DNA of 64,000 nt from NCBI RefSeq assembly GCF_000230715.2, contig NC_019792.1, forward strand, positions 2,914,001 to 2,978,000, in the 5' to 3' direction. Positions 1-64,000 of the stretch are shown here, piece by piece. Numbering within the stretch: position 1 is the stretch's first letter; each line of letters opens with the position of its first letter. The DNA comes from Natronobacterium gregoryi SP2 (lineage in GTDB: Archaea > Halobacteriota > Halobacteria > Halobacteriales > Natrialbaceae). The notes beneath the pieces are model-generated. The model made no database searches. It saw nothing but the letters and a program-made list of their open reading frames with translations, and had not been told where the DNA came from. The position numbers and the translations under genes are program-made.

Positions 1-51
1 CCCACCCACAGCCATATCCGTTGGATATTCTCTCCCATAGGATGATAACTA

Positions 52-59
52 TTTTATAC
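52..59 (+). promoter_or_regulatory. TATA box of the ABC exporter pair
   Basis: An AT-rich TTTTATAC lies about 24 bases before the ATG of the ABC ATPase gene. This is the distance expected for a leaderless haloarchaeal transcript, and no Shine-Dalgarno sequence is visible before the ATG. Confidence 0.45.
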
Positions 60-81
60 ATTTGTTCATATGTAGGCCTTA

Positions 82-957
82 ATGGTCCTCCAATTAGAGT
101 CAATCGGTAAACAGTACGGCGACAATGCCTGGGGGGTTCGTGATGTTACCATTGAACTTGATCCCGGAATCCATGGTCTCCTCGGACCGAATGGGTCAGG
201 GAAATCAACGTTGATGCGCATCATCACCACTGTGATGGACCCCAGTACAGGAACTGCCTACTGGAACGGAACTGACATTACGGAGTCTCCGAGCGCGGTT
301 CGTGACGTTCTCGGGTATCTGCCGCAGGACTTCGGTGTGTATCCCAATCTTACTGCCAGAGAGTTCCTTGAGTACATGGCTTCACTCCGGGGATTAAATA
401 AAGAGACGGCAAACGCACGAATTGACGAGTTGCTGACGCTCATGAACCTGCAAACGGACCAAGACCGTAGACTTCACACCTTTTCCGGGGGAATGCGACA
501 GAGTGTCGGGATCGCACAGGCGCTCCTGAACGATCCGGACTTGCTCGTAGTTGACGAACCGACCGTCGGTCTTGACCCAGAAAAACGCACGCAGGTGCGG
601 AATCTTCTCTCCTCTGCCGCTAGTGATCGGGTTGTATTGCTCTCGACACACATCGTCCCCGACGTTGAAGCAACGGCAAACAAAGTCGCACTCCTGCATG
701 ATGGCGATCTACTCACCCACACTGATCCGGAGTCGCTCGTTAAGGCGACAGAAGGTAAGGTGTACGAGTATGTCGCCACTCGTGATGAGATGGACCAGCT
801 TCGCCAGCAGTATCAAGTGACGGGTACGGTCCAGCGGTCTGACGGCATCAAAGTTCGAGTCGTCGCCGATGAGCGTCCGTCACCTGAGGCCGAAACGGTC
901 ACGCCGACGCTAGAAGACGCATACCTTGAACATATCGGTCAGCGGGAATCCAACTGA
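82..957 (+). CDS. ABC transporter ATP-binding protein
   Basis: Cytoplasmic ATPase subunit of an ABC-2 type exporter. It has a Walker A GPNGSGKST (residues 35-43), a Q-loop in the GYLPQDFG stretch, the signature FSGGMRQ, Walker B LLVVDEP followed by a D-loop, and a switch His in LLSTH. At 291 residues it is normal for the family. The extra C-terminal 70-80 residues resemble those of antibiotic or Na+ exporter ATPases. The start is the ATG that follows a TATA box at leaderless distance. Its stop overlaps the permease start (TGATG), so the two are coupled. Base composition is less GC-rich than in most of the window, which suggests acquisition. The substrate cannot be told from sequence. Confidence 0.93.
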   Translation: MVLQLESIGKQYGDNAWGVRDVTIELDPGIHGLLGPNGSGKSTLMRIITTVMDPSTGTAYWNGTDITESPSAVRDVLGYLPQDFGVYPNLTAREFLEYMASLRGLNKETANARIDELLTLMNLQTDQDRRLHTFSGGMRQSVGIAQALLNDPDLLVVDEPTVGLDPEKRTQVRNLLSSAASDRVVLLSTHIVPDVEATANKVALLHDGDLLTHTDPESLVKATEGKVYEYVATRDEMDQLRQQYQVTGTVQRSDGIKVRVVADERPSPEAETVTPTLEDAYLEHIGQRESN

Positions 958-2597
958 TGGTTCCGGACAGATTCACCACCATTGGCCGGATCGCTTGGGC
1001 CGACTTTCTTCAGCGAGTTCGGTCACGCCAGTTACTAGTTATTCTTGCAGTGATTGCTTACATCGGCTACCAACTCAACGTTGGGGCGTTCGAACTCCTT
1101 TATATTGACACCGTAGACGGGCAGACAGTGAACTACAGGGGCGAGCCAACGTCCGCATACGTTGGTCTCACGTCTGGAGTATTGATAGCCAGTATCCTCT
1201 TCTTTTTTGGCTATTATATCCTCAGTGGCTCAATCCGGCGAGACCGATCAACTGGTGTCAACGAACTCGTCGCCAGCACACCGGTCACCGACCGTTCATA
1301 TCTCCTCGGGAAGTGGTTCAGCCACGTCGTGCTAGTCTTCGTCCTGCTGGCAATTCTGGGGTTCGCTGCACTCCTCAATCACTGGATACACGGCGTCGGC
1401 GTGACCAACCCGCTCTGGATTTTTGGTGCTATCTTCCTCATTGGAGCTCCCGTTGGCTGTCTTGTCGCCGGTGTAACTATCTTTTTCCAGTCTATTAATC
1501 GATTAACTTCAACCTTGGGAAATATATTGTACTTACTGGTAGCTGTCTCCCTCTTTTCAATGATTTACGCGGTAGCTTTCGAACAGGATACGATACCGAC
1601 TGGACTCCGACTCGGAGATCTGGTCGGGTTGTTCGTGGCGGGTGATATGACCTTTGAGGCTCTCTTGAGTGCCGCCGACGATTATAGCGGACCAGCAGTT
1701 GCGAATTTCGGCGCGGGTGCTGACGACGCCGAAATCGTCCAGTATCTCTGGGATGGTTCCGCGTGGCCCAACTGGTTCTACGCCAACCGCGTCGGACTGA
1801 TCCTTGGTGGGATCGGATTCGCTGTGGCTGCAGCCTATCCGTTTGAGAGGTTCGACTCAAGCGGTAACCGTGACCGTCGATCCTTCGTCAAACGGGTCGT
1901 GCAGGCGCTCCCCGCTCGCTTCCCAGGGACCGAGAAGTCTGAGCCCTCCGAGACAACCGTTCAGTCTCCCGCTGAGGTGTCGTTGACGCCGGTAACGGAC
2001 CGAAACAGTGGTAGTTTCGGACGACTCCTCATTCAAGAACTCCGATTGCTAATTCGAGACCAGCCCTGGTGGTGGTACGTTGGCGCAGTTCTCATTGCTT
2101 TTATTGGTGCGAGCGGTTCGGCATCAACTGCTGTAATTGTTCCTATCGCAGCTGTCTGGCCACTATTCCTGTGGTCCTCAATGGGATTTCAGTCTGTCCA
2201 CTATCGGATAACGCCGTTTATTGTGTCCTCAAAATATCCCTACGGACAACTCCTCGCAGAATGGCTTGCCGGTGTGATCGTTGCGGCAGTATTCCTTGGG
2301 ATCTCTGTTTGGCCGACCGTCATCACGACGGGTGCTGAGGGAGTCATTGTGCTCCTTGGTGCGGTGGTGTTCATACCCTCACTTGCTCAAATGGCAGGGC
2401 TCTGGAGCGGCACGCGACGGTTATTCGAAATGAGTTACCTCATCCTGTGGTATGTCGGCCCGCTCAACGGTTTTGCCGCTTTGGATTTCGCTGGAGCCAC
2501 TTCCGAGACAGCGGGCACTATGACACCATTGCTGTTCCTGGGGATTGGCCTCATCGCGCTGGCAGCGGTATTGATTCATCGCTACGTCCAGACGTAG
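957..2597 (+). CDS. ABC-2 type transporter permease
   Basis: Membrane partner of the preceding ATPase, overlapping it by one base. The 546 residues fall into two halves of about six hydrophobic segments each, the first ending near residue 295 and the second beginning with a WWWYVG segment near 370. They are joined by a hydrophilic, acidic loop of about 70 residues. The size and two-halves layout fit ABC-2 permeases in which one gene encodes both transmembrane domains. No binding-protein gene is nearby, which favours export over import. The substrate is unknown. Codon use is less GC-biased than in the core genes further right. Confidence 0.85.
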   Translation: MVPDRFTTIGRIAWADFLQRVRSRQLLVILAVIAYIGYQLNVGAFELLYIDTVDGQTVNYRGEPTSAYVGLTSGVLIASILFFFGYYILSGSIRRDRSTGVNELVASTPVTDRSYLLGKWFSHVVLVFVLLAILGFAALLNHWIHGVGVTNPLWIFGAIFLIGAPVGCLVAGVTIFFQSINRLTSTLGNILYLLVAVSLFSMIYAVAFEQDTIPTGLRLGDLVGLFVAGDMTFEALLSAADDYSGPAVANFGAGADDAEIVQYLWDGSAWPNWFYANRVGLILGGIGFAVAAAYPFERFDSSGNRDRRSFVKRVVQALPARFPGTEKSEPSETTVQSPAEVSLTPVTDRNSGSFGRLLIQELRLLIRDQPWWWYVGAVLIAFIGASGSASTAVIVPIAAVWPLFLWSSMGFQSVHYRITPFIVSSKYPYGQLLAEWLAGVIVAAVFLGISVWPTVITTGAEGVIVLLGAVVFIPSLAQMAGLWSGTRRLFEMSYLILWYVGPLNGFAALDFAGATSETAGTMTPLLFLGIGLIALAAVLIHRYVQT

Positions 2598-2845
2598 TGC
2601 CGTCACACGCCGTGTTCTGCTTTTGTTGAAGAATCCTACTACTGAACAATCACCTTATAGAATACAAGTCCGGGTTATGAAGGTGTTTAAAGGACTAGTA
2701 TACATTACACTCATCGTCTGATTCATACTTAATAGTGGGAAACCAACAGTAGTCAACTGCTGACTTCAGCCTCTGTACTTATTGGTGCAACAGTATCGAT
2801 AGACGGGGTATGGGGAACAGTTGTATGAAACCCTCTTACCCCAAT
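2598..2845. other. AT-rich gene-free stretch left of the transposase region
   Basis: Markedly AT-rich sequence after the ABC permease, with no open frame of note. It is probably the left flank of an insertion or decayed element. I looked for terminal inverted repeats matching the sequence downstream of the transposase and could not recognise any. Confidence 0.4.
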
Positions 2846-2847
2846 TT

Positions 2848-3215
2848 ATGACTTCTGTACGTTCAGAATCTCACATTCTTGCTCCAGCAGGAGGCCGTTA
2901 TCTGGGGTTCGTGTTCGAACCGTACGCCTACGGGGCTGTTCAGCCGTGACCTGCACGCTGGACCACCCCATTGAGAACAACTACGTCACTGAACGCTAGA
3001 ACAGCCAGATACGCTACTGCTACGAAGCCGGGCCGTAGATCGGGAAGGTGTTCGGGCACGGCGGCCACGGCAATCTCCGGAAAGCCGCCCGGACGGTGTT
3101 CGACGAGTACTCGACCAATGACCTCTGCGACCTGATAGAGTGGATCTGTCAGAGTATCCCGCAATGGCGCGGAATTCCGTTTTCTGACTCGCACCATTTA
3201 CATTCTCGTCGGTAA
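2848..3215 (+). pseudogene. Decayed ORF fragment upstream of the transposase
   Basis: Two adjoining frames look protein-like but are broken. The first (ATG at 2848) runs 33 codons to a TGA at 2947. The second, read from about 2946, gives a coherent sequence (LDHPIENNY ... ARTVFDEYSTNDLCDLIEW ... QWRGIPF) ending at TAA 3213-3215, but it is interrupted by two TAG codons at about 2997 and 3042. The part after the second TAG is an uninterrupted 57 codons. I do not recognise the family. The position directly before the transposase suggests a remnant of an accessory or transposon gene. Decay by a frameshift and point mutations is the simplest reading. Confidence 0.4.
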
Positions 3216-3251
3216 TCATTTAATTCCCGATAGGCTACTGGTCGCGTACAC

Positions 3252-5423
3252 GTGACAGGATGCAGAGACCACGAGGAAGACATCGTCGGCAAAATCGAAC
3301 CTGACGCCAGTTCTGACGACCTTTACGCGCCCGCCGGACAAGTCTCCGCGAAGACAGTTCGCCAACCCGCCGACACCGATTCCGACACACCCACCGAAGA
3401 CTTCGACCTGGGCTCCTTCGACGGCGCTCTGGAAGCACTCCGGCGGGATCTCGCCCACCGCTACGACGACGTCTCCGATGTCATCAACCCGCCGCTCATC
3501 GACGCCGTCCCCGACGACGACCTGAAACCCAACTCCACGTACGACTTCAAACCAGTCGTCTGCGCGTGGATCTACCGCCTCATCGCTCCCTCCGACGGCT
3601 ACTCCGTTGTCAGTTGGGAAGACCTCGCCGACCGCCTCGGCTCTGACCCCGCCCTTGCCACCAGCTTCGGCTTCGTCCCTGAGGAAACACCGACCGAGCG
3701 GACACTCCGAGAGCAGTGGATGACGCGCGTTCGGCCCGCGTTCCGTGACCACGTCCGGTACCTCGCCGCCGAGTGCGCCGTCAAAGCCGAAGACTACGAG
3801 CTGGAGACTGCCGCGGACATCCGCGAGAACCCCATCGCCGACCACCAGAACGACGACGGACCCGACGTGGACCCCATCGGCGAGATGGAGCAGGAAATTA
3901 AAGAGGACGCCTACACCATCCAAGCCGACATCATCCGCGACATCTGCTCGTACGACCGGGACAAGTCCTTCGAGTGGGATGGCGACCTCATCACCGACTC
4001 GGGGGCCCACATGTGCCGCCGGAACGACTACGCCGAAGAAGGCATCGAGCGGATGGCCAAGGACTACGGCCTCATCGAAGAACACGACGACGGCACCGAG
4101 GACTGGAACGTCTTCACACCCCAGACCTTCCGTCGGACCGTTCGGGACGTTGAACGCACGAAAATCGAGGGCTACGACTGGGACAACGAGGACGCCTACG
4201 GCGCGCGCTGGCTTCCGGCGCACGACCTCGTGGACCCAGCTATCGTCCGCGGGGATCTCCGGGACGCCCTCGAAGAGGCGTGGACCATCGACCCCCACGA
4301 CCCGGACGGCGAGACCGCAACGTGGCACCTCCGCACCGAGGACGCCATCGAACGCCAGATTGAGTGGCTTCGAGACGAGCAGGGCGTCATCGACGACGAC
4401 ACGTTCAACCTCCGCATCGACTACACGACCCACGACCACAGTCGCCACTCTTCGGTGAAGAGCGATCCACCGATAGGCGTCCACAAACAGAGCCATCTCG
4501 ACACCGGCTACGCGTGGAAGGAACTCCAGGGCACCATCAAAATCAACGGACGGGCGTTCATCATCGCCTCGCTGTCCTACACACCGCAGAACGACCAGTT
4601 CCAGGCCGTCCGCTACATCCTCGACCGCGCCCGCGACCTCGTGAACATCGATACCGTGATGGCCGACGCCGAGTTCGTCGATACGAAGATATGCCGGTAC
4701 ATCCGCCAAATCGGCTGTGACTATGCGATTCGGAAAGGCGCGACCAACCCGGTGAAGGAGACGGTCGCAGACTTTGACGGACGCGCCGATTGGGACAGCA
4801 ACTGGACGCTGTCGAGTAGCGGTCGCCGCCGCACGCACAACACCACCCTCGTGGGCTTGGAGAAGGACTTCAAAAGCGTTCCCGACCACAAGAAGAAGGA
4901 CGACGAAGAGGACGAACCGGACACCACGCTCGATGACTTCGGCGACGATGAAGACGAGGGCGTTCCGGAGGGACAGCTGACGCTCGACCAGGCCATCGAA
5001 GAGCCCCACAAGGACAAGGAGGAGATCGACTACTTCTGCATCATCACGAGCAAGACCGTGGACGGTGAGGGGATCGACCCGGACAACAATCCGGTCGCAC
5101 ATGACCCAGAGGGAACAGCATGGGGGATCGGTCGCCTCTACCGGGACAGGTGGGGGATTGAGACGGCGTTCCGCGACAAGAAGAAGACGTTCGCGGCGAA
5201 GACGCGGTCGCGTGACCTCGGATACCGGCGGTTCCTCTGGATGATGGAGAACCTGCTGTACAACGGGTGGGTAATGCTGAACACCGCTGTCGCTGACCAA
5301 AGTCCCGACCGCGACGATGATGAGATTGTGGTGAAGCAGGCGACGTACCTGGACGAACTCGACCGGCGCGTTCTAAGCGGCCTGAGTCTCGACTTGGAGT
5401 TCCCGGACGTCGGGTACGGCTGA
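3252..5423 (+). CDS. Large IS4-superfamily DDE transposase
   Basis: DNA transposase with an RNase H-fold catalytic core. The IS4 signature Y-x2-R-x3-E-x6-K is exact at Y630, R633, E637 and K644 (in YRDRWGIETAFRDKK). The other two acidic residues are probably D390 (in RIDYTTHD) and D472 (in MADAEF). The 723 residues are far longer than the roughly 400 usual for IS4-like enzymes. The excess is an N-terminal region of about 380 residues and an acidic, Lys-rich insertion near residues 540-600 (DDEEDEPD, DDEDEG) between D472 and E637. The ORF is intact. No terminal inverted repeats or target duplication were recognised, so the element's ends are undefined. The left edge carries decayed sequence. 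It may be an active IS or a stranded transposase. Confidence 0.85.
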   Translation: MTGCRDHEEDIVGKIEPDASSDDLYAPAGQVSAKTVRQPADTDSDTPTEDFDLGSFDGALEALRRDLAHRYDDVSDVINPPLIDAVPDDDLKPNSTYDFKPVVCAWIYRLIAPSDGYSVVSWEDLADRLGSDPALATSFGFVPEETPTERTLREQWMTRVRPAFRDHVRYLAAECAVKAEDYELETAADIRENPIADHQNDDGPDVDPIGEMEQEIKEDAYTIQADIIRDICSYDRDKSFEWDGDLITDSGAHMCRRNDYAEEGIERMAKDYGLIEEHDDGTEDWNVFTPQTFRRTVRDVERTKIEGYDWDNEDAYGARWLPAHDLVDPAIVRGDLRDALEEAWTIDPHDPDGETATWHLRTEDAIERQIEWLRDEQGVIDDDTFNLRIDYTTHDHSRHSSVKSDPPIGVHKQSHLDTGYAWKELQGTIKINGRAFIIASLSYTPQNDQFQAVRYILDRARDLVNIDTVMADAEFVDTKICRYIRQIGCDYAIRKGATNPVKETVADFDGRADWDSNWTLSSSGRRRTHNTTLVGLEKDFKSVPDHKKKDDEEDEPDTTLDDFGDDEDEGVPEGQLTLDQAIEEPHKDKEEIDYFCIITSKTVDGEGIDPDNNPVAHDPEGTAWGIGRLYRDRWGIETAFRDKKKTFAAKTRSRDLGYRRFLWMMENLLYNGWVMLNTAVADQSPDRDDDEIVVKQATYLDELDRRVLSGLSLDLEFPDVGYG

Positions 5424-5679
5424 GGCCGAAGCGCCTTCTCGTGGTAGCAAAACGGTGAGCCGTAGCACTCGCCAACGAACACTGTTTCTCGGGTTCCGTC
5501 ACTGATTTCTCCGCGTTATATCACAAAACACTCACTTTTAAGACGGCGGATTGTTGCCAGTCGCGTCTTCGCCGAGAATCTTCACCGAGCGGGTCAGAAT
5601 CGGTTCCGGTTTTGGTGCATACTTTCAACTACTGCTCCAACTGAAACCGTTTCGAACAAACGGGAGTTCGGTGACCACA

Positions 5680-6696
5680 TCAGCCGTCGTCCTCACCTTC
5701 GGTAACCGTCACCCAGACGTACGTGTCCTCCACGGCGTTCTCGTTCGTCGGCTCGAGCGGCGGTTCGTCGTAGTACAGCAGAACGCTAATCCGGACCGTC
5801 TCACCCTCCTCGGCCGCCGGCGTGACGCTGTACTCACCAGTGCCGATCCCACCAGCGGAGACGCTTCCGTCAATCTCCTCGAGGGCGGTCCGTTCGACGA
5901 CCTCGCCGTTCTCTACCTGCTGTTGCTGGACGACCACCGCGTACTCTGTGTGTTCGCGCTCGTGGTTCTCGATTGCGATGGTGATCGGCACCGGCTCGCC
6001 GGGTTCGACCTCGTCAGGGAGTTCGCCCGCGACCAGATCGCCGTCGTCGGTCTCGGAGTAGAGTCCGAGCTCGGTGAACCCGTCGGTCGCGGTCGGTGCA
6101 AGAACACCCAACAGAAGCGCACCGACGGCGAGGCCGATCGCAACGACGAGCACCGCCGACGCCGCCGTGACTTCGCCGGAGTCGCGTCGAACGACAGCAG
6201 CCACCGTGGTGAGTGAGAGCGTGAACCGTTCCGACTCCGGCGTCCGAAATCGCCGAACGACACCGACCTGTGCCACGACGACCGTACCCAAACTCAACGC
6301 CCCAGCAGCCGGCTCTGTCGCGATACCCCACTCAGTCACCGCGAGTATCATCGCACCCAGCGGGACGATCGCGACCGAGAGCGCAACGGAGAGCCCGAAA
6401 CGCTCGACAGTATCGATCCCTCGAGGATGCGTCTTGGCAGCCGTCGCCGTCTCGCAAGCGCTTCGTTCTCTCGTCGGAAACAACACCGAAACGGCGGCGT
6501 ACCCCGGCAAAAACACCACGAGTGCAACCGTCGCGAACAGTCGAAGCCCGTTCCCTGCCGCAAGCGACGTCACGGCGACGTACGCGAGAACTGCGGCAAA
6601 CGAGACTATCGCAAGGTCCGTCGGATACTTGCGGACGGATGCGAGCCGCGTCCGCGTCGCTGTCTCGAAGCTCATCGACGAGCCACCGCCGTCCAC
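5680..6696 (-). CDS. DUF1616 family membrane protein
   Basis: Predicted envelope protein of the archaeal DUF1616 family. The N-terminal half has about five hydrophobic segments (first near residues 27-47, then LFATVALVVFLPGYAAV), and after a last helix near residues 180-200 a long acidic domain of about 130 residues should lie outside the membrane. That domain has beta-rich, CARDB-like phrasing (VEPGEPVPITIAIENHE). DUF1616 genes in haloarchaea often sit in surface glycosylation or envelope loci and next to PadR regulators, as here. A second possible start is the Met at residue 8. Function is unproven. Confidence 0.8.
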   Translation of the reverse strand: MDGGGSSMSFETATRTRLASVRKYPTDLAIVSFAAVLAYVAVTSLAAGNGLRLFATVALVVFLPGYAAVSVLFPTRERSACETATAAKTHPRGIDTVERFGLSVALSVAIVPLGAMILAVTEWGIATEPAAGALSLGTVVVAQVGVVRRFRTPESERFTLSLTTVAAVVRRDSGEVTAASAVLVVAIGLAVGALLLGVLAPTATDGFTELGLYSETDDGDLVAGELPDEVEPGEPVPITIAIENHEREHTEYAVVVQQQQVENGEVVERTALEEIDGSVSAGGIGTGEYSVTPAAEEGETVRISVLLYYDEPPLEPTNENAVEDTYVWVTVTEGEDDG

Positions 6697-6791
6697 GTTC
6701 CACCAGAAAATCGCTGTGCCATTCCGTCGACTGCATACCGATTCGACGGCTTTGTTATGGACGTGATACGCCGTTTATAAGACTGTCCGAG

Positions 6792-7067
6792 TCAAAAATC
6801 GACGTACTGTTCCTCCCACTCGCGGCGCTCGTCGATCCGCTGCCGGCCGGATTCCGTAATCGCATAGTAGTTCGTTCGCCTGTCGAGTTGTCCCTTCTCG
6901 ACCAGTTCTTTGTTGACGAGGGTGTCGAGGTTCGGATACAGGCGTCCGTGATTGATCTCCGAACTGTAGTACTTCTCGACTTCGTCTTTGACCGTCTGTC
7001 CCGACGGTCGGTCTGCCCCTGCGATCACGTATAGCAGATCTCGCTGAAAGCCGGTCAGATCGTGCAT
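6792..7067 (-). CDS. PadR family transcriptional regulator
   Basis: Small DNA-binding protein of 91 residues with the typical PadR winged helix: FQRDLLYVIAG, then SGQTVKDEVEKYY, HGRLYPNLDTLVNKELVEKG and a wing LDRRTNYYAITESG. The tryptophan-free N-terminus and YPNLDTL helix are characteristic of haloarchaeal PadR proteins. It lies 95 bases upstream of the DUF1616 gene in the same direction and probably controls it. The coiled-coil C-terminal dimerisation arm of larger PadR members is reduced to a short tail. Confidence 0.88.
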   Translation of the reverse strand: MHDLTGFQRDLLYVIAGADRPSGQTVKDEVEKYYSSEINHGRLYPNLDTLVNKELVEKGQLDRRTNYYAITESGRQRIDERREWEEQYVDF

Positions 7068-7295
7068 TGCTCAATCACAGTGACCGTTCCACTGAGTGGA
7101 TGTTTGTTATCCGTGTCGTACAGTTCAGTTAGTGCTTCTTTCATACGCCTCGGAGGGAACTAAACTGTGTGTTCTCGTGAAAGACACGACCGACAACCGA
7201 TCGGCAGCGATCGAACGTGGTGCACGAATTCGACAGACACGGAGAGTACGAACGCTCCAGACTCGCTTCCAGTCGAGCAACGACTGGCAAAACGG

Positions 7296-7628
7296 TTACT
7301 CGTCAGTCGCTGTAAGCGTTACGTCGATCCCGTCCGGACCGATGTCGATCTCGAGTCCGTCGACGGTCGCTTCGTACGCCGTCGTGTGCGAACCGTCGTC
7401 CTCGAATCGGACGCACTCGGCCAGGAAACCGCTCTCGAGAAGATTGTTGATTCGTCGATAGACGGTCGCCGACGAGCTATCCGTCCGGTCTGTTAACTCC
7501 TTTGCCGTCTTCGGACCGCCGCTTGTCGCGACGACGATCGTCCGTGCACACTCGTCTCCGAGGACATCCAGTTGAGCCGCGGAGTCAGGAGTCGACTCCG
7601 ATCGCGTGTTACTCGCTTGTGTTGACAT
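7296..7628 (-). CDS. Winged-helix (ArsR-like) transcriptional regulator
   Basis: A 110-residue regulator. After an unstructured Ser/Thr-rich tail (1-18) comes a winged helix: LDVLGDECARTIVVAT, the helix-turn-helix TAKELTDRTDSSSATVYRRINNLLESG, and a beta-wing with FEDDGSHTTAYEATVDG. The last third (LEIDIGPDGIDVTLTATDE) is short and beta-rich. It resembles small haloarchaeal helix-turn-helix proteins that often sit beside HTH_10 or membrane genes. No ligand-binding Cys or His cluster is seen. The gene is separated from the PadR gene by about 230 bases, so it is probably transcribed on its own. Confidence 0.8.
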   Translation of the reverse strand: MSTQASNTRSESTPDSAAQLDVLGDECARTIVVATSGGPKTAKELTDRTDSSSATVYRRINNLLESGFLAECVRFEDDGSHTTAYEATVDGLEIDIGPDGIDVTLTATDE

Positions 7629-8190
7629 CGTCGTGATGGGTCTCGTCCACTCGATTCATTCGCTCGCTCTCGATCTGGAGAGGGGCCAATACGGGGGTCT
7701 CGCAGTCGTCTGTGACTGCCGTCGCACATATCACCATTACTCTCTAGCGATACGAGCGGTAAGCGCTCCGGGTATTTTATAACGAACCGTCTTATGATGG
7801 GTAAGACAATCGTTCGGTCTCGAAATATTTTGTTTCCACTCGGAAACCAGCTGTTTCTGCTCGCTCAATACTCGACGAATCCGCTATACAGCCGTCGAAT
7901 ACGGCTCAATTCGTCTGAATCCACGTTGGGACCACAGTGTCCGCAAGAGCCACGATCGACCCACAGTAGTCCACTGCCCTCCAATTCCCGTTCTCAAACA
8001 CCGAATTTCCCGGTTCCAGCCATCTCTCTCGCCTCTGAACGGTCTTGGCCCTTTATTCACATCTGCGCCCCTCGGTCGAGTGTGCCCGGCGCACGCGTCG
8101 TCGACGGCACCGGCGACTGCCGCTGACACGGCAGCCACGACACGCCGCGACCGTCACCCCCAATCGTTCGACTCTCACGCCACCACAATC
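7629..8190. other. Gene-free stretch of about 560 bases
   Basis: I see no convincing gene. The only long frames lack haloarchaeal amino-acid bias. It includes the promoter of the minus-strand winged-helix gene and AT-rich TTTTATAACG at about 7774-7783. Confidence 0.4.
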
Positions 8191-8391
8191 ATGAACTCGA
8201 GACAACAGAACTGGCGGCCGATGGAATCGTCGACAGCAGGCGCTCGCTGTCGAAACTGCGGCACCCACGTTACCCAGCAGTTCGCACGCGTCTTCGGAGA
8301 CAACGGAGACGTCGTTCACGGCTGTCCCGGTTGTACGACGTACCGGGAGATGCAGTCGGGCGGCCACCTCCCACAGACCGAGTCAGAGTGA
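8191..8391 (+). CDS. Small zinc-ribbon protein (DUF7563-like)
   Basis: A 66-residue protein with paired CxxC knuckles: CRNC near residues 20-23 and CPGC near 45-48, separated by the conserved-looking stretch FARVFGDNGDVVHG. This is the pattern of the small haloarchaeal DUF7563 zinc ribbons, often found near transcription regulators. I chose the ATG at 8191; the Met at residue 11 is an alternative. Upstream in-frame sequence lacks protein character. Function unknown; it may bind nucleic acid or act as a partner of the regulators on either side. Confidence 0.7.
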   Translation: MNSRQQNWRPMESSTAGARCRNCGTHVTQQFARVFGDNGDVVHGCPGCTTYREMQSGGHLPQTESE

Positions 8392-8564
8392 CCGACCACC
8401 TGCCGCGGTTCGGAGTCGTCCGTACTGCCAGACGAAATTTTCAATTAGTTATTGTTGGAAGTAATACCGGAGGTTAAAGTCAATGGTTCACAAATAGGTG
8501 GACGTGCACGATGGCCGATGATGGACTGTCCGTAGACGACGCTTCACTGTTCTTTTCCTGATCA

Positions 8565-9080
8565 ATGTCCGTTCAGACGAATCGAACCGGTTCGCTGGCG
8601 GAAAGCGAGGTATTTCACATCCTCGGCAACGACAGACGACGTGCAATCGTCCAGCTGCTCGCCGAGAAGTCCGGACAGGTCGGCGTCTCCGACGTCGCAA
8701 CCGAAATCGCAGCCACCGAGTCCGACGTGGATACGGATTCGGGCTCGGTCCCGAACAACCTCTACAAGAGTGTCTACGTCTCGCTCCAACAGACACATCT
8801 CCCACAACTCGAGGAAGACGACGTGATCGAGTACGACTCCGATACGAAGACCATCCACCCCGGACAGAACTTCGAGGACGTTCTCACGTACGTCGACGGC
8901 CACGACGACGACCCCTCGAACGTCCTGCAGTTTCATTTCGCTGCTGCCGTGGTCGGTCTGGCCGTGATCGCACTGACTGGGTTCGACATCCCACTCGTCG
9001 CAACAGTAGATCCAGTCCTGTGGAGCGTCGCCGTACTGCTCGTCATCGGCGCAAGTAGCCTCTACTGCATCCTCGAGTAA
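8565..9080 (+). CDS. DUF7344 winged-helix membrane protein
   Basis: A 171-residue protein joining a cytoplasmic winged helix (SEVFHILGNDRRRAIVQLLAE, residues 13-35, then a recognition region to about 100) to two C-terminal membrane helices (AAAVVGLAVIALTGF and LWSVAVLLVIGASSLYCIL). The N-terminal signature is that of haloarchaeal DUF7344, a family of predicted regulators, here tethered to the membrane. It lies directly before, and convergent with, the acidic repeat protein gene. It could sense a membrane signal and bind DNA; this is inference from architecture. Confidence 0.8.
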   Translation: MSVQTNRTGSLAESEVFHILGNDRRRAIVQLLAEKSGQVGVSDVATEIAATESDVDTDSGSVPNNLYKSVYVSLQQTHLPQLEEDDVIEYDSDTKTIHPGQNFEDVLTYVDGHDDDPSNVLQFHFAAAVVGLAVIALTGFDIPLVATVDPVLWSVAVLLVIGASSLYCILE

Positions 9081-9185
9081 CAGGATACCCGTCGCGTACT
9101 GCTCGAGACCAACCCGTCCAGGCAGTTCCCGATCGCGCCCTACAGTCTCGACGCGGACAACCCTCGACAAAAAGAACGAGAACGG

Positions 9186-11093
9186 TTAAACGCCGATCGC
9201 TCCGATCGTAGCAGCGTTTTGCTCGTCGTCAAGTTCGTCCTCAAGGTCGTCGAGACCGACGTCGACGCCCTCGACGTAGAGGAAGATCTCCGCCTGCTCG
9301 ATCAGTACCTGCAAGCGATCGTCGTCGACCTCGTCGTTCTCGTCAGGTAGTTCGTCGTCCTCGTCGTCCATCATATCATCGTCCATTGCGTCGTCGTCCA
9401 TCATATCATCGTCCATTGCGTCGTCGTCCATCATATCATCGTCCATTGCGTCGTCGTCCATCATATCATCGTCCATTGCGTCGTCGTCCATCATATCGTC
9501 ATCAATGGCGTCCATCCCCTCGACGTAGACGAAGATCGTACTCTGCTCGATAGTGACGTCCTCGAGTTCGTCGGTTACGTCGAGGTCGTCGTCCATCGCG
9601 TCGTCGTTCACTGTATCGTCGTCAGCGACAGGATCTTGATCGATATCGTCAGCATCGATGACGACGAAGATAGTCGCTCGATCGGCGGAGAGACTGATCC
9701 GGTCGGGACCGTCCTGCATGTCGTTTTCGTCGTCAACCTCGGTATCGTCGATCTCGTCCATCATCTCGATGCCATCCAGAACGGCGAAGACAGTCGCGTC
9801 ACCGATCGTAATCTCAGTTACCTCGTCTGGTTCTTCGTCGTCGATCTCGTCTGGTTCTTCGTCGTCGATCTCGTCTGGTTCTTCGTCGTCGATCTCGTCT
9901 GGTTCTTCGTCGTCGATCTCGTCTGGTTCTTCGTCGTCGATCTCGTCTGGTTCTTCGTCGTCGATCTCGTCTGGTTCTTCGTCGTCGATCTCGTCTGGTT
10001 CTTCGTCGTCGATCTCGTCTCCGATCTGCGTAACAGTCGCTTGTTCGATCGAGACGTCGAGCTGGTCGTTGGTTACCTCGAGTTCGTCTTCGTCGAGGTT
10101 GTTCTCGACTGCATCGTTTAGTTCGTTGTTTGCGTCGTCGTTCTCGTCGATTTCGTCGTTTACACCATCGTTCTCGTCGATTTCGTCGTCAAGTTCGTCC
10201 TCGAGGTCATTCTCGTCAATCGGCATCTCACCATCTTCGACGTGCGTGAAGATGTCCGCGTGATCGATGCTGATGTCGATTGCTACCTCGTCGGGCAACT
10301 CGTCGATCGGCTCTTCGATTGGCTCGTCATCGACGGGTTCGTCGTCAACAGGTTCGTCGTCGACGGGTTCGTCGTCAACAGGTTCGTCGTCGACGGGTTC
10401 GTCGTCAACAGGTTCGTCGTCAACGGGTTCGTCGTCAACAGGTTCGTCATCGACGGGTTCGTCGTCAACGGGTTCGTCGTCAACAGGTTCCTCTTCGATT
10501 GGTTCGTCGGTGACAGTCACGACAGCATCGTCAGTCACCGGTTCCTCATCGGGAGTCAGATACGGGACATCTTCTTCACCATCAGTCTCGACGAAGTCGA
10601 ACTCCTGGGTGTCGGTCGTGTCGCGATGCGGCATCGCGATCAGCGTTTCGTCTTCCTCGAGTGGTTCGTCGAGAGTCACTTCGACGTTCTCGTGGGTTCC
10701 CGCTTCCAGGTACGCTGACGATCCGATGATGCTACCGATAACTTCCCCGATCAACAGACTACTGTCGTGAATCACCACGAAGCCACCGTTTGCCATCGTG
10801 ACTTCGTCCACGACGACGGTCTCGCCCGTCGTCTCCTGATCTTCGAATGTTACGTACGCGGCTTGTTCTTCGTCGGGTTCGTCGGGTTCGAGTTCGATTT
10901 CCTCGTCATCGTCGACATCATCTTCTCTCTCCTCGTCCTCGATCGGTTCGTCCGTTTCGTTTATCTCACCGTCGTCTGTGTCTTGCTCGTCGACAGTCGC
11001 TGGTGCCGTGGCGGCACCTGCAACCATCGCCCCGCTCGAGCAGACCATCATCAACGCAGTGAGTACTACGAGTAGCTGCTTGCGTGCGCTCAT
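9186..11093 (-). CDS. Secreted acidic tandem-repeat protein with DUF7282 domain
   Basis: A 635-residue protein with a cleavable signal peptide (residues 1-28, VVLTALMMVCSSGAMVAGAA). A DUF7282-like beta domain follows (about 78-165, YVTFEDQETTGETVVVDEV). After it comes an extremely acidic region of three perfect or near-perfect repeat blocks: 11 copies of VDDEP, 8 copies of EEPDEIDD, and about 5 copies of a ten-residue DDDMMDDDAM unit. Between the blocks a short beta-like module recurs six times in the form IEQAxIFxxVEG. No membrane anchor or PGF-type sorting signal is visible. The protein should be extracellular, highly charged and able to bind cations or stay soluble in brine. A membrane-bound DUF7343 regulator gene lies just upstream in the same direction. 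Confidence 0.85.
   Translation of the reverse strand: MSARKQLLVVLTALMMVCSSGAMVAGAATAPATVDEQDTDDGEINETDEPIEDEEREDDVDDDEEIELEPDEPDEEQAAYVTFEDQETTGETVVVDEVTMANGGFVVIHDSSLLIGEVIGSIIGSSAYLEAGTHENVEVTLDEPLEEDETLIAMPHRDTTDTQEFDFVETDGEEDVPYLTPDEEPVTDDAVVTVTDEPIEEEPVDDEPVDDEPVDDEPVDDEPVDDEPVDDEPVDDEPVDDEPVDDEPVDDEPVDDEPIEEPIDELPDEVAIDISIDHADIFTHVEDGEMPIDENDLEDELDDEIDENDGVNDEIDENDDANNELNDAVENNLDEDELEVTNDQLDVSIEQATVTQIGDEIDDEEPDEIDDEEPDEIDDEEPDEIDDEEPDEIDDEEPDEIDDEEPDEIDDEEPDEIDDEEPDEVTEITIGDATVFAVLDGIEMMDEIDDTEVDDENDMQDGPDRISLSADRATIFVVIDADDIDQDPVADDDTVNDDAMDDDLDVTDELEDVTIEQSTIFVYVEGMDAIDDDMMDDDAMDDDMMDDDAMDDDMMDDDAMDDDMMDDDAMDDDMMDDEDDELPDENDEVDDDRLQVLIEQAEIFLYVEGVDVGLDDLEDELDDEQNAATIGAIGV
9361..9510 (-). 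repeat. 30-bp tandem repeat (coding)
   Basis: Four identical 30-base units (9361-9480) and a fifth, diverged one (to 9510), encoding the ten-residue Met/Asp unit of the acidic protein. Identity at the DNA level means recent expansion or gene conversion. Confidence 0.95.
9823..10014 (-). repeat. 24-bp tandem repeat (coding), eight copies
   Basis: Eight copies of a 24-base unit, identical by eye, encoding EEPDEIDD in the acidic protein. In-frame multiples keep the ORF open, and copy number probably varies between strains. Confidence 0.95.
10327..10491 (-). repeat. 15-bp tandem repeat (coding), eleven copies
   Basis: Eleven 15-base units encoding VDDEP. Third positions differ between neighbours in a partly alternating way (a 30-base super-unit), so this block is older or grew by pairs. 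Confidence 0.95.
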
Positions 11094-11264
11094 ATTGTGC
11101 CCGGAAAGGCATCGGAGAGTCGTGATTTCGGTGCATAAACCGGGACAACGATTTCATCGGGAAACTGGATACTACACCGACGGGTCGGTTCTCCGAACGG
11201 CCGTTCGAGAACGAAACGAACTGTTTTCGTGACCGTGCTAATATCCAGTAATAATTCGGGCTGT

Positions 11265-11762
11265 TTACTGTTCGTTTTGTGGCTGTTCTGGCGGTTTCGA
11301 CGCCGTCGGCTCGTTCCCTGGGAGACAAACCAGATTTTCCCGTCCAAGTCGAAGTTTCGTGATCTGTCCGTCCTCCTCGAGTTCGGTAAGGAGCCGACTC
11401 ACTTTTGCCTTCGACCAGTCGACCGAGTCGACGATCCGTGACTGTTTCATGCGGCCACCGTTTTCGTTGATGAGCTGTCGGACTTTCTCCCGGTCTGTCA
11501 CGTACTCGTCGGGTCTTCCCTCCTGTTCGTCCCCGATCGACCGACGACTTTCGAGACGGTTTCGGACCGCGAGAATCCCGCCGAGTAACACCAGGCCGAT
11601 GATCCCGATTAGGGCAGCGAGATGGGGAGTGCCGCCGAGTTGGAGCAACGAGTCTCGCCCCGCCGTCACGATGAGACTCGAGTCGGTGCCAGTGATTGGG
11701 CCATCGCTCGCTGGGAGAGTGAGCGTGTCGATACTGCCCGGGGGGTGGAAACGGATGCTCAT
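11265..11762 (-). CDS. Membrane-anchored winged-helix regulator (DUF7343)
   Basis: From the Met at 11762 this is a 165-residue protein. It has an extracytoplasmic N-terminal stretch (about 1-50), one membrane helix (LAALIGIIGLVLLGGILAV) and a cytoplasmic winged helix near the C-terminus: VRQLINENGGRMKQSRIVDSV, WSKAKVSRLLTELEEDGQITKL. This is the DUF7343 architecture found in haloarchaeal surface-sensing regulators. A longer frame starts 20 codons upstream but its extra residues look non-coding. The next gene downstream on the same strand, 171 bases away, encodes the acidic DUF7282 repeat protein, a plausible target or partner. Confidence 0.82.
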   Translation of the reverse strand: MSIRFHPPGSIDTLTLPASDGPITGTDSSLIVTAGRDSLLQLGGTPHLAALIGIIGLVLLGGILAVRNRLESRRSIGDEQEGRPDEYVTDREKVRQLINENGGRMKQSRIVDSVDWSKAKVSRLLTELEEDGQITKLRLGRENLVCLPGNEPTASKPPEQPQNEQ

Positions 11763-12058
11763 GTGGTGTCGGTAAATGGAGGTTCGCTCACTCGTTTCTG
11801 TACCGTCGTGACCGCCCCACAAAGTGTTTTTTATAATTCATGTATTGTTATTTATGATTTTGTATATCACGGGTAACGACAGGTGTGGCTGTCTGGACTG
11901 GCGTTTGGGCTCCCCTGCAGTCAACTTGGTGACGTGTATTGGCTGGGGACCTTTGTCCAAGTCGGCGTTCTTGGCGACGATCGCAGGCTGATCGTCGTCC
12001 GTTGGGTTTCGGTGATTCGCTTGCCAACTCGTCGTCTGAACCGCTCCCGGTGTGTCCG

Positions 12059-12146
12059 CTGGTACCGTTTCAGCCGCCGACTGACGAGTCGAACCGGTCG
12101 ACACGATCGGGGTCGATCCAGCAGTGCAGGCGTGGCCCACTACTAG
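12059..12146 (-). repeat. 88-bp CTAG-bounded palindromic element, diverged copy (A3)
   Basis: Read on the minus strand it begins CTAGTAGTGGGCCACGCC and ends with a decayed CTGG/CCAG border. It aligns along its whole length with the two near-identical copies, though many bases differ. Its CTAG at 12143-12146 is shared with the next element. Confidence 0.75.
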
Positions 12147-12230
12147 TGGCGGGCCAAGCCTGAACTGATGGGTCGAATCTGGCGGTGTGGCTCGATTCGA
12201 CCCGTCAGTCGACGGTTGGGACGGTACTAG
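12143..12230 (+). repeat. 88-bp CTAG-bounded palindromic element (A1)
   Basis: Exactly 88 bases from CTAG to CTAG. The two 36-base arms are inverted repeats matching at 27 of 36 positions, with a perfect inner stem GGGTCGAATC/GATTCGACCC around a 14-base loop. It differs from the copy at 21027 by only two bases. It shares each terminal CTAG with a neighbouring element. Confidence 0.9.
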
Positions 12231-12314
12231 TACTCCGCCAAGCGTCGACTGCTGCGTGAACCCAGACGACCGCATTCGGTTTCACTCATCCGTTCAGGCT
12301 TGCCAAAGCACTAG
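12227..12314 (-). repeat. 88-bp CTAG-bounded palindromic element, type B (B1)
   Basis: Exactly 88 bases. The outer arms resemble the A type, but the central stem is different: GTGAAACC paired with GGGTTCAC. In the minus orientation it matches the element at 51440 with only a few differences. It shares the CTAG at 12227-12230 with element A1. Confidence 0.9.
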
Positions 12315-12507
12315 GCCGTCACGCTCCGCCAAGACGACGACCGCAGCGACGACTAGGAGTCTCGTCCAGAGACGCCGGCCGACCGTTCGCCGAGGTGCTG
12401 AATAAACGCGGCCGGACGTTCGAGACGATTAGTTCGGATTCGAACTGGATTCAGCGAGTAATGCATATTTGGGTTTCGGCGCTCCCATCAGCAAACCGCT
12501 ACTGCTA

Positions 12508-12861
12508 TCAGACGCCCGGCACTCCGACGGCCTCGAATCCAGTGACGCCGACCAGTGCGAGGACGTAGAGAACGACCAGGACCGAAACCCACGCGATGAT
12601 CGTAATCGCTGCGGCGTCGACCCAGCCACCCGGATACCGTGTGTTGATTACTGCGAGGTATGCGACGAAGACGAGCAACGGTCCAAGCAGCGGAATCCAG
12701 CCGAAGAAGAACCCGACGATCGCCCAGACGACTGCACCGATCAGTGCAGTGACAATCGCATACGTGTAATCTTCGGCGTCGACGACAACCTTCGCGCCGG
12801 CGTAAATCCCGACCGCGCCGATCAACAGGCTGGCTGCGAATACGATGAGGCTATCGATCAT
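12508..12861 (-). CDS. Small membrane protein of unknown function
   Basis: A 117-residue protein, hydrophobic almost throughout, with about four membrane segments (residues 3-22, 35-54, 56-72 and 82-107). Charged residues are few (VVVDAEDYTYA, NTRYPGGWVD). I do not recognise a family. The frame has the strong third-position GC bias of real haloarchaeal genes and starts at the ATG nearest the intergenic region. It is followed downstream by the hairpin-rich region at 11.8-12.3 kb. Confidence 0.75.
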   Translation of the reverse strand: MIDSLIVFAASLLIGAVGIYAGAKVVVDAEDYTYAIVTALIGAVVWAIVGFFFGWIPLLGPLLVFVAYLAVINTRYPGGWVDAAAITIIAWVSVLVVLYVLALVGVTGFEAVGVPGV

Positions 12862-13049
12862 GCACGCGAGTGAGGCTGCCCATACCGATAGTTATCTCTC
12901 ACGTACACGTACCTGAACGGAACGGGAACCGATCCGTCGATCCGGGATAGACGGATTTCTGCTTTCGCCGTCGTCGCAATGCGGCTGTACTTTCCAAACG
13001 AAAGCCAGCGACGATACCAGGGCGACCGCCACAACTGGCCAGTCCGACC

Positions 13050-14018
13050 TTACCCGTGAGTGCCCGTCTCCCAGGAAACCGCGGAGGTCGCTGTCGACTC
13101 TCCATCCGCGACGAGCGATCGAACCCCTGACTCGAGGCTTACCCGCGGCTCGAACCCCAGTCTACGACGCGCTCTCGAGACATCGGCACCGCTGTGGCGG
13201 ACGTCGCCGGGTCGTGGTTCGTGGTGGACGATTGGGGAGGACGATTTCGTGGCGGATCGGATCGTCTCGGCGAGTTCGTCGATCGACGTGCGTTCGCCTG
13301 TCCCGATGTTGTAGGCGGTGCCGACTTCGTCGGTCGTCGCCGCAGCCAGGTTCGCCCGGACGACGTCGTCGACGTGGACGAAGTCCCGTGTCTGTTTTCC
13401 GTCGCCCTCGATCGTAATCGGATCGTCCGCGCGAGCCTGCTCAAGAAACGTCGAAATGACGCCGCTGTAGGGGCCCTGCTGGCGGGGGCCGTAGACGTTG
13501 AAGTACCGCAGTGTGACAGTCGGCAGGTCGTACAGTTCCTCGTACCGACGGGCGTACTGGTCGAGTGCGAGTTTCTGAATACCGTACGGCGACGCCGGTT
13601 CGGTAGCCGCGGTCTCGGGGACTGGAAGTGCCTCCGGGTGGCCGTAGATCGCTGCACTCGAGGCGACGACGACGCGAGCGTCTTCCTGTCGTGCCTGCTC
13701 GAGGACGAGGAGCCCGGCGTCTACGTTCGTCCGGTTGCTCCGTCGCGGCGCGTCGACGCTCTCGTCGACGGAAACCATCGCGGCCTGGTGGAAGATCAGG
13801 TCGACGCCGTGTGCGGCCCGCTGGAGGAGGATCGGATCGCAGACGTCGCCCTCGTATACGTCGACGGGTTCGGGAAGGGACGCTCGTCGTCCGCTCGAGA
13901 AGTCGTCGAGCACCCGGACTTCGTTGTGTGGAGCCAGTGTCTCGACGAGGTGACTACCGATGAAGCCTGCACCGCCGGTCACGAGTATCGTTTTGTCGCG
14001 GATCGCTGGCGAACTCAT
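13050..14018 (-). CDS. NAD-dependent nucleotide-sugar epimerase/dehydratase
   Basis: Cytoplasmic extended short-chain dehydrogenase of 322 residues, probably epimerising or dehydrating an NDP-sugar for surface glycans. The Rossmann motif TGGAGFIGSHLVE is at residues 14-26. A conserved DD (LDDFSSG) follows strand 2. The catalytic tyrosine and lysine are in PYGIQKLALDQY, with RYFNVYGPRQ and the substrate-loop FVHVDDVV further on. It is closest to UDP-glucose 4-epimerases (GalE type), but the exact sugar cannot be decided from sequence. The gene is divergent from pyrC, with about 140 bases between them. Confidence 0.88.
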   Translation of the reverse strand: MSSPAIRDKTILVTGGAGFIGSHLVETLAPHNEVRVLDDFSSGRRASLPEPVDVYEGDVCDPILLQRAAHGVDLIFHQAAMVSVDESVDAPRRSNRTNVDAGLLVLEQARQEDARVVVASSAAIYGHPEALPVPETAATEPASPYGIQKLALDQYARRYEELYDLPTVTLRYFNVYGPRQQGPYSGVISTFLEQARADDPITIEGDGKQTRDFVHVDDVVRANLAAATTDEVGTAYNIGTGERTSIDELAETIRSATKSSSPIVHHEPRPGDVRHSGADVSRARRRLGFEPRVSLESGVRSLVADGESTATSAVSWETGTHG

Positions 14019-14158
14019 CGGTCACAGGACGCTGCGCTCGTCGTTTAGTATACCACTCGTACCACGTCGTAGCCGACCCCTACGAGCGACAACTGCGACG
14101 CGTCGTGATTCGTTGGGCAACCGAAACTATATGCACTCGCCTCGGCAAACGGTCGGCA

Positions 14159-15532
14159 ATGACTGTCGATCTCGTCGTGGTAAACTGCACCGTCGTCACT
14201 CCCGCGGGACGGACGCCCGATGCGGGCGTCGCCGTCGATGACGGCACGATCGTCGCTGTTGGCCGAAGCGACCGGCTCCCCGACGCCGACCGCGTCGTCG
14301 ACGCCGACGGCAAGGTACTCGTCCCGGGCATCGTCGACTGTCATATCCACAACCGCGAACCCGGACTCGAGTACAAGGAAGACTGGGAAACTGCTACCCA
14401 CGCTGCCGCCGCCGGGGGCGTGACGACCGTCGTCGGGATGCCAAACACCGATCCCGTCATCGACCGGCCCGAACACCTCGAGTTGAAGTTCGAGCGCGGC
14501 GAGACTTCGGCCCACGTCGACTTCCAGAGCTACGCGGTCGTCACCTCGGAGAACCTCGAGTTGATCCCCGACATCGACGAGGTCGGCCCACTCGGATTCA
14601 AAATCTTCCTCGGGTCGACCGTGGGCGACGTGCCGCCGCCGACCGACGGCGAGATCCTCGAGGCGATGGAACGCATCCGCGAGACGGGTACGCGTCTCGG
14701 CTTTCACGAAGAGAACGGTGAGATCATCGACTACTACACGGAGCAGTTCCAGCAGGACGGACGCGACGAGCCGATCGACCACTCTCACTCTCGTCCCGTG
14801 ATCGCCGAGCAGGAGGCCGTCGAGCGAATGATTTCTTTCGCCGACGAGACCGGCGCGAAGATCCATATGTTCCACGTCTCGTCGGGTTCGGCCGCCGAAG
14901 CGGTCGCCCGCGGGAAAGAGCAAGGTGTGGATGTAACCGCCGAAACCTGTCCACACTACCTCTGGTTCACCGAGGACGTGATGCGGGAGAAAGGGAACCC
15001 GGCACGCATCCAGCCGCCGATCCGCGACGCCGACGAGCAAGAGCGGCTCTGGGCAGTCGGGATCGACGACGGCGCGATCGACCACATCGCCACGGACCAC
15101 GCACCCCACACGCCCGCGGAGAAGAAAGTCGACGACCCCTTCGGGAACACCTGGGACGCAACCTCGGGCTTCGTCGGTCTCGAGACCGAGATTCCCGTCA
15201 TGCTATCCTTCGTGAACGAGGGCCGACTAACGCTCGAAGAGTGGGTTCGCTACCACTCCACGCGCCCGGCCCAGGTCTGGGGGATGTACCCGCAGAAAGG
15301 ATCGTTACAGGTCGGGACCGACGCCGACTTCACGATCGTCGATCCCGAGCGAGAGTGGACGCTCGAAGACTCCTCCGAGCTCCACTCGAAGAACTGCGTC
15401 ACGCCATTCGTCGGCGAGTCTTTCACCGGGAAAGCCAGTACGACAGTGGTTCGTGGTGAGATAGTGTACGAGGACGGCGCGGTCGTTGGTGAGAGTGGGT
15501 ACGGGACTCGAGTCGACCCCGCCGACTCATAA
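14159..15532 (+). CDS. pyrC: Dihydroorotase
   Basis: Third step of pyrimidine synthesis: cyclises N-carbamoyl-aspartate to dihydroorotate. This amidohydrolase of 457 residues carries the metal motif HIHNREPG, the region GGVTTVVGMPNTDP, a metal His in FHVSSGSAAE, ETCPHYLWF, and the catalytic DHAPHTPAEK loop. The frame opens 18 codons earlier, but homologous dihydroorotases begin at the Met at 14159, which I use. It is of the long, allantoinase-like class rather than the short E. coli class. pyrD follows about 650 bases on, on the opposite strand. Confidence 0.93.
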   Translation: MTVDLVVVNCTVVTPAGRTPDAGVAVDDGTIVAVGRSDRLPDADRVVDADGKVLVPGIVDCHIHNREPGLEYKEDWETATHAAAAGGVTTVVGMPNTDPVIDRPEHLELKFERGETSAHVDFQSYAVVTSENLELIPDIDEVGPLGFKIFLGSTVGDVPPPTDGEILEAMERIRETGTRLGFHEENGEIIDYYTEQFQQDGRDEPIDHSHSRPVIAEQEAVERMISFADETGAKIHMFHVSSGSAAEAVARGKEQGVDVTAETCPHYLWFTEDVMREKGNPARIQPPIRDADEQERLWAVGIDDGAIDHIATDHAPHTPAEKKVDDPFGNTWDATSGFVGLETEIPVMLSFVNEGRLTLEEWVRYHSTRPAQVWGMYPQKGSLQVGTDADFTIVDPEREWTLEDSSELHSKNCVTPFVGESFTGKASTTVVRGEIVYEDGAVVGESGYGTRVDPADS

Positions 15533-15748
15533 TCGGGAGACACGGCGACGACTTCCTCGAGTCCGGACGCTCCCACCAGGTGAAAAATACACACAGCGTA
15601 TATGTTCCAGCCGTTCGTTCGGACTGGCGGAGGATCGGTGGCATGACTGCGACCGACGCTGACGCCGAATCCGAGAGGGACAGGACGAACTCCAGTCGGT
15701 ATATCTCTCCGTCACCGGTCCGATGCCCACGGTCATCGAGTGACAGAG

Positions 15749-16048
15749 TCAACCACGGTACCGCTCGATACCGAGAAGACTGCTTCCGACGACGAAACAC
15801 CCTACCGCGATCGTCACGATCGGGGTACTACACCGGTTCACACCGCCATCCGGCGAATACGCTACCCAGAGCCACGAGTACTCGTAGTACTCGAAGCCAC
15901 CGGAATCACCCGCGTATCCGACGTCGGTACACGCAGAGAGCGGGAGCTCCGGCCGTGGCAAGAGAAAGAACGCGAACGCGATAGCGGCACACAGAAAGAC
16001 CCCGGTCAAGAGAAACCCGGTTGCGATCGTCGTCGGTCGACTCGCCAT
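15749..16048 (-). CDS. Small two-helix membrane protein
   Basis: A 99-residue protein with two membrane helices (FLLTGVFLCAAIAFAFFLLP near 12-31 and IVTIAVGCFVVGSSLLGI near 75-94). They are separated by an outward-looking loop that is rich in Tyr and Gly (GGFEYYEYSWLWVAYSPDGG) and has two cysteines that could pair. No family recognised. It lies 62 bases beyond the end of pyrD in the same direction and could be cotranscribed with it. Confidence 0.65.
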   Translation of the reverse strand: MASRPTTIATGFLLTGVFLCAAIAFAFFLLPRPELPLSACTDVGYAGDSGGFEYYEYSWLWVAYSPDGGVNRCSTPIVTIAVGCFVVGSSLLGIERYRG

Positions 16049-16110
16049 AGTCGACTGTTCGCGTTCCCGGTAGAAGGTATTTGGGTGTGTCTCGTCCGTA
16101 TCTGGCGACG

Positions 16111-17181
16111 CTACTCGAGGTCCGCGCCGACGGCCTCCTCGACCGACGAGAAGCCATCACGCTCGAGGAGGTCGACGAGTCCACGATTGATTTGTTTCGC
16201 GGTCGAGGGGCCACCGTAGGCGAATCCAGTGTACAGTTGCACGAGCGATGCACCTGCACGTATCTTTTCGTACGCGCTTTCGGCGGAGTCGACGCCGCCG
16301 ACACCCATGATCGGGAGTTCGCCGTCGGTGTGCTCGGCGATCGCCCGGACCACGGCCGTCGACCGGTTCTCGATCGGTTTGCCGCTTAACCCACCCCACT
16401 CGTCGCGCTTGGGAGACTCGAGGCCGTCACGGCTCGTCGAGGAGTTCGTGGCGATAATGCCGTCGACCTCGAGGTCTCGAACGACGTCGACGAGGTCGAG
16501 GATCGACTCGTCTGGTGAGTCCGGACCGATCTTCACCAGGATCGGGATGTCACGGTCGTTCTCGGCTTCGATAGCGTCGACGATCCGTTCTAGGTGTTCG
16601 GGTGACGTCTCGTCGAACTCGTCGGGTGTGTTCGGACAGGAGACGTTGACGGCGACGTAGTCGGCAAACGACGAGAGGCGGTTGAAGACGCGTCGATAGT
16701 CCTCGATTGCCTCGTCCTCGTCCGACGAGTTCATCTTGCCGACGTTGACGCCCAGGGGGACGTTCGGCGTCCCGTCGGACTCGAGGCGTTCCTTGATGCG
16801 TTCCATCCCCTGATTGTTGAAGCCCATACGGTTGATCGCCGCCTTGTCCTCCGGGAGGCGAAACATCCGCGGTCGGTCGTTGCCGTCCTGTGGATAGGGT
16901 GTGACGGTCCCGATCTCGACGAAGCCAAAGCCGAGCGCCGCGAGTGCGTGGGTCATTTCGGCGTTCTTGTCGAAGCCGGCGGCGACGCCGACCGGATTGG
17001 GGTAGGTCGATCCAAAAGCGTCGACCTCGAGTGCGGGATGTTCGTACCGGAAAGCGTACGACAGTGCCGCCCTGGATGGTCGGGTTGCCTGGGCTGGCCG
17101 GAGCACGTTCTTGACGAGGTTGTGGGCTCGTTCGGGTGGTAATTTGAACACGAGGGGGCGAACCCGGGAGTACAGCGTCAT
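16111..17181 (-). CDS. pyrD: Dihydroorotate dehydrogenase (class 2-like)
   Basis: Oxidises dihydroorotate to orotate with FMN, probably passing electrons to membrane quinone. From the Met at 17181 it has 356 residues, as usual for class 2 enzymes. It starts with the membrane-associating helices (RPLVFKLPPERAHNLVKN), then AAGFDKNAE, GFGFVEIGTVT, INRMGFNN, GVNVGK, VNVSCPNTPDE, VKIGPD, TNSS and the FMN phosphate site GVGGV. The frame extends 41 codons further upstream without homology-like sequence. The catalytic-base position holds Cys (NVSCPN), as in class 1 enzymes, rather than the Ser of bacterial class 2. Confidence 0.93.
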   Translation of the reverse strand: MTLYSRVRPLVFKLPPERAHNLVKNVLRPAQATRPSRAALSYAFRYEHPALEVDAFGSTYPNPVGVAAGFDKNAEMTHALAALGFGFVEIGTVTPYPQDGNDRPRMFRLPEDKAAINRMGFNNQGMERIKERLESDGTPNVPLGVNVGKMNSSDEDEAIEDYRRVFNRLSSFADYVAVNVSCPNTPDEFDETSPEHLERIVDAIEAENDRDIPILVKIGPDSPDESILDLVDVVRDLEVDGIIATNSSTSRDGLESPKRDEWGGLSGKPIENRSTAVVRAIAEHTDGELPIMGVGGVDSAESAYEKIRAGASLVQLYTGFAYGGPSTAKQINRGLVDLLERDGFSSVEEAVGADLE

Positions 17182-17588
17182 CGGCCCGTAGTCGTCGCCA
17201 ACTGTACGTAAAACTCCCGGTACGGCGCAACTGAACGGGAAATCAATCGTAAGCGCATGCCGCGAACGCGGCGGCAGTTTCCGCTCTCGGAGCGAGTAAG
17301 ACACCTGTACTCGTCGCGGCCGCCTCGAGGACAGCGGTCACAGACGAAAGGTAGTCGCTGGAACGTAACGTTTGATCTCTTCTACGTCCTGCAAGACGTG
17401 GAATCCGGCCATCAGATTTCCGCCGAGCGTGGCGTTCGAGGTTCCAACCCACACTCATACGGACTGCTGTCCCGATGTACCGGCCCGACCGCGAGCCCTT
17501 TGCAGTCGCGCCGGAACACTCGTCACTCACGGGAAGGCAAACGCATGCGGTTGTATCTTTATCACCGAGGACTCGAAACCTGTGCGTG
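17182..17588. other. Divergent intergenic region of about 400 bases
   Basis: Lies between the divergent pyrD and PAP2 genes. It holds both promoters and one copy of the GATACGG hairpin family (17456-17556). No gene is supported. Confidence 0.5.
17456..17556 (-). repeat. GATACGG palindromic element, diverged copy
   Basis: Matches the reverse complement of the family: CATACGGACTGCTGTCCC at the left, an inner stem around CGGCCCGACCGC and GCAGTCGCGCCGG, then a longer right end (GCATGCGGTTGTATC) with inserted bases. Unlike other copies it lies upstream of two genes, not after a stop codon. Confidence 0.7.
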
Positions 17589-18596
17589 ATGAGCGAGGAG
17601 CAAGTGTTCCCGACCAGGCTATTCGACCCGGAACTAAACCGGGCGATCCACGAGGCACTCCCCGGCGTCGTCGTCGACGCCTTCGGGGCCCTGACTGTCC
17701 TCGGAGACGGTGCAATACTCGTTGCCATCGCTACCCTCTTGTACTGGTTCGGTAGCGAAACAGACCGCCACGATCGGGCAATGGTGCTCGCAGTTGCCGT
17801 GACGACGCTCGCCCTCGTCACCGGCCTGAAAGGAATCCTCGAGATCCCACGACCGCTGTACGTGGCCGAGCCGCCACTCGAGTTCGCACCGGCGGCGTAT
17901 CCGGGTTGGAGCACTCCAAGTGCCCACGCAATGGGTGCTGCAGCAGTCTACGGAGCACTGGCCGTCGTCACGAATACGGGGACACGCCACCAACGGTATG
18001 CAGCTGCCGCCTTTCTCGTCGTCACGATTCCGCTCTCGCGGGTCGTGATCGGCGTCCACTACCTCGGTGACGTCATCATCGGTGCAACACTGGGACTGCT
18101 GCTCGTCGCAGTCGCAGTACGGATCACGACCCGGTCGGTCACGCCAATGTTTGCCCTCTCGTTGGCTATCGCCGTTGCCGCGTTCGCTCTGGGTTCCGAG
18201 GAGTTCACGACGATGGCTATCGGAGCGTCGCTTGGCGGGCTCGTTACCTGGCCGCTCCTCGAGAATCGAACGGCCAATCCACTTGCTGCGTCTCTCCTCT
18301 TTCTCGGTCTGCTCGTACTCCCGTTGTTAGGCGTCGTGAAACTCCTCGAGGTATCCCTCGCCGTCGAAGGTGGCCTCGTAATCGCGGGGACGATGGTGAG
18401 TCTTGCATCGATTCTCGAAACGATCGGATTCGCGCTGGCGTTCGGCGGTGCGCTCGCCGTGCCGTACCTCGCTACCCGACTCAACGATACGGACGCTGTT
18501 CGAAAACTACAGACTGTCCTGCCATTTCGCGGCCGCCACGTCGAACTGGCTGCGGTCGGCGACGAGCCGAGTGTGGACGACCGAACCAGATTCTGA
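17589..18596 (+). CDS. PAP2 superfamily membrane phosphatase
   Basis: Integral membrane acid phosphatase of 335 residues acting on a lipid or isoprenoid phosphate. The three PAP2 motifs are present: KGILEIPRP, PSAHAMG and SRVVIGVHYLGD, the last giving the catalytic His and Asp. About nine membrane helices are visible, more than the six of minimal PAP2 proteins; the extra ones follow the catalytic domain. The start is the ATG at 17589, since the upstream 38 codons of the frame cross a hairpin element. Its TGA stop is the first three bases of a GATACGG hairpin element. Confidence 0.87.
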   Translation: MSEEQVFPTRLFDPELNRAIHEALPGVVVDAFGALTVLGDGAILVAIATLLYWFGSETDRHDRAMVLAVAVTTLALVTGLKGILEIPRPLYVAEPPLEFAPAAYPGWSTPSAHAMGAAAVYGALAVVTNTGTRHQRYAAAAFLVVTIPLSRVVIGVHYLGDVIIGATLGLLLVAVAVRITTRSVTPMFALSLAIAVAAFALGSEEFTTMAIGASLGGLVTWPLLENRTANPLAASLLFLGLLVLPLLGVVKLLEVSLAVEGGLVIAGTMVSLASILETIGFALAFGGALAVPYLATRLNDTDAVRKLQTVLPFRGRHVELAAVGDEPSVDDRTRF

Positions 18597-18679
18597 TACG
18601 GTTTGCTGTCAGTCAGTTCCGGTGCGACCGTGAACTCTCCTGCGGTCGGGCCGGTACATCGGGACAGCAGTCCGTCTGA
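18594..18679 (+). repeat. GATACGG palindromic element abutting the PAP2 stop
   Basis: Begins TGATACGGTTTGCTGTC, whose TGA is the PAP2 stop codon, and ends GGGACAGCAGTCCGTCTG. The outer arms pair over 13 bases with two mismatches and the inner arms (CCGGTGCGACCG/CGGTCGGGCCGG) over 12 with two mismatches, so the whole folds into one hairpin. Confidence 0.85.
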
Positions 18680-18728
18680 CGGCGTCGTAACAAACGTGCT
18701 GTTCGCGGATTTTCCCGCAGCAAAATTG

Positions 18729-18826
18729 CGTGTTGGGACAGATTCGAACCGAAGGAAGCCGTTCTTGTTCGCTCACTTCCCTCGCTGCGCGAGTTGCGAC
18801 TTCCAGGATTCAAACTGCCACAACAA
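18729..18826 (-). repeat. Two tRNA 3'-end-like remnants
   Basis: On the minus strand, 18729-18748 reads GGTTCGAATCTGTCCCAACA, close to the T-arm and acceptor end of the tRNA-Val gene about 130 bases upstream. A second, weaker scrap (GGCAGTTTGAATCC) lies near 18808-18821. They look like decayed attachment-site or tRNA duplicates. Confidence 0.45.
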
Positions 18827-18831
18827 TTTCT

Positions 18832-18859
18832 GACGAACGCACTCCTCACTGCGTTCGTC
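18832..18859 (-). terminator. Perfect 10-bp hairpin downstream of tRNA-Val
   Basis: GACGAACGCA and TGCGTTCGTC form a perfect stem with an 8-base loop, 19 bases beyond the tRNA 3' end on its strand. It could end the tRNA transcript or mark a recombination scar. Confidence 0.45.
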
Positions 18860-18877
18860 GTGTCAGTTCGTCAGGAA

Positions 18878-18952
18878 TGGGTTGGGGCAGATTCGAACTG
18901 CCGACTTCCTCCGTGTGAAGGAGGTATCATAACCGGACTAGATCACCAACCC
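18878..18952 (-). tRNA. tRNA-Val (anticodon CAC)
   Basis: Full cloverleaf on the minus strand. The acceptor stem GGGTTGG/CCAACCC is followed by discriminator A. The anticodon stem is CCTCC/GGAGG with loop TTCACAC giving anticodon CAC, which reads the GUG valine codon. The T-arm is GGCAG-TTCGAAT-CTGCC. No encoded CCA follows and no intron interrupts it. It is 75 bases with the discriminator. Confidence 0.95.
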
Positions 18953-19161
18953 GCAGCCTGTCCTACCGCCGCGTTCGACTTAAGACTTCCTTTCACCGGT
19001 CACCCGACGACCGTCGAATCGAACGCGGGCGACCTGCTCTCGAGGGGCCCCTGGGAGCTACCCACCGCAACTGATCAGTGGGAATTGACTACAGTAAACC
19101 GTCTGAGGCGTCGAGAGACGACAGCGAATGTCTTTAGTCGACTCGATGAGATCGTTCGATC

Positions 19162-20061
19162 GTGAGATCCCATACCCGTCGTGTCTATGGTCTCATCGTC
19201 CCGTTGCTTCTCGTCGGCGCTTTCGTCTTCGGTTCGGGACCGATTTCGTTCCCGATTCTGGGTGAGATCGAACCGGAAGAGCACTCGCTTTTCGTTTCCA
19301 CGCTTTTGATCGGGTTAGTCGACGGCTTCAACCCCTGCTCTCTGTGGGTACTGACCGTCCTTTTGGGAATCACAGTCCACGCTGGGAGAAAGAAGAGTAT
19401 CGTGGTCGGACTGACCTTCCTTTCTATCACCGCAGTGATCTACGGTCTCTTCATCGCGGGTGTCCTCAGTATCTTCGCCTACGTCAGTCACCTGGACGCG
19501 ATTCGAGCGGTCGTGGCTTTTTTCGCCATCGTGTTCGGCATCGTGTCAATAAAAGACTTCTTCGCACTCGGGCGGTGGGTCTCGTTTAGCATTGGGGACT
19601 CGCACAAACCGAAGATATACGACCGAATCCGAACCGCAGTCTACGCCGATGGCATGCTCTCGACGATCGGTGCGACGGCGATTATGGCGGCTGGCATTGC
19701 TCTCGTCGAACTCCCGTGTACTTCCGGGTTCCCGCTCGTCTGGTCCAATCTCGTCGCTGCAACGGAGCCTTCGACGGCCATTTACAGCAGTCTTCTCTCC
19801 CTGTACCTCCTTGCCTATCTCTCGATCGAACTGGTCGTCTTCGGCGTCGCCGTCGTCACGCTCGAGAAAATTCGTTACGGGGAACCGAAGGGCAGAGTCC
19901 TCAAGTTGCTCGCCGGAACCGTCATGATCGCTCTTGGCGGAGCTCTCCTCGTCGAGCCGACCATCCTCGAGAGCGTTCAGGCGACGGTTCTGTTGTTCGC
20001 CGGAGCAGCCGGTATCACGGCGGCGGTTAGCGTTGTTTTCTATCGAACTGGGCGGCTTTGA
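19162..20061 (+). CDS. CcdA/DsbD-like membrane thiol-disulfide transporter
   Basis: Membrane protein of 299 residues with about eight helices that probably carries reducing equivalents across the membrane for cytochrome c maturation or extracytoplasmic thiol reduction. Two isolated cysteines sit at the characteristic positions: in GLVDGFNPCSLWVL and in ALVELPCTSGFPLVW. This NPC/LPC pair matches the transmembrane reductase of the DsbD/CcdA/cytochrome c biogenesis family. The start is a GTG. The next gene on the strand encodes a secreted thioredoxin-like lipoprotein with a CPVC site, a likely electron acceptor. Confidence 0.85.
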   Translation: MRSHTRRVYGLIVPLLLVGAFVFGSGPISFPILGEIEPEEHSLFVSTLLIGLVDGFNPCSLWVLTVLLGITVHAGRKKSIVVGLTFLSITAVIYGLFIAGVLSIFAYVSHLDAIRAVVAFFAIVFGIVSIKDFFALGRWVSFSIGDSHKPKIYDRIRTAVYADGMLSTIGATAIMAAGIALVELPCTSGFPLVWSNLVAATEPSTAIYSSLLSLYLLAYLSIELVVFGVAVVTLEKIRYGEPKGRVLKLLAGTVMIALGGALLVEPTILESVQATVLLFAGAAGITAAVSVVFYRTGRL

Positions 20062-20136
20062 ACTCCCCACCACCGTACGGCACCACACTGTTCCACCAGA
20101 AATAGGTTAAGCGGGATACGTGAATTGATCCAACAC

Positions 20137-20610
20137 ATGAAAAAGCAGACCCGCACCGACAGCAACGGCCGGTCACGGATCACGCGCCGAACGTATCTCA
20201 CAGCTAGCGGCCTCGGACTGGGGGGCGGGCTCGCTGGTTGTCTCGAGAGCACCGACGCCAAAGATTCGACCTTCGCAACTGCCCCGGAAGACGTCGATTC
20301 AGCCGTTGTTGTCATCTGGTTCTGGGGGGACGGCTGTCCCGTCTGCGAGGAGCAACGCTCTTTCTTCGAAACACTCCACGAGCGGGACGACGTCGCCGTT
20401 CTCGCGTACGAAGTGTACAACGATCAGGAAAATCAGGACAAGTTTCGGGACGTGGTCGAGACGTACCAGCTTCCAAACGAGGCTGTGCCTGTCGTCTTCG
20501 TTGGAGACCGATACTGGATCGGCGATAGCGAGCAAATCCGGTCCGGAATCGAATCCGCTATCGACCAGTGTGACGAAAACCAGTGTAGCACTCCGAGATT
20601 GCTCGAGTGA
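20137..20610 (+). CDS. Tat-exported thioredoxin-like lipoprotein
   Basis: Extracytoplasmic thioredoxin-fold protein of 157 residues. The N-terminus has a Tat signal (ITRRTYLTASG) ending in a lipobox (LAGC), so it should be lipid-anchored outside the membrane. The active site CPVC follows strand 1 (VVVIWFWGDGCPVC), and the cis-proline loop is EAVPVVFVG. I start at the ATG at 20137; the frame also has a TTG four codons earlier. Two further Cys near the C-terminus (QCDENQC) may be structural. It lies 75 bases after the CcdA-like gene, its probable reductant. Confidence 0.88.
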   Translation: MKKQTRTDSNGRSRITRRTYLTASGLGLGGGLAGCLESTDAKDSTFATAPEDVDSAVVVIWFWGDGCPVCEEQRSFFETLHERDDVAVLAYEVYNDQENQDKFRDVVETYQLPNEAVPVVFVGDRYWIGDSEQIRSGIESAIDQCDENQCSTPRLLE

Positions 20611-20941
20611 GCGCGAAGTCCAAGCGGGCGGGACAGGTGAACCGCCTCGGGTCAGTCCCGTGGCTTCCCGTTTCGATGACGTGACTTGCAGGAACCGACG
20701 AAGACCAGCCGCCGTTGGTTTCCACAGCGGTCGCAGTCTCCACGGGCGTGACTTCGGCCTGTCCCAGACTGAACTCCTGCAGATCGCGAGAAAGAATAAC
20801 CAGCACGCCCATGCCTGGACTCGCCTCGAGCATTCCGTCGGCGAGCAGTCCCCACGACATGAGGACGAAGGCGAGCGTCCTGGAGCCGAAAAATTCCGCG
20901 AAGAGTTTCTGCGTAGTAGTGAATTCACTGGAAGTCACCAT
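20558..20941 (-). CDS. Uncertain hypothetical protein with one hydrophobic segment
   Basis: A 127-codon frame overlapping the 3' end of the thioredoxin-like gene on the other strand. Its first 75 residues look protein-like (LFAEFFGSRTLAFVLMSWGLLADGMLEA, one possible membrane helix), but the rest does not. It may be a short real gene, a remnant of a truncated membrane protein, or chance. Confidence 0.25.
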   Translation of the reverse strand: MVTSSEFTTTQKLFAEFFGSRTLAFVLMSWGLLADGMLEASPGMGVLVILSRDLQEFSLGQAEVTPVETATAVETNGGWSSSVPASHVIETGSHGTDPRRFTCPARLDFALTRAISECYTGFRHTGR

Positions 20942-21342
20942 CCATCGTCACACCATTCGACTGAGACATGTCCACAACCTGATCGGAAACCACACTTTCC
21001 GAGCACTCAAGACCGCTGCGACTAGTCTAGTGGCGGGCCAAGCCTGAACTGATGGGTCGAATCTGGCGGTGTGGCTCGATTCGACCCGTCAGGCGACGGT
21101 TGGGGCGGTACTAGAGAGTCTCTATTTCGTGTCTGCACGAGTAAATAGGGGCGATTCCTCCGGCAACTGATCGCGTCCATACTCGAGAGAAATCGCGACC
21201 GGCTGTCGGAACGATATCGCCTCGAAATCGACGAGACGACGCTGTGTCAGCTATTAGGGCGTTGGACCTGCCTCGAGTGGAATCGACTACCCTGGAAAAG
21301 CCGACCGTCAAAGTGGAACCGACCGTCCGGAGGAATCGGCCG
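20611..21342. other. Gene-poor stretch of about 730 bases
   Basis: Contains the doubtful minus-strand frame above, an 88-bp element at 21027-21114 and a doubtful 66-codon minus-strand frame (21111-21311) whose TAG stop lies in that element's terminal CTAG. Nothing else is supported. Confidence 0.5.
21027..21114 (+). repeat. 88-bp CTAG-bounded palindromic element (A2)
   Basis: Identical to the copy at 12143-12230 except for two bases, including the central stem GGGTCGAATC/GATTCGACCC and both CTAG ends. An extra CTAG lies just to the left (21022-21025). Confidence 0.92.
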
Positions 21343-22551
21343 TCAGGACGGACAACGCGGTCGCTCTACAGCGCCGTCGTCCGACTCGTACCCGTGGGCT
21401 GCCGCCACGTCGACCAGGCCGGCCCCCTGGTTGGTGTCGTCCATCTCGAGGTCTTCGGCGGTCTCGAGCAGTCGCTCGCGAGCGTCGGCCGGAGTGTCGC
21501 CGTCGGCCAGCAACGTGGCGGCGGCACCCGTCACGTGCGGTGCCGCCATCGAAGTCCCGCTCTGGGTGGCGTAGCCGTCGACACTCGTCGAGCAGACATC
21601 TACGCCCGGAGCCGCGATGTCGACCTCGGGGCCGGTCGACGAGAAACCGGCGAGATCGTCGTCGATATCCGTCGCGGCAACGGCGACGAACTCGTCGTAA
21701 GCGGCAGGGTAGCCGACGGAGTCGGGCCGACCGTAGTTCCCGGCGGCCGCGACCGGCAAGACCCCTGCTTCGAGGGCGTACTCTCCGGCGACTTGCAGGG
21801 CGGGGGATGTCTGGCGCGATCCGAGACTGAGGTTGATCACGTCCCACTCCTGGTCGGCGGCGTACCGGATCGCCTCGACGATCGCGGAGGCACGACAGCC
21901 ACCCGCCCCACCACAGACCTTCAGCGCGTGGAGCGTCGCGTCCGGAGCGACGCCGACGACGCCGCCGTCGCCGTCACCGGCCGCGATGGTCCCCGCAACG
22001 TGGGTTCCGTGCCCGAGGTCGTCCCCCCACGGCAGGTCACACCCGTCGCAGTCGATCCACGACTCGTGGTTGGATTCGGCGTTCGGGTCCGCCAGGTTCC
22101 CCGCCAGGTCGACGTGGCTGACGGCGATGCCGTGATCGATGACGCCGACATCGACACCCGCTCCCGTCGCTCCCGCCGCGTGGGCGACGCCGGCACCGAT
22201 CCGATCGACCCCCCACGGGAGCGTCTGTTCGGTCCCGTCCGCTCGCGTGGAGACGCGCGTCAGTGTGTGGTCGGGCTGTACGAACGCAACGTCGTCGCGG
22301 GAGCGCAACGACTCGAGACGGGCCGGCGGGAAGACGCCCCGAACCAGTTTCAGCGACGTGTGCTCGGTGAGATCGATCCGGTCCGCCCCGCTGTCCGAGA
22401 CGGACGCGACCGCGGCCGCGCCGTCGGCCGACCGCGTGCCCACGATGTACTGGTCAAGCCAGCGGTAGACGGCGGCTCCGACGCCGAGACCGAGTGTGCC
22501 CGTTCCCACGGATCTCAACAGGTCACGCCGGGACCACTCGCGACTCCTCAT
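21343..22551 (-). CDS. Secreted subtilisin-like serine protease (S8)
   Basis: Extracellular protease of 402 residues from the Met at 22551. It has a Tat-type signal (WSRRDLLRSVGTGTLGLG), a propeptide of about 100 residues, and the S8 domain with a complete triad: Asp in VGVIDHG, His in GHGTHVAGT, Ser in GTSMAAPH, and the oxyanion Asn in AAAGNYG. Asp is followed by His rather than the usual Thr/Ser. It lacks the PPC or PKD tail of halolysins, ending soon after the catalytic domain. Four closely spaced Cys (IDCDGCD, KVCGGAGGC) may form disulfides. The next gene upstream encodes a membrane protein. Confidence 0.92.
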   Translation of the reverse strand: MRSREWSRRDLLRSVGTGTLGLGVGAAVYRWLDQYIVGTRSADGAAAVASVSDSGADRIDLTEHTSLKLVRGVFPPARLESLRSRDDVAFVQPDHTLTRVSTRADGTEQTLPWGVDRIGAGVAHAAGATGAGVDVGVIDHGIAVSHVDLAGNLADPNAESNHESWIDCDGCDLPWGDDLGHGTHVAGTIAAGDGDGGVVGVAPDATLHALKVCGGAGGCRASAIVEAIRYAADQEWDVINLSLGSRQTSPALQVAGEYALEAGVLPVAAAGNYGRPDSVGYPAAYDEFVAVAATDIDDDLAGFSSTGPEVDIAAPGVDVCSTSVDGYATQSGTSMAAPHVTGAAATLLADGDTPADARERLLETAEDLEMDDTNQGAGLVDVAAAHGYESDDGAVERPRCPS

Positions 22552-22610
22552 ACGCTCGCTCCTTCCACATCGGTGGTAATAAATCCAGAACCCGAACACG
22601 AGCTGTCCCG

Positions 22611-23165
22611 TTAGTTACGGTCCACCTCGACGTCGTCGCGGGAGTCGGCCGAGTTCTGTGGCTCGTCGGCCACCCGCTCGTGCCCGTGCTCGTGCTCGTC
22701 CGCGGCGTCGGCAGCGTGAGACGCCGACGACCCCGCCACGGGCGACGACGGGGAGTCAGAGCTCCGGACTCGAGCATCGGCCTCCTCGACGGGTTCGGTC
22801 AGCCCGTCCCGCAGGTCGTCGCCGAAGTGCGCACCGAACGCCCCTACGGCGGCGGCAAGCACGATCGACACGAGCAAGGTCGCAGGATCGACCACACCGA
22901 GTACGGCCACCGCAGTGACGATCTCGTTGCCGATGCCCGCGCCGGCAGCGAGGACCCCGAGGGTTGCCAGTGCGGCAGCAATGGCAGTCTCGAGCAACGG
23001 ACGGTTCTCGACTGCCATACCAGTCACAAACCCGCCGACGAAGAGGCCGACGAAGGAACCGGCGACGGGCACGAGCGCCAGCCCTGCAGCTGCGCCGACG
23101 GCCATCGCCACGAGGGCGACGACGAACCCGGCGAGCGAGAACCGTCTCCACGATCTGTCGCTCAC
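22611..23165 (-). CDS. Glycine/alanine-rich membrane protein with His/Asp-rich tail
   Basis: From the GTG at 23165 this has 184 residues: about four membrane helices in the first 110 (FVVALVAMAVGAAAGLALV, FVGLFVGGFVTGMAV, IAAALATLGVLAAGAGIG, LLVSIVLAAAVGAFGAHF) resembling DUF5518-type proteins. A charged cytoplasmic tail with DEHEHGHERV follows. The GTG overlaps the stop of the small gene upstream by four bases (GTGA), which fixes the start and implies coupling. The frame extends upstream only through that other gene. Function unknown. Confidence 0.75.
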   Translation of the reverse strand: MSDRSWRRFSLAGFVVALVAMAVGAAAGLALVPVAGSFVGLFVGGFVTGMAVENRPLLETAIAAALATLGVLAAGAGIGNEIVTAVAVLGVVDPATLLVSIVLAAAVGAFGAHFGDDLRDGLTEPVEEADARVRSSDSPSSPVAGSSASHAADAADEHEHGHERVADEPQNSADSRDDVEVDRN

Positions 23166-23398
23166 GTGTGGTTCAGTCGGCAAGTGGGGTATTGGATGTT
23201 TCCCCGGTCGGTCGTGGTTGCCGTCGACACTCCAGTCGGAACGGGATCGACGGCAATCGCCAAAGCGCTGCCACAGCGAGAGCACATCCGCGAAACAGTG
23301 ACGGCCGTTCTATCGACCACCCGACTCGCCGACTCCGAGGTGGTCGACGCGGTGATTCGGTCGTCTTCCTCGTTCTCGAACTCGAGAGAAACAGTCAT
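23162..23398 (-). CDS. Small zinc-knuckle-like protein coupled to the membrane protein
   Basis: A 78-residue acidic protein: MTVSLEFENEEDDRITAS, then a CSRCGS knuckle near residue 39 and a single Cys near the end (YPTCRLNHT), giving an incomplete CxxC...C(x3)H set that might bind one zinc. The GTGA overlap with the following membrane-protein gene is the main evidence that both are real. No family recognised. Confidence 0.55.
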   Translation of the reverse strand: MTVSLEFENEEDDRITASTTSESASRVVDRTAVTVSRMCSRCGSALAIAVDPVPTGVSTATTTDRGNIQYPTCRLNHT

Positions 23399-23514
23399 CC
23401 AGCCGCGACGTTCCAGTTCGATCCGGTCGCGATTTATGTTTCTGCTCGAGGTACGGCTGGTTCATGTTCGGTTCCAGAGGGCACAACGGCCGAAGGTCGG
23501 AGGAGCGATCGTAA

Positions 23515-24510
23515 ATGTGTACACGATTGGTGTACCTCGGCTCTGGAAACGTCGTTATGACCGGCCGAACGATGGACTGGCACGGTGAGATCGGCACCAA
23601 CATCTGGGTGTTTCCACGCGGAGTGGAACGAACTGGCGCGGTCGGCCCAAACTCGATCGAGTGGACTGCGGAGTACGGTAGCGTCACCGCTTCCGCCTAC
23701 GACATCGCGACGACCGACGGAATGAACGAGGCCGGTCTGGCTGCGAATCTCCTGTGGCTTTCGGAGTCCGACTATCCCCAGTGGAACGGCGATGCGTCCG
23801 GACTGGCGATTTCGCTGTGGGCGCAGTACGCTCTCGACAACTTCGGAACAGTCGCTGAAGCAGTCGAGAGCCACCGGGAAGCGGAGTTCGTCGTCGTCTC
23901 TGCAGAGATTCCGGACGAAGATCGGTTCGCTACTCTGCATCTCTCCCTGTCGGACGCGACGGGAGACAGCGCCGTCTTCGAGTATGTCGACGGCGAGTTA
24001 ACGATCCACCATGGACGAGAGTACCAGGTGATGACCAACTCGCCGCCGTTCGACCAGCAACTCGCACTCGGCGAGTACTGGTCGGAGATCGGCGGCACCG
24101 TCATGTTACCGGGCACGAATCGTGCGGCCGACCGATTCGTCCGGGCGAGTTTCTTCGCCGACGCGATGCCACAGACTGCGAGCCGTCGAGTCGCAACCGC
24201 GAGTGTCTTTGGCGCGATCCGTAACGTCTCGGTCCCATACGGGCTCAGCACGTCTGACGAACCCGACATCTCCTCGACTCGCTGGCGAACAGTCGCGGAC
24301 CACCGGGATCGACGCTACTACTTCGAGTCCGCACTTTCGCCGAACGTCTTCTGGCTGGACCTCGGCGGAGTCGACTTCTCCCCTGATGCCGGCGTTCGAA
24401 CGCTTCCCCTCGGCGAGAACCAGGCAAACGTCTTCGCCGGCGACGTCGCAGACGAACTCGTCGACACCGAACCGTTCGAGTTTCTCGGCATCCCCGCTCG
24501 CTCGGGGTGA
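23515..24510 (+). CDS. Linear amide C-N hydrolase (penicillin V acylase/choloylglycine hydrolase family)
   Basis: Ntn-type amidase of 331 residues. The nucleophile is Cys2, exposed by removal of Met1. Arg18 and Asp21 (GRTMDW) match the conserved Arg and Asp of the family, and the motif TTDGMNEAGLAANLLWL supplies the usual Asn. Family members cleave linear amides such as N-acyl homoserine lactones, penicillin V or conjugated bile salts; the natural substrate here is unknown. No signal peptide is possible because Cys2 must be N-terminal, so it acts in the cytoplasm. It is divergent from the zinc-knuckle gene. Confidence 0.9.
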   Translation: MCTRLVYLGSGNVVMTGRTMDWHGEIGTNIWVFPRGVERTGAVGPNSIEWTAEYGSVTASAYDIATTDGMNEAGLAANLLWLSESDYPQWNGDASGLAISLWAQYALDNFGTVAEAVESHREAEFVVVSAEIPDEDRFATLHLSLSDATGDSAVFEYVDGELTIHHGREYQVMTNSPPFDQQLALGEYWSEIGGTVMLPGTNRAADRFVRASFFADAMPQTASRRVATASVFGAIRNVSVPYGLSTSDEPDISSTRWRTVADHRDRRYYFESALSPNVFWLDLGGVDFSPDAGVRTLPLGENQANVFAGDVADELVDTEPFEFLGIPARSG

Positions 24511-24851
24511 CACTGACCGACTCCCCGGCGAAAATTTCGGACTCCGACTCCGGGCGTTTACGAGCGCACGCAATCTCCCGGACCAGATGGGAGTTTTCGA
24601 CGGTCGCATCGGGTGCTACGTCGGCAACGTTCTCAACTCCGTCTCTGACCGCCCGGTGGGTGCACAATCGAAGCCCGTATCTGCTATGGCCACAGTCATC
24701 GACGTATCGCGGCGGCTTCTACTGTCAAAATCGAGAGCCTCGGCACTCATAGGGCTCGTCGTCACCGGGTGCCGAGTCCGGCTCGGAGCGGGTGCATCGT
24801 CATCGGCCACTTGAGCGTACGGTCCCCTTCATAAAGACGTTTTTCCATACG
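24511..24851. other. Gene-free stretch of about 340 bases
   Basis: Lies between two convergent genes. The open frames present lack credible start context or family resemblance, and I see no repeat or hairpin of note. Confidence 0.4.
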
Positions 24852-25709
24852 TCACTCGAGGATCGCCGACAGGTTCTCCTGCCAGAGACACGGCCGGAAG
24901 GCGATGTCGTAGCCCGTCGTGTCCCGGACATTGTCGAGTCCGTTTCGGAACTGGTCCCACTCGTGGTCCATCAGGGCGACTTCGTCGGCGGTGCCCATCA
25001 CGCCCGTGTTTTCGGGGTCGTCGTCGTGACAGAGCACGAGGTGGGTGATCTCGTGGAGGACGAGAGCTGCCTCTTCGAACGGGTCGTCTCGCTCTGCGAC
25101 GACGGCACGGTTCCCGAGGCTGAATCCGTTGACGTGGCCGTCGGGTCCGCCCCCCATCGCGTCGATCCAGTGGCTGTAGATCCGCCCCGCGTCGGCGGCT
25201 TTCGTCGTACCCGGAACGACGAGTAGTTGCAGCGCGACGTTCTTGAGGACGTCCTCGATTTCCTCGCTGTAGAAACTGTCTCGACCCCATAACAGGCCCT
25301 TGACGGTCGTTCCGTATCGATTGGCGACTGCTTGCGGGTCGTATCGTGTCGGGTAGTCGAGCCACTGTGCGTGGATGCCGCGAGTGCGAACCAGGTCGAC
25401 GATCGTTCGTTTCGTCCCCGGAGAGATCGACGTCCCGCCGACGTATCTGGCGTCGAGCAGGAGATCTGGACGGCCGACCGCGAGTCCCTCGAACTGGTCG
25501 CCGAAAATCCCCTCCAGCCGTCGGTGAAACGTCGCCGAACGCTTCTTTGCGTCGAGAATACCGTCGTCGTCGCTATCCTCGATCATGCGACTGCGAACGA
25601 CCGACCCGACGCCGCTGACGGCCGAGAGACTTCCGGCGACGCTGGCGGAGCGAAGAAGCAGTCGTCGAGTCGGGCGACGATCGTCGCCGCCACCGCCAAT
25701 CACCATCAC
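24852..25709 (-). CDS. Tat-exported metzincin-like metalloprotease
   Basis: A 285-residue secreted protein. The N-terminus has a Tat-like signal (TRRLLLRSASVAGSLSAVSG). The putative zinc site is H219-E220-x2-H223 followed by Asp229 at the position of the third ligand in HExxHxxGxxH/D metzincins, and Met238 in TGVMGT fits the Met-turn. The usual Gly at the eighth motif position is Leu226. An Asp third ligand occurs in snapalysin-like enzymes. The rest (DARYVGGTSISPG) is not recognised. Proteolysis is an inference; a non-catalytic role is possible. Confidence 0.7.
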   Translation of the reverse strand: MMVIGGGGDDRRPTRRLLLRSASVAGSLSAVSGVGSVVRSRMIEDSDDDGILDAKKRSATFHRRLEGIFGDQFEGLAVGRPDLLLDARYVGGTSISPGTKRTIVDLVRTRGIHAQWLDYPTRYDPQAVANRYGTTVKGLLWGRDSFYSEEIEDVLKNVALQLLVVPGTTKAADAGRIYSHWIDAMGGGPDGHVNGFSLGNRAVVAERDDPFEEAALVLHEITHLVLCHDDDPENTGVMGTADEVALMDHEWDQFRNGLDNVRDTTGYDIAFRPCLWQENLSAILE

Positions 25710-25839
25710 GTCGTGCTAACGCGACACGTCCACGTTATTCTGCGTGTGAACTACGCCAGGCTTTAACTCGAAAAGAGGGACATTCTGTACTGTCCCCTCT
25801 CGAGGGCGTGTTCGCCAGTAGAACGAATCAGCGGTTTTC

Positions 25840-26052
25840 TTAGGTCTCTGTCGCCGAGGCCGACTGGCTAGTCGCGACGGCGGCGTTGAACTCGTCGAAC
25901 AGGTTCTCGAGTCGCTGCGTGTTCCGGTGAGAGAAGGTTGCAGGTGCCGTTTCGGTAACTGGCCGCGTTTCGGAGCCGGTCGCGGTCGTTTCGGACGATT
26001 GTGGTCGATCGATCAGCGAACTTGACTGGGGTGGAACGTTTCGTGTGCTCAT
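25840..26052 (-). CDS. Small Ser/Thr-rich hypothetical protein
   Basis: A 70-residue frame, polar and probably unfolded for the first 40 residues, ending in an amphipathic helix (RNTQRLENLFDEFNAAVATS). Composition is haloarchaeal and the ATG has a suitable upstream AT-rich region, but there is no family evidence. Confidence 0.4.
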   Translation of the reverse strand: MSTRNVPPQSSSLIDRPQSSETTATGSETRPVTETAPATFSHRNTQRLENLFDEFNAAVATSQSASATET

Positions 26053-26209
26053 TGTCGGTCGAGTTGAGTGTCATCAGAAAGCAATACGTCATCTCGAGTG
26101 CGTCAGACGGCGGCTACGGTACGTACGACCGACGTATGGGTCATGTACTATCGGCTACGGAGCACTAGTACATAAAAGTTAATGAAAGATACTGATGGAG
26201 TGGCTCGTG

Positions 26210-26276
26210 CGGATCACTGTCCCGGTGCAACCACGCCCCGAAGCGGTTGCACCGAAACTGACAGGGAATCGTATCA
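26210..26276 (-). repeat. GATACGG-type palindromic element abutting the scpA stop
   Basis: Read on the minus strand, the scpA stop opens the element as TGATACGATTCCCTGTC. A perfect 10-base stem CGGTGCAACC/GGTTGCACCG then spans 26223-26254, and the element closes with GGGACAGTGATCCG. It is a shortened relative of the elements after the PAP2 and NYN genes. Confidence 0.75.
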
Positions 26277-27278
26277 GTCGGCGAGCGGTTCTTCCGTCTC
26301 CGCCTCGAGTGGCGCCCACTGGACCCAGAGATCGCCGAACAGTTCGTCTTGCTCGAGCGTGACCCGGCCCCGGTGAGCGAGAAAGAGCAACGCCAAGTAG
26401 GTCATCACGCGCGAGCCGCCGACCTGATCTATCTCGGCGTACAGCACCTCGTCGCGGCCCTTCTCGTACTGGCGCTCGAGTGTCTGTTCGACGTCGTCGA
26501 TAACGGTCTCGATGTCTTCCTCGTGGGTCGTGTGCGTCACGTCGTCGCTCGAGGGCTCGTCGCCGGCGCGAACGTCGTCCTCGGCGTGGTAGCTCAACTC
26601 CTGGACGCCACGGTTGTAGCCGCTCGGCGAGTCGCTCGTGTCGTAGCTCCGCGACTCTTTCCACCGGCTGTCGCGTTCGGCACTCCGGAGATCCCGGACG
26701 AGTTCGTCGAGCGTCTCGGGTTTCCCGCGGGCGTGTTTGCGCTCGAGGCGACGCTCCATCTCGGCCTCCAGATTCTCGACAGGGTCGAACGCCGCCGGAT
26801 CATCGCTCTCGGTCGACCCGTCGTCCGCAAACGGTGCCTCCCAGGGCGGAAGTTCCTCTTCCTCGTCGCCGTCGTCCGAAGCGAACAGTTCGTCGCTTTT
26901 CATCCGCAAGAGGACACTCGCGTAGAACAGCGCCCGCCCCGACGTACGGAGGTCGGCCTCGTCGAGGGCCTCGAGGAACCGGTCGGTGACGTGGACGATG
27001 TCGATGTCCCAGGGGTCGATCTCGTCGTCTTTCGCGAGCTGGACGAGCAGTTCGACGGGTTCGACCTCGTCGTCGTCCGTCTCGTCTTCGAGAGTATCGT
27101 CCTCGGAGAACTCGAGTACTGCGTCCCCGACGTTCGATTCCTCACCGTCGTCGTCCGACTCATCCGGTCGGTCGCGGTCTTCGTGGCCGGCGATGTACAG
27201 CGGGACGTCCTCCCCGCCGTCGGTGTAGAACTCCGCGCGGCCGACGTTCTCCGAGTCGCTGTCTGACTCGCTAGTCAC
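26274..27278 (-). CDS. scpA: Segregation and condensation protein A (kleisin)
   Basis: Kleisin subunit that bridges the two Smc heads in the chromosome-condensing complex. From the GTG at 27278 it has 334 residues. An acidic N-terminal part (1-80) precedes the ScpA core EPVELLVQLAKDDEIDPWDIDIVHVTDRFLEALDEADLRTSGRALF. The middle is acidic and probably unstructured, and the C-terminal winged helix (GGSRVMTYLALLFLAHRGRVTLEQDELFGDLWV) binds the Smc head. The GTG lies within the end of smc (8-base overlap), so I prefer it to the ATG nine codons earlier. It is translated from the smc message. Its TGA stop opens a hairpin element. Confidence 0.93.
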   Translation of the reverse strand: MTSESDSDSENVGRAEFYTDGGEDVPLYIAGHEDRDRPDESDDDGEESNVGDAVLEFSEDDTLEDETDDDEVEPVELLVQLAKDDEIDPWDIDIVHVTDRFLEALDEADLRTSGRALFYASVLLRMKSDELFASDDGDEEEELPPWEAPFADDGSTESDDPAAFDPVENLEAEMERRLERKHARGKPETLDELVRDLRSAERDSRWKESRSYDTSDSPSGYNRGVQELSYHAEDDVRAGDEPSSDDVTHTTHEEDIETVIDDVEQTLERQYEKGRDEVLYAEIDQVGGSRVMTYLALLFLAHRGRVTLEQDELFGDLWVQWAPLEAETEEPLAD

Positions 27279-30200
27279 TGACCGGCACCTCCTCGGCATC
27301 GGCATCGGCGTCGTCGCTCAGGTCGATACCGGTCACTGCACTGACGTTGTCTTCTTGCATCGTCACACCGATCGCTCGCTCGGACCGATCGAGCATCGCC
27401 GAGCGATGTGAGACGACGACGAACTGGGCCTCGCCCGCCAGTTCCTCGACCATCTGACCGATCCGTTCGGCGTTGACGGCGTCGAGGAAGGCGTCGACCT
27501 CGTCTAAGGCGTAGAACGGTGCCGGATTGTGCCGCTGAATCGCGAAAATAAAAGCGAGTGCAGTCAGGGACTTCTCCCCGCCGGACATCGCATCGAGACG
27601 CTGGATCGGCTTGTCGCCCGGCTGGGCTCTCATCGTCAGCCCGCCGTCGAACGGGTCCTCCTGGTTCTCGAGGTGGAGCGAACCGGTACCTTCCGAGAGA
27701 CGCTCGAAGATTTCGGTGAACTGTCCGGAAATCGCGTCGTAGGAGTCCATAAACGTCTCTTTCTTCTGGGTCTCGTACTGCTCGATCCGGCTGCGGATCT
27801 CCTCGGCCTCCTCGACCAGCGTCGCCTTCCCGTCCTCGAGTTCCTCGAGTTCCTCGCGGACCTCGTCGTACTCGTCGATCGCCAGCATGTTCACCGGCTC
27901 CATCGCCTCCATGTCCGCCTGCAAGAGGTCGATCATCTCGAGGACCGTCTCGTGGTCGGGAACGTCCTCGGGGTCGTAGTCGCCGACCTCGTCCTCTAGG
28001 CTCTCGATCTCCCACTCGAGGTCGCTTACGCGTTCGCGTTCACCCTCGAGTTTGCTCTCGACCGTATCGACCCTTGACTGTTGCTCGTCCCGCTTTTTCC
28101 GGGCTTCAGCGAGGTCCTCTTTGAGTTCGCTGCGGTCTTCTTTGAGTTCGGCGAGTTCGGCCTCGAGTTCTTCGACCGCTTCGCGTTTCTCCTCGAGAGC
28201 CTCCCGCTTCTCCGCGATCCTATCTTCGTACTCCGCGATTCGCTCTTCGTGTTTGGCCTTGCGGTTCTGGGCAGTCTCGATGTCGTCGTGAAGATCCTCG
28301 ATCGCGTCTTCGGCGTACTCCTTCTCGAGACTCAACTCGTTGAGGTCGCCATCGATGTCCGCGATCCTGTCTTCGCGCTCGTCGATCTCGGCCTCGAGTT
28401 CTTCGATCTGTTCGGTCAGCTCCGGAATCTTCGAATCCTCGAGTTCGGTCTCGAGCTCTGCGATCTCGCCTTCGATCTCCTCGATTTCGTCCGTCTTTTC
28501 GTCGATCTCGGCCGCAATCTCGTTCATCCGTTCGTCGACGGACTCGCGTTCTGCTTCGAGATCGTCGAGATCGCTCTCCAGGCTCTCGATGTCGCTCTCG
28601 ATTGACTCCCTGTCGTCCGCTATGCTCTCGATCTCGCTTTCGATCGAGCGGACCTCGTCGGCCGCATCTGTCTTGCGGTCTCGGGCATCGTCGAGGCGGC
28701 TCTCGATGTCTCTGAAATCGTCACGAAGCGACTCGCGTTCCTCCTGGAGGTCGGTGATCTGTTTTGCGACGCGCTCGAGTTTCCCTTCGCCGCTGTCGGT
28801 AAACGAGTACCGCGAACCGCCGCCCGAGCCACCGGTCATCGCACCGCTTTTCTCGACTAGGTCGCCGTCCAGGGTGACCATCCGGTAGTCGCCCATGTAC
28901 GAGCGGGCGGTCTCGATGTCCTCGACGACCAGCGTATCACCGAGGACGTACGAAAAGACGCCTTCGTACTGGCCGTCGAAGTCCACGAGATTGTACGCGA
29001 AGTCGACGACGCCAGGGTCCGAGGGCTTGCTCGGGAGTCGCCGCTTGCTCATGTCCGTCAGCGGCAGGAAGGTCGCACGGCCAGCGTTGCGCGATTTGAG
29101 GTGTTCGATACACTGCTGGCCGACCACGTCGTCGTCGACGACGACGTTCGCGAGTCGCCCGCCCGCAGCGGTCTCACAGGCGACGGCGTACTCGCCCGGC
29201 ACCGACCCGAGCTGGGCGACGGCACCGTGGACGCCGTCTCTCCCCGAGTTGAGGATCGTCGTCACCGCACGACCGAACGAGGAGTCGCCGCTCTCGTTTG
29301 CTTTGGCCTCGAGTTCGGCGTACTCCTGTTGTTTCGCCTGGATCTCGTCGTCGAGGTCGTCGATCTCGGACTGGATTCGACGTTTCTTCTCGGTGAGGTC
29401 GTCGACGACGTCCGCGATGTTCGCGCGATTCTTCGCAGCTTTCTCGAGTTCTCGCTCGAGGTCGCTCGCGTGGCTCTCGAGTTCGGGAATTTGCTCGCGT
29501 TTCTCCTCGATCGTCGCAGCCTTCTCGTCGATCGCGTTCGAGCGACGGCGTGCCTCGTCTAGCAACCGATCCTGCTCGCGCTGGAGGTCGTTTTTCTCGG
29601 TCTTGGCGTCCTCCAGGTCGGACTTGCGCTCTGTGAGTTCGGTCTTGAGTTCGTCGAACTCGGTGTCGACCGCCTCTATCTCGGCCTCGAGACGCTGTTT
29701 TTCCTCCCGGCGCTCTTGGATCTCCGTCTTGATCGAGGCTTTCTCGAGTTTGTGCTCGCGCATCTCCTCCTCGAGTTCCTCGATCGTCTCCTGTTTGCGG
29801 TCGATCTGGACGAACGCCTCGCGGCGATCGGATTCGGCTTCGTCGACCGCCTCCTCGCTGGCCTCGATCTTGTCCTCGAGCCGGGAGATTTCGCCTTTGA
29901 TCTCCTCGATCTCGCTTTTGATACGGAGCTGTTCGTCCTCGCCTTTACGTTCGATCTCGGCGTTTAAGTCCTCGAGGTCTTCCTGGAGGCGAACGACGCG
30001 ACCCTCGCGTTCGTCGAGTTCCCGCTGGCGGTCGGCGAGTTCGTCTTCGAGTTCCGCGACGTTCTCCTGGGTGGTCTCGAGTTCCGTGACTTTCTCCTCG
30101 AGCTCGCTGGCCTTCTTGAAGCTCTCGTACTCTTCTTTCTCGCGACGTAGTCGCCGGTACCGCATCGCAGTGCGGCGCTCGTCCTCGAGTTGTGCGAGGC

Positions 30201-30861
30201 GGTCGCGTTTCTCTTCGATGCGGAGTTCGGCCTCGTCGATGCGTTCCTCGACGACCTCGAGTTCCTCGAAGGCGTCTTCTTTTTTCGCGTCGAACTCGGC
30301 GACGCCCGCGATCTCGTCGATGATCTCTCGGCGGGCGTGAGGAGTCATGTTGATGATCTCGGTCACGTCGCCCTGCATGACGACGTTGTACCCTTCTGGG
30401 GTAACACCCGCCTGTGCGAGCAGGTCCTGGATGTCCGAGAGGTTGACCGAGCGATCGTTGAGGTAGTAGTAGGAGTAGTAGTTGTCCTCGGTTTCTTTGA
30501 CTCGACGGCGGATGCGGATCTCGTCGACGTCACCGACGTCCTCGCTGCCAGCGGCGTTGACGATCTGCGAGCGAGAGAGCGTGCCGTCGCCGTTGTCCAG
30601 CACGACCTCGACGGTCGCCTCGCGTGGGCCACTGGAACTCGAGCCGTCCTCGTGGCCGGGATTGTAGATGAGGTCGGTCAACTTCTCGGCGCGGATGCCG
30701 CGGGTACGAGCCAGGCCGAGCGCAAAGAGGACGGCGTCGATGATGTTCGACTTCCCGGAGCCGTTCGGACCGGTGACGACCGTGAAATCCTGATAGAACG
30801 GAATCTTCGTCTTCCGGCCGAAGCTCTTGAAGTTGTCCAGAACGACTGCCTTGATGTACAT
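27271..30861 (-). CDS. smc: Chromosome segregation ATPase Smc
   Basis: Structural maintenance of chromosomes protein of 1196 residues. The N-terminal head has Walker A GPNGSGKSN (about 31-39) and QGDVTEIINM. A coiled coil follows to about 500, then the hinge (GAVAQLGSVPGEYAVACETAAGGR region, about 525-660, with its conserved glycines). A second coiled coil leads to the C-terminal head with signature MSGGEKSL and Walker B FYALDEVDAFLD. Length and domain order are typical. It forms the condensin-like complex with the coupled ScpA. The coiled-coil gene 63 bases upstream may be cotranscribed. Confidence 0.97.
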   Translation of the reverse strand: MYIKAVVLDNFKSFGRKTKIPFYQDFTVVTGPNGSGKSNIIDAVLFALGLARTRGIRAEKLTDLIYNPGHEDGSSSSGPREATVEVVLDNGDGTLSRSQIVNAAGSEDVGDVDEIRIRRRVKETEDNYYSYYYLNDRSVNLSDIQDLLAQAGVTPEGYNVVMQGDVTEIINMTPHARREIIDEIAGVAEFDAKKEDAFEELEVVEERIDEAELRIEEKRDRLAQLEDERRTAMRYRRLRREKEEYESFKKASELEEKVTELETTQENVAELEDELADRQRELDEREGRVVRLQEDLEDLNAEIERKGEDEQLRIKSEIEEIKGEISRLEDKIEASEEAVDEAESDRREAFVQIDRKQETIEELEEEMREHKLEKASIKTEIQERREEKQRLEAEIEAVDTEFDELKTELTERKSDLEDAKTEKNDLQREQDRLLDEARRRSNAIDEKAATIEEKREQIPELESHASDLERELEKAAKNRANIADVVDDLTEKKRRIQSEIDDLDDEIQAKQQEYAELEAKANESGDSSFGRAVTTILNSGRDGVHGAVAQLGSVPGEYAVACETAAGGRLANVVVDDDVVGQQCIEHLKSRNAGRATFLPLTDMSKRRLPSKPSDPGVVDFAYNLVDFDGQYEGVFSYVLGDTLVVEDIETARSYMGDYRMVTLDGDLVEKSGAMTGGSGGGSRYSFTDSGEGKLERVAKQITDLQEERESLRDDFRDIESRLDDARDRKTDAADEVRSIESEIESIADDRESIESDIESLESDLDDLEAERESVDERMNEIAAEIDEKTDEIEEIEGEIAELETELEDSKIPELTEQIEELEAEIDEREDRIADIDGDLNELSLEKEYAEDAIEDLHDDIETAQNRKAKHEERIAEYEDRIAEKREALEEKREAVEELEAELAELKEDRSELKEDLAEARKKRDEQQSRVDTVESKLEGERERVSDLEWEIESLEDEVGDYDPEDVPDHETVLEMIDLLQADMEAMEPVNMLAIDEYDEVREELEELEDGKATLVEEAEEIRSRIEQYETQKKETFMDSYDAISGQFTEIFERLSEGTGSLHLENQEDPFDGGLTMRAQPGDKPIQRLDAMSGGEKSLTALAFIFAIQRHNPAPFYALDEVDAFLDAVNAERIGQMVEELAGEAQFVVVSHRSAMLDRSERAIGVTMQEDNVSAVTGIDLSDDADADAEEVPVSD

Positions 30862-30924
30862 TTTCTTCTCGAACCCTCCCTGGGAGCGAACGCGGAATCG
30901 ATCGGGACAGCGTCCGATCGGTAG

Positions 30925-31254
30925 TTATGCGACGATAATGTCGTCGCTACCTGAGTCTTCCGCTTCGTCGCCAGTTTCGTCGGTCGTAACCTCGTCGGTC
31001 GGCGTGGTCGACGTCTCTGTTTCCGGCTCTGTTACCTCCTCGAGGGTGGTTTCCCCGGACGACGCCGACTCGGACGTCCCGGCCGGTCCGTCCGATCGCC
31101 GTTCGGGAACGCGCGTCGGCGTCTCGGTGTCGAGTTCGGCTTCGAGGACGCGGATACGCTCTTTCGCCTCGATTAGCTCGTCCGTCAGTCCCTCTACCGT
31201 CGACTCGAGTTCCGCTACCGTCGACTCGAGTTGCTCGACGCGGTTGTTCGACAT
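30925..31254 (-). CDS. Coiled-coil protein upstream of smc (DUF7518-like)
   Basis: A 109-residue protein. Residues 4-44 form a clear leucine-zipper-like coiled coil (VEQLESTVAELESTVEGL, then LIEAKERIRVLEAEL). The remaining 65 residues are a Ser/Thr/Glu-rich, disordered acidic tail ending in DDIIVA. Small coiled-coil genes of this kind precede smc in other haloarchaea, suggesting a link with the Smc-ScpA complex, but no function is established as far as I know. Confidence 0.78.
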   Translation of the reverse strand: MSNNRVEQLESTVAELESTVEGLTDELIEAKERIRVLEAELDTETPTRVPERRSDGPAGTSESASSGETTLEEVTEPETETSTTPTDEVTTDETGDEAEDSGSDDIIVA

Positions 31255-31654
31255 ACATTCTAGGCCAGTACCCTATCACATAAACGTACGTCAGACACAA
31301 TTCATCACCCTGGTAAATTTCTGTGACAGTGACTCGCCGAGTCGCTGACTCGAGCGGGCTGGCAGGTGGTATGGCAAAGGAATTCGATGGCCCACACCTG
31401 TTCGGGGTGGTCGGGGTCCGGATTGGAGAGGGCGCGGACGTGACGCAATCGGGCCTCGGTTGGAACACGTGACCAGCGAGCCGCGTCCCGACTGATACTC
31501 CCACTCCTGAAACCGCTCATACGGTTTGCTGTCCGTCAGTTCCGGCGTGACCGCGCGCTCCTGCGGTCGCGCCGGTACATCGTTGCACCGTTCCGTATCA
31601 CTGGGTGAGACCTATTGTTTGATGGGGGGATGGCGTTAACCTACGAACGAGACG
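31255..31654. other. Divergent region before the acyl-CoA synthetase
   Basis: Holds a doubtful 71-codon minus-strand frame (31305-31520; SRVPTEARLRHVRALSNPD looks somewhat protein-like) and a GATACGG hairpin at 31519-31600 that overlaps that frame's ATG. The promoter of the synthetase gene should lie near its right end. Confidence 0.35.
31519..31600 (+). repeat. GATACGG palindromic element
   Basis: Begins ATACGGTTTGCTGTCCGTC and ends ACCGTTCCGTATCA, with the strong inner stem CCGGCGTGACCGC/GCGGTCGCGCCGG (12 of 13 matched). The right half of the outer stem has changed, but the terminal ATACGG/CCGTAT still pairs. Confidence 0.85.
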
Positions 31655-33673
31655 ATGACGGAAAACACCGCACTCGAGGACGTCGACGAGGTCGTCCACG
31701 AGCCCAGCGACGAGTTCGTCGAGTCGACGAACGTCTACGAGTTCATGCAGGCGTACGGGATCGACGACTACGAGGAGTTGATCGAACGAACGACGGCCGA
31801 CCTCGAGGGGGTCGAGGCGTCGGGCGTCGACTGGTTCTGGGACGAAATCGTCGACTACCTCGACCTCGAGTTCTACGAGGCGTACGATCACGTCCGAGAC
31901 GATCGCGACGGGCCACAGTTCACCGACTGGTACCCCGGCGGTAAACTCAACGTTGCCCACAACACCCTCGACCGTCACGCCGACGTCGACGAGGAACGCC
32001 GCAACAAGGTCGCGACCATCTGGGAGAGCGAAGACGGCGATGTCCGGGAGGTCACCTACCACGAACTCCACCGCCAGTCGAACAAGGTCGCAAACGCCCT
32101 AGAGGAACGTGGCATCGAGACCGGCGACACCGTCGGCCTCTACATGCCGATGGTACCCGAGGTCGTCTCGATCCTCTATGGCTGTTTCAAGGTCGGCGCG
32201 ATCGCCGTCCCGATCTTCTCCGGGTTCGGCGTCGACGCGACCGCGACGCGGATCGAGGACTCGGAGTGTTCGGTGCTGGTTACCGGTGACGGCTTCCGCC
32301 GCCGTGGCGATCCGATCTTTCTCAAGGAGTCGGCCGACGAGGCGATCGAACAGGCCGGCTACGTCGAGGAGACGATCGTCTTCGACCGGCTCGGTTCCAG
32401 TGACCCAGAGACCGACCACGAGATCCCCTGGACCGACGACCGAGACGAGTGGTGGGCCGACGCCGTCGAGTCCCAGGACGACGACTACGAGACCAAATCC
32501 CTGGACTCGAGCCAGGAGTCGATGCTGCTGTACTCCTCGGGGACGACGGGCAAGCCGAAGGGCATCGTCCACACCCACGCAGGCGTACAGGTCCAGTGTG
32601 CGAAGGAACTGTACTTCGGCTTCGACCTGAAACCCGCAGACCGGTTCTTCTGGGTGTCAGACATCGGCTGGATGATGGGGCCGTGGACCCTGATCGGGAC
32701 CCACACGTTCGGCGGTACCGTGTTCATGTACGAGGGTGCGCCGGACCATCCCGAACCCGACCGGTTCTGGGAGATGATCGATCGGCACAAGCTCACCCAG
32801 TTTGGCATCTCACCGACGGCGATCAGGGCGCTGCGCAAGCACGGGAACGAGTGGCTCGCCGGCCACGACCTCTCTTCCCTGCGACTCCTCGGCTCGACGG
32901 GCGAACCCTGGGACCCAGAGTCCTGGCGATGGTTCTACGAGAACGTCGGCAACGGCGAGTGTCCGATCATCAACATCTCCGGCGGCACCGAGATCTGTGG
33001 CTGTTTCCTGATGCCGATGCCGACCGAGTCCCTGAAACCCTGTACGCTCGGCGGCCCCGGACTCGGAATGGACATCGACGTTGTCGACTCCGCTGGCGAG
33101 TCGATCAAAGACGACCACGAACGCGGCTACCTCGTCGCGAGAGACTCCTGTCCCTCGATGACGAAGTCGCTGTGGTCGGGCGACGAGCGCTATCTCGAGG
33201 AGTACTGGTCGACGTTCGAGGACACGTGGGACCACGGCGACTGGGCTCAGAAAGACGCCGATGGCTTCTGGTTTCTCCACGGTCGTGCCGACGACGCGTT
33301 GAACGTCGCGGGACGCAAGGTCGGCCCCGCCGAGGTCGAAGGCGCACTCATCGACCACGAGGCGGTCAACCAGGCCGCCGCGGTCGGGGCTCCGGACGAC
33401 ACCACCGGCACCGCCGTCGTCACCTACGTCATCCTCGAGGAGGGCCACGAGGAGAGCGACGACCTCCGCGAGGAACTGCGCGCCCAGGTCGGTGCAGAAC
33501 TGGGCAAACCGTTCCGCCCGCGCGAGGTGCTGTTCGTCGACGAGTTCCCCAAGACCCAGTCGGGCAAGATCATCCGCCGTGCCATCGAGGGGGTCTACAC
33601 CGGCGAGGAACTGGGTGACATGAGTAGCATCGAGAACCCCGACTCGCTCGAGAAACTCGAGGAAGCGCGATAG
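31655..33673 (+). CDS. AMP-forming acyl-CoA synthetase (acetyl-CoA synthetase family)
   Basis: Activates a carboxylic acid to its CoA thioester through an acyl-AMP. The 672 residues align with acetyl-CoA synthetases: N-terminal cap (WFWDEIVDYLDLEF), P-loop YSSGTTGKPKGIVHTHAG, ISGGTEICG, YWSTFEDTWDHGDWAQKD, HGRADDALNVAGRKVGPAEVE, and the acetylatable Lys in PKTQSGKIIRR. The motif that is WWQTETG in true acetyl-CoA synthetases reads NISGGTEICG here. The Trp limiting the pocket to acetate is therefore missing and a larger substrate (propionate or longer) is plausible. Confidence 0.9.
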   Translation: MTENTALEDVDEVVHEPSDEFVESTNVYEFMQAYGIDDYEELIERTTADLEGVEASGVDWFWDEIVDYLDLEFYEAYDHVRDDRDGPQFTDWYPGGKLNVAHNTLDRHADVDEERRNKVATIWESEDGDVREVTYHELHRQSNKVANALEERGIETGDTVGLYMPMVPEVVSILYGCFKVGAIAVPIFSGFGVDATATRIEDSECSVLVTGDGFRRRGDPIFLKESADEAIEQAGYVEETIVFDRLGSSDPETDHEIPWTDDRDEWWADAVESQDDDYETKSLDSSQESMLLYSSGTTGKPKGIVHTHAGVQVQCAKELYFGFDLKPADRFFWVSDIGWMMGPWTLIGTHTFGGTVFMYEGAPDHPEPDRFWEMIDRHKLTQFGISPTAIRALRKHGNEWLAGHDLSSLRLLGSTGEPWDPESWRWFYENVGNGECPIINISGGTEICGCFLMPMPTESLKPCTLGGPGLGMDIDVVDSAGESIKDDHERGYLVARDSCPSMTKSLWSGDERYLEEYWSTFEDTWDHGDWAQKDADGFWFLHGRADDALNVAGRKVGPAEVEGALIDHEAVNQAAAVGAPDDTTGTAVVTYVILEEGHEESDDLREELRAQVGAELGKPFRPREVLFVDEFPKTQSGKIIRRAIEGVYTGEELGDMSSIENPDSLEKLEEAR

Positions 33674-33768
33674 CCGGCCGAACGCGGAGGCCGACTTTCG
33701 AGACGCGCCGTTCGTCGAGAGCGTCGTCTGGTTTTCGACCGCCGCCGTGATGACACGATGTCGATTCG

Positions 33769-34560
33769 TCAGCTATCCGCCGAGCGAGAGAGAACCTGAC
33801 TCGCGAGACGTCGCACCCGCGGCAGCGATACGAGGTCGGCGCGGCGGTCGAGTACCCACGCGTAGAGGACGAGCCCCTGGACGACGAAGACGTTCGTCAC
33901 GAGGAAAAATAGTGCTTCCTCGAGAGGGAGGCCGGCGAGACCGATCCCGATCGTGTGTGCATCGGAGATCACCCAGATACCGAGCGAGATGGCGACCCAG
34001 TCGGCGACCCACAGGTAGAGGGTCGGGACGCCGACCGCGAGCAGGACTTGCCGGCGCTTCTCGAGGAGGTAAGTGAGGCCGAACCCCCACTGGATCGCGA
34101 GGATGGGTCCGGCCCAAAAGAGGATTGCGCCGAGGTAGGACGTCGCGGTCGTTTCCAGGAGAGTCCAGCCGAGGGCACAGACGGCCAGTCCGGCCAGTAT
34201 GCCGGCGAGTCGGTGACTCGTGGGGAGTCGAAGCGACGTGTCGGAGACGGTCAGGAACTGGAAGAGCCAGAACGCCGTCAGCGTCGTCTGGAGGACGAAA
34301 AAGAGGTACTCTTCGACTGGCGTATGCCAAATCGTCGCGAGGACGGCACCGTCGCCGTACCACCAGACGCCCTCGGGAATCAACGCGTTCGTCCAGGGCG
34401 TGGTGTACGCGACTGCGAGGAAGACGATGATGGCGAGACCGGAGAGGGTCGTTCGATCCCATCGCGCTCGGTCGCGTTGGACTGCCAGCCAGCCGAGCAC
34501 GACGATCGGTGGGATGGTAAACACGAGGTGAAACTGCAGGTAGGTGAGCGGGGGCGTCAT
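33769..34560 (-). CDS. crtY: Lycopene beta-cyclase (archaeal/fungal heterodimer-type fused)
   Basis: Membrane enzyme cyclising both ends of lycopene to give beta-carotene, the precursor of retinal. From the Met at 34560 it has 263 residues and about seven helices. Two homologous halves each carry the lycopene cyclase domain motif: PVEEYLFFVLQT in the first and PLEEALFFLVTN in the second, with PWTNALIPEGVWWY. The long frame upstream of this Met is Arg-rich and not credible. The halorhodopsin gene lies just upstream in the same direction, a sensible pairing because halorhodopsin needs retinal. No retinal-forming Brp/Blh oxygenase is in the window. Confidence 0.9.
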   Translation of the reverse strand: MTPPLTYLQFHLVFTIPPIVVLGWLAVQRDRARWDRTTLSGLAIIVFLAVAYTTPWTNALIPEGVWWYGDGAVLATIWHTPVEEYLFFVLQTTLTAFWLFQFLTVSDTSLRLPTSHRLAGILAGLAVCALGWTLLETTATSYLGAILFWAGPILAIQWGFGLTYLLEKRRQVLLAVGVPTLYLWVADWVAISLGIWVISDAHTIGIGLAGLPLEEALFFLVTNVFVVQGLVLYAWVLDRRADLVSLPRVRRLASQVLSRSADS

Positions 34561-34872
34561 GGGTCGGAGTCCCGGACGCGCTCGGCCGTCGGTCGTCGCA
34601 CTCGCCGCACAATGGACGCGTCGGGTCCTCGAGCGTACGTATCGTTGCCATCGTCTCCGGCGACCTGCGGGAACCACATGGACGGAAGATGATGGCGGAC
34701 CTATCAAAAGACCTCTCCCATACTAGTACGGGATCGCTCGACGGCCTGCAGGCATCGGCGTCAACACCAGATTACCTTCGCCCCGACGTGGGCGGTTCCG
34801 GGAGATTGCGCTGTGGCGACGTGCTGTGAATCTCGAGACGGGATCGGCGGGAGATCGTTACAGCAATCCGTC
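34561..34872. other. Spacer of about 310 bases between hop and crtY
   Basis: No gene seen. On the minus strand, TCTTTTGATAGG near 34703-34714 may be the crtY promoter, which would make crtY independently transcribed from the halorhodopsin gene. Confidence 0.35.
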
Positions 34873-35727
34873 TCAATCGTCCGCAGGCGTACCGACGCCT
34901 TTCAGGGTGGTGCCGTAGTCGGCGTCGGCAGTGATCGTCTCGGGCTCCTCGATGACGTACAGCACGATCAACACCGTGACGATGTACTTGGTGATGATGT
35001 CAAGCACGCTGTAGCCCCAGGATGTCATCCAGACCTCGAGCAGGGCAAAGCCCTCGACGCCGAGCGCCCAGAGGATCGGGTAGCCGAACCAGCCGACGAC
35101 GGTGAGGATCTTCAGCGTCGTGAACAGGTCCGAGGTGCCGGTCCGGTCGGCCTCGCGAGTCCAGTCGACCATGATGACGTAGATGATAACCAGGAAGAAG
35201 GCCGAACTGAGCACGAACCACCACCAGCGCATGAGCAACGACGAGGTCGTCAGCGCGGCGGCCAGCCCGGTGACACACATCGCGATCGTCATCGCGACGG
35301 TAGTCATAATTTTAGTGATGTTCGAGCCGGCGATCATCCCGAGAACGATCAGGATGAACGGCGTCGAGAACGCCCAGGTGAGGTAGCGACCCCACATCGT
35401 GAGGACTTCTTCACCCGCGAGCGAGTGGCCCGCTGGCATCTCGATGAAACTCAACGTCAGTCCCGACGCGAGCCCGGTATAGCTCGATATCGAGACGACC
35501 GAGATCAGCATCGTCGAGATGACGATCAGTTTCGCCCGTGGGTCGGTCACGCCACGAGCCAGCGCGACGATGAAGAGGATCGTCAGGCCCGCGAGGGCGA
35601 TGTTTACCACGAACGAGAGCGCGAGCAGCGTATCTTCGAACACGAACTCGAAGATCTCTTGCTGTGTCTCCGGTACCTGCAGGACGACGTTCCGTGTGGC
35701 CATTGCCAGTAATCCGGTCGGTTCCAT
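34873..35727 (-). CDS. hop: Halorhodopsin (light-driven chloride pump)
   Basis: Seven-helix retinal protein of 284 residues in the cell membrane that pumps chloride inward when lit. Helix C reads RYLTWAFSTPFIL: the Thr and Ser (T-x3-S) at the chloride site replace the Asp and Thr of proton pumps, as in known halorhodopsins. Helix D-E has TKIMTTVAMTIAMCVTGLAAAL, and helix G has the retinal Lys in SWGYSVLDIITKYIV. The Met at residue 9 is an alternative start. Three HTH_10 regulators of the bacterio-opsin activator type lie elsewhere in the window; no canonical Bat box was recognised upstream. Confidence 0.96.
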   Translation of the reverse strand: MEPTGLLAMATRNVVLQVPETQQEIFEFVFEDTLLALSFVVNIALAGLTILFIVALARGVTDPRAKLIVISTMLISVVSISSYTGLASGLTLSFIEMPAGHSLAGEEVLTMWGRYLTWAFSTPFILIVLGMIAGSNITKIMTTVAMTIAMCVTGLAAALTTSSLLMRWWWFVLSSAFFLVIIYVIMVDWTREADRTGTSDLFTTLKILTVVGWFGYPILWALGVEGFALLEVWMTSWGYSVLDIITKYIVTVLIVLYVIEEPETITADADYGTTLKGVGTPADD

Positions 35728-35862
35728 GATTACGCTATCATGTTTGTGTCCAGCCGAAGTGAACGGCGGTCCATACTGGTAAGGCTCGAGTCGGTGACTG
35801 CGGGTCGGAATCGTCGCTGGTGTAGCGTCGAGTGGCCCGATTCACCTGGACACGCGCCTGGG

Positions 35863-36486
35863 TCATTGTGGAACGGTTGCCCGGCGGCGCGCACCTTCGC
35901 CCGTGATGAGAAGGTAAAGCAATAGCAGGCCGAGAGTAATCGCGACTGCAAGGCCCGACGTGACCTGCGTGTCGATAGCAAAGAGTCCGCCCGCCTGGAC
36001 GTAGATTCTGACGCCGGACGCGTAGAGGCCCGCGGCCAGGTCAGGTGTGAGGAAGCCGACCAGTGACAGTATCACGCTCGTGGCGGCGACGACGACACCG
36101 GTCGAGATTGCGAAGGTAAGGATCGCCTCTTCGATTCGGATGACTTCTATCGCCTGCTCGACGGATAGCGCGTCGATTTCGACGAGCCAGAGAAAGCGCA
36201 ACAGGAGGACCGCACAGAGCGTCGTAGAGATCACACCTGCGAGCGCGATAATACTGAGGCTGGGCGCGACCGTGCCGGTGGCGACGGCGTTCCCCTCGAG
36301 GGAGCTGATAAGGTCGCGACGGGTGTACGTCGCAGGGGCGATTGTGATCGTCGACGCGACCGTGCCGATGCAAAGCAACACTTTGCCGCGGAGCCCGATC
36401 GGGTAGAACCGTCGCGTCGAAAGTGCTGCCTGGGCGTACGATTCGCCCGAAAGCACCGTGTCGGTGACGTCGTCTGAATCGCTCAT
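35863..36486 (-). CDS. Membrane protein of unknown function
   Basis: A 207-residue protein with about five hydrophobic segments (VLLCIGTVASTITIAPATY, SLSIIALAGVISTTLCAVLLLRFLWL, AILTFAISTGVVVAATSVILSLVGFL, IYVQAGGLFAI and SGLAVAITLGLLLLYLLI). It ends with a short basic tail (GEGARRRATVPQ). No family recognised. The Asp-rich N-terminus (MSDSDDVTDT) is a typical haloarchaeal cytoplasmic tail. It lies 135 bases upstream of hop in the same direction, so cotranscription is possible. Confidence 0.75.
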   Translation of the reverse strand: MSDSDDVTDTVLSGESYAQAALSTRRFYPIGLRGKVLLCIGTVASTITIAPATYTRRDLISSLEGNAVATGTVAPSLSIIALAGVISTTLCAVLLLRFLWLVEIDALSVEQAIEVIRIEEAILTFAISTGVVVAATSVILSLVGFLTPDLAAGLYASGVRIYVQAGGLFAIDTQVTSGLAVAITLGLLLLYLLITGEGARRRATVPQ

Positions 36487-36655
36487 CGAAGCCGTCTAAC
36501 GGCGCGGAAACGAATAATGGTTCGCGATATCACTGCCGGGGCATCGACCCCACACTCCTGTTTCCCTTACTCGTTAGGTGTTACACTCACACCTCGACCG
36601 TCCCAAGTAGATTTCGACACCACACACGCGATGTGCGATCACGGTGTGGCGTGAC

Positions 36656-36670
36656 GGAGGATACACAGTG
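36656..36670 (+). promoter_or_regulatory. Shine-Dalgarno site fixing the APC-USP start
   Basis: GGAGG at 36656-36660 lies seven bases before the GTG at 36668 and complements the haloarchaeal 16S rRNA 3' end. This favours the GTG at 36668 over the one eight codons earlier. Further upstream AGGTGT/ACACCT (36576-36594) is a possible operator. Confidence 0.6.
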
Positions 36671-38974
36671 CCAACCGGACTCAAACGCGACCTCGGACTG
36701 TTCTCGACATCAGCAATCGCAATCGGTGCCATGATCGGGTCGGGGATCTTCATTCTGCCGGGAGTCGCGTACGTCGAGGTCGGCGGGCCGGCGGTGGTTG
36801 CCGCCTTCCTGATCGCCGGGGTTCTCGTGTTGCCAGCGGCGTTCAGTGCGTCGGAGATGGCGACCGCGATGCCCGAAGACGGTGGCTCCTACGTCTACGT
36901 CGAACGCGGAATGGGACCGCTTCTCGGGACGGTTGCAGGCGTCGGCAACTGGTTTATGCTCTCGTTTAAAAGTGCGCTGGCGCTCGTCGGCGGCGTCCCG
37001 TACCTCGTTTACGTCGCCCCGGAGCTTGCGGCTTGGATTCTCCCTCTCGCACTCGGGTTGGCGGTCTTTTTCACCCTCCTCAACGCGACGAGTACGGAGA
37101 GCACCGGGCGGTTGCAGTTTGGCATCGTCGCTATCATGATCGTCGTCATGGCCTGGTTCGTCGTCGGCGGGATACCAGACATCTCCGCCGAGCGGACCGC
37201 TGGCGCGTTCGATGCGACCAGCGACGGCTTCCTCGCGGCTACCGCTCTGGTGTTTATCTCCTACGCTGGCGTGATCAAGATCGCCTCGGTTGCCGAGGAA
37301 GTTGAGGACCCAGGAACGACCATTCCGCGAGCGATGCTCGGGTCACTGCTCGTTACGACCGTGTTGTACGTCCTCGTCGTCTACGTCGCTATCGGACTCG
37401 TCGACGTCGAAGCAGCGATCGAAGCGGGCCAACTCGATCCTGACGGCGAGGGGCCGATCATGGCCCTGGCAGCCGACTCTGCTCTCGGTACCGTCGGCGT
37501 CGTCGCAGTGGTGGCTGCTGCACTCATGGCGCTTGCCTCGACCGCGAACGCGGGACTCATGGCAGCCGCGCGGTTCCCGTTCGCGATGGCCCGCGACAAC
37601 CTCGCACCGGACCAGTTCGAAGCGATCAGCGACCGGTTCCGAACGCCGGTCGCCGCGATAGTGGTCACTGGCGTCGCGATTTCGGTGATGATCCTGACGT
37701 TGCCGCTCGATCTCGTGGCGAAGTTCGGAAGCGGCTTCGGAATCATCGTGTTCGTGCTCGTCAACATCTCTCTCGTCGGCTTCCGGGAAGGTGCCGTCGA
37801 CGACTACGACCCCACGTTCACCTCCCCGCTGTACCCGTGGATGCAACTTGCGGGCATCGCCGGCGGGCTCTTGGTGTTCAGCCAGATGGGACTCGTCCCA
37901 ATCGTCGGCTCGCTGGTGATCGTGGCCCTCTCGCTCGTCTGGTACGCAATCTACGCTCGCTCGCGGATCGATCGGGAAGGGGCGGCCAGATCCGGCGTCA
38001 GACAGAGCGTCACCGAACGAGCGCTCGAGCAAACCGCCGACCTGTTCGACGAAGATCGACGGTACGACACCCTGGTCGCGCTCACCGACGACACGAGCGA
38101 ACGCGCCCGGACGGACATGGTCAGGATGGGTGCGGACCTCTCGCGGCTCCGGACGGGATCGGTCGCAGTCGCGAAGTTCACCGGTGTCCCCCACCGGGCG
38201 TTTACTGGTGGTGGACTGACAGTGAGCCGACCGGGAGTCCCGGACTGGCTCTCCTACGACGAACCGCCAGGCTGGGTGGCAGAAACCGACTGGTCGCTTA
38301 CCACCGCCGGCGCGACCGCACTGCGTGACCCGGCCAGTGCAACGTTCGATTATCTCGAAATCACGGCCGAGAACGTTCCCGAGGCGGTCGTCGAGTTTTC
38401 GACGTTCGAGGGATACGACTTGCTCGTACTCGAGCGCCGACCCGAAGAGCTCCACCGACGGTTCTCTTCGCGGCTGACAGACCACGTTCTCAAGAACGCT
38501 CCCTGTGGCGTGTTGCTCGTCGAGGACTACGGCTTCGACGGTGCAGACGAGATCGCGGTCGTCGCGAACCGTGGCCCGTACGATCCGCTGAAGCTCCTCG
38601 TCGCCGACGCTATCGCTGAGGAGACCGGGGCCGAACTCGTTCTCCTGCAGGCAGTTCCGGCCGACGCCCCGGAACAGCGCCGAGAAACCGTCCACGATTA
38701 CCACGTCGAACTCATGCGGATCCTAACGGTGCCGGCCCGATCGCGCGTCGTGGAGACTGACGACCGCGTCGCGGGTCTCGCGCGGTTCGCGGAGTCCGCC
38801 GACCTTCTCGTAACTGGGATGGAGAGTCGCGGGCTACGCGGCGACCTGTTCGGTCGGCCGGGAGACCGACTGGTCGATTCGGTCGACGTGACTGCGGTGA
38901 TGGTCCAGCCCGACGACGAACGACAGCCGGGGCTCGTCCAGCGGGTCGTCCTCGACAAACTATTTGGTGGTTGA
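36668..38974 (+). CDS. APC-family amino acid transporter with C-terminal USP domains
   Basis: Secondary transporter of 768 residues. The first 430 or so form the APC permease with about 12 helices, including the helix-1 motif AMIGSGIFILPG and FISYAGVIKIASVAEEVEDP in helix 6. The last 330 are cytoplasmic and resemble two universal stress protein folds (RYDTLVALTDD; ADEIAVVANRGPYDPLKLL ... ADLLVTGMES). Such fusions are common in haloarchaea and are thought to let nucleotide binding regulate transport. A close paralogue lies at 59642. The substrate is probably a cationic or small neutral amino acid, but sequence does not decide. Confidence 0.9.
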   Translation: MPTGLKRDLGLFSTSAIAIGAMIGSGIFILPGVAYVEVGGPAVVAAFLIAGVLVLPAAFSASEMATAMPEDGGSYVYVERGMGPLLGTVAGVGNWFMLSFKSALALVGGVPYLVYVAPELAAWILPLALGLAVFFTLLNATSTESTGRLQFGIVAIMIVVMAWFVVGGIPDISAERTAGAFDATSDGFLAATALVFISYAGVIKIASVAEEVEDPGTTIPRAMLGSLLVTTVLYVLVVYVAIGLVDVEAAIEAGQLDPDGEGPIMALAADSALGTVGVVAVVAAALMALASTANAGLMAAARFPFAMARDNLAPDQFEAISDRFRTPVAAIVVTGVAISVMILTLPLDLVAKFGSGFGIIVFVLVNISLVGFREGAVDDYDPTFTSPLYPWMQLAGIAGGLLVFSQMGLVPIVGSLVIVALSLVWYAIYARSRIDREGAARSGVRQSVTERALEQTADLFDEDRRYDTLVALTDDTSERARTDMVRMGADLSRLRTGSVAVAKFTGVPHRAFTGGGLTVSRPGVPDWLSYDEPPGWVAETDWSLTTAGATALRDPASATFDYLEITAENVPEAVVEFSTFEGYDLLVLERRPEELHRRFSSRLTDHVLKNAPCGVLLVEDYGFDGADEIAVVANRGPYDPLKLLVADAIAEETGAELVLLQAVPADAPEQRRETVHDYHVELMRILTVPARSRVVETDDRVAGLARFAESADLLVTGMESRGLRGDLFGRPGDRLVDSVDVTAVMVQPDDERQPGLVQRVVLDKLFGG

Positions 38975-39076
38975 CACGGACTGCTGTAACGATCTACCGC
39001 TGTAACCGCCGTCTGAGCGCGGCCGCACCGACAATGACCTCCATAACCCGGCCGATAGCCGCGTCGCTCCCGACGA

Positions 39077-39514
39077 CTACTCCGACAGTTCGAGTCGCGT
39101 CTTGACGTTTTCGAGAGTCGTCTGCAGCTCCCGCTCGTTGTAGCGGCGAACGAACGGCTCGGCAACCGCCGAAAGTACCGTTCCCGGCAGATCGTACGTC
39201 CCAGTGTACGTTAGCCGACTGCCGTCGTCGTGTTCCGCGAGTTCGAGGTCGATCTCGCCCTCGAGTCTGCCGGACATCTCGAAGACGTGTCGCGTCGGCG
39301 GTTTGTGGACCGTCTGGACCAGTTCCCCGTCGAGGCCGACGCCGGCCATCTCGTAGGTAAACTCGAGGCGCTTACCGCCGTCGTCGAGGGGTTCGACGTT
39401 TCGCACGTCCGAGAGACTCGGCGTCACCTCGGCGTGGTGGTGTGGTTCGTCGAGGTACGCAAACACTGCTTCCGGCGGCGCGTCGATCGTGACGGAGTCA
39501 CTGGCTGTGACCAT
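39077..39514 (-). CDS. SRPBCC (polyketide cyclase/START-like) protein
   Basis: A 145-residue protein of the Bet v1-like fold, a hydrophobic-ligand pocket used by many families. It begins TASDSVTIDAPPEAVFAYL (strand 1 and the conserved AP-x-VFAYL helix), with the middle strands GGKRLEFTYEMAG and SRLTYTGTYDLPG and a long C-terminal helix AEPFVRRYNERELQTTLENV. The frame runs 136 codons further upstream without protein character; the ATG at 39514 gives the standard family N-terminus. Ligand unknown. Confidence 0.85.
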   Translation of the reverse strand: MVTASDSVTIDAPPEAVFAYLDEPHHHAEVTPSLSDVRNVEPLDDGGKRLEFTYEMAGVGLDGELVQTVHKPPTRHVFEMSGRLEGEIDLELAEHDDGSRLTYTGTYDLPGTVLSAVAEPFVRRYNERELQTTLENVKTRLELSE

Positions 39515-39815
39515 GGTCGATAGCTCGCAACCATCCGGCAAAAGGCTCGTCCCTAACTTGTCGGGAAGTGCGGAGGCAAGGGGAGAAAAGTCGAATCCAG
39601 CGATGGTCAAGCGGTTCCCCGGGCGTCTCCGGGTTCGGCACGACCGCGCGACGAGTCTCGAGTTCTCTGCAGGACCTGTCCCCGACAACACTCCACCCGT
39701 TGTTGATCGTTGACCGCTGCTCAGCGAGACTCCCACTTTACAACAGAAAGGGCTGTCGCTCCCAGTGGTATCGTCCGTTCTTGACCGGTCGGACACGAAC
39801 GACTGCCGACGGCGG
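39515..39815. other. Spacer of about 300 bases
   Basis: Lies between two minus-strand genes. No gene, repeat or striking hairpin seen; it should contain the promoter of the SRPBCC gene. Confidence 0.35.
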
Positions 39816-41804
39816 TCAACTGGTGCCGTTCGACATCTCGACGTAGGTGTCGACGAGTTTGCGTTCTGCCGCACGAAGATGCTGATGGAAGGTCTGTCGG
39901 GTAATACCGAGGGTCTTGGCAATCTCCTCGCCGTCCGAGAGCCGCGGCCACTCGAAGTAGCCGTTCATGTGGGCGGCCTCGAGCGACGCCTGCTGACGAC
40001 TGGTCAACTGCTGCTCGAGGTCGGACGCGAACTCTCCGGGAGTTCGCTCGCGCCGGTCGTGCTCGACACGCGACCGGAGTTCGACACCGTCGTACAGCGA
40101 TTCGAGCAGTTCGAGTACCGACCGGACATCGTACTCGAGGGGAAGGTCGACCGTGAGTCGTGCCCGACTCGAGTTCGCAGTGACGCGTGAGATCGACGCG
40201 CCGTAGTCGGTCAGTTCGGCAAACGGCGACGCCGAGTCGACTGTAAGCGCCAGCGTGTAGACGTCGTCGGCACCGGCGACCTCTCGGACGGCCTCGACGA
40301 ACGGGAGCGCCGTCAGATCGGGCAACGGTCCGTCACAGCGTGTTGTCACGAACAGTTCCGTCTCCTCTCCTGCCGTCGTCCGGCCGACGTACTCGACTTC
40401 GGCCTCGACTGTGGCCGCGACGGCCGACAGCGGAAATGCCGGGTCGTCGATCGACATCGTCACCTCGACGACCCGGTCGGCGGTCAACACTTTCGACATC
40501 TCGACTGCGTTGAACCGCGTCCCGATCATCGTCCCGATCGAGTCGAACAGACGGCGTTCGCGGGCGTCGAGTGCCGACTCGGTTTCGCCGTAGATGCCGA
40601 GCAGTCCGTACCGCTTCCGACCGTAGACCAGCGGAACGACGGCGATCCGCCGCGCACCGACGGCAGCCGCGTCGAGAGCGTCGGCATCGCACTCCCGGGC
40701 CGACTGACAGGCAATCTCGTTCGTTTCGGCGGCAGTCGAGACGGCGTCCGGGAGCGCAGCGATCGATCGGCTCTCGGTCTGCTCGCTGGTCTCGAGTCCG
40801 GCCGTTCCAGTCAGTTCCAGGGCTCGACTGGCTGAATCGGCCGATCCGATCCAGGCAGCTCCGTACCCCTCCGCATCGACGATCTCGTCACAGACCTGCT
40901 GATCGATGACTGGTCGGTCGTTCTCCTCGACCAGAACGTGCGTGATCTCGTTGAGCACGCCATTGACCCGAGCGAGAATCCGCTCGAGTGCCTCTTTCTC
41001 CTCGATGAGTTTCGCGGCACGCTCTTCGGCGAGTCGTTCGGCAGTCTTGCGATCGGTGACATCTTTCTGGAATCCAACGTAGTGGACGGGGTCGTCGGAC
41101 TCGTCGTACACGGGGGCGATCGACAGTTCGTTCCACCAGGGCGTGCCGTCGGGCCGGTAGTTCTTGATCTCGACCGTTACCGGCTGTTCTGCGTCGACAG
41201 CTTCCGAAAGCGCCGACTTTATCTCGGGATCGGTAGCGGGACCTTGCAGGATTCGTGGGTTCCGGCCGAGGATCGACGCCCGATCGAAGCCAGTAATCTC
41301 CTCCCAAGCATCGTTGACGTAGACGGTCGGATTGTCGGGAAGTGACGGATCGCTCAGGCTGATTCCGATCGGCGCGTCGTCGATCGCGCGGACGACGTCG
41401 CTGGCTGTGGGTTCGTGGTCGGACACGTCACGTCCGACCGCCTCGGTCCGGGACGTGACCGTCTCGACCTCGTCGACGAGCGAGGCGTGGGACGCGGTGC
41501 CGTTTTTCGCGACGAACCGGTCGACGTCGCGCTCGAACGCGTCGTCCGCGAAGGCTCGGTCGGCGTACATGACGACCGGAAGCTCCTCCGCGACGGATCG
41601 AACCGCCCCGACCAGCGAGAGGCCGTCGTCGCCCCGAAGCCGGTACTCGCTGACCAGGCAGTCGAATTCCCCGTTCGACAGCGTCGCAATCGCGCTCGTC
41701 GCAGTCTCGACGGTCGTCACCTGGCACCCGTTCTCCTCGAGTGCTGTCGCCACGCGTTCGGTCTCGTCTCGTGAGTGCACGAGGAGCACGTGTGACCCAC
41801 CCAT
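39816..41804 (-). CDS. Bat-like sensor regulator (pseudo-receiver, PAS, GAF, HTH_10)
   Basis: Cytoplasmic transcription regulator of 662 residues in the bacterio-opsin activator family. Domains in order: receiver-like (1-115), PAS (about 150-270, with YVNDAWEEITGFDRASILGRN and the PAC strand VHYVGFQKDVTDRKTAE), a short helical linker, GAF (about 300-430), the Bat-specific beta domain (about 440-590), and HTH_10 (LTSRQQASLEAAHMNGYFEWP ... LGITRQTFHQHLRAAERKL). The receiver has Glu in place of the phosphoacceptor Asp (LVSEYRLRG) and lacks the N-terminal acidic pair, so it should not be phosphorylated. It lies 3 kb from hop, but regulation of hop is unproven. Confidence 0.9.
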   Translation of the reverse strand: MGGSHVLLVHSRDETERVATALEENGCQVTTVETATSAIATLSNGEFDCLVSEYRLRGDDGLSLVGAVRSVAEELPVVMYADRAFADDAFERDVDRFVAKNGTASHASLVDEVETVTSRTEAVGRDVSDHEPTASDVVRAIDDAPIGISLSDPSLPDNPTVYVNDAWEEITGFDRASILGRNPRILQGPATDPEIKSALSEAVDAEQPVTVEIKNYRPDGTPWWNELSIAPVYDESDDPVHYVGFQKDVTDRKTAERLAEERAAKLIEEKEALERILARVNGVLNEITHVLVEENDRPVIDQQVCDEIVDAEGYGAAWIGSADSASRALELTGTAGLETSEQTESRSIAALPDAVSTAAETNEIACQSARECDADALDAAAVGARRIAVVPLVYGRKRYGLLGIYGETESALDARERRLFDSIGTMIGTRFNAVEMSKVLTADRVVEVTMSIDDPAFPLSAVAATVEAEVEYVGRTTAGEETELFVTTRCDGPLPDLTALPFVEAVREVAGADDVYTLALTVDSASPFAELTDYGASISRVTANSSRARLTVDLPLEYDVRSVLELLESLYDGVELRSRVEHDRRERTPGEFASDLEQQLTSRQQASLEAAHMNGYFEWPRLSDGEEIAKTLGITRQTFHQHLRAAERKLVDTYVEMSNGTS

Positions 41805-41919
41805 ACTCCAGTCACTGCGAGCGCGATGAACAAACCATTATCTCTGTCAACCACTGCTTATAGTCATTTATAGACTGGTTACCACGCTCAATACGGCAGA
41901 GATTACCGCATCGACGCCG

Positions 41920-44142
41920 TCAGTGGTATCGTGATCGCGGATCGAGTACTTCGACCGGATGGACCGCATCGCGGGCGAGCAGGTCCTCGAGTTGGTCTTC
42001 ACACGAGGTCCCGCTTGCCACCACGAGTCGATCGCTCGCCTCGGGCGTCGTAAACTGGTCGGCGAGTCGCTCACCGACGTCCATGCTCAGTTCGTAGTAC
42101 TGCTCTTTGTAGCCGAACGAACCGGCGACACCACAACACTCGACGTCGCTCTCGAGGACGTCGTACCCGAGGTCCTCGAAGACGGCTCGCGTGTATCGGT
42201 CCAGACCGAGCGTCCGCTGCTGGCAGTGAGAGTGGTAGGCGACGTCGGGGACACCGTCACCGGACCGGACTCCCCGCGGATCGGCACCGTTCTCGAGCAG
42301 GCCGTAAACGTACTCGAGAACCTCGTAGCTACCGTCCTGCAGGCGCTCGTAGGACGCCTCGGGGAGGAACTTCTCGTACTCTTTGCGGAACATCGCGAGG
42401 TCACTGGGCTCGATCACGACGACGTCTCGACCCGCATCGAGGTGTTCGGCGAGGCCGGCGTAGACGCGACTGGCCTTCTCGTCGGCCGTCTGGATCATTC
42501 CCTGCGAGAGGGGTGCACGGCCGCTGCCGGGAACCGACGGAACGTGGACGTGAACGTCGAGCGCCTCGAGGACGCGAACCGCGGCTTTTCCGCGTTCGAC
42601 GTCGATGTAGTTCGTGTAGACGTCGGGGTAGAGAACGACCTCGCGGTCGGATTCGGAAGCAGCGACCCGCGGACCGCGCGCCTCGAACCAGTCGACGAGC
42701 GTCGTCCGCTCGAACTCGGGGAGTGGCCGGCGACGATCGACGCCGACGGTCTTTTCCATAAGCGTGCGAACGGGACCGAATCTCGTCGTCCAGTTCGAGA
42801 TGGGCGCTGTCGCGGAGCCCAGTTTCGCCAGCGTCTCGTAGTTGCCGAACAGTCGCTTCTGGAGGTCGACGCCACCGGGCTCTTCGTCCGGCGTGAGTCC
42901 TTCGACGAGGAAGTCGAACTGGCCGTTGTCCTCGCGGTTGATTCGGTCGCGGACGGCGGTGTTGATCCACGGGATATCGATCTTGACGGGGCAGGCCTCG
43001 ACGCAGCGCGAACAGCCGGTACAGAGGTCGTTGAACTCCGCGGCGCTGTCCTGGCCGTGGACGCCGGCCTCCCAACCCGTCGCGATACCACCCGAGTATG
43101 TCTCGCCGCCGAAGGCGTGACCGCCGACCGACTGGAAGTTCGCACACGTATTCGCACAGGCCGAACACCGGATACAGTACAGCGTCTCCCGGAGGTGGTC
43201 GTCCTCGCGCATCGCCATTCGGCCGTTGTCGATCAACACGAGATGAAAGTCGCGGTCGTCGTCACGATCGGCAAACGCCACCTCGGGGTCGTCGGCGTCG
43301 ACGACCGGCGAGTCGACCGGCGGCGTCAACAGGGAGACGTACGAGGTGATATCCTGTCCCGTCCCCGAGCGACCGATCAGTTCGATAAACGGTGCCAGAT
43401 CCTCGACGGACGGAACGATCTTCTCGACGCCCGCGACCGCGACGTGGGTGTCCGGCACGACGGCCGTCTTCCGGGCGTTGCCCTCGCTCGTGACGAGCGC
43501 AAGCGAGCCCGAATCGGCCGTAATGAAGTTCGCCCCCGTCATCCCGATATCGGCGTCGGCGATCAACTCACCGAGTTGCTCCCGGGCGAACATCGTCAGT
43601 TCCTCGGCCGTTTCGAGTGACTCCTCGGGATCGAACGTCTCGTTGAACAGGCGAGCGATCTCGTCTTCGGATTTGTGAATCGCCGGCGCAACGATGTGAG
43701 ACGGCGCTTCGTCGGCCACCTGTAACACCCACTCGCCGAGGTCGGTCTCGACGACGTCGACGCCGTCTGCCTCGAGGGCCTCGTTGACCTCGAGTTCCTC
43801 GCTGGTCATCGACTTCGACTTGACGACGCGGTCGGCCGCCTTCTCCTCGGCGACCTCGCGGATGTACCGGTTCGCGTCGGCGGCGTCGTCTGCAAGATAG
43901 AGCGTCCCGCCGTTTTCGTCGACGGTCTCTCTGAGTTCCTCTATCAGTTCCGGCAGCCGCTCGATCGCGTCTTCTTTGATCGCTCGGGCGTCGTCTTTCA
44001 GCGTCTCGTACGCCTCGAGGTCGGCGACCGACTCGTAGCGACCCTCGTTGAATCCGATCGTGTTCTGTTCGACGGCCTCGCCCTCGGTCTCGAGCAGGTT
44101 GCGGATGTGGTCTGCCTTCCGTTCGCGTGCGTCGCTACTCAT
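41920..44142 (-). CDS. lutB: LutB-LutA fusion: LUD and ferredoxin domain protein with CCG domain
   Basis: Part of the L-lactate (or related 2-hydroxyacid) oxidation complex. The 740 residues join an N-terminal LUD domain (about 60-290), a double 4Fe-4S region (CIRCSACANTCANFQ and CTGCSRCVEACPVKIDIP) and a C-terminal LutA/GlpC-like CCG module ending HSHCQQRTLG ... VECCGVAGSFG. In Bacillus LutA and LutB are separate proteins. The first CCG repeat is degenerate (VPGSGRAPLSQG, no CC pair). The start is the ATG at 44142, inside the end of lutC (8-base overlap), so translation is coupled. Confidence 0.9.
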   Translation of the reverse strand: MSSDARERKADHIRNLLETEGEAVEQNTIGFNEGRYESVADLEAYETLKDDARAIKEDAIERLPELIEELRETVDENGGTLYLADDAADANRYIREVAEEKAADRVVKSKSMTSEELEVNEALEADGVDVVETDLGEWVLQVADEAPSHIVAPAIHKSEDEIARLFNETFDPEESLETAEELTMFAREQLGELIADADIGMTGANFITADSGSLALVTSEGNARKTAVVPDTHVAVAGVEKIVPSVEDLAPFIELIGRSGTGQDITSYVSLLTPPVDSPVVDADDPEVAFADRDDDRDFHLVLIDNGRMAMREDDHLRETLYCIRCSACANTCANFQSVGGHAFGGETYSGGIATGWEAGVHGQDSAAEFNDLCTGCSRCVEACPVKIDIPWINTAVRDRINREDNGQFDFLVEGLTPDEEPGGVDLQKRLFGNYETLAKLGSATAPISNWTTRFGPVRTLMEKTVGVDRRRPLPEFERTTLVDWFEARGPRVAASESDREVVLYPDVYTNYIDVERGKAAVRVLEALDVHVHVPSVPGSGRAPLSQGMIQTADEKASRVYAGLAEHLDAGRDVVVIEPSDLAMFRKEYEKFLPEASYERLQDGSYEVLEYVYGLLENGADPRGVRSGDGVPDVAYHSHCQQRTLGLDRYTRAVFEDLGYDVLESDVECCGVAGSFGYKEQYYELSMDVGERLADQFTTPEASDRLVVASGTSCEDQLEDLLARDAVHPVEVLDPRSRYH

Positions 44143-44686
44143 CGCCGTCACCTCCGTCCTCGAGCAAGACGACGTGGACATCTTTCGGTCCGTGTGCTCC
44201 CTTCACGAGCGCCCCCATGTCGGCGGTCGCGCTGGGACCGGTCGCAACGATGGCGCTTTTCCCGTCCCGGAGGTCGGGCCCGAGCAGTTCGATCGCTGTG
44301 GGCATGTCCGCGACGAGGTCGCGTTCGCGGAGGACTGGCACGTGCAGGTCCGGGAAGAGACTCACCGGCTCGCTCCCGTCGGGCGTCGCCGGGAGGACGA
44401 CGCTACCGTAATCGGCGATTCCCAGTGACGCAGCGGTGACGCCGGTCGTGGCCGCCTCGAGCGTTGCTGGTGTGGGGTCGTCGTCGATCCAGTTGGGTAG
44501 AGACACCGACGAGAACGGAATCCGAGTGCCGACGACCGCGTCGAGATCGTGGTCGTGATCTGCGACGACAGTTTCGAGAACGTCCGCGAACTGGTCTTCG
44601 TCGGGTTCGGTGCGAGTCACCGATACCTCGAGATCGGCGAGCCTGGATTCGAACTGCTCGACGAAGGAAGCTGATTCGACGCTCAT
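44135..44686 (-). CDS. lutC: Lactate utilisation protein C (LUD domain)
   Basis: A 183-residue LUD-domain protein, the third component of the lactate oxidation complex. Recognisable parts are LGIADYGSVVLPA, the conserved LFPDLHVPVLRERDLVADMP and the C-terminal GPSATADMGALVKGAHGPKDVHVVLLED, which is the LUD signature. The start is the Met at 44686, about 25 bases after a TATA-like AAATATGC on the minus strand; the frame continues upstream without homology. It leads the lutC-lutBA operon. Confidence 0.92.
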   Translation of the reverse strand: MSVESASFVEQFESRLADLEVSVTRTEPDEDQFADVLETVVADHDHDLDAVVGTRIPFSSVSLPNWIDDDPTPATLEAATTGVTAASLGIADYGSVVLPATPDGSEPVSLFPDLHVPVLRERDLVADMPTAIELLGPDLRDGKSAIVATGPSATADMGALVKGAHGPKDVHVVLLEDGGDGDE

Positions 44687-45043
44687 TACGCACTGGTTCG
44701 ACCCTGCATATTTGTCTATTGTGTTCGTGAATCGCGGCAACGATCTGACGGATACTATCGTATCGGGGAAGACAGTTGCGACGTGGGGTACAGACCGGAA
44801 TGCGGAGCAACTGCCGGTAGTTGCGAGGAAAGCGACACCAATCGAAATCCTGCGGCGGCGGATGAGGCGGGTGTCGTCGCCGGGGTGGAGCACCTGACCC
44901 CCACGGGACCGGGCGTTCGGGCCTCAATTCCATCCGATCCATCTCCGGACGGTCGGGAGAGAGCACATTCGCGTGCGACGATACGGCCAGTTTTTTCCGT
45001 GCGGTCAAAACGGTGCAGCCGCGGGGCTCGTCTCCGCGGTCCG
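44687..45043. other. Upstream region of the lut operon (about 360 bases)
   Basis: No gene seen. The lutC promoter (AAATATGC on the minus strand, about 44709-44716) lies at the left end. Near 45017-45037 two CCGCGG hexamers flank a short spacer just after the GIDE gene and could help terminate it. Confidence 0.45.
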
Positions 45044-46132
45044 TCACAGGCCGGGTAGTGGAATCCACCAACCGTGGCCGGCCAGCAACGCCAGAATCGA
45101 GAGGCCGACCGAACTCGAGGCGATGGCCGCACCCGAACAGCCGACGATCGCCCGCCGGAAGTGGCGTGCGGTCGTCTCTCCACAGCCGGGGGCGACGACG
45201 AATTCGGCGACGGTGTCGCCGGCCGTGATCGTCGGTTCGCTACCGGTATCTGACCCGCTTGCGACGCCGACGACCGTCACTTCCGTGTCTGTTCGGAGTG
45301 ACTCCTCGTAGTAGATTCGATTCCCGTCGGTTGGATCGAGATCGGTCGACTCGAGGAGATGTGTCGCAAGAGGATCGGACGGCCGGGAGTCGTCAGGAAC
45401 GGGTTCCGACGCCGTCCGCTCGAGTCGGAGCTGGGCTCTGTCCGGATCGATATCGACCTGTCCGGTCTCGTCGCGAACGGCAAAGGACGTCCGTCGTTCC
45501 TTGAGGAGAGACGTCTGGTCGACTAGCGCCGAGCCGAGCGTCGGGGCTCTTGCCGGAGTCGACCCGAACTGGTCGTCCTCGCGTTCCTGGAGTCGGCCGT
45601 CGGTCTCGTCGATCACTTGCGTCGCCGAGAGCCGGTAACAGACCGCGTCGTCGCCGGTTACGGGTGCCTCGAGTGGTTCCTCGAGCGGGACGACGGTTCC
45701 CGATACCTGCACCGGACCGGACGTGACATCTCTCGCGTCGGTCGGTGTACTGCGCCGGAACGTGACGTACGACCGGAGGTTCGTCACGACACCACCGAGG
45801 AAGTAGAACCCGGCACCGACCAGTAAGCCGGCGACGCCGAAAGCCACGACGACGGTTCGGTTGCGCCCGAACGGGTTGGCCGGTCCGATCGGGTACTGGC
45901 CGACGGCGAACGGGACCCACACGGCGAGCACTGCGAGGAACAGCAACGTGGCGTACAGTCGGGTACTCAGGTGGATGCGCCGGTCGACCCAGGCCATTCC
46001 CGTTCGGGCGTCGTCGTTCCAGACTGCCAGTCCGACGACGACGAGCCAGACGTGGAGAAGCAACACGAGGGCGACGGCGTCGAACCCCGTGACGAGTACA
46101 GCCGGCTGTAGCGGTGGTGCTGTGGCGTCCAT
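45044..46132 (-). CDS. GIDE-domain membrane protein (MUL1-like)
   Basis: A 362-residue membrane protein. Three N-terminal helices (LVLLLHVWLVVVGLAVW, LYATLLFLAVLAVWVPFAV, VVVAFGVAGLLVGAGFYFL) are followed by a soluble GIDE-like domain (about 120-300): VQVSGTVVPLEEPLEAPVTGDDAVCYRL, RRTSFAVRDETGQVDIDP, YEESLRTDTEVTVVGVA. A C-terminal helix closes the protein. This layout is that of the eukaryotic mitochondrial ubiquitin ligase MUL1 without its RING finger; prokaryotic relatives have no proven function. It may act at the membrane through the GIDE domain. Confidence 0.78.
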   Translation of the reverse strand: MDATAPPLQPAVLVTGFDAVALVLLLHVWLVVVGLAVWNDDARTGMAWVDRRIHLSTRLYATLLFLAVLAVWVPFAVGQYPIGPANPFGRNRTVVVAFGVAGLLVGAGFYFLGGVVTNLRSYVTFRRSTPTDARDVTSGPVQVSGTVVPLEEPLEAPVTGDDAVCYRLSATQVIDETDGRLQEREDDQFGSTPARAPTLGSALVDQTSLLKERRTSFAVRDETGQVDIDPDRAQLRLERTASEPVPDDSRPSDPLATHLLESTDLDPTDGNRIYYEESLRTDTEVTVVGVASGSDTGSEPTITAGDTVAEFVVAPGCGETTARHFRRAIVGCSGAAIASSSVGLSILALLAGHGWWIPLPGL

Positions 46133-46156
46133 AGAATATCGGTGATCGCCGACCGA

Positions 46157-46540
46157 TCAGACGACCTGTGTTTCGTACTCCTCGGCCGTCAGTAGCTCCT
46201 CGAGTTCGTCCGTATCGTCGGCGTCGATCTCGAGCATCCAGCCGTCGCCGAACGGGTCTTCGTTGACGAGTTCGGGCGCGTCGAACACGTCTTCGTTGAC
46301 TGCGGTGACCTCGCCGCTGACGGGTGCATAGAGATCCGAAACTGCCTTGATCGATTCGATGACACCGAACTCGTCGTCCTGGCTTAGCTCGTCGCCCTCG
46401 TCGGGGAGTTCGACGAAGACGACGTCACCGAGTTCGTCCTGTGCGAAGTCGGAGATGCCGACGCGGACGATGCCGTCGGTCTCTGCTGCCCACTCGTGCG
46501 ATTCCATGTACCGTCGGTCCGCGGGAATGTCGAAGCTCAT
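46157..46540 (-). CDS. gcvH: Glycine cleavage system H protein
   Basis: Lipoyl carrier that moves the aminomethyl group between the P and T proteins of the glycine cleavage complex. The 127 residues contain the lipoyl-attachment region with Lys in [20 protein letters not shown] and the usual start ([34 protein letters not shown]). Its ATG overlaps the last base of the gcvT stop (TAATG), so the pair is coupled. The P-protein genes are not in the window. Confidence 0.97.
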
Positions 46541-47637
46541 TATGCTGTGTCGATGAACGGTGTGGTTTCAACTCTTGCCTTTTTCGACCGACCACGGACG
46601 ACGACTTGCAGGGTCGTCCCGGGATCGGCGTACTCGACTGGCACGTAGGCGAAGCCGATCGCCCGTTCGAGCGTCGGACTCATCGTGCCGCTGGTGACCG
46701 TCCCGATTACGCGGTCGTCGGTGTTCGTCACGTCGTAGCCGTGTCGTGGAACGCCACGATCGATCAACTGGAACCCGATCAGTTCCTCTTCGACGCCCTC
46801 TTCCTCGACCGCCGCGAGGGCGTCGCGGCCGACGAACTCAGTCTCGAGATCGACCGTGAATCCGATTCCGGCCTCGTAGGGCGTCCGAGGATTGTCTTCG
46901 GGATCGAAGTCCTGGCCCGAAAGCAAGAGGCCGGCCTCGAGTCGGAGCGTATCACGGGAGCCGAGGCCGCAGGGCTGGCAGTCGAGAGCCGACCAGATGC
47001 GTTCGGCTTCCTCCCAGGGAACGATCAGTTCGAACCCGTCCTCGCCCGTATACCCCGTCCGTGCCGTCCAGCAGTCGACTCCGTCGATCGTCGCGTACTG
47101 GGCGTTGAATCGTCCGATGTCGGTGACCGACTCCGCGGTCACGTCGTCGACGAGAGCGGCTGCGTTCGGTCCCTGGACCGCGAACATCGCGTACTCGTCG
47201 GTCCGGTTGTCGACGGTCGCCTCGAGGTCGAGGTCGTTGCGGTAGTCGATCCAGCGTTCGTGTGTCTCCTCGTCGGTACCGGCGTTCGGGATGAAGAGAT
47301 AGGTTGCGTCCCCAGTTTCGTCGGGAAGCCGGTAAATGACGGTGTCGTCGATGACGATACCATCTTCGTCGGTGATCGCAGCGTACTGGGAGTCGCCGAC
47401 CTCGAGGCTGCTCACGTCGTTGGTGGTGAGCCGTTGCATCAGCGTCGTCGCGTCCGGCCCAGTGACGTGAATCTGGCCCATGTGGGAGACGTCGAAGATG
47501 CCGACGTCTTCCCGGACGGCCTCGTGTTCGGTCTGAATCGAGTCGAACTCGACTGGCATGTCCCAGCCGCCAAACTCCGTAAACTTCGCTCCACGTTCGT
47601 CGTGGATCCCACGTAACGGCGGCGTCTGAAGCGGCAT
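46540..47637 (-). CDS. gcvT: Glycine cleavage system T protein (aminomethyltransferase)
   Basis: Transfers the methylene group from lipoyl-GcvH to tetrahydrofolate, releasing ammonia. From the Met at 47637 it has 365 residues, starting [20 protein letters not shown] as in the family. Further landmarks are [18 protein letters not shown], the folate-site Asp/Asn region ([16 protein letters not shown]), [12 protein letters not shown] and the C-terminal barrel [21 protein letters not shown]. The frame extends 18 codons upstream without similarity. First gene of the gcvT-gcvH operon. Confidence 0.97.
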
Positions 47638-47735
47638 ACCTGAGACGACATTCCGGGGGTAGTAATGTCTTTCCGTCGGCCGGGTCGGCATGCCGGTCGC
47701 GAGACGACGAGCGTGGGGTCGACCGCGAGGCGGGG

Positions 47736-49724
47736 CTACCGGCCGCGCTCCTCGAGGGTGGCCACGTACTCGCCGGAGCCGTCGTTTGCGTGGATCTGGA
47801 AGCGCAACTGTTCGTCACCGGAGAGGTCGACGGTAATCTCCTCGTCGCTCCCGGACCCGGTGCTCGACTCGTCGTAAGACCAGCGGGACGGCGAACTCCC
47901 GTCGAGAGTCAGGTAGAGATCGAAGGCGGCGTCTGCTGGCCCCTCGAGGGTGATCGTCGCCGAGCACGGATCGGCCGTCCGTAGCGAGTAGGTGTAGCTG
48001 TCGGTACCGCCCCACCAGCCGCCGGAGAGGGAGCCGTCGGCCCGTGCGGTGACGGTCTCGTCGCCACACTCGCTGGAGTCGTCTTCGTCGTCCTGGTCTT
48101 CGTCCTCGTCGTTCCGATCGTCGTCCTCGCCGCCGGTTTCGTCGATGATCTCGGCCGGACTCATCTCCTCGCCGTCGAGTTCGACCCACGTGACGTCGGG
48201 TTCGTCGAGTTCGATAGCGGTGACCGCACCGTCGACTCGGAAGGCGTCACCGTGACCGCCGCCCGTGGTCCCGCCCCCGGTCCACGTGCCGTCGTCGTTC
48301 TCTTCGGCGAAATCCTCGGCGCTGAAGGTACCGCCCTCGATGCTGCCACCGGAGGGGCTCTCGTACGGTGCGTCCGCGAACTCGAGGGGGCCGTCGGCCG
48401 TGAACTCGTAGCTCGCGAGGCTGGCGTCGGAGTCGGTGACGAACGCGAGGAGGTGGTCGTCGCCAGTCTCGTCGTTGTCGGGTTCGTCCGGTTCCTCCGG
48501 TTCGTAGCCGTCCGGAACCGTGTTCACGGCGGCATCGGCGTCGACGCGGCCATAGCCCTGGGTGCGCGAAGAGAGGCCGACGTCGGTCGCGGTCTGTCGG
48601 AGATGCTCTCGTAGTGATTCGTTGCCCAGTCCCGGGTACGCCGACAGCACCAGCCCGGCGACGCCGGCCACGACCGGTGCCGCCATCGACGTCCCGGAGG
48701 CACGGGTATAGCGATCACCGAGCGTCGACGAGATGACTTGCGTTCCCGGCGCTGCCAGTTCGATCTCGGAACCGCGGTTGGAGAACGAGGCCAGCCGATC
48801 GTGCGAGTCGAGCGCCGCCACTGCGATCACGGAGTCGTAGACCGCCGGGTAGACGACGCTTCCGCCGGCGTTACCCGCCGCCGCGACGAGCAGACAACCC
48901 TGATCGTAGGCGTACTGGCAGGCGTTTCGAAGCGTCTGCCAGTGACTCGAGCTACCCAGCGAGAGGTTGATGATATCGACACCCTGATCGGCCGACCACT
49001 GGATCGCGTCGGCGATGTCGGCAAGCGACCCGCGGCCGCTCTCGTCGAGCGCGCGAGCACTCAGCATCGAACAGTTCGAGACGCCGGCGTGGCCCGTCCC
49101 GTTGCCCGTCCCGCCGACGGCGATTCCCGAGACGATCGTGCCGTGGTCCTCGCTGCTGCTGACGGGGGAGGGATCGCTGCCGCGACCGACGAACACGTCG
49201 CCGATGCGGTCGTCGACGTTCTCCGCGAGGTTCTCGTGGTCGTAGGCGGTCCCGGTATCGACGATCGAGATGGTCACGTCCTGGTCGCCGAGCGTCTCCG
49301 CCCAGGCGTCCCCGCAGTTGACCTGCTGGGGAGCGTGCTGGGAACTGTAGTAGGGATCGTTGGGCGTGGCCAGTGCCTCGAGCGTCGCGTTCTCCTCGAC
49401 GTACTCGATCTGGTCGATCGAGTCGAGAGCGTCGGTGATCCGTTCTGTCGCCTCTTCGGGGACGCTCGAGGGCAGTTCTACCGTGGCGTAGTGGATCGTC
49501 TCGTTGCTGTGGACGACGCGACCGTCGCCCGGCAGTGACGACTGGACCGTTCGTTCGACGTCGGGGACATCCGGCGAGACGCCGATGAGCAGTTCGGTCG
49601 CTTGCGACCCCGACCCGTCGGAGTCGGCAGCCGTGACACCACTCGAGCCGAAGAACGCACCGAGCGCGCCGGCGGCTTTGAGCACGGATCGTCGGTCGGG
49701 TGTGGGGGTGCCGTCTGATGGCAT
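47736..49724 (-). CDS. Halolysin-type subtilase with C-terminal PPC domain
   Basis: Secreted protease of 662 residues. It has a Tat signal (PDRRSVLKAAGALGAFFG), an I9 propeptide (about 45-125), and an S8 catalytic domain with triad Asp in SIVDTGTAYDH, His in EDHGTIVSG, Ser in GTSMAAPV and oxyanion Asn in AAAGNAGG. After the protease come an Asp-rich linker, an unassigned beta-rich region (about 425-530), a second acidic linker (about 530-560) and a PPC-like domain (SLSGGWWGGTDSYTYSL to the end). The usual HGTHVAGT reads HGTIVSGI, so the second His is lost but the catalytic one kept. The start is the ATG before a strong Tat motif. Confidence 0.93.
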   Translation of the reverse strand: MPSDGTPTPDRRSVLKAAGALGAFFGSSGVTAADSDGSGSQATELLIGVSPDVPDVERTVQSSLPGDGRVVHSNETIHYATVELPSSVPEEATERITDALDSIDQIEYVEENATLEALATPNDPYYSSQHAPQQVNCGDAWAETLGDQDVTISIVDTGTAYDHENLAENVDDRIGDVFVGRGSDPSPVSSSEDHGTIVSGIAVGGTGNGTGHAGVSNCSMLSARALDESGRGSLADIADAIQWSADQGVDIINLSLGSSSHWQTLRNACQYAYDQGCLLVAAAGNAGGSVVYPAVYDSVIAVAALDSHDRLASFSNRGSEIELAAPGTQVISSTLGDRYTRASGTSMAAPVVAGVAGLVLSAYPGLGNESLREHLRQTATDVGLSSRTQGYGRVDADAAVNTVPDGYEPEEPDEPDNDETGDDHLLAFVTDSDASLASYEFTADGPLEFADAPYESPSGGSIEGGTFSAEDFAEENDDGTWTGGGTTGGGHGDAFRVDGAVTAIELDEPDVTWVELDGEEMSPAEIIDETGGEDDDRNDEDEDQDDEDDSSECGDETVTARADGSLSGGWWGGTDSYTYSLRTADPCSATITLEGPADAAFDLYLTLDGSSPSRWSYDESSTGSGSDEEITVDLSGDEQLRFQIHANDGSGEYVATLEERGR

Positions 49725-49860
49725 GTAGTTACAGCCACGTCCGACTGAATTTATTAAAATCTTTCCCAACTTTGAATAATTTATCCGTGAAATATACTGT
49801 TTTACCTGTTGTTTGTGGTATAATTCGAATATAAAAGAGAAACACGTACAGGCCACGGTT
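49725..49860 (-). promoter_or_regulatory. AT-rich promoter region of the halolysin gene
   Basis: Strikingly AT-rich for this genome. On the minus strand TTTTAATAAATT about 30 bases before the ATG is the likely TATA box. The low GC could be a regulatory bend or a remnant of foreign DNA. Confidence 0.5.
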
Positions 49861-49975
49861 GAAGTGACAAACTCGTTCGCGTAAACCGACCGATCGTTTT
49901 CGATAGCGGGCGGCGAAGACGGATGCGCGAGCGCGTTCCGCTACACCTATGACTGGCCCTTGGCTATCGGCTTGC

Positions 49976-50440
49976 ATGTTCGACCGCGTCCGGGCCCATC
50001 TCGCGCCCGACCGGCACACTGAACCGGCAGTAGGGCTGTTCGTCGACGGGCCGAACGTCCTCAGAGACGAGTTCGACGTCGACCTGGACGACCTTCGCGA
50101 GGTCGCAGGCGACCTCGGACGTGTCGGCGTCATCCGACTCTACCTCGACGAGCACGCGACACCGGGGCTGATCCAGGCTGCCGAGGCCCGCGGTTTCGAG
50201 GTGGTCGTCACGAGCGGCGACGTCGACGTCAAACTCGCCGTCGACGCGACCGCTCTCGCTTGCGAGGAGACTATCGACCGACTCGCGATCGCCTCCCGGG
50301 ACACCGACTTCAAGCCCGTCCTCGAGTACGCCGGCACTACTGGTCTCGAGACGGTCGCAATCGCGCCGGGATCGTACGGTCGATCCGACGCCCTTCGGAA
50401 CGCGGCCGACGAGGCCGTGACGGTCGACACCGACAACTGA
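49976..50440 (+). CDS. NYN-domain (PIN-like) nuclease family protein
   Basis: Probable RNase of the NYN/TIGR00288 family, 154 residues. Acidic residues expected at the metal site are in VGLFVDGPNVL, GDVDVKLAVDA and ASRDTDFKPVLEYA, in the order usual for the fold. The family is widespread in euryarchaea, but its RNA targets are unknown to me. I chose the ATG at 49976; an in-frame ATG nine codons earlier is possible. Its TGA stop is the first three bases of a GATACGG hairpin element. Confidence 0.87.
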   Translation: MFDRVRAHLAPDRHTEPAVGLFVDGPNVLRDEFDVDLDDLREVAGDLGRVGVIRLYLDEHATPGLIQAAEARGFEVVVTSGDVDVKLAVDATALACEETIDRLAIASRDTDFKPVLEYAGTTGLETVAIAPGSYGRSDALRNAADEAVTVDTDN

Positions 50441-50525
50441 TACGATTTGCTGTCCGTCAGTTCCGGCGTGACCGCGAACTCCTGGGGTCGCGCCGGGACA
50501 TCGGGACAGCATTCCGTCTGATACT
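50438..50525 (+). repeat. GATACGG palindromic element abutting the NYN stop
   Basis: Begins TGATACGATTTGCTGTCC, with the NYN stop codon as its first three bases, and ends GGGACAGCATTCCGTCTG then ATAC. Inner stem CCGGCGTGACC/GGTCGCGCCGG. It is the best-preserved copy, close to those at 18594 and 31519. Confidence 0.88.
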
Positions 50526-50684
50526 GTCGGAGAAAACGACGTGACGATCGGTCGCTCTGTTGGGGCCGTCACCGGGGGAGACGGCCGCGAATCCGCGACC
50601 GACTTCGTATTGGCTTCTGTCCGACAGTATGAAGACCGCGCCACGCAGTCGAGTCTTTATACCTGTTCCTGTCGTTGTACGAGT

Positions 50685-51443
50685 ATGGAGCGGGTCTCAC
50701 ACCACGGCCGGGAGACGGCCTACGAAACCGTCGACGGGGGTGACGGTTCGACGATCTGTCTCGTCCACGGAACCGGTGGCAACCGCGATCTCTGGCAGAA
50801 ACAGCACGCACTCGCAACCGACCGACCGCTGGTCACACTCGATCTCAGCGGCCACGGCGACTCCGACGACATCGACGCCAGTCCCGGCTACGCGACGTTC
50901 TCCGCGTACGTCGACGACGTCCTCGCCGTCGCCGAAGCGACCGACTCTCGGGTGCTGGTCGGGGGTTCGATGGGCGGTGCAGTCGTCCTTCACCTCCTCC
51001 TCGAGCGGTCGTTTCGCCCCGACGCAGTCGTCTTGACGGGGACCGGCGCACGGCTGGGCGTCCTCGAGGACCTGCTCGCGTGGCTCGAGAACAACTTCGA
51101 CCGCGCGGTCGAGTTTCTCCACGCCCAGGACCGGTTCTTCCACGATACCGACCGCGACGTCGTGGCGCTGTCGAAAGAAGCGATGTACGACGCCGGCCAG
51201 GAGGTAACCAGCCGGGACTTCCACAGCTGTCACGGGTTCGACGTTCGGGAACGTCTGTCCGAGATCGACGTTCCCGTCCTGGTCGTCTACGGCGAGTACG
51301 ATCGGCTGACGCCGCCGTGGTTCCACGAATATCTGGCCGACGAGATTCCAGATACCGACCTCGTCGAGATCGAGGACGCCGCTCAGCGAGCGATGCTCGA
51401 GCGACCGGAGCCGTTCAACGAGGCCGTGCGGTCGTTCCTCTAG
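50685..51443 (+). CDS. Alpha/beta hydrolase fold protein lacking the usual catalytic His
   Basis: A 252-residue cytoplasmic alpha/beta hydrolase. Oxyanion region VHGTGGNRDLW, nucleophile elbow GGSMGG, acid residue in VVYGEYDRLTPP. Where relatives have a GHxxxxE-type catalytic His near the end, this protein reads EDAAQRAMLERPE, with Gln (codon CAG) in the His position. The rest is well conserved, so loss of activity or a changed mechanism is likely. The start is the ATG giving the MERVSHHGRETAYE N-terminus; the longer frame crosses the hairpin spacer. Its TAG stop lies in the left CTAG of an 88-bp element. Confidence 0.85.
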   Translation: MERVSHHGRETAYETVDGGDGSTICLVHGTGGNRDLWQKQHALATDRPLVTLDLSGHGDSDDIDASPGYATFSAYVDDVLAVAEATDSRVLVGGSMGGAVVLHLLLERSFRPDAVVLTGTGARLGVLEDLLAWLENNFDRAVEFLHAQDRFFHDTDRDVVALSKEAMYDAGQEVTSRDFHSCHGFDVRERLSEIDVPVLVVYGEYDRLTPPWFHEYLADEIPDTDLVEIEDAAQRAMLERPEPFNEAVRSFL

Positions 51444-51527
51444 TGCTTTGGCAAGCCTGAACAGATGAGTGAAACCGAATGCAGTCGTCTGGGTTCACGC
51501 ATCAGTTGACGCTTGGCGGAGTACTAG
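51440..51527 (+). repeat. 88-bp CTAG-bounded palindromic element (B2) filling a convergent gap
   Basis: Exactly 88 bases from CTAG to CTAG and nearly identical, in opposite orientation, to the element at 12227. The left CTAG contains the TAG stop of the hydrolase gene, and the right CTAG contains (on the minus strand) the TAG stop of panB. The element therefore occupies the whole intergenic space. Confidence 0.92.
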
Positions 51528-52336
51528 TAGAACTCCTCGAGGTCTGTCTCTTCGTGGCTGTGCTCTTCAGCCGGAAAACGTCCCGACTCGACGGCCGAGA
51601 CGTACTCTTCGACGGCGTTTTCCATCTCCTCGCGCACCGAGCCGAACTGCTTGGAAAACGACGGCGACCACTCGCTCAGACCCACTGCGTCGTCGACCAC
51701 GAGCACCTGTCCGTCACAGTCGGGGCCGGCACCGATCCCGATCGTCGGAACGTCGATCGCGTCAGTTACCTCGGCCGCGACGTTCGACGGAACGTGTTCC
51801 AAGACGAGCGAGAACGCGCCGGCCTCCTCGTGGGCCCGCGCGAGTTCGAGAATGCGTTCGGCGGCGTCCTGGTCGGTCCCCTGGCGCGGGTAGCCACCGT
51901 ACTGGTTGACGTGCTGGGGCGTCAACCCGAGGTGAGCCATCACGGGAATGCCGAGCTGGACCATCTTTTCGGTAAGTTCGACAGTGTGAGGCCCGCTCTC
52001 GAGTTTGACTGCTTCGGCACCTTCTTCTTTCAGCATCCGGCCGGCGTTCTCGAGGCTGTCTGTCTCGTCGACGCCAAAAGAGAGGAAAGGCATGTCGGCG
52101 ACGACCAGTGCGTCCTCGGTCGCTCGAGAGACGGCACCGACGTGACGAGCCACATCGTCGACGGTGACCGGGAGCGTCGTCTCGTAGCCAAGCGACGTGT
52201 TACCGACACTGTCACCGACGAGGATGACGTCGACGTCAGCGTCGTCGACGATTCCCGCCGTCGGCGCGTCGTATGCCGTCAGCATCGTGATCGGTTCCTC
52301 CCCCGTCTTCGCTTTCAGATCCCGGACGGTAGGCAT
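51524..52336 (-). CDS. panB: 3-methyl-2-oxobutanoate hydroxymethyltransferase
   Basis: First committed step toward pantoate and coenzyme A: adds a hydroxymethyl group from methylene-tetrahydrofolate to ketoisovalerate. At 270 residues it is normal for PanB. Motifs: TMLTAYDAPTAGIVDDADVDVILVGDSVG (metal-binding Asp), KLESGPHTVE, PVMAHLGLTPQHVNQYGGY, and IGIGAGPDCDGQVLVVDDAVGL near the end. Archaea that have PanB usually pair it with PanE and pantoate kinase, not seen here. Its TAG stop lies in a CTAG element border. Confidence 0.96.
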   Translation of the reverse strand: MPTVRDLKAKTGEEPITMLTAYDAPTAGIVDDADVDVILVGDSVGNTSLGYETTLPVTVDDVARHVGAVSRATEDALVVADMPFLSFGVDETDSLENAGRMLKEEGAEAVKLESGPHTVELTEKMVQLGIPVMAHLGLTPQHVNQYGGYPRQGTDQDAAERILELARAHEEAGAFSLVLEHVPSNVAAEVTDAIDVPTIGIGAGPDCDGQVLVVDDAVGLSEWSPSFSKQFGSVREEMENAVEEYVSAVESGRFPAEEHSHEETDLEEFY

Positions 52337-52431
52337 AGTTCGTCGTTAGTCTCCGACAATTAAACATCACTGTTCTCGAGCCGAACGCGAAACCCGCGGC
52401 GCTTAAGACGACCCGGTCGGGATTGTCAGGC

Positions 52432-52671
52432 GTGCCAGAGCCCGTCGAAACGGCCGACCCCGAGGGCGTCGACTACGGATGGGTGATGCAAGTCACGTTC
52501 GTGCTGACGATCCTCGTCGGCGCACCGATCGTCGCTCTCCTGTCGATCCCCGTCGAACTCACCACCTGGGTCGAGCGAGCCGAGTTTGCGGTCCGCGTCG
52601 GTGCCGCCGTCTGGCTAGCAACCGGAATCGCAGTGTTCGCGTACGCGAAACGCAAACAGCCCGACGAGTGA
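52432..52671 (+). CDS. Small two-helix membrane protein (DUF5822-like)
   Basis: A 79-residue membrane protein. After MPEPVETADPEGVDYGWV come two helices (VTFVLTILVGAPIVALLSI and VRVGAAVWLATGIAVFAYA) and a short basic-acidic tail (KRKQPDE). I prefer the GTG at 52432 to the TTG three codons earlier. The pattern matches a conserved small haloarchaeal protein family (DUF5822, recalled from memory). Convergent with the HAD gene, almost touching it (stop to stop). Confidence 0.72.
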   Translation: MPEPVETADPEGVDYGWVMQVTFVLTILVGAPIVALLSIPVELTTWVERAEFAVRVGAAVWLATGIAVFAYAKRKQPDE

Positions 52672-53190
52672 CTACACGTACTCGAAGGCCGTCCCCGCTC
52701 GCCGCGCCGTCAACTCGTCGCGGTCCGAATCACCGATGAAGACCGCTGCTCCGGGGTCGACCCCGAGCGCCCACACCGTCTCGAGCAACGGCTCCGGATC
52801 TGGTTTTCTGGTCTCGACTGTGTCCCGACCGACGACGACATCGACCGGGTCGGCCAGCCCGTGTTCCTCGAGGGCGATCCGGCAGGCCGCCTCGCAGTTG
52901 AGCGAGCAGACCCCGACCGGGACCGTCCGCTCGAGCAACTCGTCGGCGTGGGCCAGTCGGGGCGCGGTCTCGGCCCCCGTACGTTCGTGGTCGGCGATCG
53001 TCGACTCGACTGCCGCCTGGAGGCCGGCCTCGTCGGCGTAGCCGAGCAGGTCCCACAGGCTCCGACTCGGTGGCTCGACACCCGCACGCTCGTACACCTC
53101 GAGCACGTCGTCGGTGACGACGGGCCAATCGACATCCAGATCGACCAGCGTTCCGTCGAGGTCGTAGACGACGGCCTCGTACTCGTTCAT
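52672..53190 (-). CDS. HAD-superfamily hydrolase (phosphoglycolate phosphatase-like)
   Basis: Cytoplasmic phosphatase of 172 residues. HAD motif I is DLDGTLVDLD with the two catalytic Asp, motif II VCSLNCEAA, motif III Lys in ETRKPDPEP and motif IV FIGDSDRDELTA. A small helical cap (about 15-70) places it in subfamily IA, close to phosphoglycolate phosphatases and beta-phosphoglucomutases. The substrate is undetermined. The frame extends much further upstream but crosses a hairpin element and the next gene; the ATG at 53190 gives the normal length. Confidence 0.85.
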   Translation of the reverse strand: MNEYEAVVYDLDGTLVDLDVDWPVVTDDVLEVYERAGVEPPSRSLWDLLGYADEAGLQAAVESTIADHERTGAETAPRLAHADELLERTVPVGVCSLNCEAACRIALEEHGLADPVDVVVGRDTVETRKPDPEPLLETVWALGVDPGAAVFIGDSDRDELTARRAGTAFEYV

Positions 53191-53235
53191 GCCGTCCGAT
53201 ACGGACGGCGAGAGAATAGAAACTTCGATCGCTCT

Positions 53236-53318
53236 CGGACGGATTACTGTCCCGGTCCTCCGGTCCAACCGCTTCGGAGCGCGGTTGCACCAGCAACGAC
53301 GTATAGGGAGCCGTCTCA
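53236..53318 (-). repeat. GATACGG-type palindromic element abutting the bat stop
   Basis: On the minus strand it starts with the TGA of the bat-like gene followed by GACGGCTCCC. A stem GGTGCAACCGC/GCGGTTGGACC follows, and it ends GGGACAGTAATCCGTC. Its core resembles the element after scpA, with about eight extra bases. Confidence 0.65.
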
Positions 53319-53993
53319 GTCTGTCGCCACCTCGCCGGCCGCCCCCTCGAGTTGCTCGCTCGCGAGGACGCGGTTGGCGCGTCGGAGCCGTTCTGACAGT
53401 GCCTGATGAGAGATATCGAGCTCGTTCGCCAGTTCTTCGAGCGAGATTGCGCGTGGCACGTCGTAGTAGCCCCGGCGGTAGGCCTCGGCGATCGCTTCCT
53501 GCTGGGGTTCGGTGAGCGCGGCCGTCGTCTCGAGGCCGTCTTCGCCGCCAGCCTCGACCATTCGCCTGACGTCGACTCGGACGTCTTCCCCTTCGATCTC
53601 GGAGACGGCCTCGGACAGTTCCTCGCGAAGCGGGAAGAGCAGGCGAAGCGTCCACCGGTCGTCGACCACCCACGCGCCAAGTACTGTCCCACCGTTGGCG
53701 TAGACGGCTCGACAGACGGAATCGACCGACTCGCCGTAGCGAAGTCGGTAGAGTCGCTCCGTCCGATCGGTGTTCTCGAGCAACTGCCGGTACTGTTCGA
53801 CCGTCGGGTCCGTCTCTAACGTCGCCTCGAGGTCGTTCGGGGCGACGTTCGAGAACCAGACGAGCGGCGTCGTCCGCGCCGGTCCCTCGGCGACGACGCT
53901 CTCGACGCGGACCTCTAGCCCTGGAAGTCGCCGGAACGTTGCTGCGAGTGCGAACTCGTCGGTCGGGAGCGTGAGTTCGGCGACCGTCGTCAT
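53316..53993 (-). CDS. Bat-like HTH_10 transcriptional regulator
   Basis: A 225-residue regulator without sensor domains. The first 150 residues form the Bat-specific beta domain (ELTLPTDEFALAATFRRLPGLEVRVESVV), and the C-terminal HTH_10 reads LTEPQQEAIAEAYRRGYYDVPR ... SLEELANELDISHQALSERLRRANRVL. This short type is common in haloarchaea; targets are unknown. The preceding 33-codon ORF overlaps its start by ATGA, so it is probably translated together with it. A hairpin element starts at its stop. Confidence 0.9.
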   Translation of the reverse strand: MTTVAELTLPTDEFALAATFRRLPGLEVRVESVVAEGPARTTPLVWFSNVAPNDLEATLETDPTVEQYRQLLENTDRTERLYRLRYGESVDSVCRAVYANGGTVLGAWVVDDRWTLRLLFPLREELSEAVSEIEGEDVRVDVRRMVEAGGEDGLETTAALTEPQQEAIAEAYRRGYYDVPRAISLEELANELDISHQALSERLRRANRVLASEQLEGAAGEVATD

Positions 53994-54091
53994 CGCACGA
54001 CCACCCCGTCACCGAGTGTGAAACGACCGTCGGTCGCTTCCGATTTGTGCCCGATGCCGTCGTGGTGGCTGTGGAACGTGACTCCGCTCAT
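53990..54091 (-). CDS. 33-aa His-rich ORF coupled to the bat-like gene
   Basis: A short frame from the ATG at 54091 to a TGA that overlaps the bat ATG (ATGA). The peptide has a histidine cluster (FHSHHDGIGHK) and a compact ending (DGRFTLGDGVVVR) that does not look random. No family identified. The overlap, third-position GC bias and conserved-looking phrasing support a real gene, perhaps a metal-binding modulator of Bat or a coupling leader. Confidence 0.5.
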   Translation of the reverse strand: MSGVTFHSHHDGIGHKSEATDGRFTLGDGVVVR

Positions 54092-54241
54092 ACTATCACC
54101 GATTCGGAACGACTCCGAGCGAGACCGAAGCCGCGAACGCGACGTCGAGAACCAATGTGACGCTCGTGGTCAGCCTCGCGGTGATAGAACGGTCAGTTCG
54201 AACGCGCTTGATAGGCAGGCCTTGATGTGCCAGCCGTTACG

Positions 54242-55498
54242 TTAGTTCAGTCGAACCAGCCGGTTCAGCGCGTACACCGTCCGGAGGACGTCGACGCTCT
54301 TGCCGCGGTCGAAGACGAGGTCGTCGGTCTCGAGGACGTGCTGGAGCGTCTCCTGCGAGGCGTGTTCCGGTGCCGCTGCGAGTCCCGCGTCGTTCTCCTC
54401 GATCCACTCCATCACGCGCAGGTCGCTCTTCGAATCGCCCATCACCAGCGCGAACGGGTCGTCGATCCCCAGAACCGAAAGTGCGCGCTCGACGCCGACG
54501 ACCTTGTTCAACTCGAGGCTGCCGATCTCGGCCGCGTCGGCCTCGTAGTAGGCGACGTCGACCCGCTCGAGGACGCCGGCGAGTGTCACAGGCGTCTCGT
54601 CGGCCTCGAGGTCTGGATAGACGCCTTCACCCTCGAGAACGGCCCTGATTTCGGGGTCCTGGGCGGCATAGAACGCGCGGGTCCAGTCGGCGACCGGTTC
54701 GCCTTCGAGGACGTCGTCAGCGCCGATCGCCGCCCTGACGGCGTCGGCGAGCAAGTCGAGCAGGTAGACCAGGCCGTCGTCGATGACGGCACGGGCCTGT
54801 GCGGAACCGGTTTCGTAGTTTGGTTTGAGAGTGACGTTGAATTCGTTGCCCTGCAGGTGACAGCCCCGTCGGAGTTTTTCGGGCGCTTCCCGAAGCACGC
54901 GAGAGCGTACAGCGTCGAAGATCGTCCGTATCTCCTCGTCGAGGTCCTCGTAGAGAAGTTGTTTCGTCTCCGCACCGTGGCCGGGCGTGAAAACTCCGGT
55001 CCCGGCCTCGTAGACGATCGAGAGGTCTCCCGAGTGGACGATTTCGCTTCCCAGCCCCTGAATCGCAAACCCCTTGACGTTCTCTAAGGTCTGGCCCGTA
55101 CAGATGATGATCGGGACTCCGGCCTCGTGAAACTCCGTCAAGACGTGCAGCGTCTCCCGTGGGATCTCGTTGTCCGTTCCACCTGCAGACCGGAGCGTCT
55201 CGTCGACGTCCAACACGAGGACGTTCACCGAACGACCGTACTTGGCCTCGAGATCAAGTGCAGTAAAAGCCTGATCGCGGTCGGCCCGCGAGGCCACCGC
55301 AGCGAAGGTTTCGCCGGCCGCAAACGCCGACCGAATCTCGTCTTTTCGCGCCTTGAGTTCCTCCGTTGCGTCCTGCCAGTGTTCTAGGGCCACCCGGGAG
55401 TCGACGGCCGGAAAGACGTCGACGAACTCCTGGTACTCACGTACCGTCTCGGTGTCGTGCTCGTCGTAGAGTCGGTAGACGAGATCGTACCGTTCCAT
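54242..55498 (-). CDS. HAD-superfamily hydrolase with N-terminal helical region
   Basis: A 418-residue protein. Residues 1-90 are helical and unassigned (YDLVYRLYDEHDTETVREYQE). Then HAD motif I VLVLDVDETLRS, motif II ICTGQTLEN and motif IV VMGDSKSDLRVME, the latter typical of the Cof/sucrose-phosphatase (IIB) subfamily whose large cap sits between motifs II and III (about 180-300). It should be a phosphatase with unknown substrate. Divergent from gfcR. Confidence 0.85.
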   Translation of the reverse strand: MERYDLVYRLYDEHDTETVREYQEFVDVFPAVDSRVALEHWQDATEELKARKDEIRSAFAAGETFAAVASRADRDQAFTALDLEAKYGRSVNVLVLDVDETLRSAGGTDNEIPRETLHVLTEFHEAGVPIIICTGQTLENVKGFAIQGLGSEIVHSGDLSIVYEAGTGVFTPGHGAETKQLLYEDLDEEIRTIFDAVRSRVLREAPEKLRRGCHLQGNEFNVTLKPNYETGSAQARAVIDDGLVYLLDLLADAVRAAIGADDVLEGEPVADWTRAFYAAQDPEIRAVLEGEGVYPDLEADETPVTLAGVLERVDVAYYEADAAEIGSLELNKVVGVERALSVLGIDDPFALVMGDSKSDLRVMEWIEENDAGLAAAPEHASQETLQHVLETDDLVFDRGKSVDVLRTVYALNRLVRLN

Positions 55499-55616
55499 GG
55501 TAGCAACAGTCAGCGGCGACGGAAAACCGTTTCCGATACCGGCTGCATTGCCCCGGCATGCCCGGCCTTTGCTGACGACGACACGAATTTAAAAACGGAA
55601 CCCGAACCCAGAGCGT

Positions 55617-56267
55617 ATGAAAAACGTCGACGACCTCATCGAGAGTGCTGCCGAACTCGCGGACCGTGGACTCTCGAAAGGCGAAATTGCGGACGAACTG
55701 AACGTCTCTCGAGAGACTGCAAGCTGGCTCGTCGAACGCAGCGATGCGACGCCACAGCCGACCAGCCAGCCGAGCCAGACGATCGATGGGGAAACCGGCC
55801 CGCAGGACATCCACGTCGACTGGTCGGCGATCGGTCGGGACAGCAAACGGATGCAATTTGTCGCGTCGGCGATGGCGGATCTACTCGCCAAACACGGCGA
55901 AGACGTCGACCTAACGATCGGCATCGAGAAAGCCGGCGGCCCCATCGCGATGCTCATCGCGCGGGAACTCGAGACCGATCTCGGAACCTACACGCCCGCG
56001 AAACACCAGTGGGAGGAAGGGGATCTCGAGGATCTAGGCGGAACCTTCAGTCGAAACTTCGCCGCTATCCGCGACCGCGAGTGTTACATCGTCGACGACA
56101 CGATCACTAGCGGCACTACCATGCGCGAGACGGTCGAGGCGATCCGTTCCGAGGGTGGCGAGCCACTCGCTTGCGTCGTCCTCGCCGACAAGCAGGGACT
56201 CGACGAAATCGACGGCGTGCCGGTCTACTCGCTGTTGCAAGTCATCAGCGTCGGCCAAGACGAGTAA
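55617..56267 (+). CDS. gfcR: Transcriptional regulator GfcR (PRTase-like)
   Basis: Sugar-metabolism regulator of 216 residues. The N-terminal helix-turn-helix (LADRGLSKGEIADELNVSRETASWLVERS) is fused to a phosphoribosyltransferase-like domain with PRPP loop CYIVDDTITSGTTM. The layout is that of GfcR, which in Haloferax volcanii activates genes of glucose and fructose breakdown. Older annotations call it orotate phosphoribosyltransferase-like, but the helix-turn-helix argues against a purely biosynthetic role. The ATG at 55617 gives the standard N-terminus. Confidence 0.92.
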   Translation: MKNVDDLIESAAELADRGLSKGEIADELNVSRETASWLVERSDATPQPTSQPSQTIDGETGPQDIHVDWSAIGRDSKRMQFVASAMADLLAKHGEDVDLTIGIEKAGGPIAMLIARELETDLGTYTPAKHQWEEGDLEDLGGTFSRNFAAIRDRECYIVDDTITSGTTMRETVEAIRSEGGEPLACVVLADKQGLDEIDGVPVYSLLQVISVGQDE

Positions 56268-56303
56268 CGCGCCTGCCTCGCGCCGCGGGTTGGCCGCTCC
56301 GAC

Positions 56304-56408
56304 TGATACGGTTTACTGTAAGTCATTTCCGGCACAACCGGGACTTGTCCGTGTCGGTCACTCTTGTGACTGCGATGTCGGGACCACTGAGCGACCGACA
56401 GCAGATAC
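56304..56408 (+). repeat. GATACGG palindromic element, diverged copy
   Basis: Starts TGATACGGTTTACTGTAAG, 37 bases after gfcR and before the convergent USP gene, and ends with GCAGATAC. The core has diverged from other copies (CCGGCACAACCGG). Unlike others it is not flush with a stop codon. Confidence 0.6.
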
Positions 56409-56478
56409 TCACTGATAAGTCTTGTCCAGTACCCACTATTCTGAAAATGCCATGGATCGGCTGCGCCGACCGCGCTCG

Positions 56479-57321
56479 TCAGGCCGTCCGATCCGGCGGG
56501 ACGAGCATCACGTTCCCGGTCGCTCGAGCCACGATCTCTTCTGAGACGCTTCCGAGCAACAGCCGGCGCAGACGGCTGTGGCCCCGGGAGCCGATCAGCG
56601 TCGTCGTCGGCTCGAACTCGGCCTCGGCAGCGAGGATCTCGTCGGCGGGATCGCCCCGTCGAACGTCGATCTGCGTTTCGATCCCCCACCCCTCGAGGCG
56701 GCCAGCCAGCTCCGACAGCCGTTCCTCGGGTTCGTCTTCGGCCGGCCCGGGGTCTTTCGGCGTTTCGACGTGGACGAGCGTCGCCTCCTGGGTCGCATGA
56801 CGCAGATACGAGAACGCCTCGAACGCGCGCTCGGCGTTTGCAGAGAAGTCCGTCGCGTACAGCAGCCGCCGGAAGAGCTGTTCGCGGACGACATCGGGAT
56901 CGTCAGCCGCGCGCTCGATCCGATTCACGAGCAGTGGCGTCACCGTCGTCCGCGCGAGGTTTCGTGCTGTCGATCCGATAACGCGGTTCTCGAGTGGGCT
57001 CTTTCCACGTGAACCGACCAGCGTCAGGTCCGCACCGAGCGTCTCGGCGATCCCGACGATGCGACGATGGGGCGTCCCGCGGACGATGTGGGCCTCTACA
57101 TCGAAGCCAGCGTCTCCGATAACCCGCTGGTACCGCTCGAGCGCTCGGCGCCGTCGCCCCTCGAAGTCCAGACCCGGCAGTCCAGCGTGCACGTTCGACG
57201 GAATAACCGTCACCAGATGCATCTCGTCGACGCCGATCCGTCCGAGACACTCGAGGCAGGTTTCGTTCTCGATCGTCGCCTCACTGGCAGCCGAGAGGTC
57301 AGTTGCACAGACCGCTTTCAT
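56479..57321 (-). CDS. Universal stress protein, two tandem USP domains
   Basis: A 280-residue cytoplasmic protein of two UspA folds. Each has a putative ATP-binding motif: GSRGKSPLENRVIGSTARN in the first and GSRGHSRLRRLLLGSVSEE in the second (pattern G-x2-G-x9-G-S/T). Domain starts are MKAVCATDLSAASEA and RRLLYATDFSANAER. The ATG at 57321 gives the family N-terminus; the frame begins 15 codons earlier. Likely binds ATP and acts in stress response. Confidence 0.92.
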   Translation of the reverse strand: MKAVCATDLSAASEATIENETCLECLGRIGVDEMHLVTVIPSNVHAGLPGLDFEGRRRRALERYQRVIGDAGFDVEAHIVRGTPHRRIVGIAETLGADLTLVGSRGKSPLENRVIGSTARNLARTTVTPLLVNRIERAADDPDVVREQLFRRLLYATDFSANAERAFEAFSYLRHATQEATLVHVETPKDPGPAEDEPEERLSELAGRLEGWGIETQIDVRRGDPADEILAAEAEFEPTTTLIGSRGHSRLRRLLLGSVSEEIVARATGNVMLVPPDRTA

Positions 57322-57680
57322 ACTGATGCTAGTCGGCGACGGTATAATATTGCTTCCCCTAATCAATACGTCTCTGGACGAACCGCTGTCTGGTTACACT
57401 CGAGCGATCGATATCGTCGATTGCAGCGGCGGCGAAAACACTCGTCGCGCCCAGCTCAGAAAGCGCATCGCCACGGTGCGCACCAGCCGTTAGGTGAGGG
57501 ATCGTCTCGGTGACTATATCCGTGAAACGTATGGGAATATTCTCGTGGGATAGTCGTGCCATATCCCACAGTAATATTGTGTGCAAGTCCCAAAAGCATT
57601 ATACACTCTCCCCGGTTAGTGGATATTGAGTAGAAAACCATGATTCGGACACAAACGATTACAATCTGGGTGAGCGGCGA
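57322..57680. other. Divergent promoter region of the TauE operon (about 360 bases)
   Basis: No gene other than a 14-codon mini-ORF (57640-57684) whose TGA overlaps the ATG of the 48-aa gene. Holds the palindrome and TATA box listed separately. Confidence 0.5.
57545..57569 (+). promoter_or_regulatory. Perfect palindrome upstream of the TauE operon
   Basis: GTGGGATA and TATCCCAC form an 8-base inverted repeat with a 9-base spacer, 110-135 bases before the operon. About 20 bases further on, CCAAAAGCATTATA (57590-57603) is the likely BRE/TATA. The palindrome is a candidate operator. Confidence 0.55.
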
Positions 57681-57827
57681 ATGATCGACGTCGCGCTTTC
57701 TTCACCGGTACAGGCCACGCTGCTCGTCGCCATCGTCCTCGTCGAAGCGATCGGTCTCTACGTCGGCTACGGCGTCGTCGAACGAGCGGTCGCACCATCC
57801 CTACTCGAAACGATCGAGAACGCATAA
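57681..57827 (+). CDS. 48-aa membrane protein preceding the TauE exporter (DUF7512-like)
   Basis: One membrane helix (VQATLLVAIVLVEAIGLYVGYGVVERAV) in a 48-residue protein. It ends one base before the ATG of the exporter gene, so the two are in one operon. Small proteins of this form precede TauE/SafE genes in other haloarchaea (DUF7512, recalled). It could be a subunit of the exporter. Confidence 0.8.
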   Translation: MIDVALSSPVQATLLVAIVLVEAIGLYVGYGVVERAVAPSLLETIENA

Positions 57828-57828
57828 G

Positions 57829-58854
57829 ATGGAGCCACTCGGACTGAGTGTCGGACTCCTGGCGTTGTTCGTCGCTTTCGGCTTCATGGTCGGAGTCTTC
57901 TTTGGCTTCTTCGGGATGGGCGGCTCGTTCCTCGTGACACCCGCGCTGTTGATCCTCGGCTACCCAGCACCGGTCGCGATCGGTAGTTCGATGGCGTTTG
58001 TCTTCGGGACGGCCGTCATCGCGACGATGAAACACCACGACGTCGGACAGGTCGACTACAAGCTCGGCGCGTTGATGTTCGTCGGGATCGCCGTCGGCAT
58101 CGAGGCCGGAAAGATGCTCGTCTACGGCCTCGAGGCGATCGGTCGAGCCGAGCTGGTCGTCGGTATCGCGTACGTGCTGTTGCTCGCGGCGATCGGTGTG
58201 TTGTTCGTCCGGAGTGCGCTCGAGCAGGCCGCCGATTCCGACGGTGAAAACGACGTTGGAGACGACGACATCCCGGATATCGCGAAGAAGATCAAGTCCT
58301 ACAACGTCCCGCCGATGGTGACGCTGACCGACGGGAGCAAGGCGTCGATGTGGACGATTTCGGGCGTCGGTGGTGGCGTCGGCGTCGTCTCCGGCTTCCT
58401 TGGCGTCGGCGGCGGGTTCATCCGTATGCCCGCGATCTACTACCTCATCGGCGTCCCCCTCGCTGCCGCCGTCGGGACGAGTCTCTTCGGCGCGCTCATG
58501 TCGGGAGCCGTCGGAGCCTTCACGTACGGATTAGACGGTGTCGTCGACCTCGGAATCGTGACGGGCCTGTTGGCCGGGAGCGCACTCGGTGCTCGCATCG
58601 GCTCGGCAGCGACGGCCTACGTCGACGAGGACGACGTCACCATCTACTTCGGGATCATGCTGTTGTTGGCGAGCCTCGCGGTCGCTCTCGGCGAACTCGC
58701 CACCTGGCTCGCTATGCCGGTTCTCGATACGATGAGCTTCGTTCTGCTGGTCGGCTCGTCGGCGTTCGTCACGGCCGTCATCTTCTACTACGGTGCACAG
58801 GCCATTCGAACGCACGACGTCGAACCAACTGCCGCTCCGGAAGGGAGTGATTGA
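57829..58854 (+). CDS. TauE/SafE family anion exporter
   Basis: Integral membrane protein of 341 residues, two homologous halves of about four helices. The halves begin FGFFGMGGSFLVTPALLILGYPAPVAIG and SGFLGVGGGFIRMPAIYYLIGVPLAAAVG, the paired G-x-GG-F-P motifs of the TauE/SafE family. An acidic linker (DSDGENDVGDDDIPD) lies between them. The family exports sulfite, sulfoacetate or other sulfonates; the nearby redox-type regulator (62100) fits a role in sulfur metabolism, but this is inference. Confidence 0.88.
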   Translation: MEPLGLSVGLLALFVAFGFMVGVFFGFFGMGGSFLVTPALLILGYPAPVAIGSSMAFVFGTAVIATMKHHDVGQVDYKLGALMFVGIAVGIEAGKMLVYGLEAIGRAELVVGIAYVLLLAAIGVLFVRSALEQAADSDGENDVGDDDIPDIAKKIKSYNVPPMVTLTDGSKASMWTISGVGGGVGVVSGFLGVGGGFIRMPAIYYLIGVPLAAAVGTSLFGALMSGAVGAFTYGLDGVVDLGIVTGLLAGSALGARIGSAATAYVDEDDVTIYFGIMLLLASLAVALGELATWLAMPVLDTMSFVLLVGSSAFVTAVIFYYGAQAIRTHDVEPTAAPEGSD

Positions 58855-59206
58855 TCGTGGCGAGTGAAAAGACGATTGTGTTCGACGCATCGCTCTACCA
58901 GTCCGGACGGGCCGTCAGTGATCGGTCGCGATACTTGGTACCGTCGTCGCCACAGAGCCGGTGACGTTCGAGCGATCGGGGCAACGACTCCGGACTTCGT
59001 CGAAAAGACGACCGCCGATCTCAACGCCGAGATTTCGAACGGCCGTATTGCGGCCTGCTTACCCACGAGGACGGTCGGACGGCGGTTCCCACCGACGGCC
59101 ACGAACTACGTAACGAAGACCGGAGCTCCCGTCTCGAGCAGACGGACAGTCGACGAAGCTAGCGGTTCCATCTACTGGCGGAGCAGGCCGAGTGCCTCGG
59201 GGTCGT

Positions 59207-59298
59207 ACGGAAATCGACGATTTCCGTGACCGAGCGGAGCAAAGCCCGCGATGCCTCCGGGACCGCTTCTCACTTGACGACGAGACGCTTCGCGTCTC
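59207..59298. repeat. Two strong hairpins
   Basis: ACGGAAATC/GATTTCCGT with a 3-base loop (9-bp perfect stem) and, about 55 bases on, CGAGACGC/GCGTCTCG with a 3-base loop (8-bp perfect stem). Possible terminators or part of an untranslated RNA. Confidence 0.5.
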
Positions 59299-59390
59299 GA
59301 ACCACTTGATCCGAGGCGGTTCACACGACTGCACGCCTGCCGACTCACAGTCGGTTCGTCTGTTCTACCGACCGCACGTTCCGGGTAGTG

Positions 59391-59438
59391 GCACCTGCTG
59401 TATTGTGCCATACCTCCAAAACCATTATATGCAGGTGC
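59391..59438 (+). promoter_or_regulatory. Palindrome-flanked promoter of the second APC-USP gene
   Basis: A perfect 8-base inverted repeat, GCACCTGC (59391-59398) and GCAGGTGC (59431-59438), brackets GTGCCATA and CCAAAACCATTATA, the likely BRE/TATA. GTGCCATA and a CCAAAA-N-CATTATA box also occur upstream of the TauE operon. Confidence 0.55.
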
Positions 59439-59459
59439 TCCATACATAGAATTGTTTGA

Positions 59460-59657
59460 ATGAGTAAATTCCACACACAAGTAGAAGACAATCCTGTGGT
59501 CAGCAGAGAACCGCTCTCAAGGCGCTCACATCTGACGTGGCGACGCCAGCTGGCGACGCGTGGTGGAGTGAAGACACCTCTCTCGGATAGAGATTGGTGC
59601 CGGAAACACAATCACAGCGCACAGGCCGAGGTGAGAGTCCAATGGCGTCGGGACTGA
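59460..59657 (+). CDS. Possible upstream ORF overlapping the APC-USP start
   Basis: A 65-codon frame whose ATG lies about 30 bases after the TATA box, the normal distance for a first leaderless gene. The product is basic (LSRRSHLTWRRQLATRGG), unlike typical halophile proteins. It overlaps the APC-USP ATG and may be a regulatory leader or chance. Confidence 0.25.
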   Translation: MSKFHTQVEDNPVVSREPLSRRSHLTWRRQLATRGGVKTPLSDRDWCRKHNHSAQAEVRVQWRRD

Positions 59658-61948
59658 ATCGCGACCTCGGACTGGCAGAAGTCGTCGCGATCAGTATCGG
59701 CGCGATGGTCGGGTCGGGTATCTTCATTCTGCCGGCACTGGCCTACGAGATCGCCGGTCCGACGGTCGTTCTCGCGTACGTGCTGGCAGGACTGCTCGTG
59801 ATTCCAGCGGCACTGTCGAAGTCGGAGATGGCGACCGCGATGCCGGAAGACGGGGGTACCTACGTCTACATCGAGCGCGGTATGGGACCGCTTCTGGGAA
59901 CGGTCGCGGGGATCGGAACCTGGTTCTCGCTGTCGTTCAAGGGAGCACTGGCGCTCGTCGGCGGCGTGCCGTATCTCCTCTACGTGATCGAGCGCGATCT
60001 CACACCGGAAACAGTCACCGCGATCGCGCTCGGCATCGCGGTACTGTTGATCCTGCTCAACGTCGTCGGCTCCGACGTCACCGGCCGATTCCAGGTCGGA
60101 ATCGTCGCGGTCATGCTCGCGGCGATGGTCTGGTTCGTCGTCGGAAGTGGACTCTCGCTGGAGAGTACACGCCTCGAGGGCGCTCTCGATCCCCGCTCTT
60201 CCGGTCTCCTGGTGGCGACAGGTGCCGTCTTCGTCTCCTACGCGGGCGTCACCAAGATCGCAAGCGTCGCCGAGGAGATCGAGAACCCCTCGCGGAACAT
60301 CCCGCTTGGCATGCTCGTCTCGCTTGCGTTTACGACGTTGCTGTACGTCCTCGTCGTCGCGGTTCTCGTCGGTGTGACCCCGGCCGACGTACTTACCGCG
60401 ACCGACGCACCGGTCGCCGTCGCCGCCGAGCAGACGCTCGGCACGATCGGTGTCGTCGCAGTCGTCGCCGCGGCGTTGCTAGCGCTCGTAAGCACTGCGA
60501 ACGCAGGCGTTCTCTCCGCGTCGCGGTACCCTTTCGCGATGGCACGCGACGACCTCGTGCCGTCGTCGTTCGAGGAGCTACATCCTCGGTTCAACACACC
60601 GCTCAAGGCGATTACGCTTACCGGGGCGGTCATTCTGGTGTTGATCGCGTTCGTTCCGATCCTCCAGATCGCGAAACTCGCATCTGCGTTTCAGGTGCTC
60701 GTGTTCGTCCTCGTCAACCTCTCGGTGATCGGGTTCCGCGAGGGTGCCGTCGACGACTACGATCCAGACTTCGTCTCACCGCTGTATCCGTGGCTCCAAC
60801 TCGCCGGCATCGTCGGCGGCCTCGTCGTGTTGGCGACGATGGGAACGGTGCCGTTCGTCGGCGCGATGGTCATCACCGCCGGTGCGATGGCGTGGTACTA
60901 CGCCTACGCGCGCCGTCACATCGACCGGGAAGGAGCAGCCCGTGCTGGCGTCCGCGAGAACGTGAGCGAACGAGCACTCGAGCGGACCGAAAAACTGTTC
61001 GGCTCGGACGCGGAGTACGACGTTCTCGTCGCGATCACCGACGACACGTCGCCGGACGCGAGACGCGACATGCTCCGGATGGCGACGGACATGGGGTGGC
61101 TGCGATCGACGACCGTCTCTGTCGTCGAGTTCGTAGACGTCCCCCATCGGCTGTTCGCCGAAGACCACCCCGACGTGTTCGACGACGACGTTCCCACGTG
61201 GCTCCCGACCAGCGGCGACGATGCACCTTCGTGGTTCCCAGAGGACCACGACGTCCACCGGCCAGTCCGCCCGTCCGGTGGCACGACGACAACCGACCGC
61301 TCCGCCGTCACGGACGCACGTATCGAGTACCGAGAAGTCGACACGGAAGACCACAACCGTGCAATCGTCGACTTCGCGACCTACGGCGACTACGACCTGC
61401 TCGTCGCCGAACGAGACCCCTCCGAGTTCCACCAGCGACTGTTCGGCAGCGACACCGACTGGCTGCTCGAGAACGCACCCTGTGACGTGTTACTGGTCGA
61501 GGACGACGGGTTCGACGACGCCGACGAGATCGCAGTCGTCGCCAACCGCGGAGCCTACGATCCACTGAAGCTCCTGTTCGCCGACGCCGTCGCCGAAGAG
61601 ACCGGTGCGCAGATCAACCTCTTGCAGGCGATCCCCGAACGCGCACCCGAACGGCAGCGCGAACAGGTCGAACGCTACCACGAAACGGTGATCTCAACGC
61701 TGACGGTTGCAGCGCGATCGACGATCATCGAGACCGACGACGAGGTTACCGGCCTCTCGCGGTTCGTCGGCGACGCCGATCTGCTGGTGACTGGCGTCGA
61801 CCGGACTGGACTCACCGCCCGCCTGCTCGGCCGGCCTGGCAATCGACTCGTCGACGCAGCCGAGACGACCGCAGTGATGATCCAGACCCACGACGGACGC
61901 CAGCCTGGACTGGTACAGCGGCTCCTGATGAATCACCTCTTTAGCTGA
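59642..61948 (+). CDS. APC-family amino acid transporter with C-terminal USP domains (paralogue)
   Basis: Second APC-USP fusion, 768 residues from the ATG at 59642, similar in nearly every segment to the one at 36668. Helix 1 has GAMVGSGIFILPA, helix 6 FVSYAGVTKIASVAEEIENP, and the permease (about 430 residues) is followed by the USP-like pair (EYDVLVAITDD; ADEIAVVANRGAYDPLKLL). An insertion near residues 520-565 (a Pro/Trp-rich loop with SWFPEDHDVH) distinguishes it. A GAGGTGAG Shine-Dalgarno-like stretch precedes the ATG. The regulator gene follows 150 bases on. Confidence 0.9.
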   Translation: MASGLNRDLGLAEVVAISIGAMVGSGIFILPALAYEIAGPTVVLAYVLAGLLVIPAALSKSEMATAMPEDGGTYVYIERGMGPLLGTVAGIGTWFSLSFKGALALVGGVPYLLYVIERDLTPETVTAIALGIAVLLILLNVVGSDVTGRFQVGIVAVMLAAMVWFVVGSGLSLESTRLEGALDPRSSGLLVATGAVFVSYAGVTKIASVAEEIENPSRNIPLGMLVSLAFTTLLYVLVVAVLVGVTPADVLTATDAPVAVAAEQTLGTIGVVAVVAAALLALVSTANAGVLSASRYPFAMARDDLVPSSFEELHPRFNTPLKAITLTGAVILVLIAFVPILQIAKLASAFQVLVFVLVNLSVIGFREGAVDDYDPDFVSPLYPWLQLAGIVGGLVVLATMGTVPFVGAMVITAGAMAWYYAYARRHIDREGAARAGVRENVSERALERTEKLFGSDAEYDVLVAITDDTSPDARRDMLRMATDMGWLRSTTVSVVEFVDVPHRLFAEDHPDVFDDDVPTWLPTSGDDAPSWFPEDHDVHRPVRPSGGTTTTDRSAVTDARIEYREVDTEDHNRAIVDFATYGDYDLLVAERDPSEFHQRLFGSDTDWLLENAPCDVLLVEDDGFDDADEIAVVANRGAYDPLKLLFADAVAEETGAQINLLQAIPERAPERQREQVERYHETVISTLTVAARSTIIETDDEVTGLSRFVGDADLLVTGVDRTGLTARLLGRPGNRLVDAAETTAVMIQTHDGRQPGLVQRLLMNHLFS

Positions 61949-62044
61949 CGAAGACATCCCGGCCGGGCGAGGCGGTGTGACGAGCCAGCGCAACGCCGCC
62001 GTCGCTCCTCGAACGGTCGTCGGTGCCTGCACGACCCGCAAGTG

Positions 62045-62069
62045 GGATTGTACAATACTCACACAATCC
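62045..62069 (+). promoter_or_regulatory. Palindrome upstream of the cysteine-bearing regulator
   Basis: GGATTGT and ACAATCC form a perfect 7-base inverted repeat (62045-62051 and 62063-62069), overlapping a second palindrome ATTGTACAAT (62047-62056). TTTTACGG follows as a possible TATA box before the ATG at 62100. It is a likely autoregulatory operator. Confidence 0.55.
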
Positions 62070-62099
62070 TTTTACGGGTGCACCTCTTATCTCGACGTA

Positions 62100-62504
62100 A
62101 TGGCTAATTCGATGGCAGAGCAACTCCAGCAAGACATGAAGTGTGAAGGGCTGCTGGAGTGTATTCACGGTCTCAAGCAACTCGACAAGGAGTGTTTCCG
62201 GGCGATGGTCGAGGCCGACGAACCGTTGACGATCGACGACGTCGCCGAACGCGTCGACCGCGAACGGTCGACGGCCTACCGCTCGATCCAACGCCTCCTT
62301 CAGAGCGGGTTCATCCAGAAAGAGCAGATCAACTACGATCAGGGTGGCTACTACCACGTCTACTACCCGACCGATCCCGAACAGATCGCCGACGACATGC
62401 AGCGGATGCTCAACGACTGGTACGCCAAGATGGGCCAGCTCATCCAGGAGTTCGAGGACAAGTACGAGGGTGTCGAAGAGACCACGGTCTCTGCCGAGCG
62501 TTGA
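62100..62504 (+). CDS. Winged-helix regulator with N-terminal cysteines (TrmB-like)
   Basis: A 134-residue DNA-binding protein. Two cysteines flank a short helix at the start (MKCEGLLEC, spaced C-x5-C), with a third in DKECFRAM. The winged helix is LTIDDVAERVDRERSTAYRSIQRLLQSGFIQKEQ with wing QGGYYHVYYPTDP. A C-terminal helix (ADDMQRMLNDWYAKMGQLIQEF) probably dimerises. The cysteines suggest a redox or metal sensor. I start at the ATG at 62100; the longer frame crosses the promoter. It is plausible as regulator of the APC-USP and TauE promoters. Confidence 0.82.
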   Translation: MANSMAEQLQQDMKCEGLLECIHGLKQLDKECFRAMVEADEPLTIDDVAERVDRERSTAYRSIQRLLQSGFIQKEQINYDQGGYYHVYYPTDPEQIADDMQRMLNDWYAKMGQLIQEFEDKYEGVEETTVSAER

Positions 62505-62696
62505 CGGCTCGCCGAACTCGTTTGTGAAGGCCGGCTGTGTACCAGTGTACCGATACAGGTGCCGGGCAGGTCGTGGCGACACCGGAGACGACGAATGACA
62601 GCCAGTACGAGCCCGGATTTGTGAACCGTCTCGAGGCCAATCCCCGAGGCACTCGCCTTGCTTATCTGTAGATGGGGTGCAACGGACGGGGTGGGT

Positions 62697-62704
62697 ATTA
62701 TACG
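62697..62704 (+). promoter_or_regulatory. TATA box of the CBS-domain gene
   Basis: TATTATAC about 29 bases before the ATG at 62733, consistent with a short-leader transcript. Confidence 0.5.
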
Positions 62705-62732
62705 CTCGAGCGTGGAGAGGGTAACTTGAGCC

Positions 62733-63155
62733 ATGCCAGTCGAAAACCTCGCGCGAAGCGATATCGTCACGGCAACGACCGACGAATCGATTCAAGAGAT
62801 TGCAGCGACGATGGCGGCAGAAAACGTCGGCAGTGTCGTGATCACTGACGGCGACGAGCCAGCCGGCATCGTGACCGACCGCGATCTCACACTCCAGGTG
62901 ATCGCCGAAGGCGAGAGTGCCGACGGGATGACCGCAGAAGACGTCATGTCGACGGATCTGTGTACGATCGAACACGATGGCGGATTCTACGAGGCGACCG
63001 AACTGATGAGCGAACACGGCGTTCGTCGGCTCCCGGTCGTCGACTCCGACGGCGAGTTGACCGGTATCATCACGGTCGACGATCTGCACGAACTGCTGGC
63101 AGACGAACACCAGCAACTCGCAGCGGTCGTACAGGCACAGCGACCCCCCTACTGA
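62733..63155 (+). CDS. CBS-domain pair protein
   Basis: A 140-residue protein made of two CBS motifs, together one Bateman module. The first is LARSDIVTATTDESIQEIAA ... SVVITDGDEPAGIVTDRDL and the second EDVMSTDLCTIEHDGGFYEA ... RRLPVVDSDGELTGIITVDDL. These modules bind adenosine nucleotides and regulate partner proteins. No enzyme domain is attached. A TATA box precedes it at short distance. Confidence 0.93.
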   Translation: MPVENLARSDIVTATTDESIQEIAATMAAENVGSVVITDGDEPAGIVTDRDLTLQVIAEGESADGMTAEDVMSTDLCTIEHDGGFYEATELMSEHGVRRLPVVDSDGELTGIITVDDLHELLADEHQQLAAVVQAQRPPY

Positions 63156-63850
63156 GCTTCGGCACCAGCCACCGTCTTCCCTGCAGTTACGAGGCGACGA
63201 GCCGGCCGTTCCGTTGCTTTCGTCCATTTTACCGGACTCGAGTCCGAACCGTCGGTATCTCCCCCCACCTTACTTCGGGCTGAGCCCCACCCCAAGAGTC
63301 AGCGTGGGAACTGACTTCTCCCACGACTGATGTCGTGGGGTTGTACTGGCCACAGACCAGCGCCCGTCACAGACGAGCATCCCCACGTGGGAGTTCGCCG
63401 GTCGGCTGTCGGCGTCTTGAGCCAAGTCAGTGTGGCTCCTGAGCGGGACAGCGGCTTTGGTGGGCTTGCCCCAGCCTCGGCAGGCCACCCTACGGGCAGC
63501 CTGCCACTCGAGCTTACACGCTTCATCACGAGTGAACTCGTGGGCGTTCGTGCTGTTCTCGCTGTACCGGCGCGTGTTCACGGTGTCGACCGCCTCGGGG
63601 TCAAGTCTCGTGGCATTCGCCCCGATTCGTCTGTGGACATCGTGGTCTTGCACCGCTTGGTATATGAACGGGGAGCGAGACTCCGGACACACCACGGGTT
63701 CGTCAGTGACGGTGCCTCGGAGACCGCCGTCGTTCACCACCGGTAATCGATACAGTCTGCCGTCGCCGATTACTGCCGATCGCCAGCCTGGTGTCGGCAA
63801 TCGGGGTGGCAGGACAGCAAACCGGCCGAGTTACGGTTCGTAGCCGCTTC
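63156..63850. other. Gene-poor region with possible IS200/IS605-like remnant
   Basis: A 176-codon minus-strand frame (63270-63800) is part protein-like (NTRRYSENSTNAHEFTRDEA) but matches no family I know. It is followed on that strand by the overlapping hairpins listed next. It may be a decayed tnpB-type gene with its right end. Nothing else is supported. Confidence 0.3.
63300..63340 (-). repeat. Overlapping alternative hairpins
   Basis: CCCACGAC-TGAT-GTCGTGGG (8-bp stem) and GTGGGA/TCCCAC (6-bp stem) share the same CCCAC, so only one can form at a time. Stem-loops of the form CCCACGAC-loop-GTCGTGGG occur at right ends of IS200/IS605 elements. Confidence 0.45.
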
Positions 63851-64000
63851 TCAGTCGCGTGGCGGAGCCTCTGGATCTTCGTCTGCCAGGAGTGTGTGCT
63901 CGATGAGGCTCGCGGTGGCCCGGCGAATCCGCTTCGACAGCGCACTATCGCTTACGTTCTCCTTCGCAGCGAGGTCGGCGAGCTGGCACTCGCGTGGCGT
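63851..64000 (-). CDS. HTH_10 (Bat-like) regulator, C-terminal end, cut by the window
   Basis: The last 49 codons of a minus-strand gene that continues past the right edge. The residues TPRECQLADLAAKENVSDSALSKRIRRATASLIEHTLL form the end of an HTH_10 domain, as in the bacterio-opsin activator family. It is the third such protein in the window. Confidence 0.85.
   Translation of the reverse strand, partial: TPRECQLADLAAKENVSDSALSKRIRRATASLIEHTLLADEDPEAPPRD

Follow-up and report, generated by a model that had tools for sequence, protein, structure and literature searches.

The array at positions 12059 to 12314 of the window, which here means the whole 64,000-nucleotide stretch of Natronobacterium gregoryi SP2 DNA that was analysed, raises the question of what its three elements are and how neighbouring elements came to have one CTAG in common. 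The 88-mers are very probably MITEs of a CTAG-inserting haloarchaeal clade of IS630, with the arrays formed by serial insertion. This reading names a likely engine for an abundant haloarchaeal repeat and explains the origin of the CTAG-sharing arrays.

The array and its family in the genome

The window array consists of three units of exactly 88 bp with neighbours overlapping by a single CTAG, and in this respect the initial annotation is borne out by the coordinates (CTAG at 12143 and 12227). Unit 1 (12059-12146, + strand) is near core type D and diverged (78% to D). Unit 2 (12143-12230, - strand) has core type A (GGGTCGAATC) and is 100% identical to the type A query, and the genome holds at least seven identical copies of its sequence. 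Unit 3 (12227-12314, + strand) has core type B (GTGAAACC) and is 98.9% identical to the type B query; the pair formed by units 2 and 3 recurs with 100% identity at genome position 1373546. The CTAG common to units 1 and 2 (12143-12146) corresponds to a target C/TA/G, and the one common to units 2 and 3 (12227-12230) is a left-left junction within a near-perfect palindrome. The outer right CTAG (12311-12314) is a single target copy, which is CTGG or CCGG in relatives with an empty site. Self-complementary positions number 60 of 88 in unit 2 and 56 of 88 in unit 3, but 42 of 88 in unit 1, which is thus poorly palindromic; its outer left end is CTGG, not CTAG, as it also is in the relative G003, where the site is empty. 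A decayed fourth unit had been suspected upstream, but the unit consensus, searched at word size 7, had no match there, and the DNA upstream of the array aligns, weakly, with the empty-site relatives. Next to the array, at 9186-11093 (- strand), is an open reading frame of 635 aa that contains extended acidic repeats in tandem (blocks of DDEPV, DDEEPDEI, and DDDAMDD).

Two solitary 88-bp MITEs also lie on the - strand of the window, one of type A at 21027-21114 (97.7% to A) and one of type B at 51440-51527 (94.3% to B). There are 37 CTAGs in the 64 kb, and four pairs at a spacing of 84 were seen against approximately 0.02 expected from this density; this spacing is not due to chance. In the genome as a whole (3,788,356 bp, a single contig), a scan for CTAG-N80-CTAG gave 158 sites and, among the matches listed, nearly all are family members. 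The units are thus short, non-coding, multi-copy, and dispersed, as MITEs are, and the 80 bp between the CTAGs are too short for a transposase.

Among the loci collected from the genome, 194 full units were counted. They fall into 95 clusters, of which 29 consist of one unit, 41 are pairs, 18 are triples, 6 are quadruples, and 1 is a quintuple. By core type, 81 units are A, 61 are B, 11 are D, and 2 are C, with a further 39 belonging to type E, which is 110 bp long, has CTAG at offsets 0, 26, 80, and 106, and has the outer 22-nt arm in common with the 88-mers. Units of both lengths are mixed in the same arrays with one CTAG per neighbour pair; the exact length of 88 bp is therefore correct for the window units, but is not the sole length of the family. 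The alternation of orientation in the window (+, -, +), initially presented as a property of the array, is incidental: the 52 junctions between 88-bp units are left-right, right-right, and left-left in the ratio 28:15:9, which is compatible with the 2:1:1 expected at random.

In the part of the genome that was listed in full, 79 of 101 CTAG-ended units share a CTAG. The expectation is 17% if all of the approximately 1970 free CTAGs are equal targets, but 64 to 81% by chance if only about 150 to 300 sites are tolerated. The clustering is thus too strong for random use of every CTAG, but random insertion into a few hundred tolerated sites would be enough to produce it. A strong preference of the elements for their own ends was considered and is therefore unproven. 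An open frame of 100 codons or more ends at the outer CTAG in 58 of 165 cases; among free CTAGs this holds for 44 of 262 (p=2e-5, odds ratio 2.7). Because insertion at C-TAG keeps the stop codon, such sites probably tolerate insertions. Units often start exactly at the TAG closing an upstream open frame and leave the stop intact, for example at genome position 988929, which is worth considering in genome annotation.

Empty sites and target duplication

Comparison of filled and empty sites, proposed with the initial annotation, finds the array locus empty in four congeners, where the flanks join at one 4-mer (CTGG in G003 and CCGG in the other three). Two further loci hold exact 190-bp insertions in this genome (110 + 88 bp minus two CTAGs) and are empty in relatives: the flanks join at CTAT, CTAC, or TTAC at locus 1002912, and at CTAA or GTAG (TTGA in G004) at locus 988929.

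Although only CTAG precedes the left arms in the N. gregoryi genome, where no CTNAG was matched in this position, 15 left arms in 8 genomes of the family are preceded by CTNAG instead (0 in a reversed-pattern control). The same N is found at both ends in 12 of these 15 insertions, which indicates that the central base derives from the target and that the repeated base reflects target duplication, not end-to-end joining. Both mechanisms had been offered for the locus; the empty sites and the CTNAG insertions support insertion into CTAG with duplication, and site-specific end-to-end joining is not needed. Where TA is intact, counts across units show the base outside varying in approximately 12 cases and the base inside in 1, and the best reading of the duplication is therefore T(N)A rather than CT(N)AG. 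Duplicated targets and empty sites are further properties in common with MITEs.

IS630-type elements with the same ends

In Natrinema sp. SYSU A 869, a search of plasmids with the type E end identified an element of 1.5 kb whose ends have the form CTAG-N22-CTAG and whose IS630-type transposase is encoded in two frames. Versions of approximately 1.2 kb occur in G020, G083, G071, Natrinema hispanicum, Natrarchaeobius chitinivorans, and others, so the full-length transposon with the same ends that had been recommended as a search target does exist. One end of the Natrinema copy L220 (TACCGTCCCAACCGTCGAGTGA) is identical at 21 of 22 positions to the type A left arm (unit TACCGTCCCAACCGTCGACTGA), and terminal inverted repeats are thus common to the 88-mers and an autonomous IS, as in MITEs; the right arm (GCCTGAACTG) differs from the known IS ends (GTCGA). 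The possibility that type E is an internal deletion of the IS was rejected, as there is no similarity beyond the ends.

The partner transposase matches HTH_32 and DDE_3 (PF13358, 1.7e-27). Both frames match NCBIfam transpos_IS630 (NF033545) in adjoining parts of the model, and the C-terminal half alone scores 148 bits, above the cut-off of 100; these Pfam and NCBIfam scans rest on copy L303, the second frame of L301 being broken. The two frames overlap and join at a conserved CTAAAAAAAC run (L301-L303, L293, L298, and L299), which suggests a programmed frameshift site.

The genome G083 has the order 88-mer, IS, 88-mer with single CTAGs as the joints, and IS ends also abut 88-mers via one CTAG in G002 and G006. 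The second frame of the IS between the 88-mers is broken, whereas that of a 99.3% identical sister is open. These near-identical copies (L301 and L302, at C1:167711-168919 and C1:1600500-1603600) differ in target, one being in CTAG and the other in CTGAG repeated at both ends. Thus one IS element appears to duplicate either TA or TNA (2 or 3 bp), which is unusual. Tc1/mariner elements are strict in their use of TA, and the duplication of TA in one copy and TGA in the other is a departure from this. With TA duplicated at CTAG and TNA at CTNAG insertions, instead of TA only, the partner belongs to IS630 by its DDE_3 transposase and is a variant in target duplication. Other haloarchaeal IS630 copies (L222, L225, and L226, with TGTAGCTTCAA-like ends) also sit in CTCAG or CTGAG.

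The partner transposase is present in 18 of 293 genomes of the host's order and reaches other families. No cognate transposase was found in the N. gregoryi genome itself: its two intact IS630 groups have ends unrelated to those of the 88-mers and were rejected as partners, as were its IS4/IS5 (DDE_Tnp_1) groups, the ends of which do not match. Phage records searched for the family gave no match. Mobilisation in this lineage would have required a transposase that has since disappeared or was encoded on a plasmid no longer present. The copies in this genome, which are mostly 94-100% identical to their type and occupy loci that are empty in congeners, look orphaned after a recent burst.

The proposed mechanism has the MITEs mobilised in trans by the partner transposase, presumably with cut-and-paste chemistry. 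The transposase would recognise CT(N)AG ends plus approximately 22 nt (TACCGTCCCAA-CGTCGACTG-like), and the element would be inserted into C/TA/G, or less often C/TNA/G, with duplication of T(N)A. Each insertion would create a new CTAG on either side of the element, and these CTAGs could serve as targets for later copies, which would produce end-to-end arrays with one CTAG per neighbour pair and neighbours in random relative orientation.

Covarying cores and known systems

The 88-mer is found in 38 of 125 genomes of the host's family, representing 16 of 29 genera (E<=0.001), with one weak match outside the family among 16 order-level genomes. Loss of the length or of the CTAG ends in relatives would have spoken against the initial annotation, but both are kept in the haloarchaeal relatives searched, and units from several genera align gap-free over 88 columns. 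In this alignment 92.6% of cells pair symmetrically, and there are 72 double-changed cells, compared with 23.3 in shuffles (0/500) and at most 13 in slid controls. Few of the pairs are G-U, so the constraint looks like inverted repetition at the DNA level and not RNA. Mismatches are kept at pairs such as 6/83, 18/71, and 20/69, which indicates that the left and right arms stay distinct. Within the N. gregoryi genome, most changes in types A and B affect one arm with no matching change in the other, and no compensatory changes were seen among its copies. It may be that source elements are kept palindromic, either because a hairpin is needed for movement or through arm-to-arm template switching, with dead copies drifting.

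A simple model of end recognition has no need of a core that covaries as a palindrome, and this counts against the preferred reading, as do the lack of a cognate transposase in this genome and the differing right arm. A more specific proposal, possible but doubtful, is that an IS630-type transposase with an optional central base in its CT..AG half sites duplicates 2 or 3 bp and that the cores are obligate perfect inverted repeats. If true, hairpin or cruciform extrusion or arm-to-arm correction would be part of the transposition cycle, unlike in the standard Tc1/mariner model.

The 72 double-changed cells against 23 in shuffles and the presence in 38 of 125 family genomes could also mean that the MITEs were later kept by the host as a functional hairpin (a terminator, RNA processing site, or nucleoid site), which would explain conservation of the 88-bp length and covariation of the core across genera. 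This is unlikely, however, as the loci are not common to congeners, the one-sided changes in types A and B indicate that individual copies decay, and the scarcity of G-U pairs argues against RNA.

Palindromes in high copy, with inverted neighbours in arrays and a core that covaries at the DNA level, would also suit REP/BIME- or IS200/IS605-like elements moved single-stranded by a Y1 HUH transposase (RAYT/TnpA), with CTAG as the guide tetranucleotide. The REP/BIME and REPIN palindromes of bacteria are dispersed, have inverted neighbours, and are moved by Y1 RAYTs (PMC3116915, PMC2817692), and REP palindromes are 20-40 bp with GTAG/CGTC tags (PMC3733652). They resemble the 88-mers in being dispersed palindromes with inverted neighbours, but the partner there is Y1 and here it is DDE. 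To our knowledge, no target duplication is known for them. A Y1 origin is highly improbable given that the genome holds only three Y1_Tnp fragments, all broken, that the complete elements sharing these ends encode a DDE_3 transposase, and that the target base is duplicated, unlike in IS200/IS605 insertion. Least probable of all is an integron-like array in which a recombinase would have linked site-specific modules end to end at CTAG. This would fit the common CTAGs and the imperfect hairpins with fixed mismatches but not the random junction orientation, the solitary copies with clean empty sites, or the CTNAG base repeated at both ends.

IS630-type MITEs thus remain the preferred reading. By the titles of refs b29 and b30 as cited in PMC2170065, IS630 of Shigella is reported to insert at TA in CTAG, with a preference for CTAG. 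The partner resembles the IS630 family (of the Tc1/mariner superfamily, with IS630 of Shigella and ISY100 of Synechocystis) in its HTH, DDE_3, and TA target, but differs in its double-CTAG ends (CTAG-N22-CTAG), its additional CTNAG target with a 3-bp T(N)A duplication, and a transposase split over two frames at the CTAAAAAAAC run. The NuwaII transposons of eukaryotes (PHIS superfamily) target C/TNA/G with a 3-bp duplication only (PMC4482050); the target is like that of the partner, but the transposase superfamily is different and there is no 2-bp option.

Prokaryotic and archaeal MITEs are short, non-coding, high-copy elements with IS-type inverted ends and target duplication (PMC10969869; Haloquadratum walsbyi, PMC3119063), and some have no working transposase in their genome (PMC10969869, PMC3119063). 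The 88- and 110-mers have the same build, but are palindromic over nearly the full length, have a fixed length of 88 or 110 bp, and form CTAG-sharing arrays. The initial annotation knew of no family built in this way; literature searches found no published description of this one, although the build itself is that of an IS630-type MITE. The 88-mers are apparently an undescribed repeat that is common within a single family of halophilic archaea. Their unusual parts are the 2- or 3-bp duplication and the covarying core.

The SMR-A and SMR-B elements of H. walsbyi are 80-110 bp with prominent inverted ends and occur in as many as 54 copies; palindromes are the insertion sites of SMR-A, and both elements are reported to have neither target duplication nor a related transposon (PMC3119063). 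Compared by description only, they are like the 88-mers in size, inverted ends, and copy number and differ in lacking target duplication and a related transposon. No SMR-like elements were seen on plasmid PL47, the sole H. walsbyi sequence examined. The 88-mers may offer a lead for these small mobile repeats, the mobilisation of which has been called enigmatic (PMC3119063).

An unrelated dispersed repeat of approximately 87 bp (TCAKACGGACTGCTGTCCCGATGTACCGGC...) lies at 18592-18679 of the window, with a half copy at 17453-17517. It has dozens of copies in this genome, also occurs in congeners, and in one case (genome 991854-992127) abuts a CTAG array.
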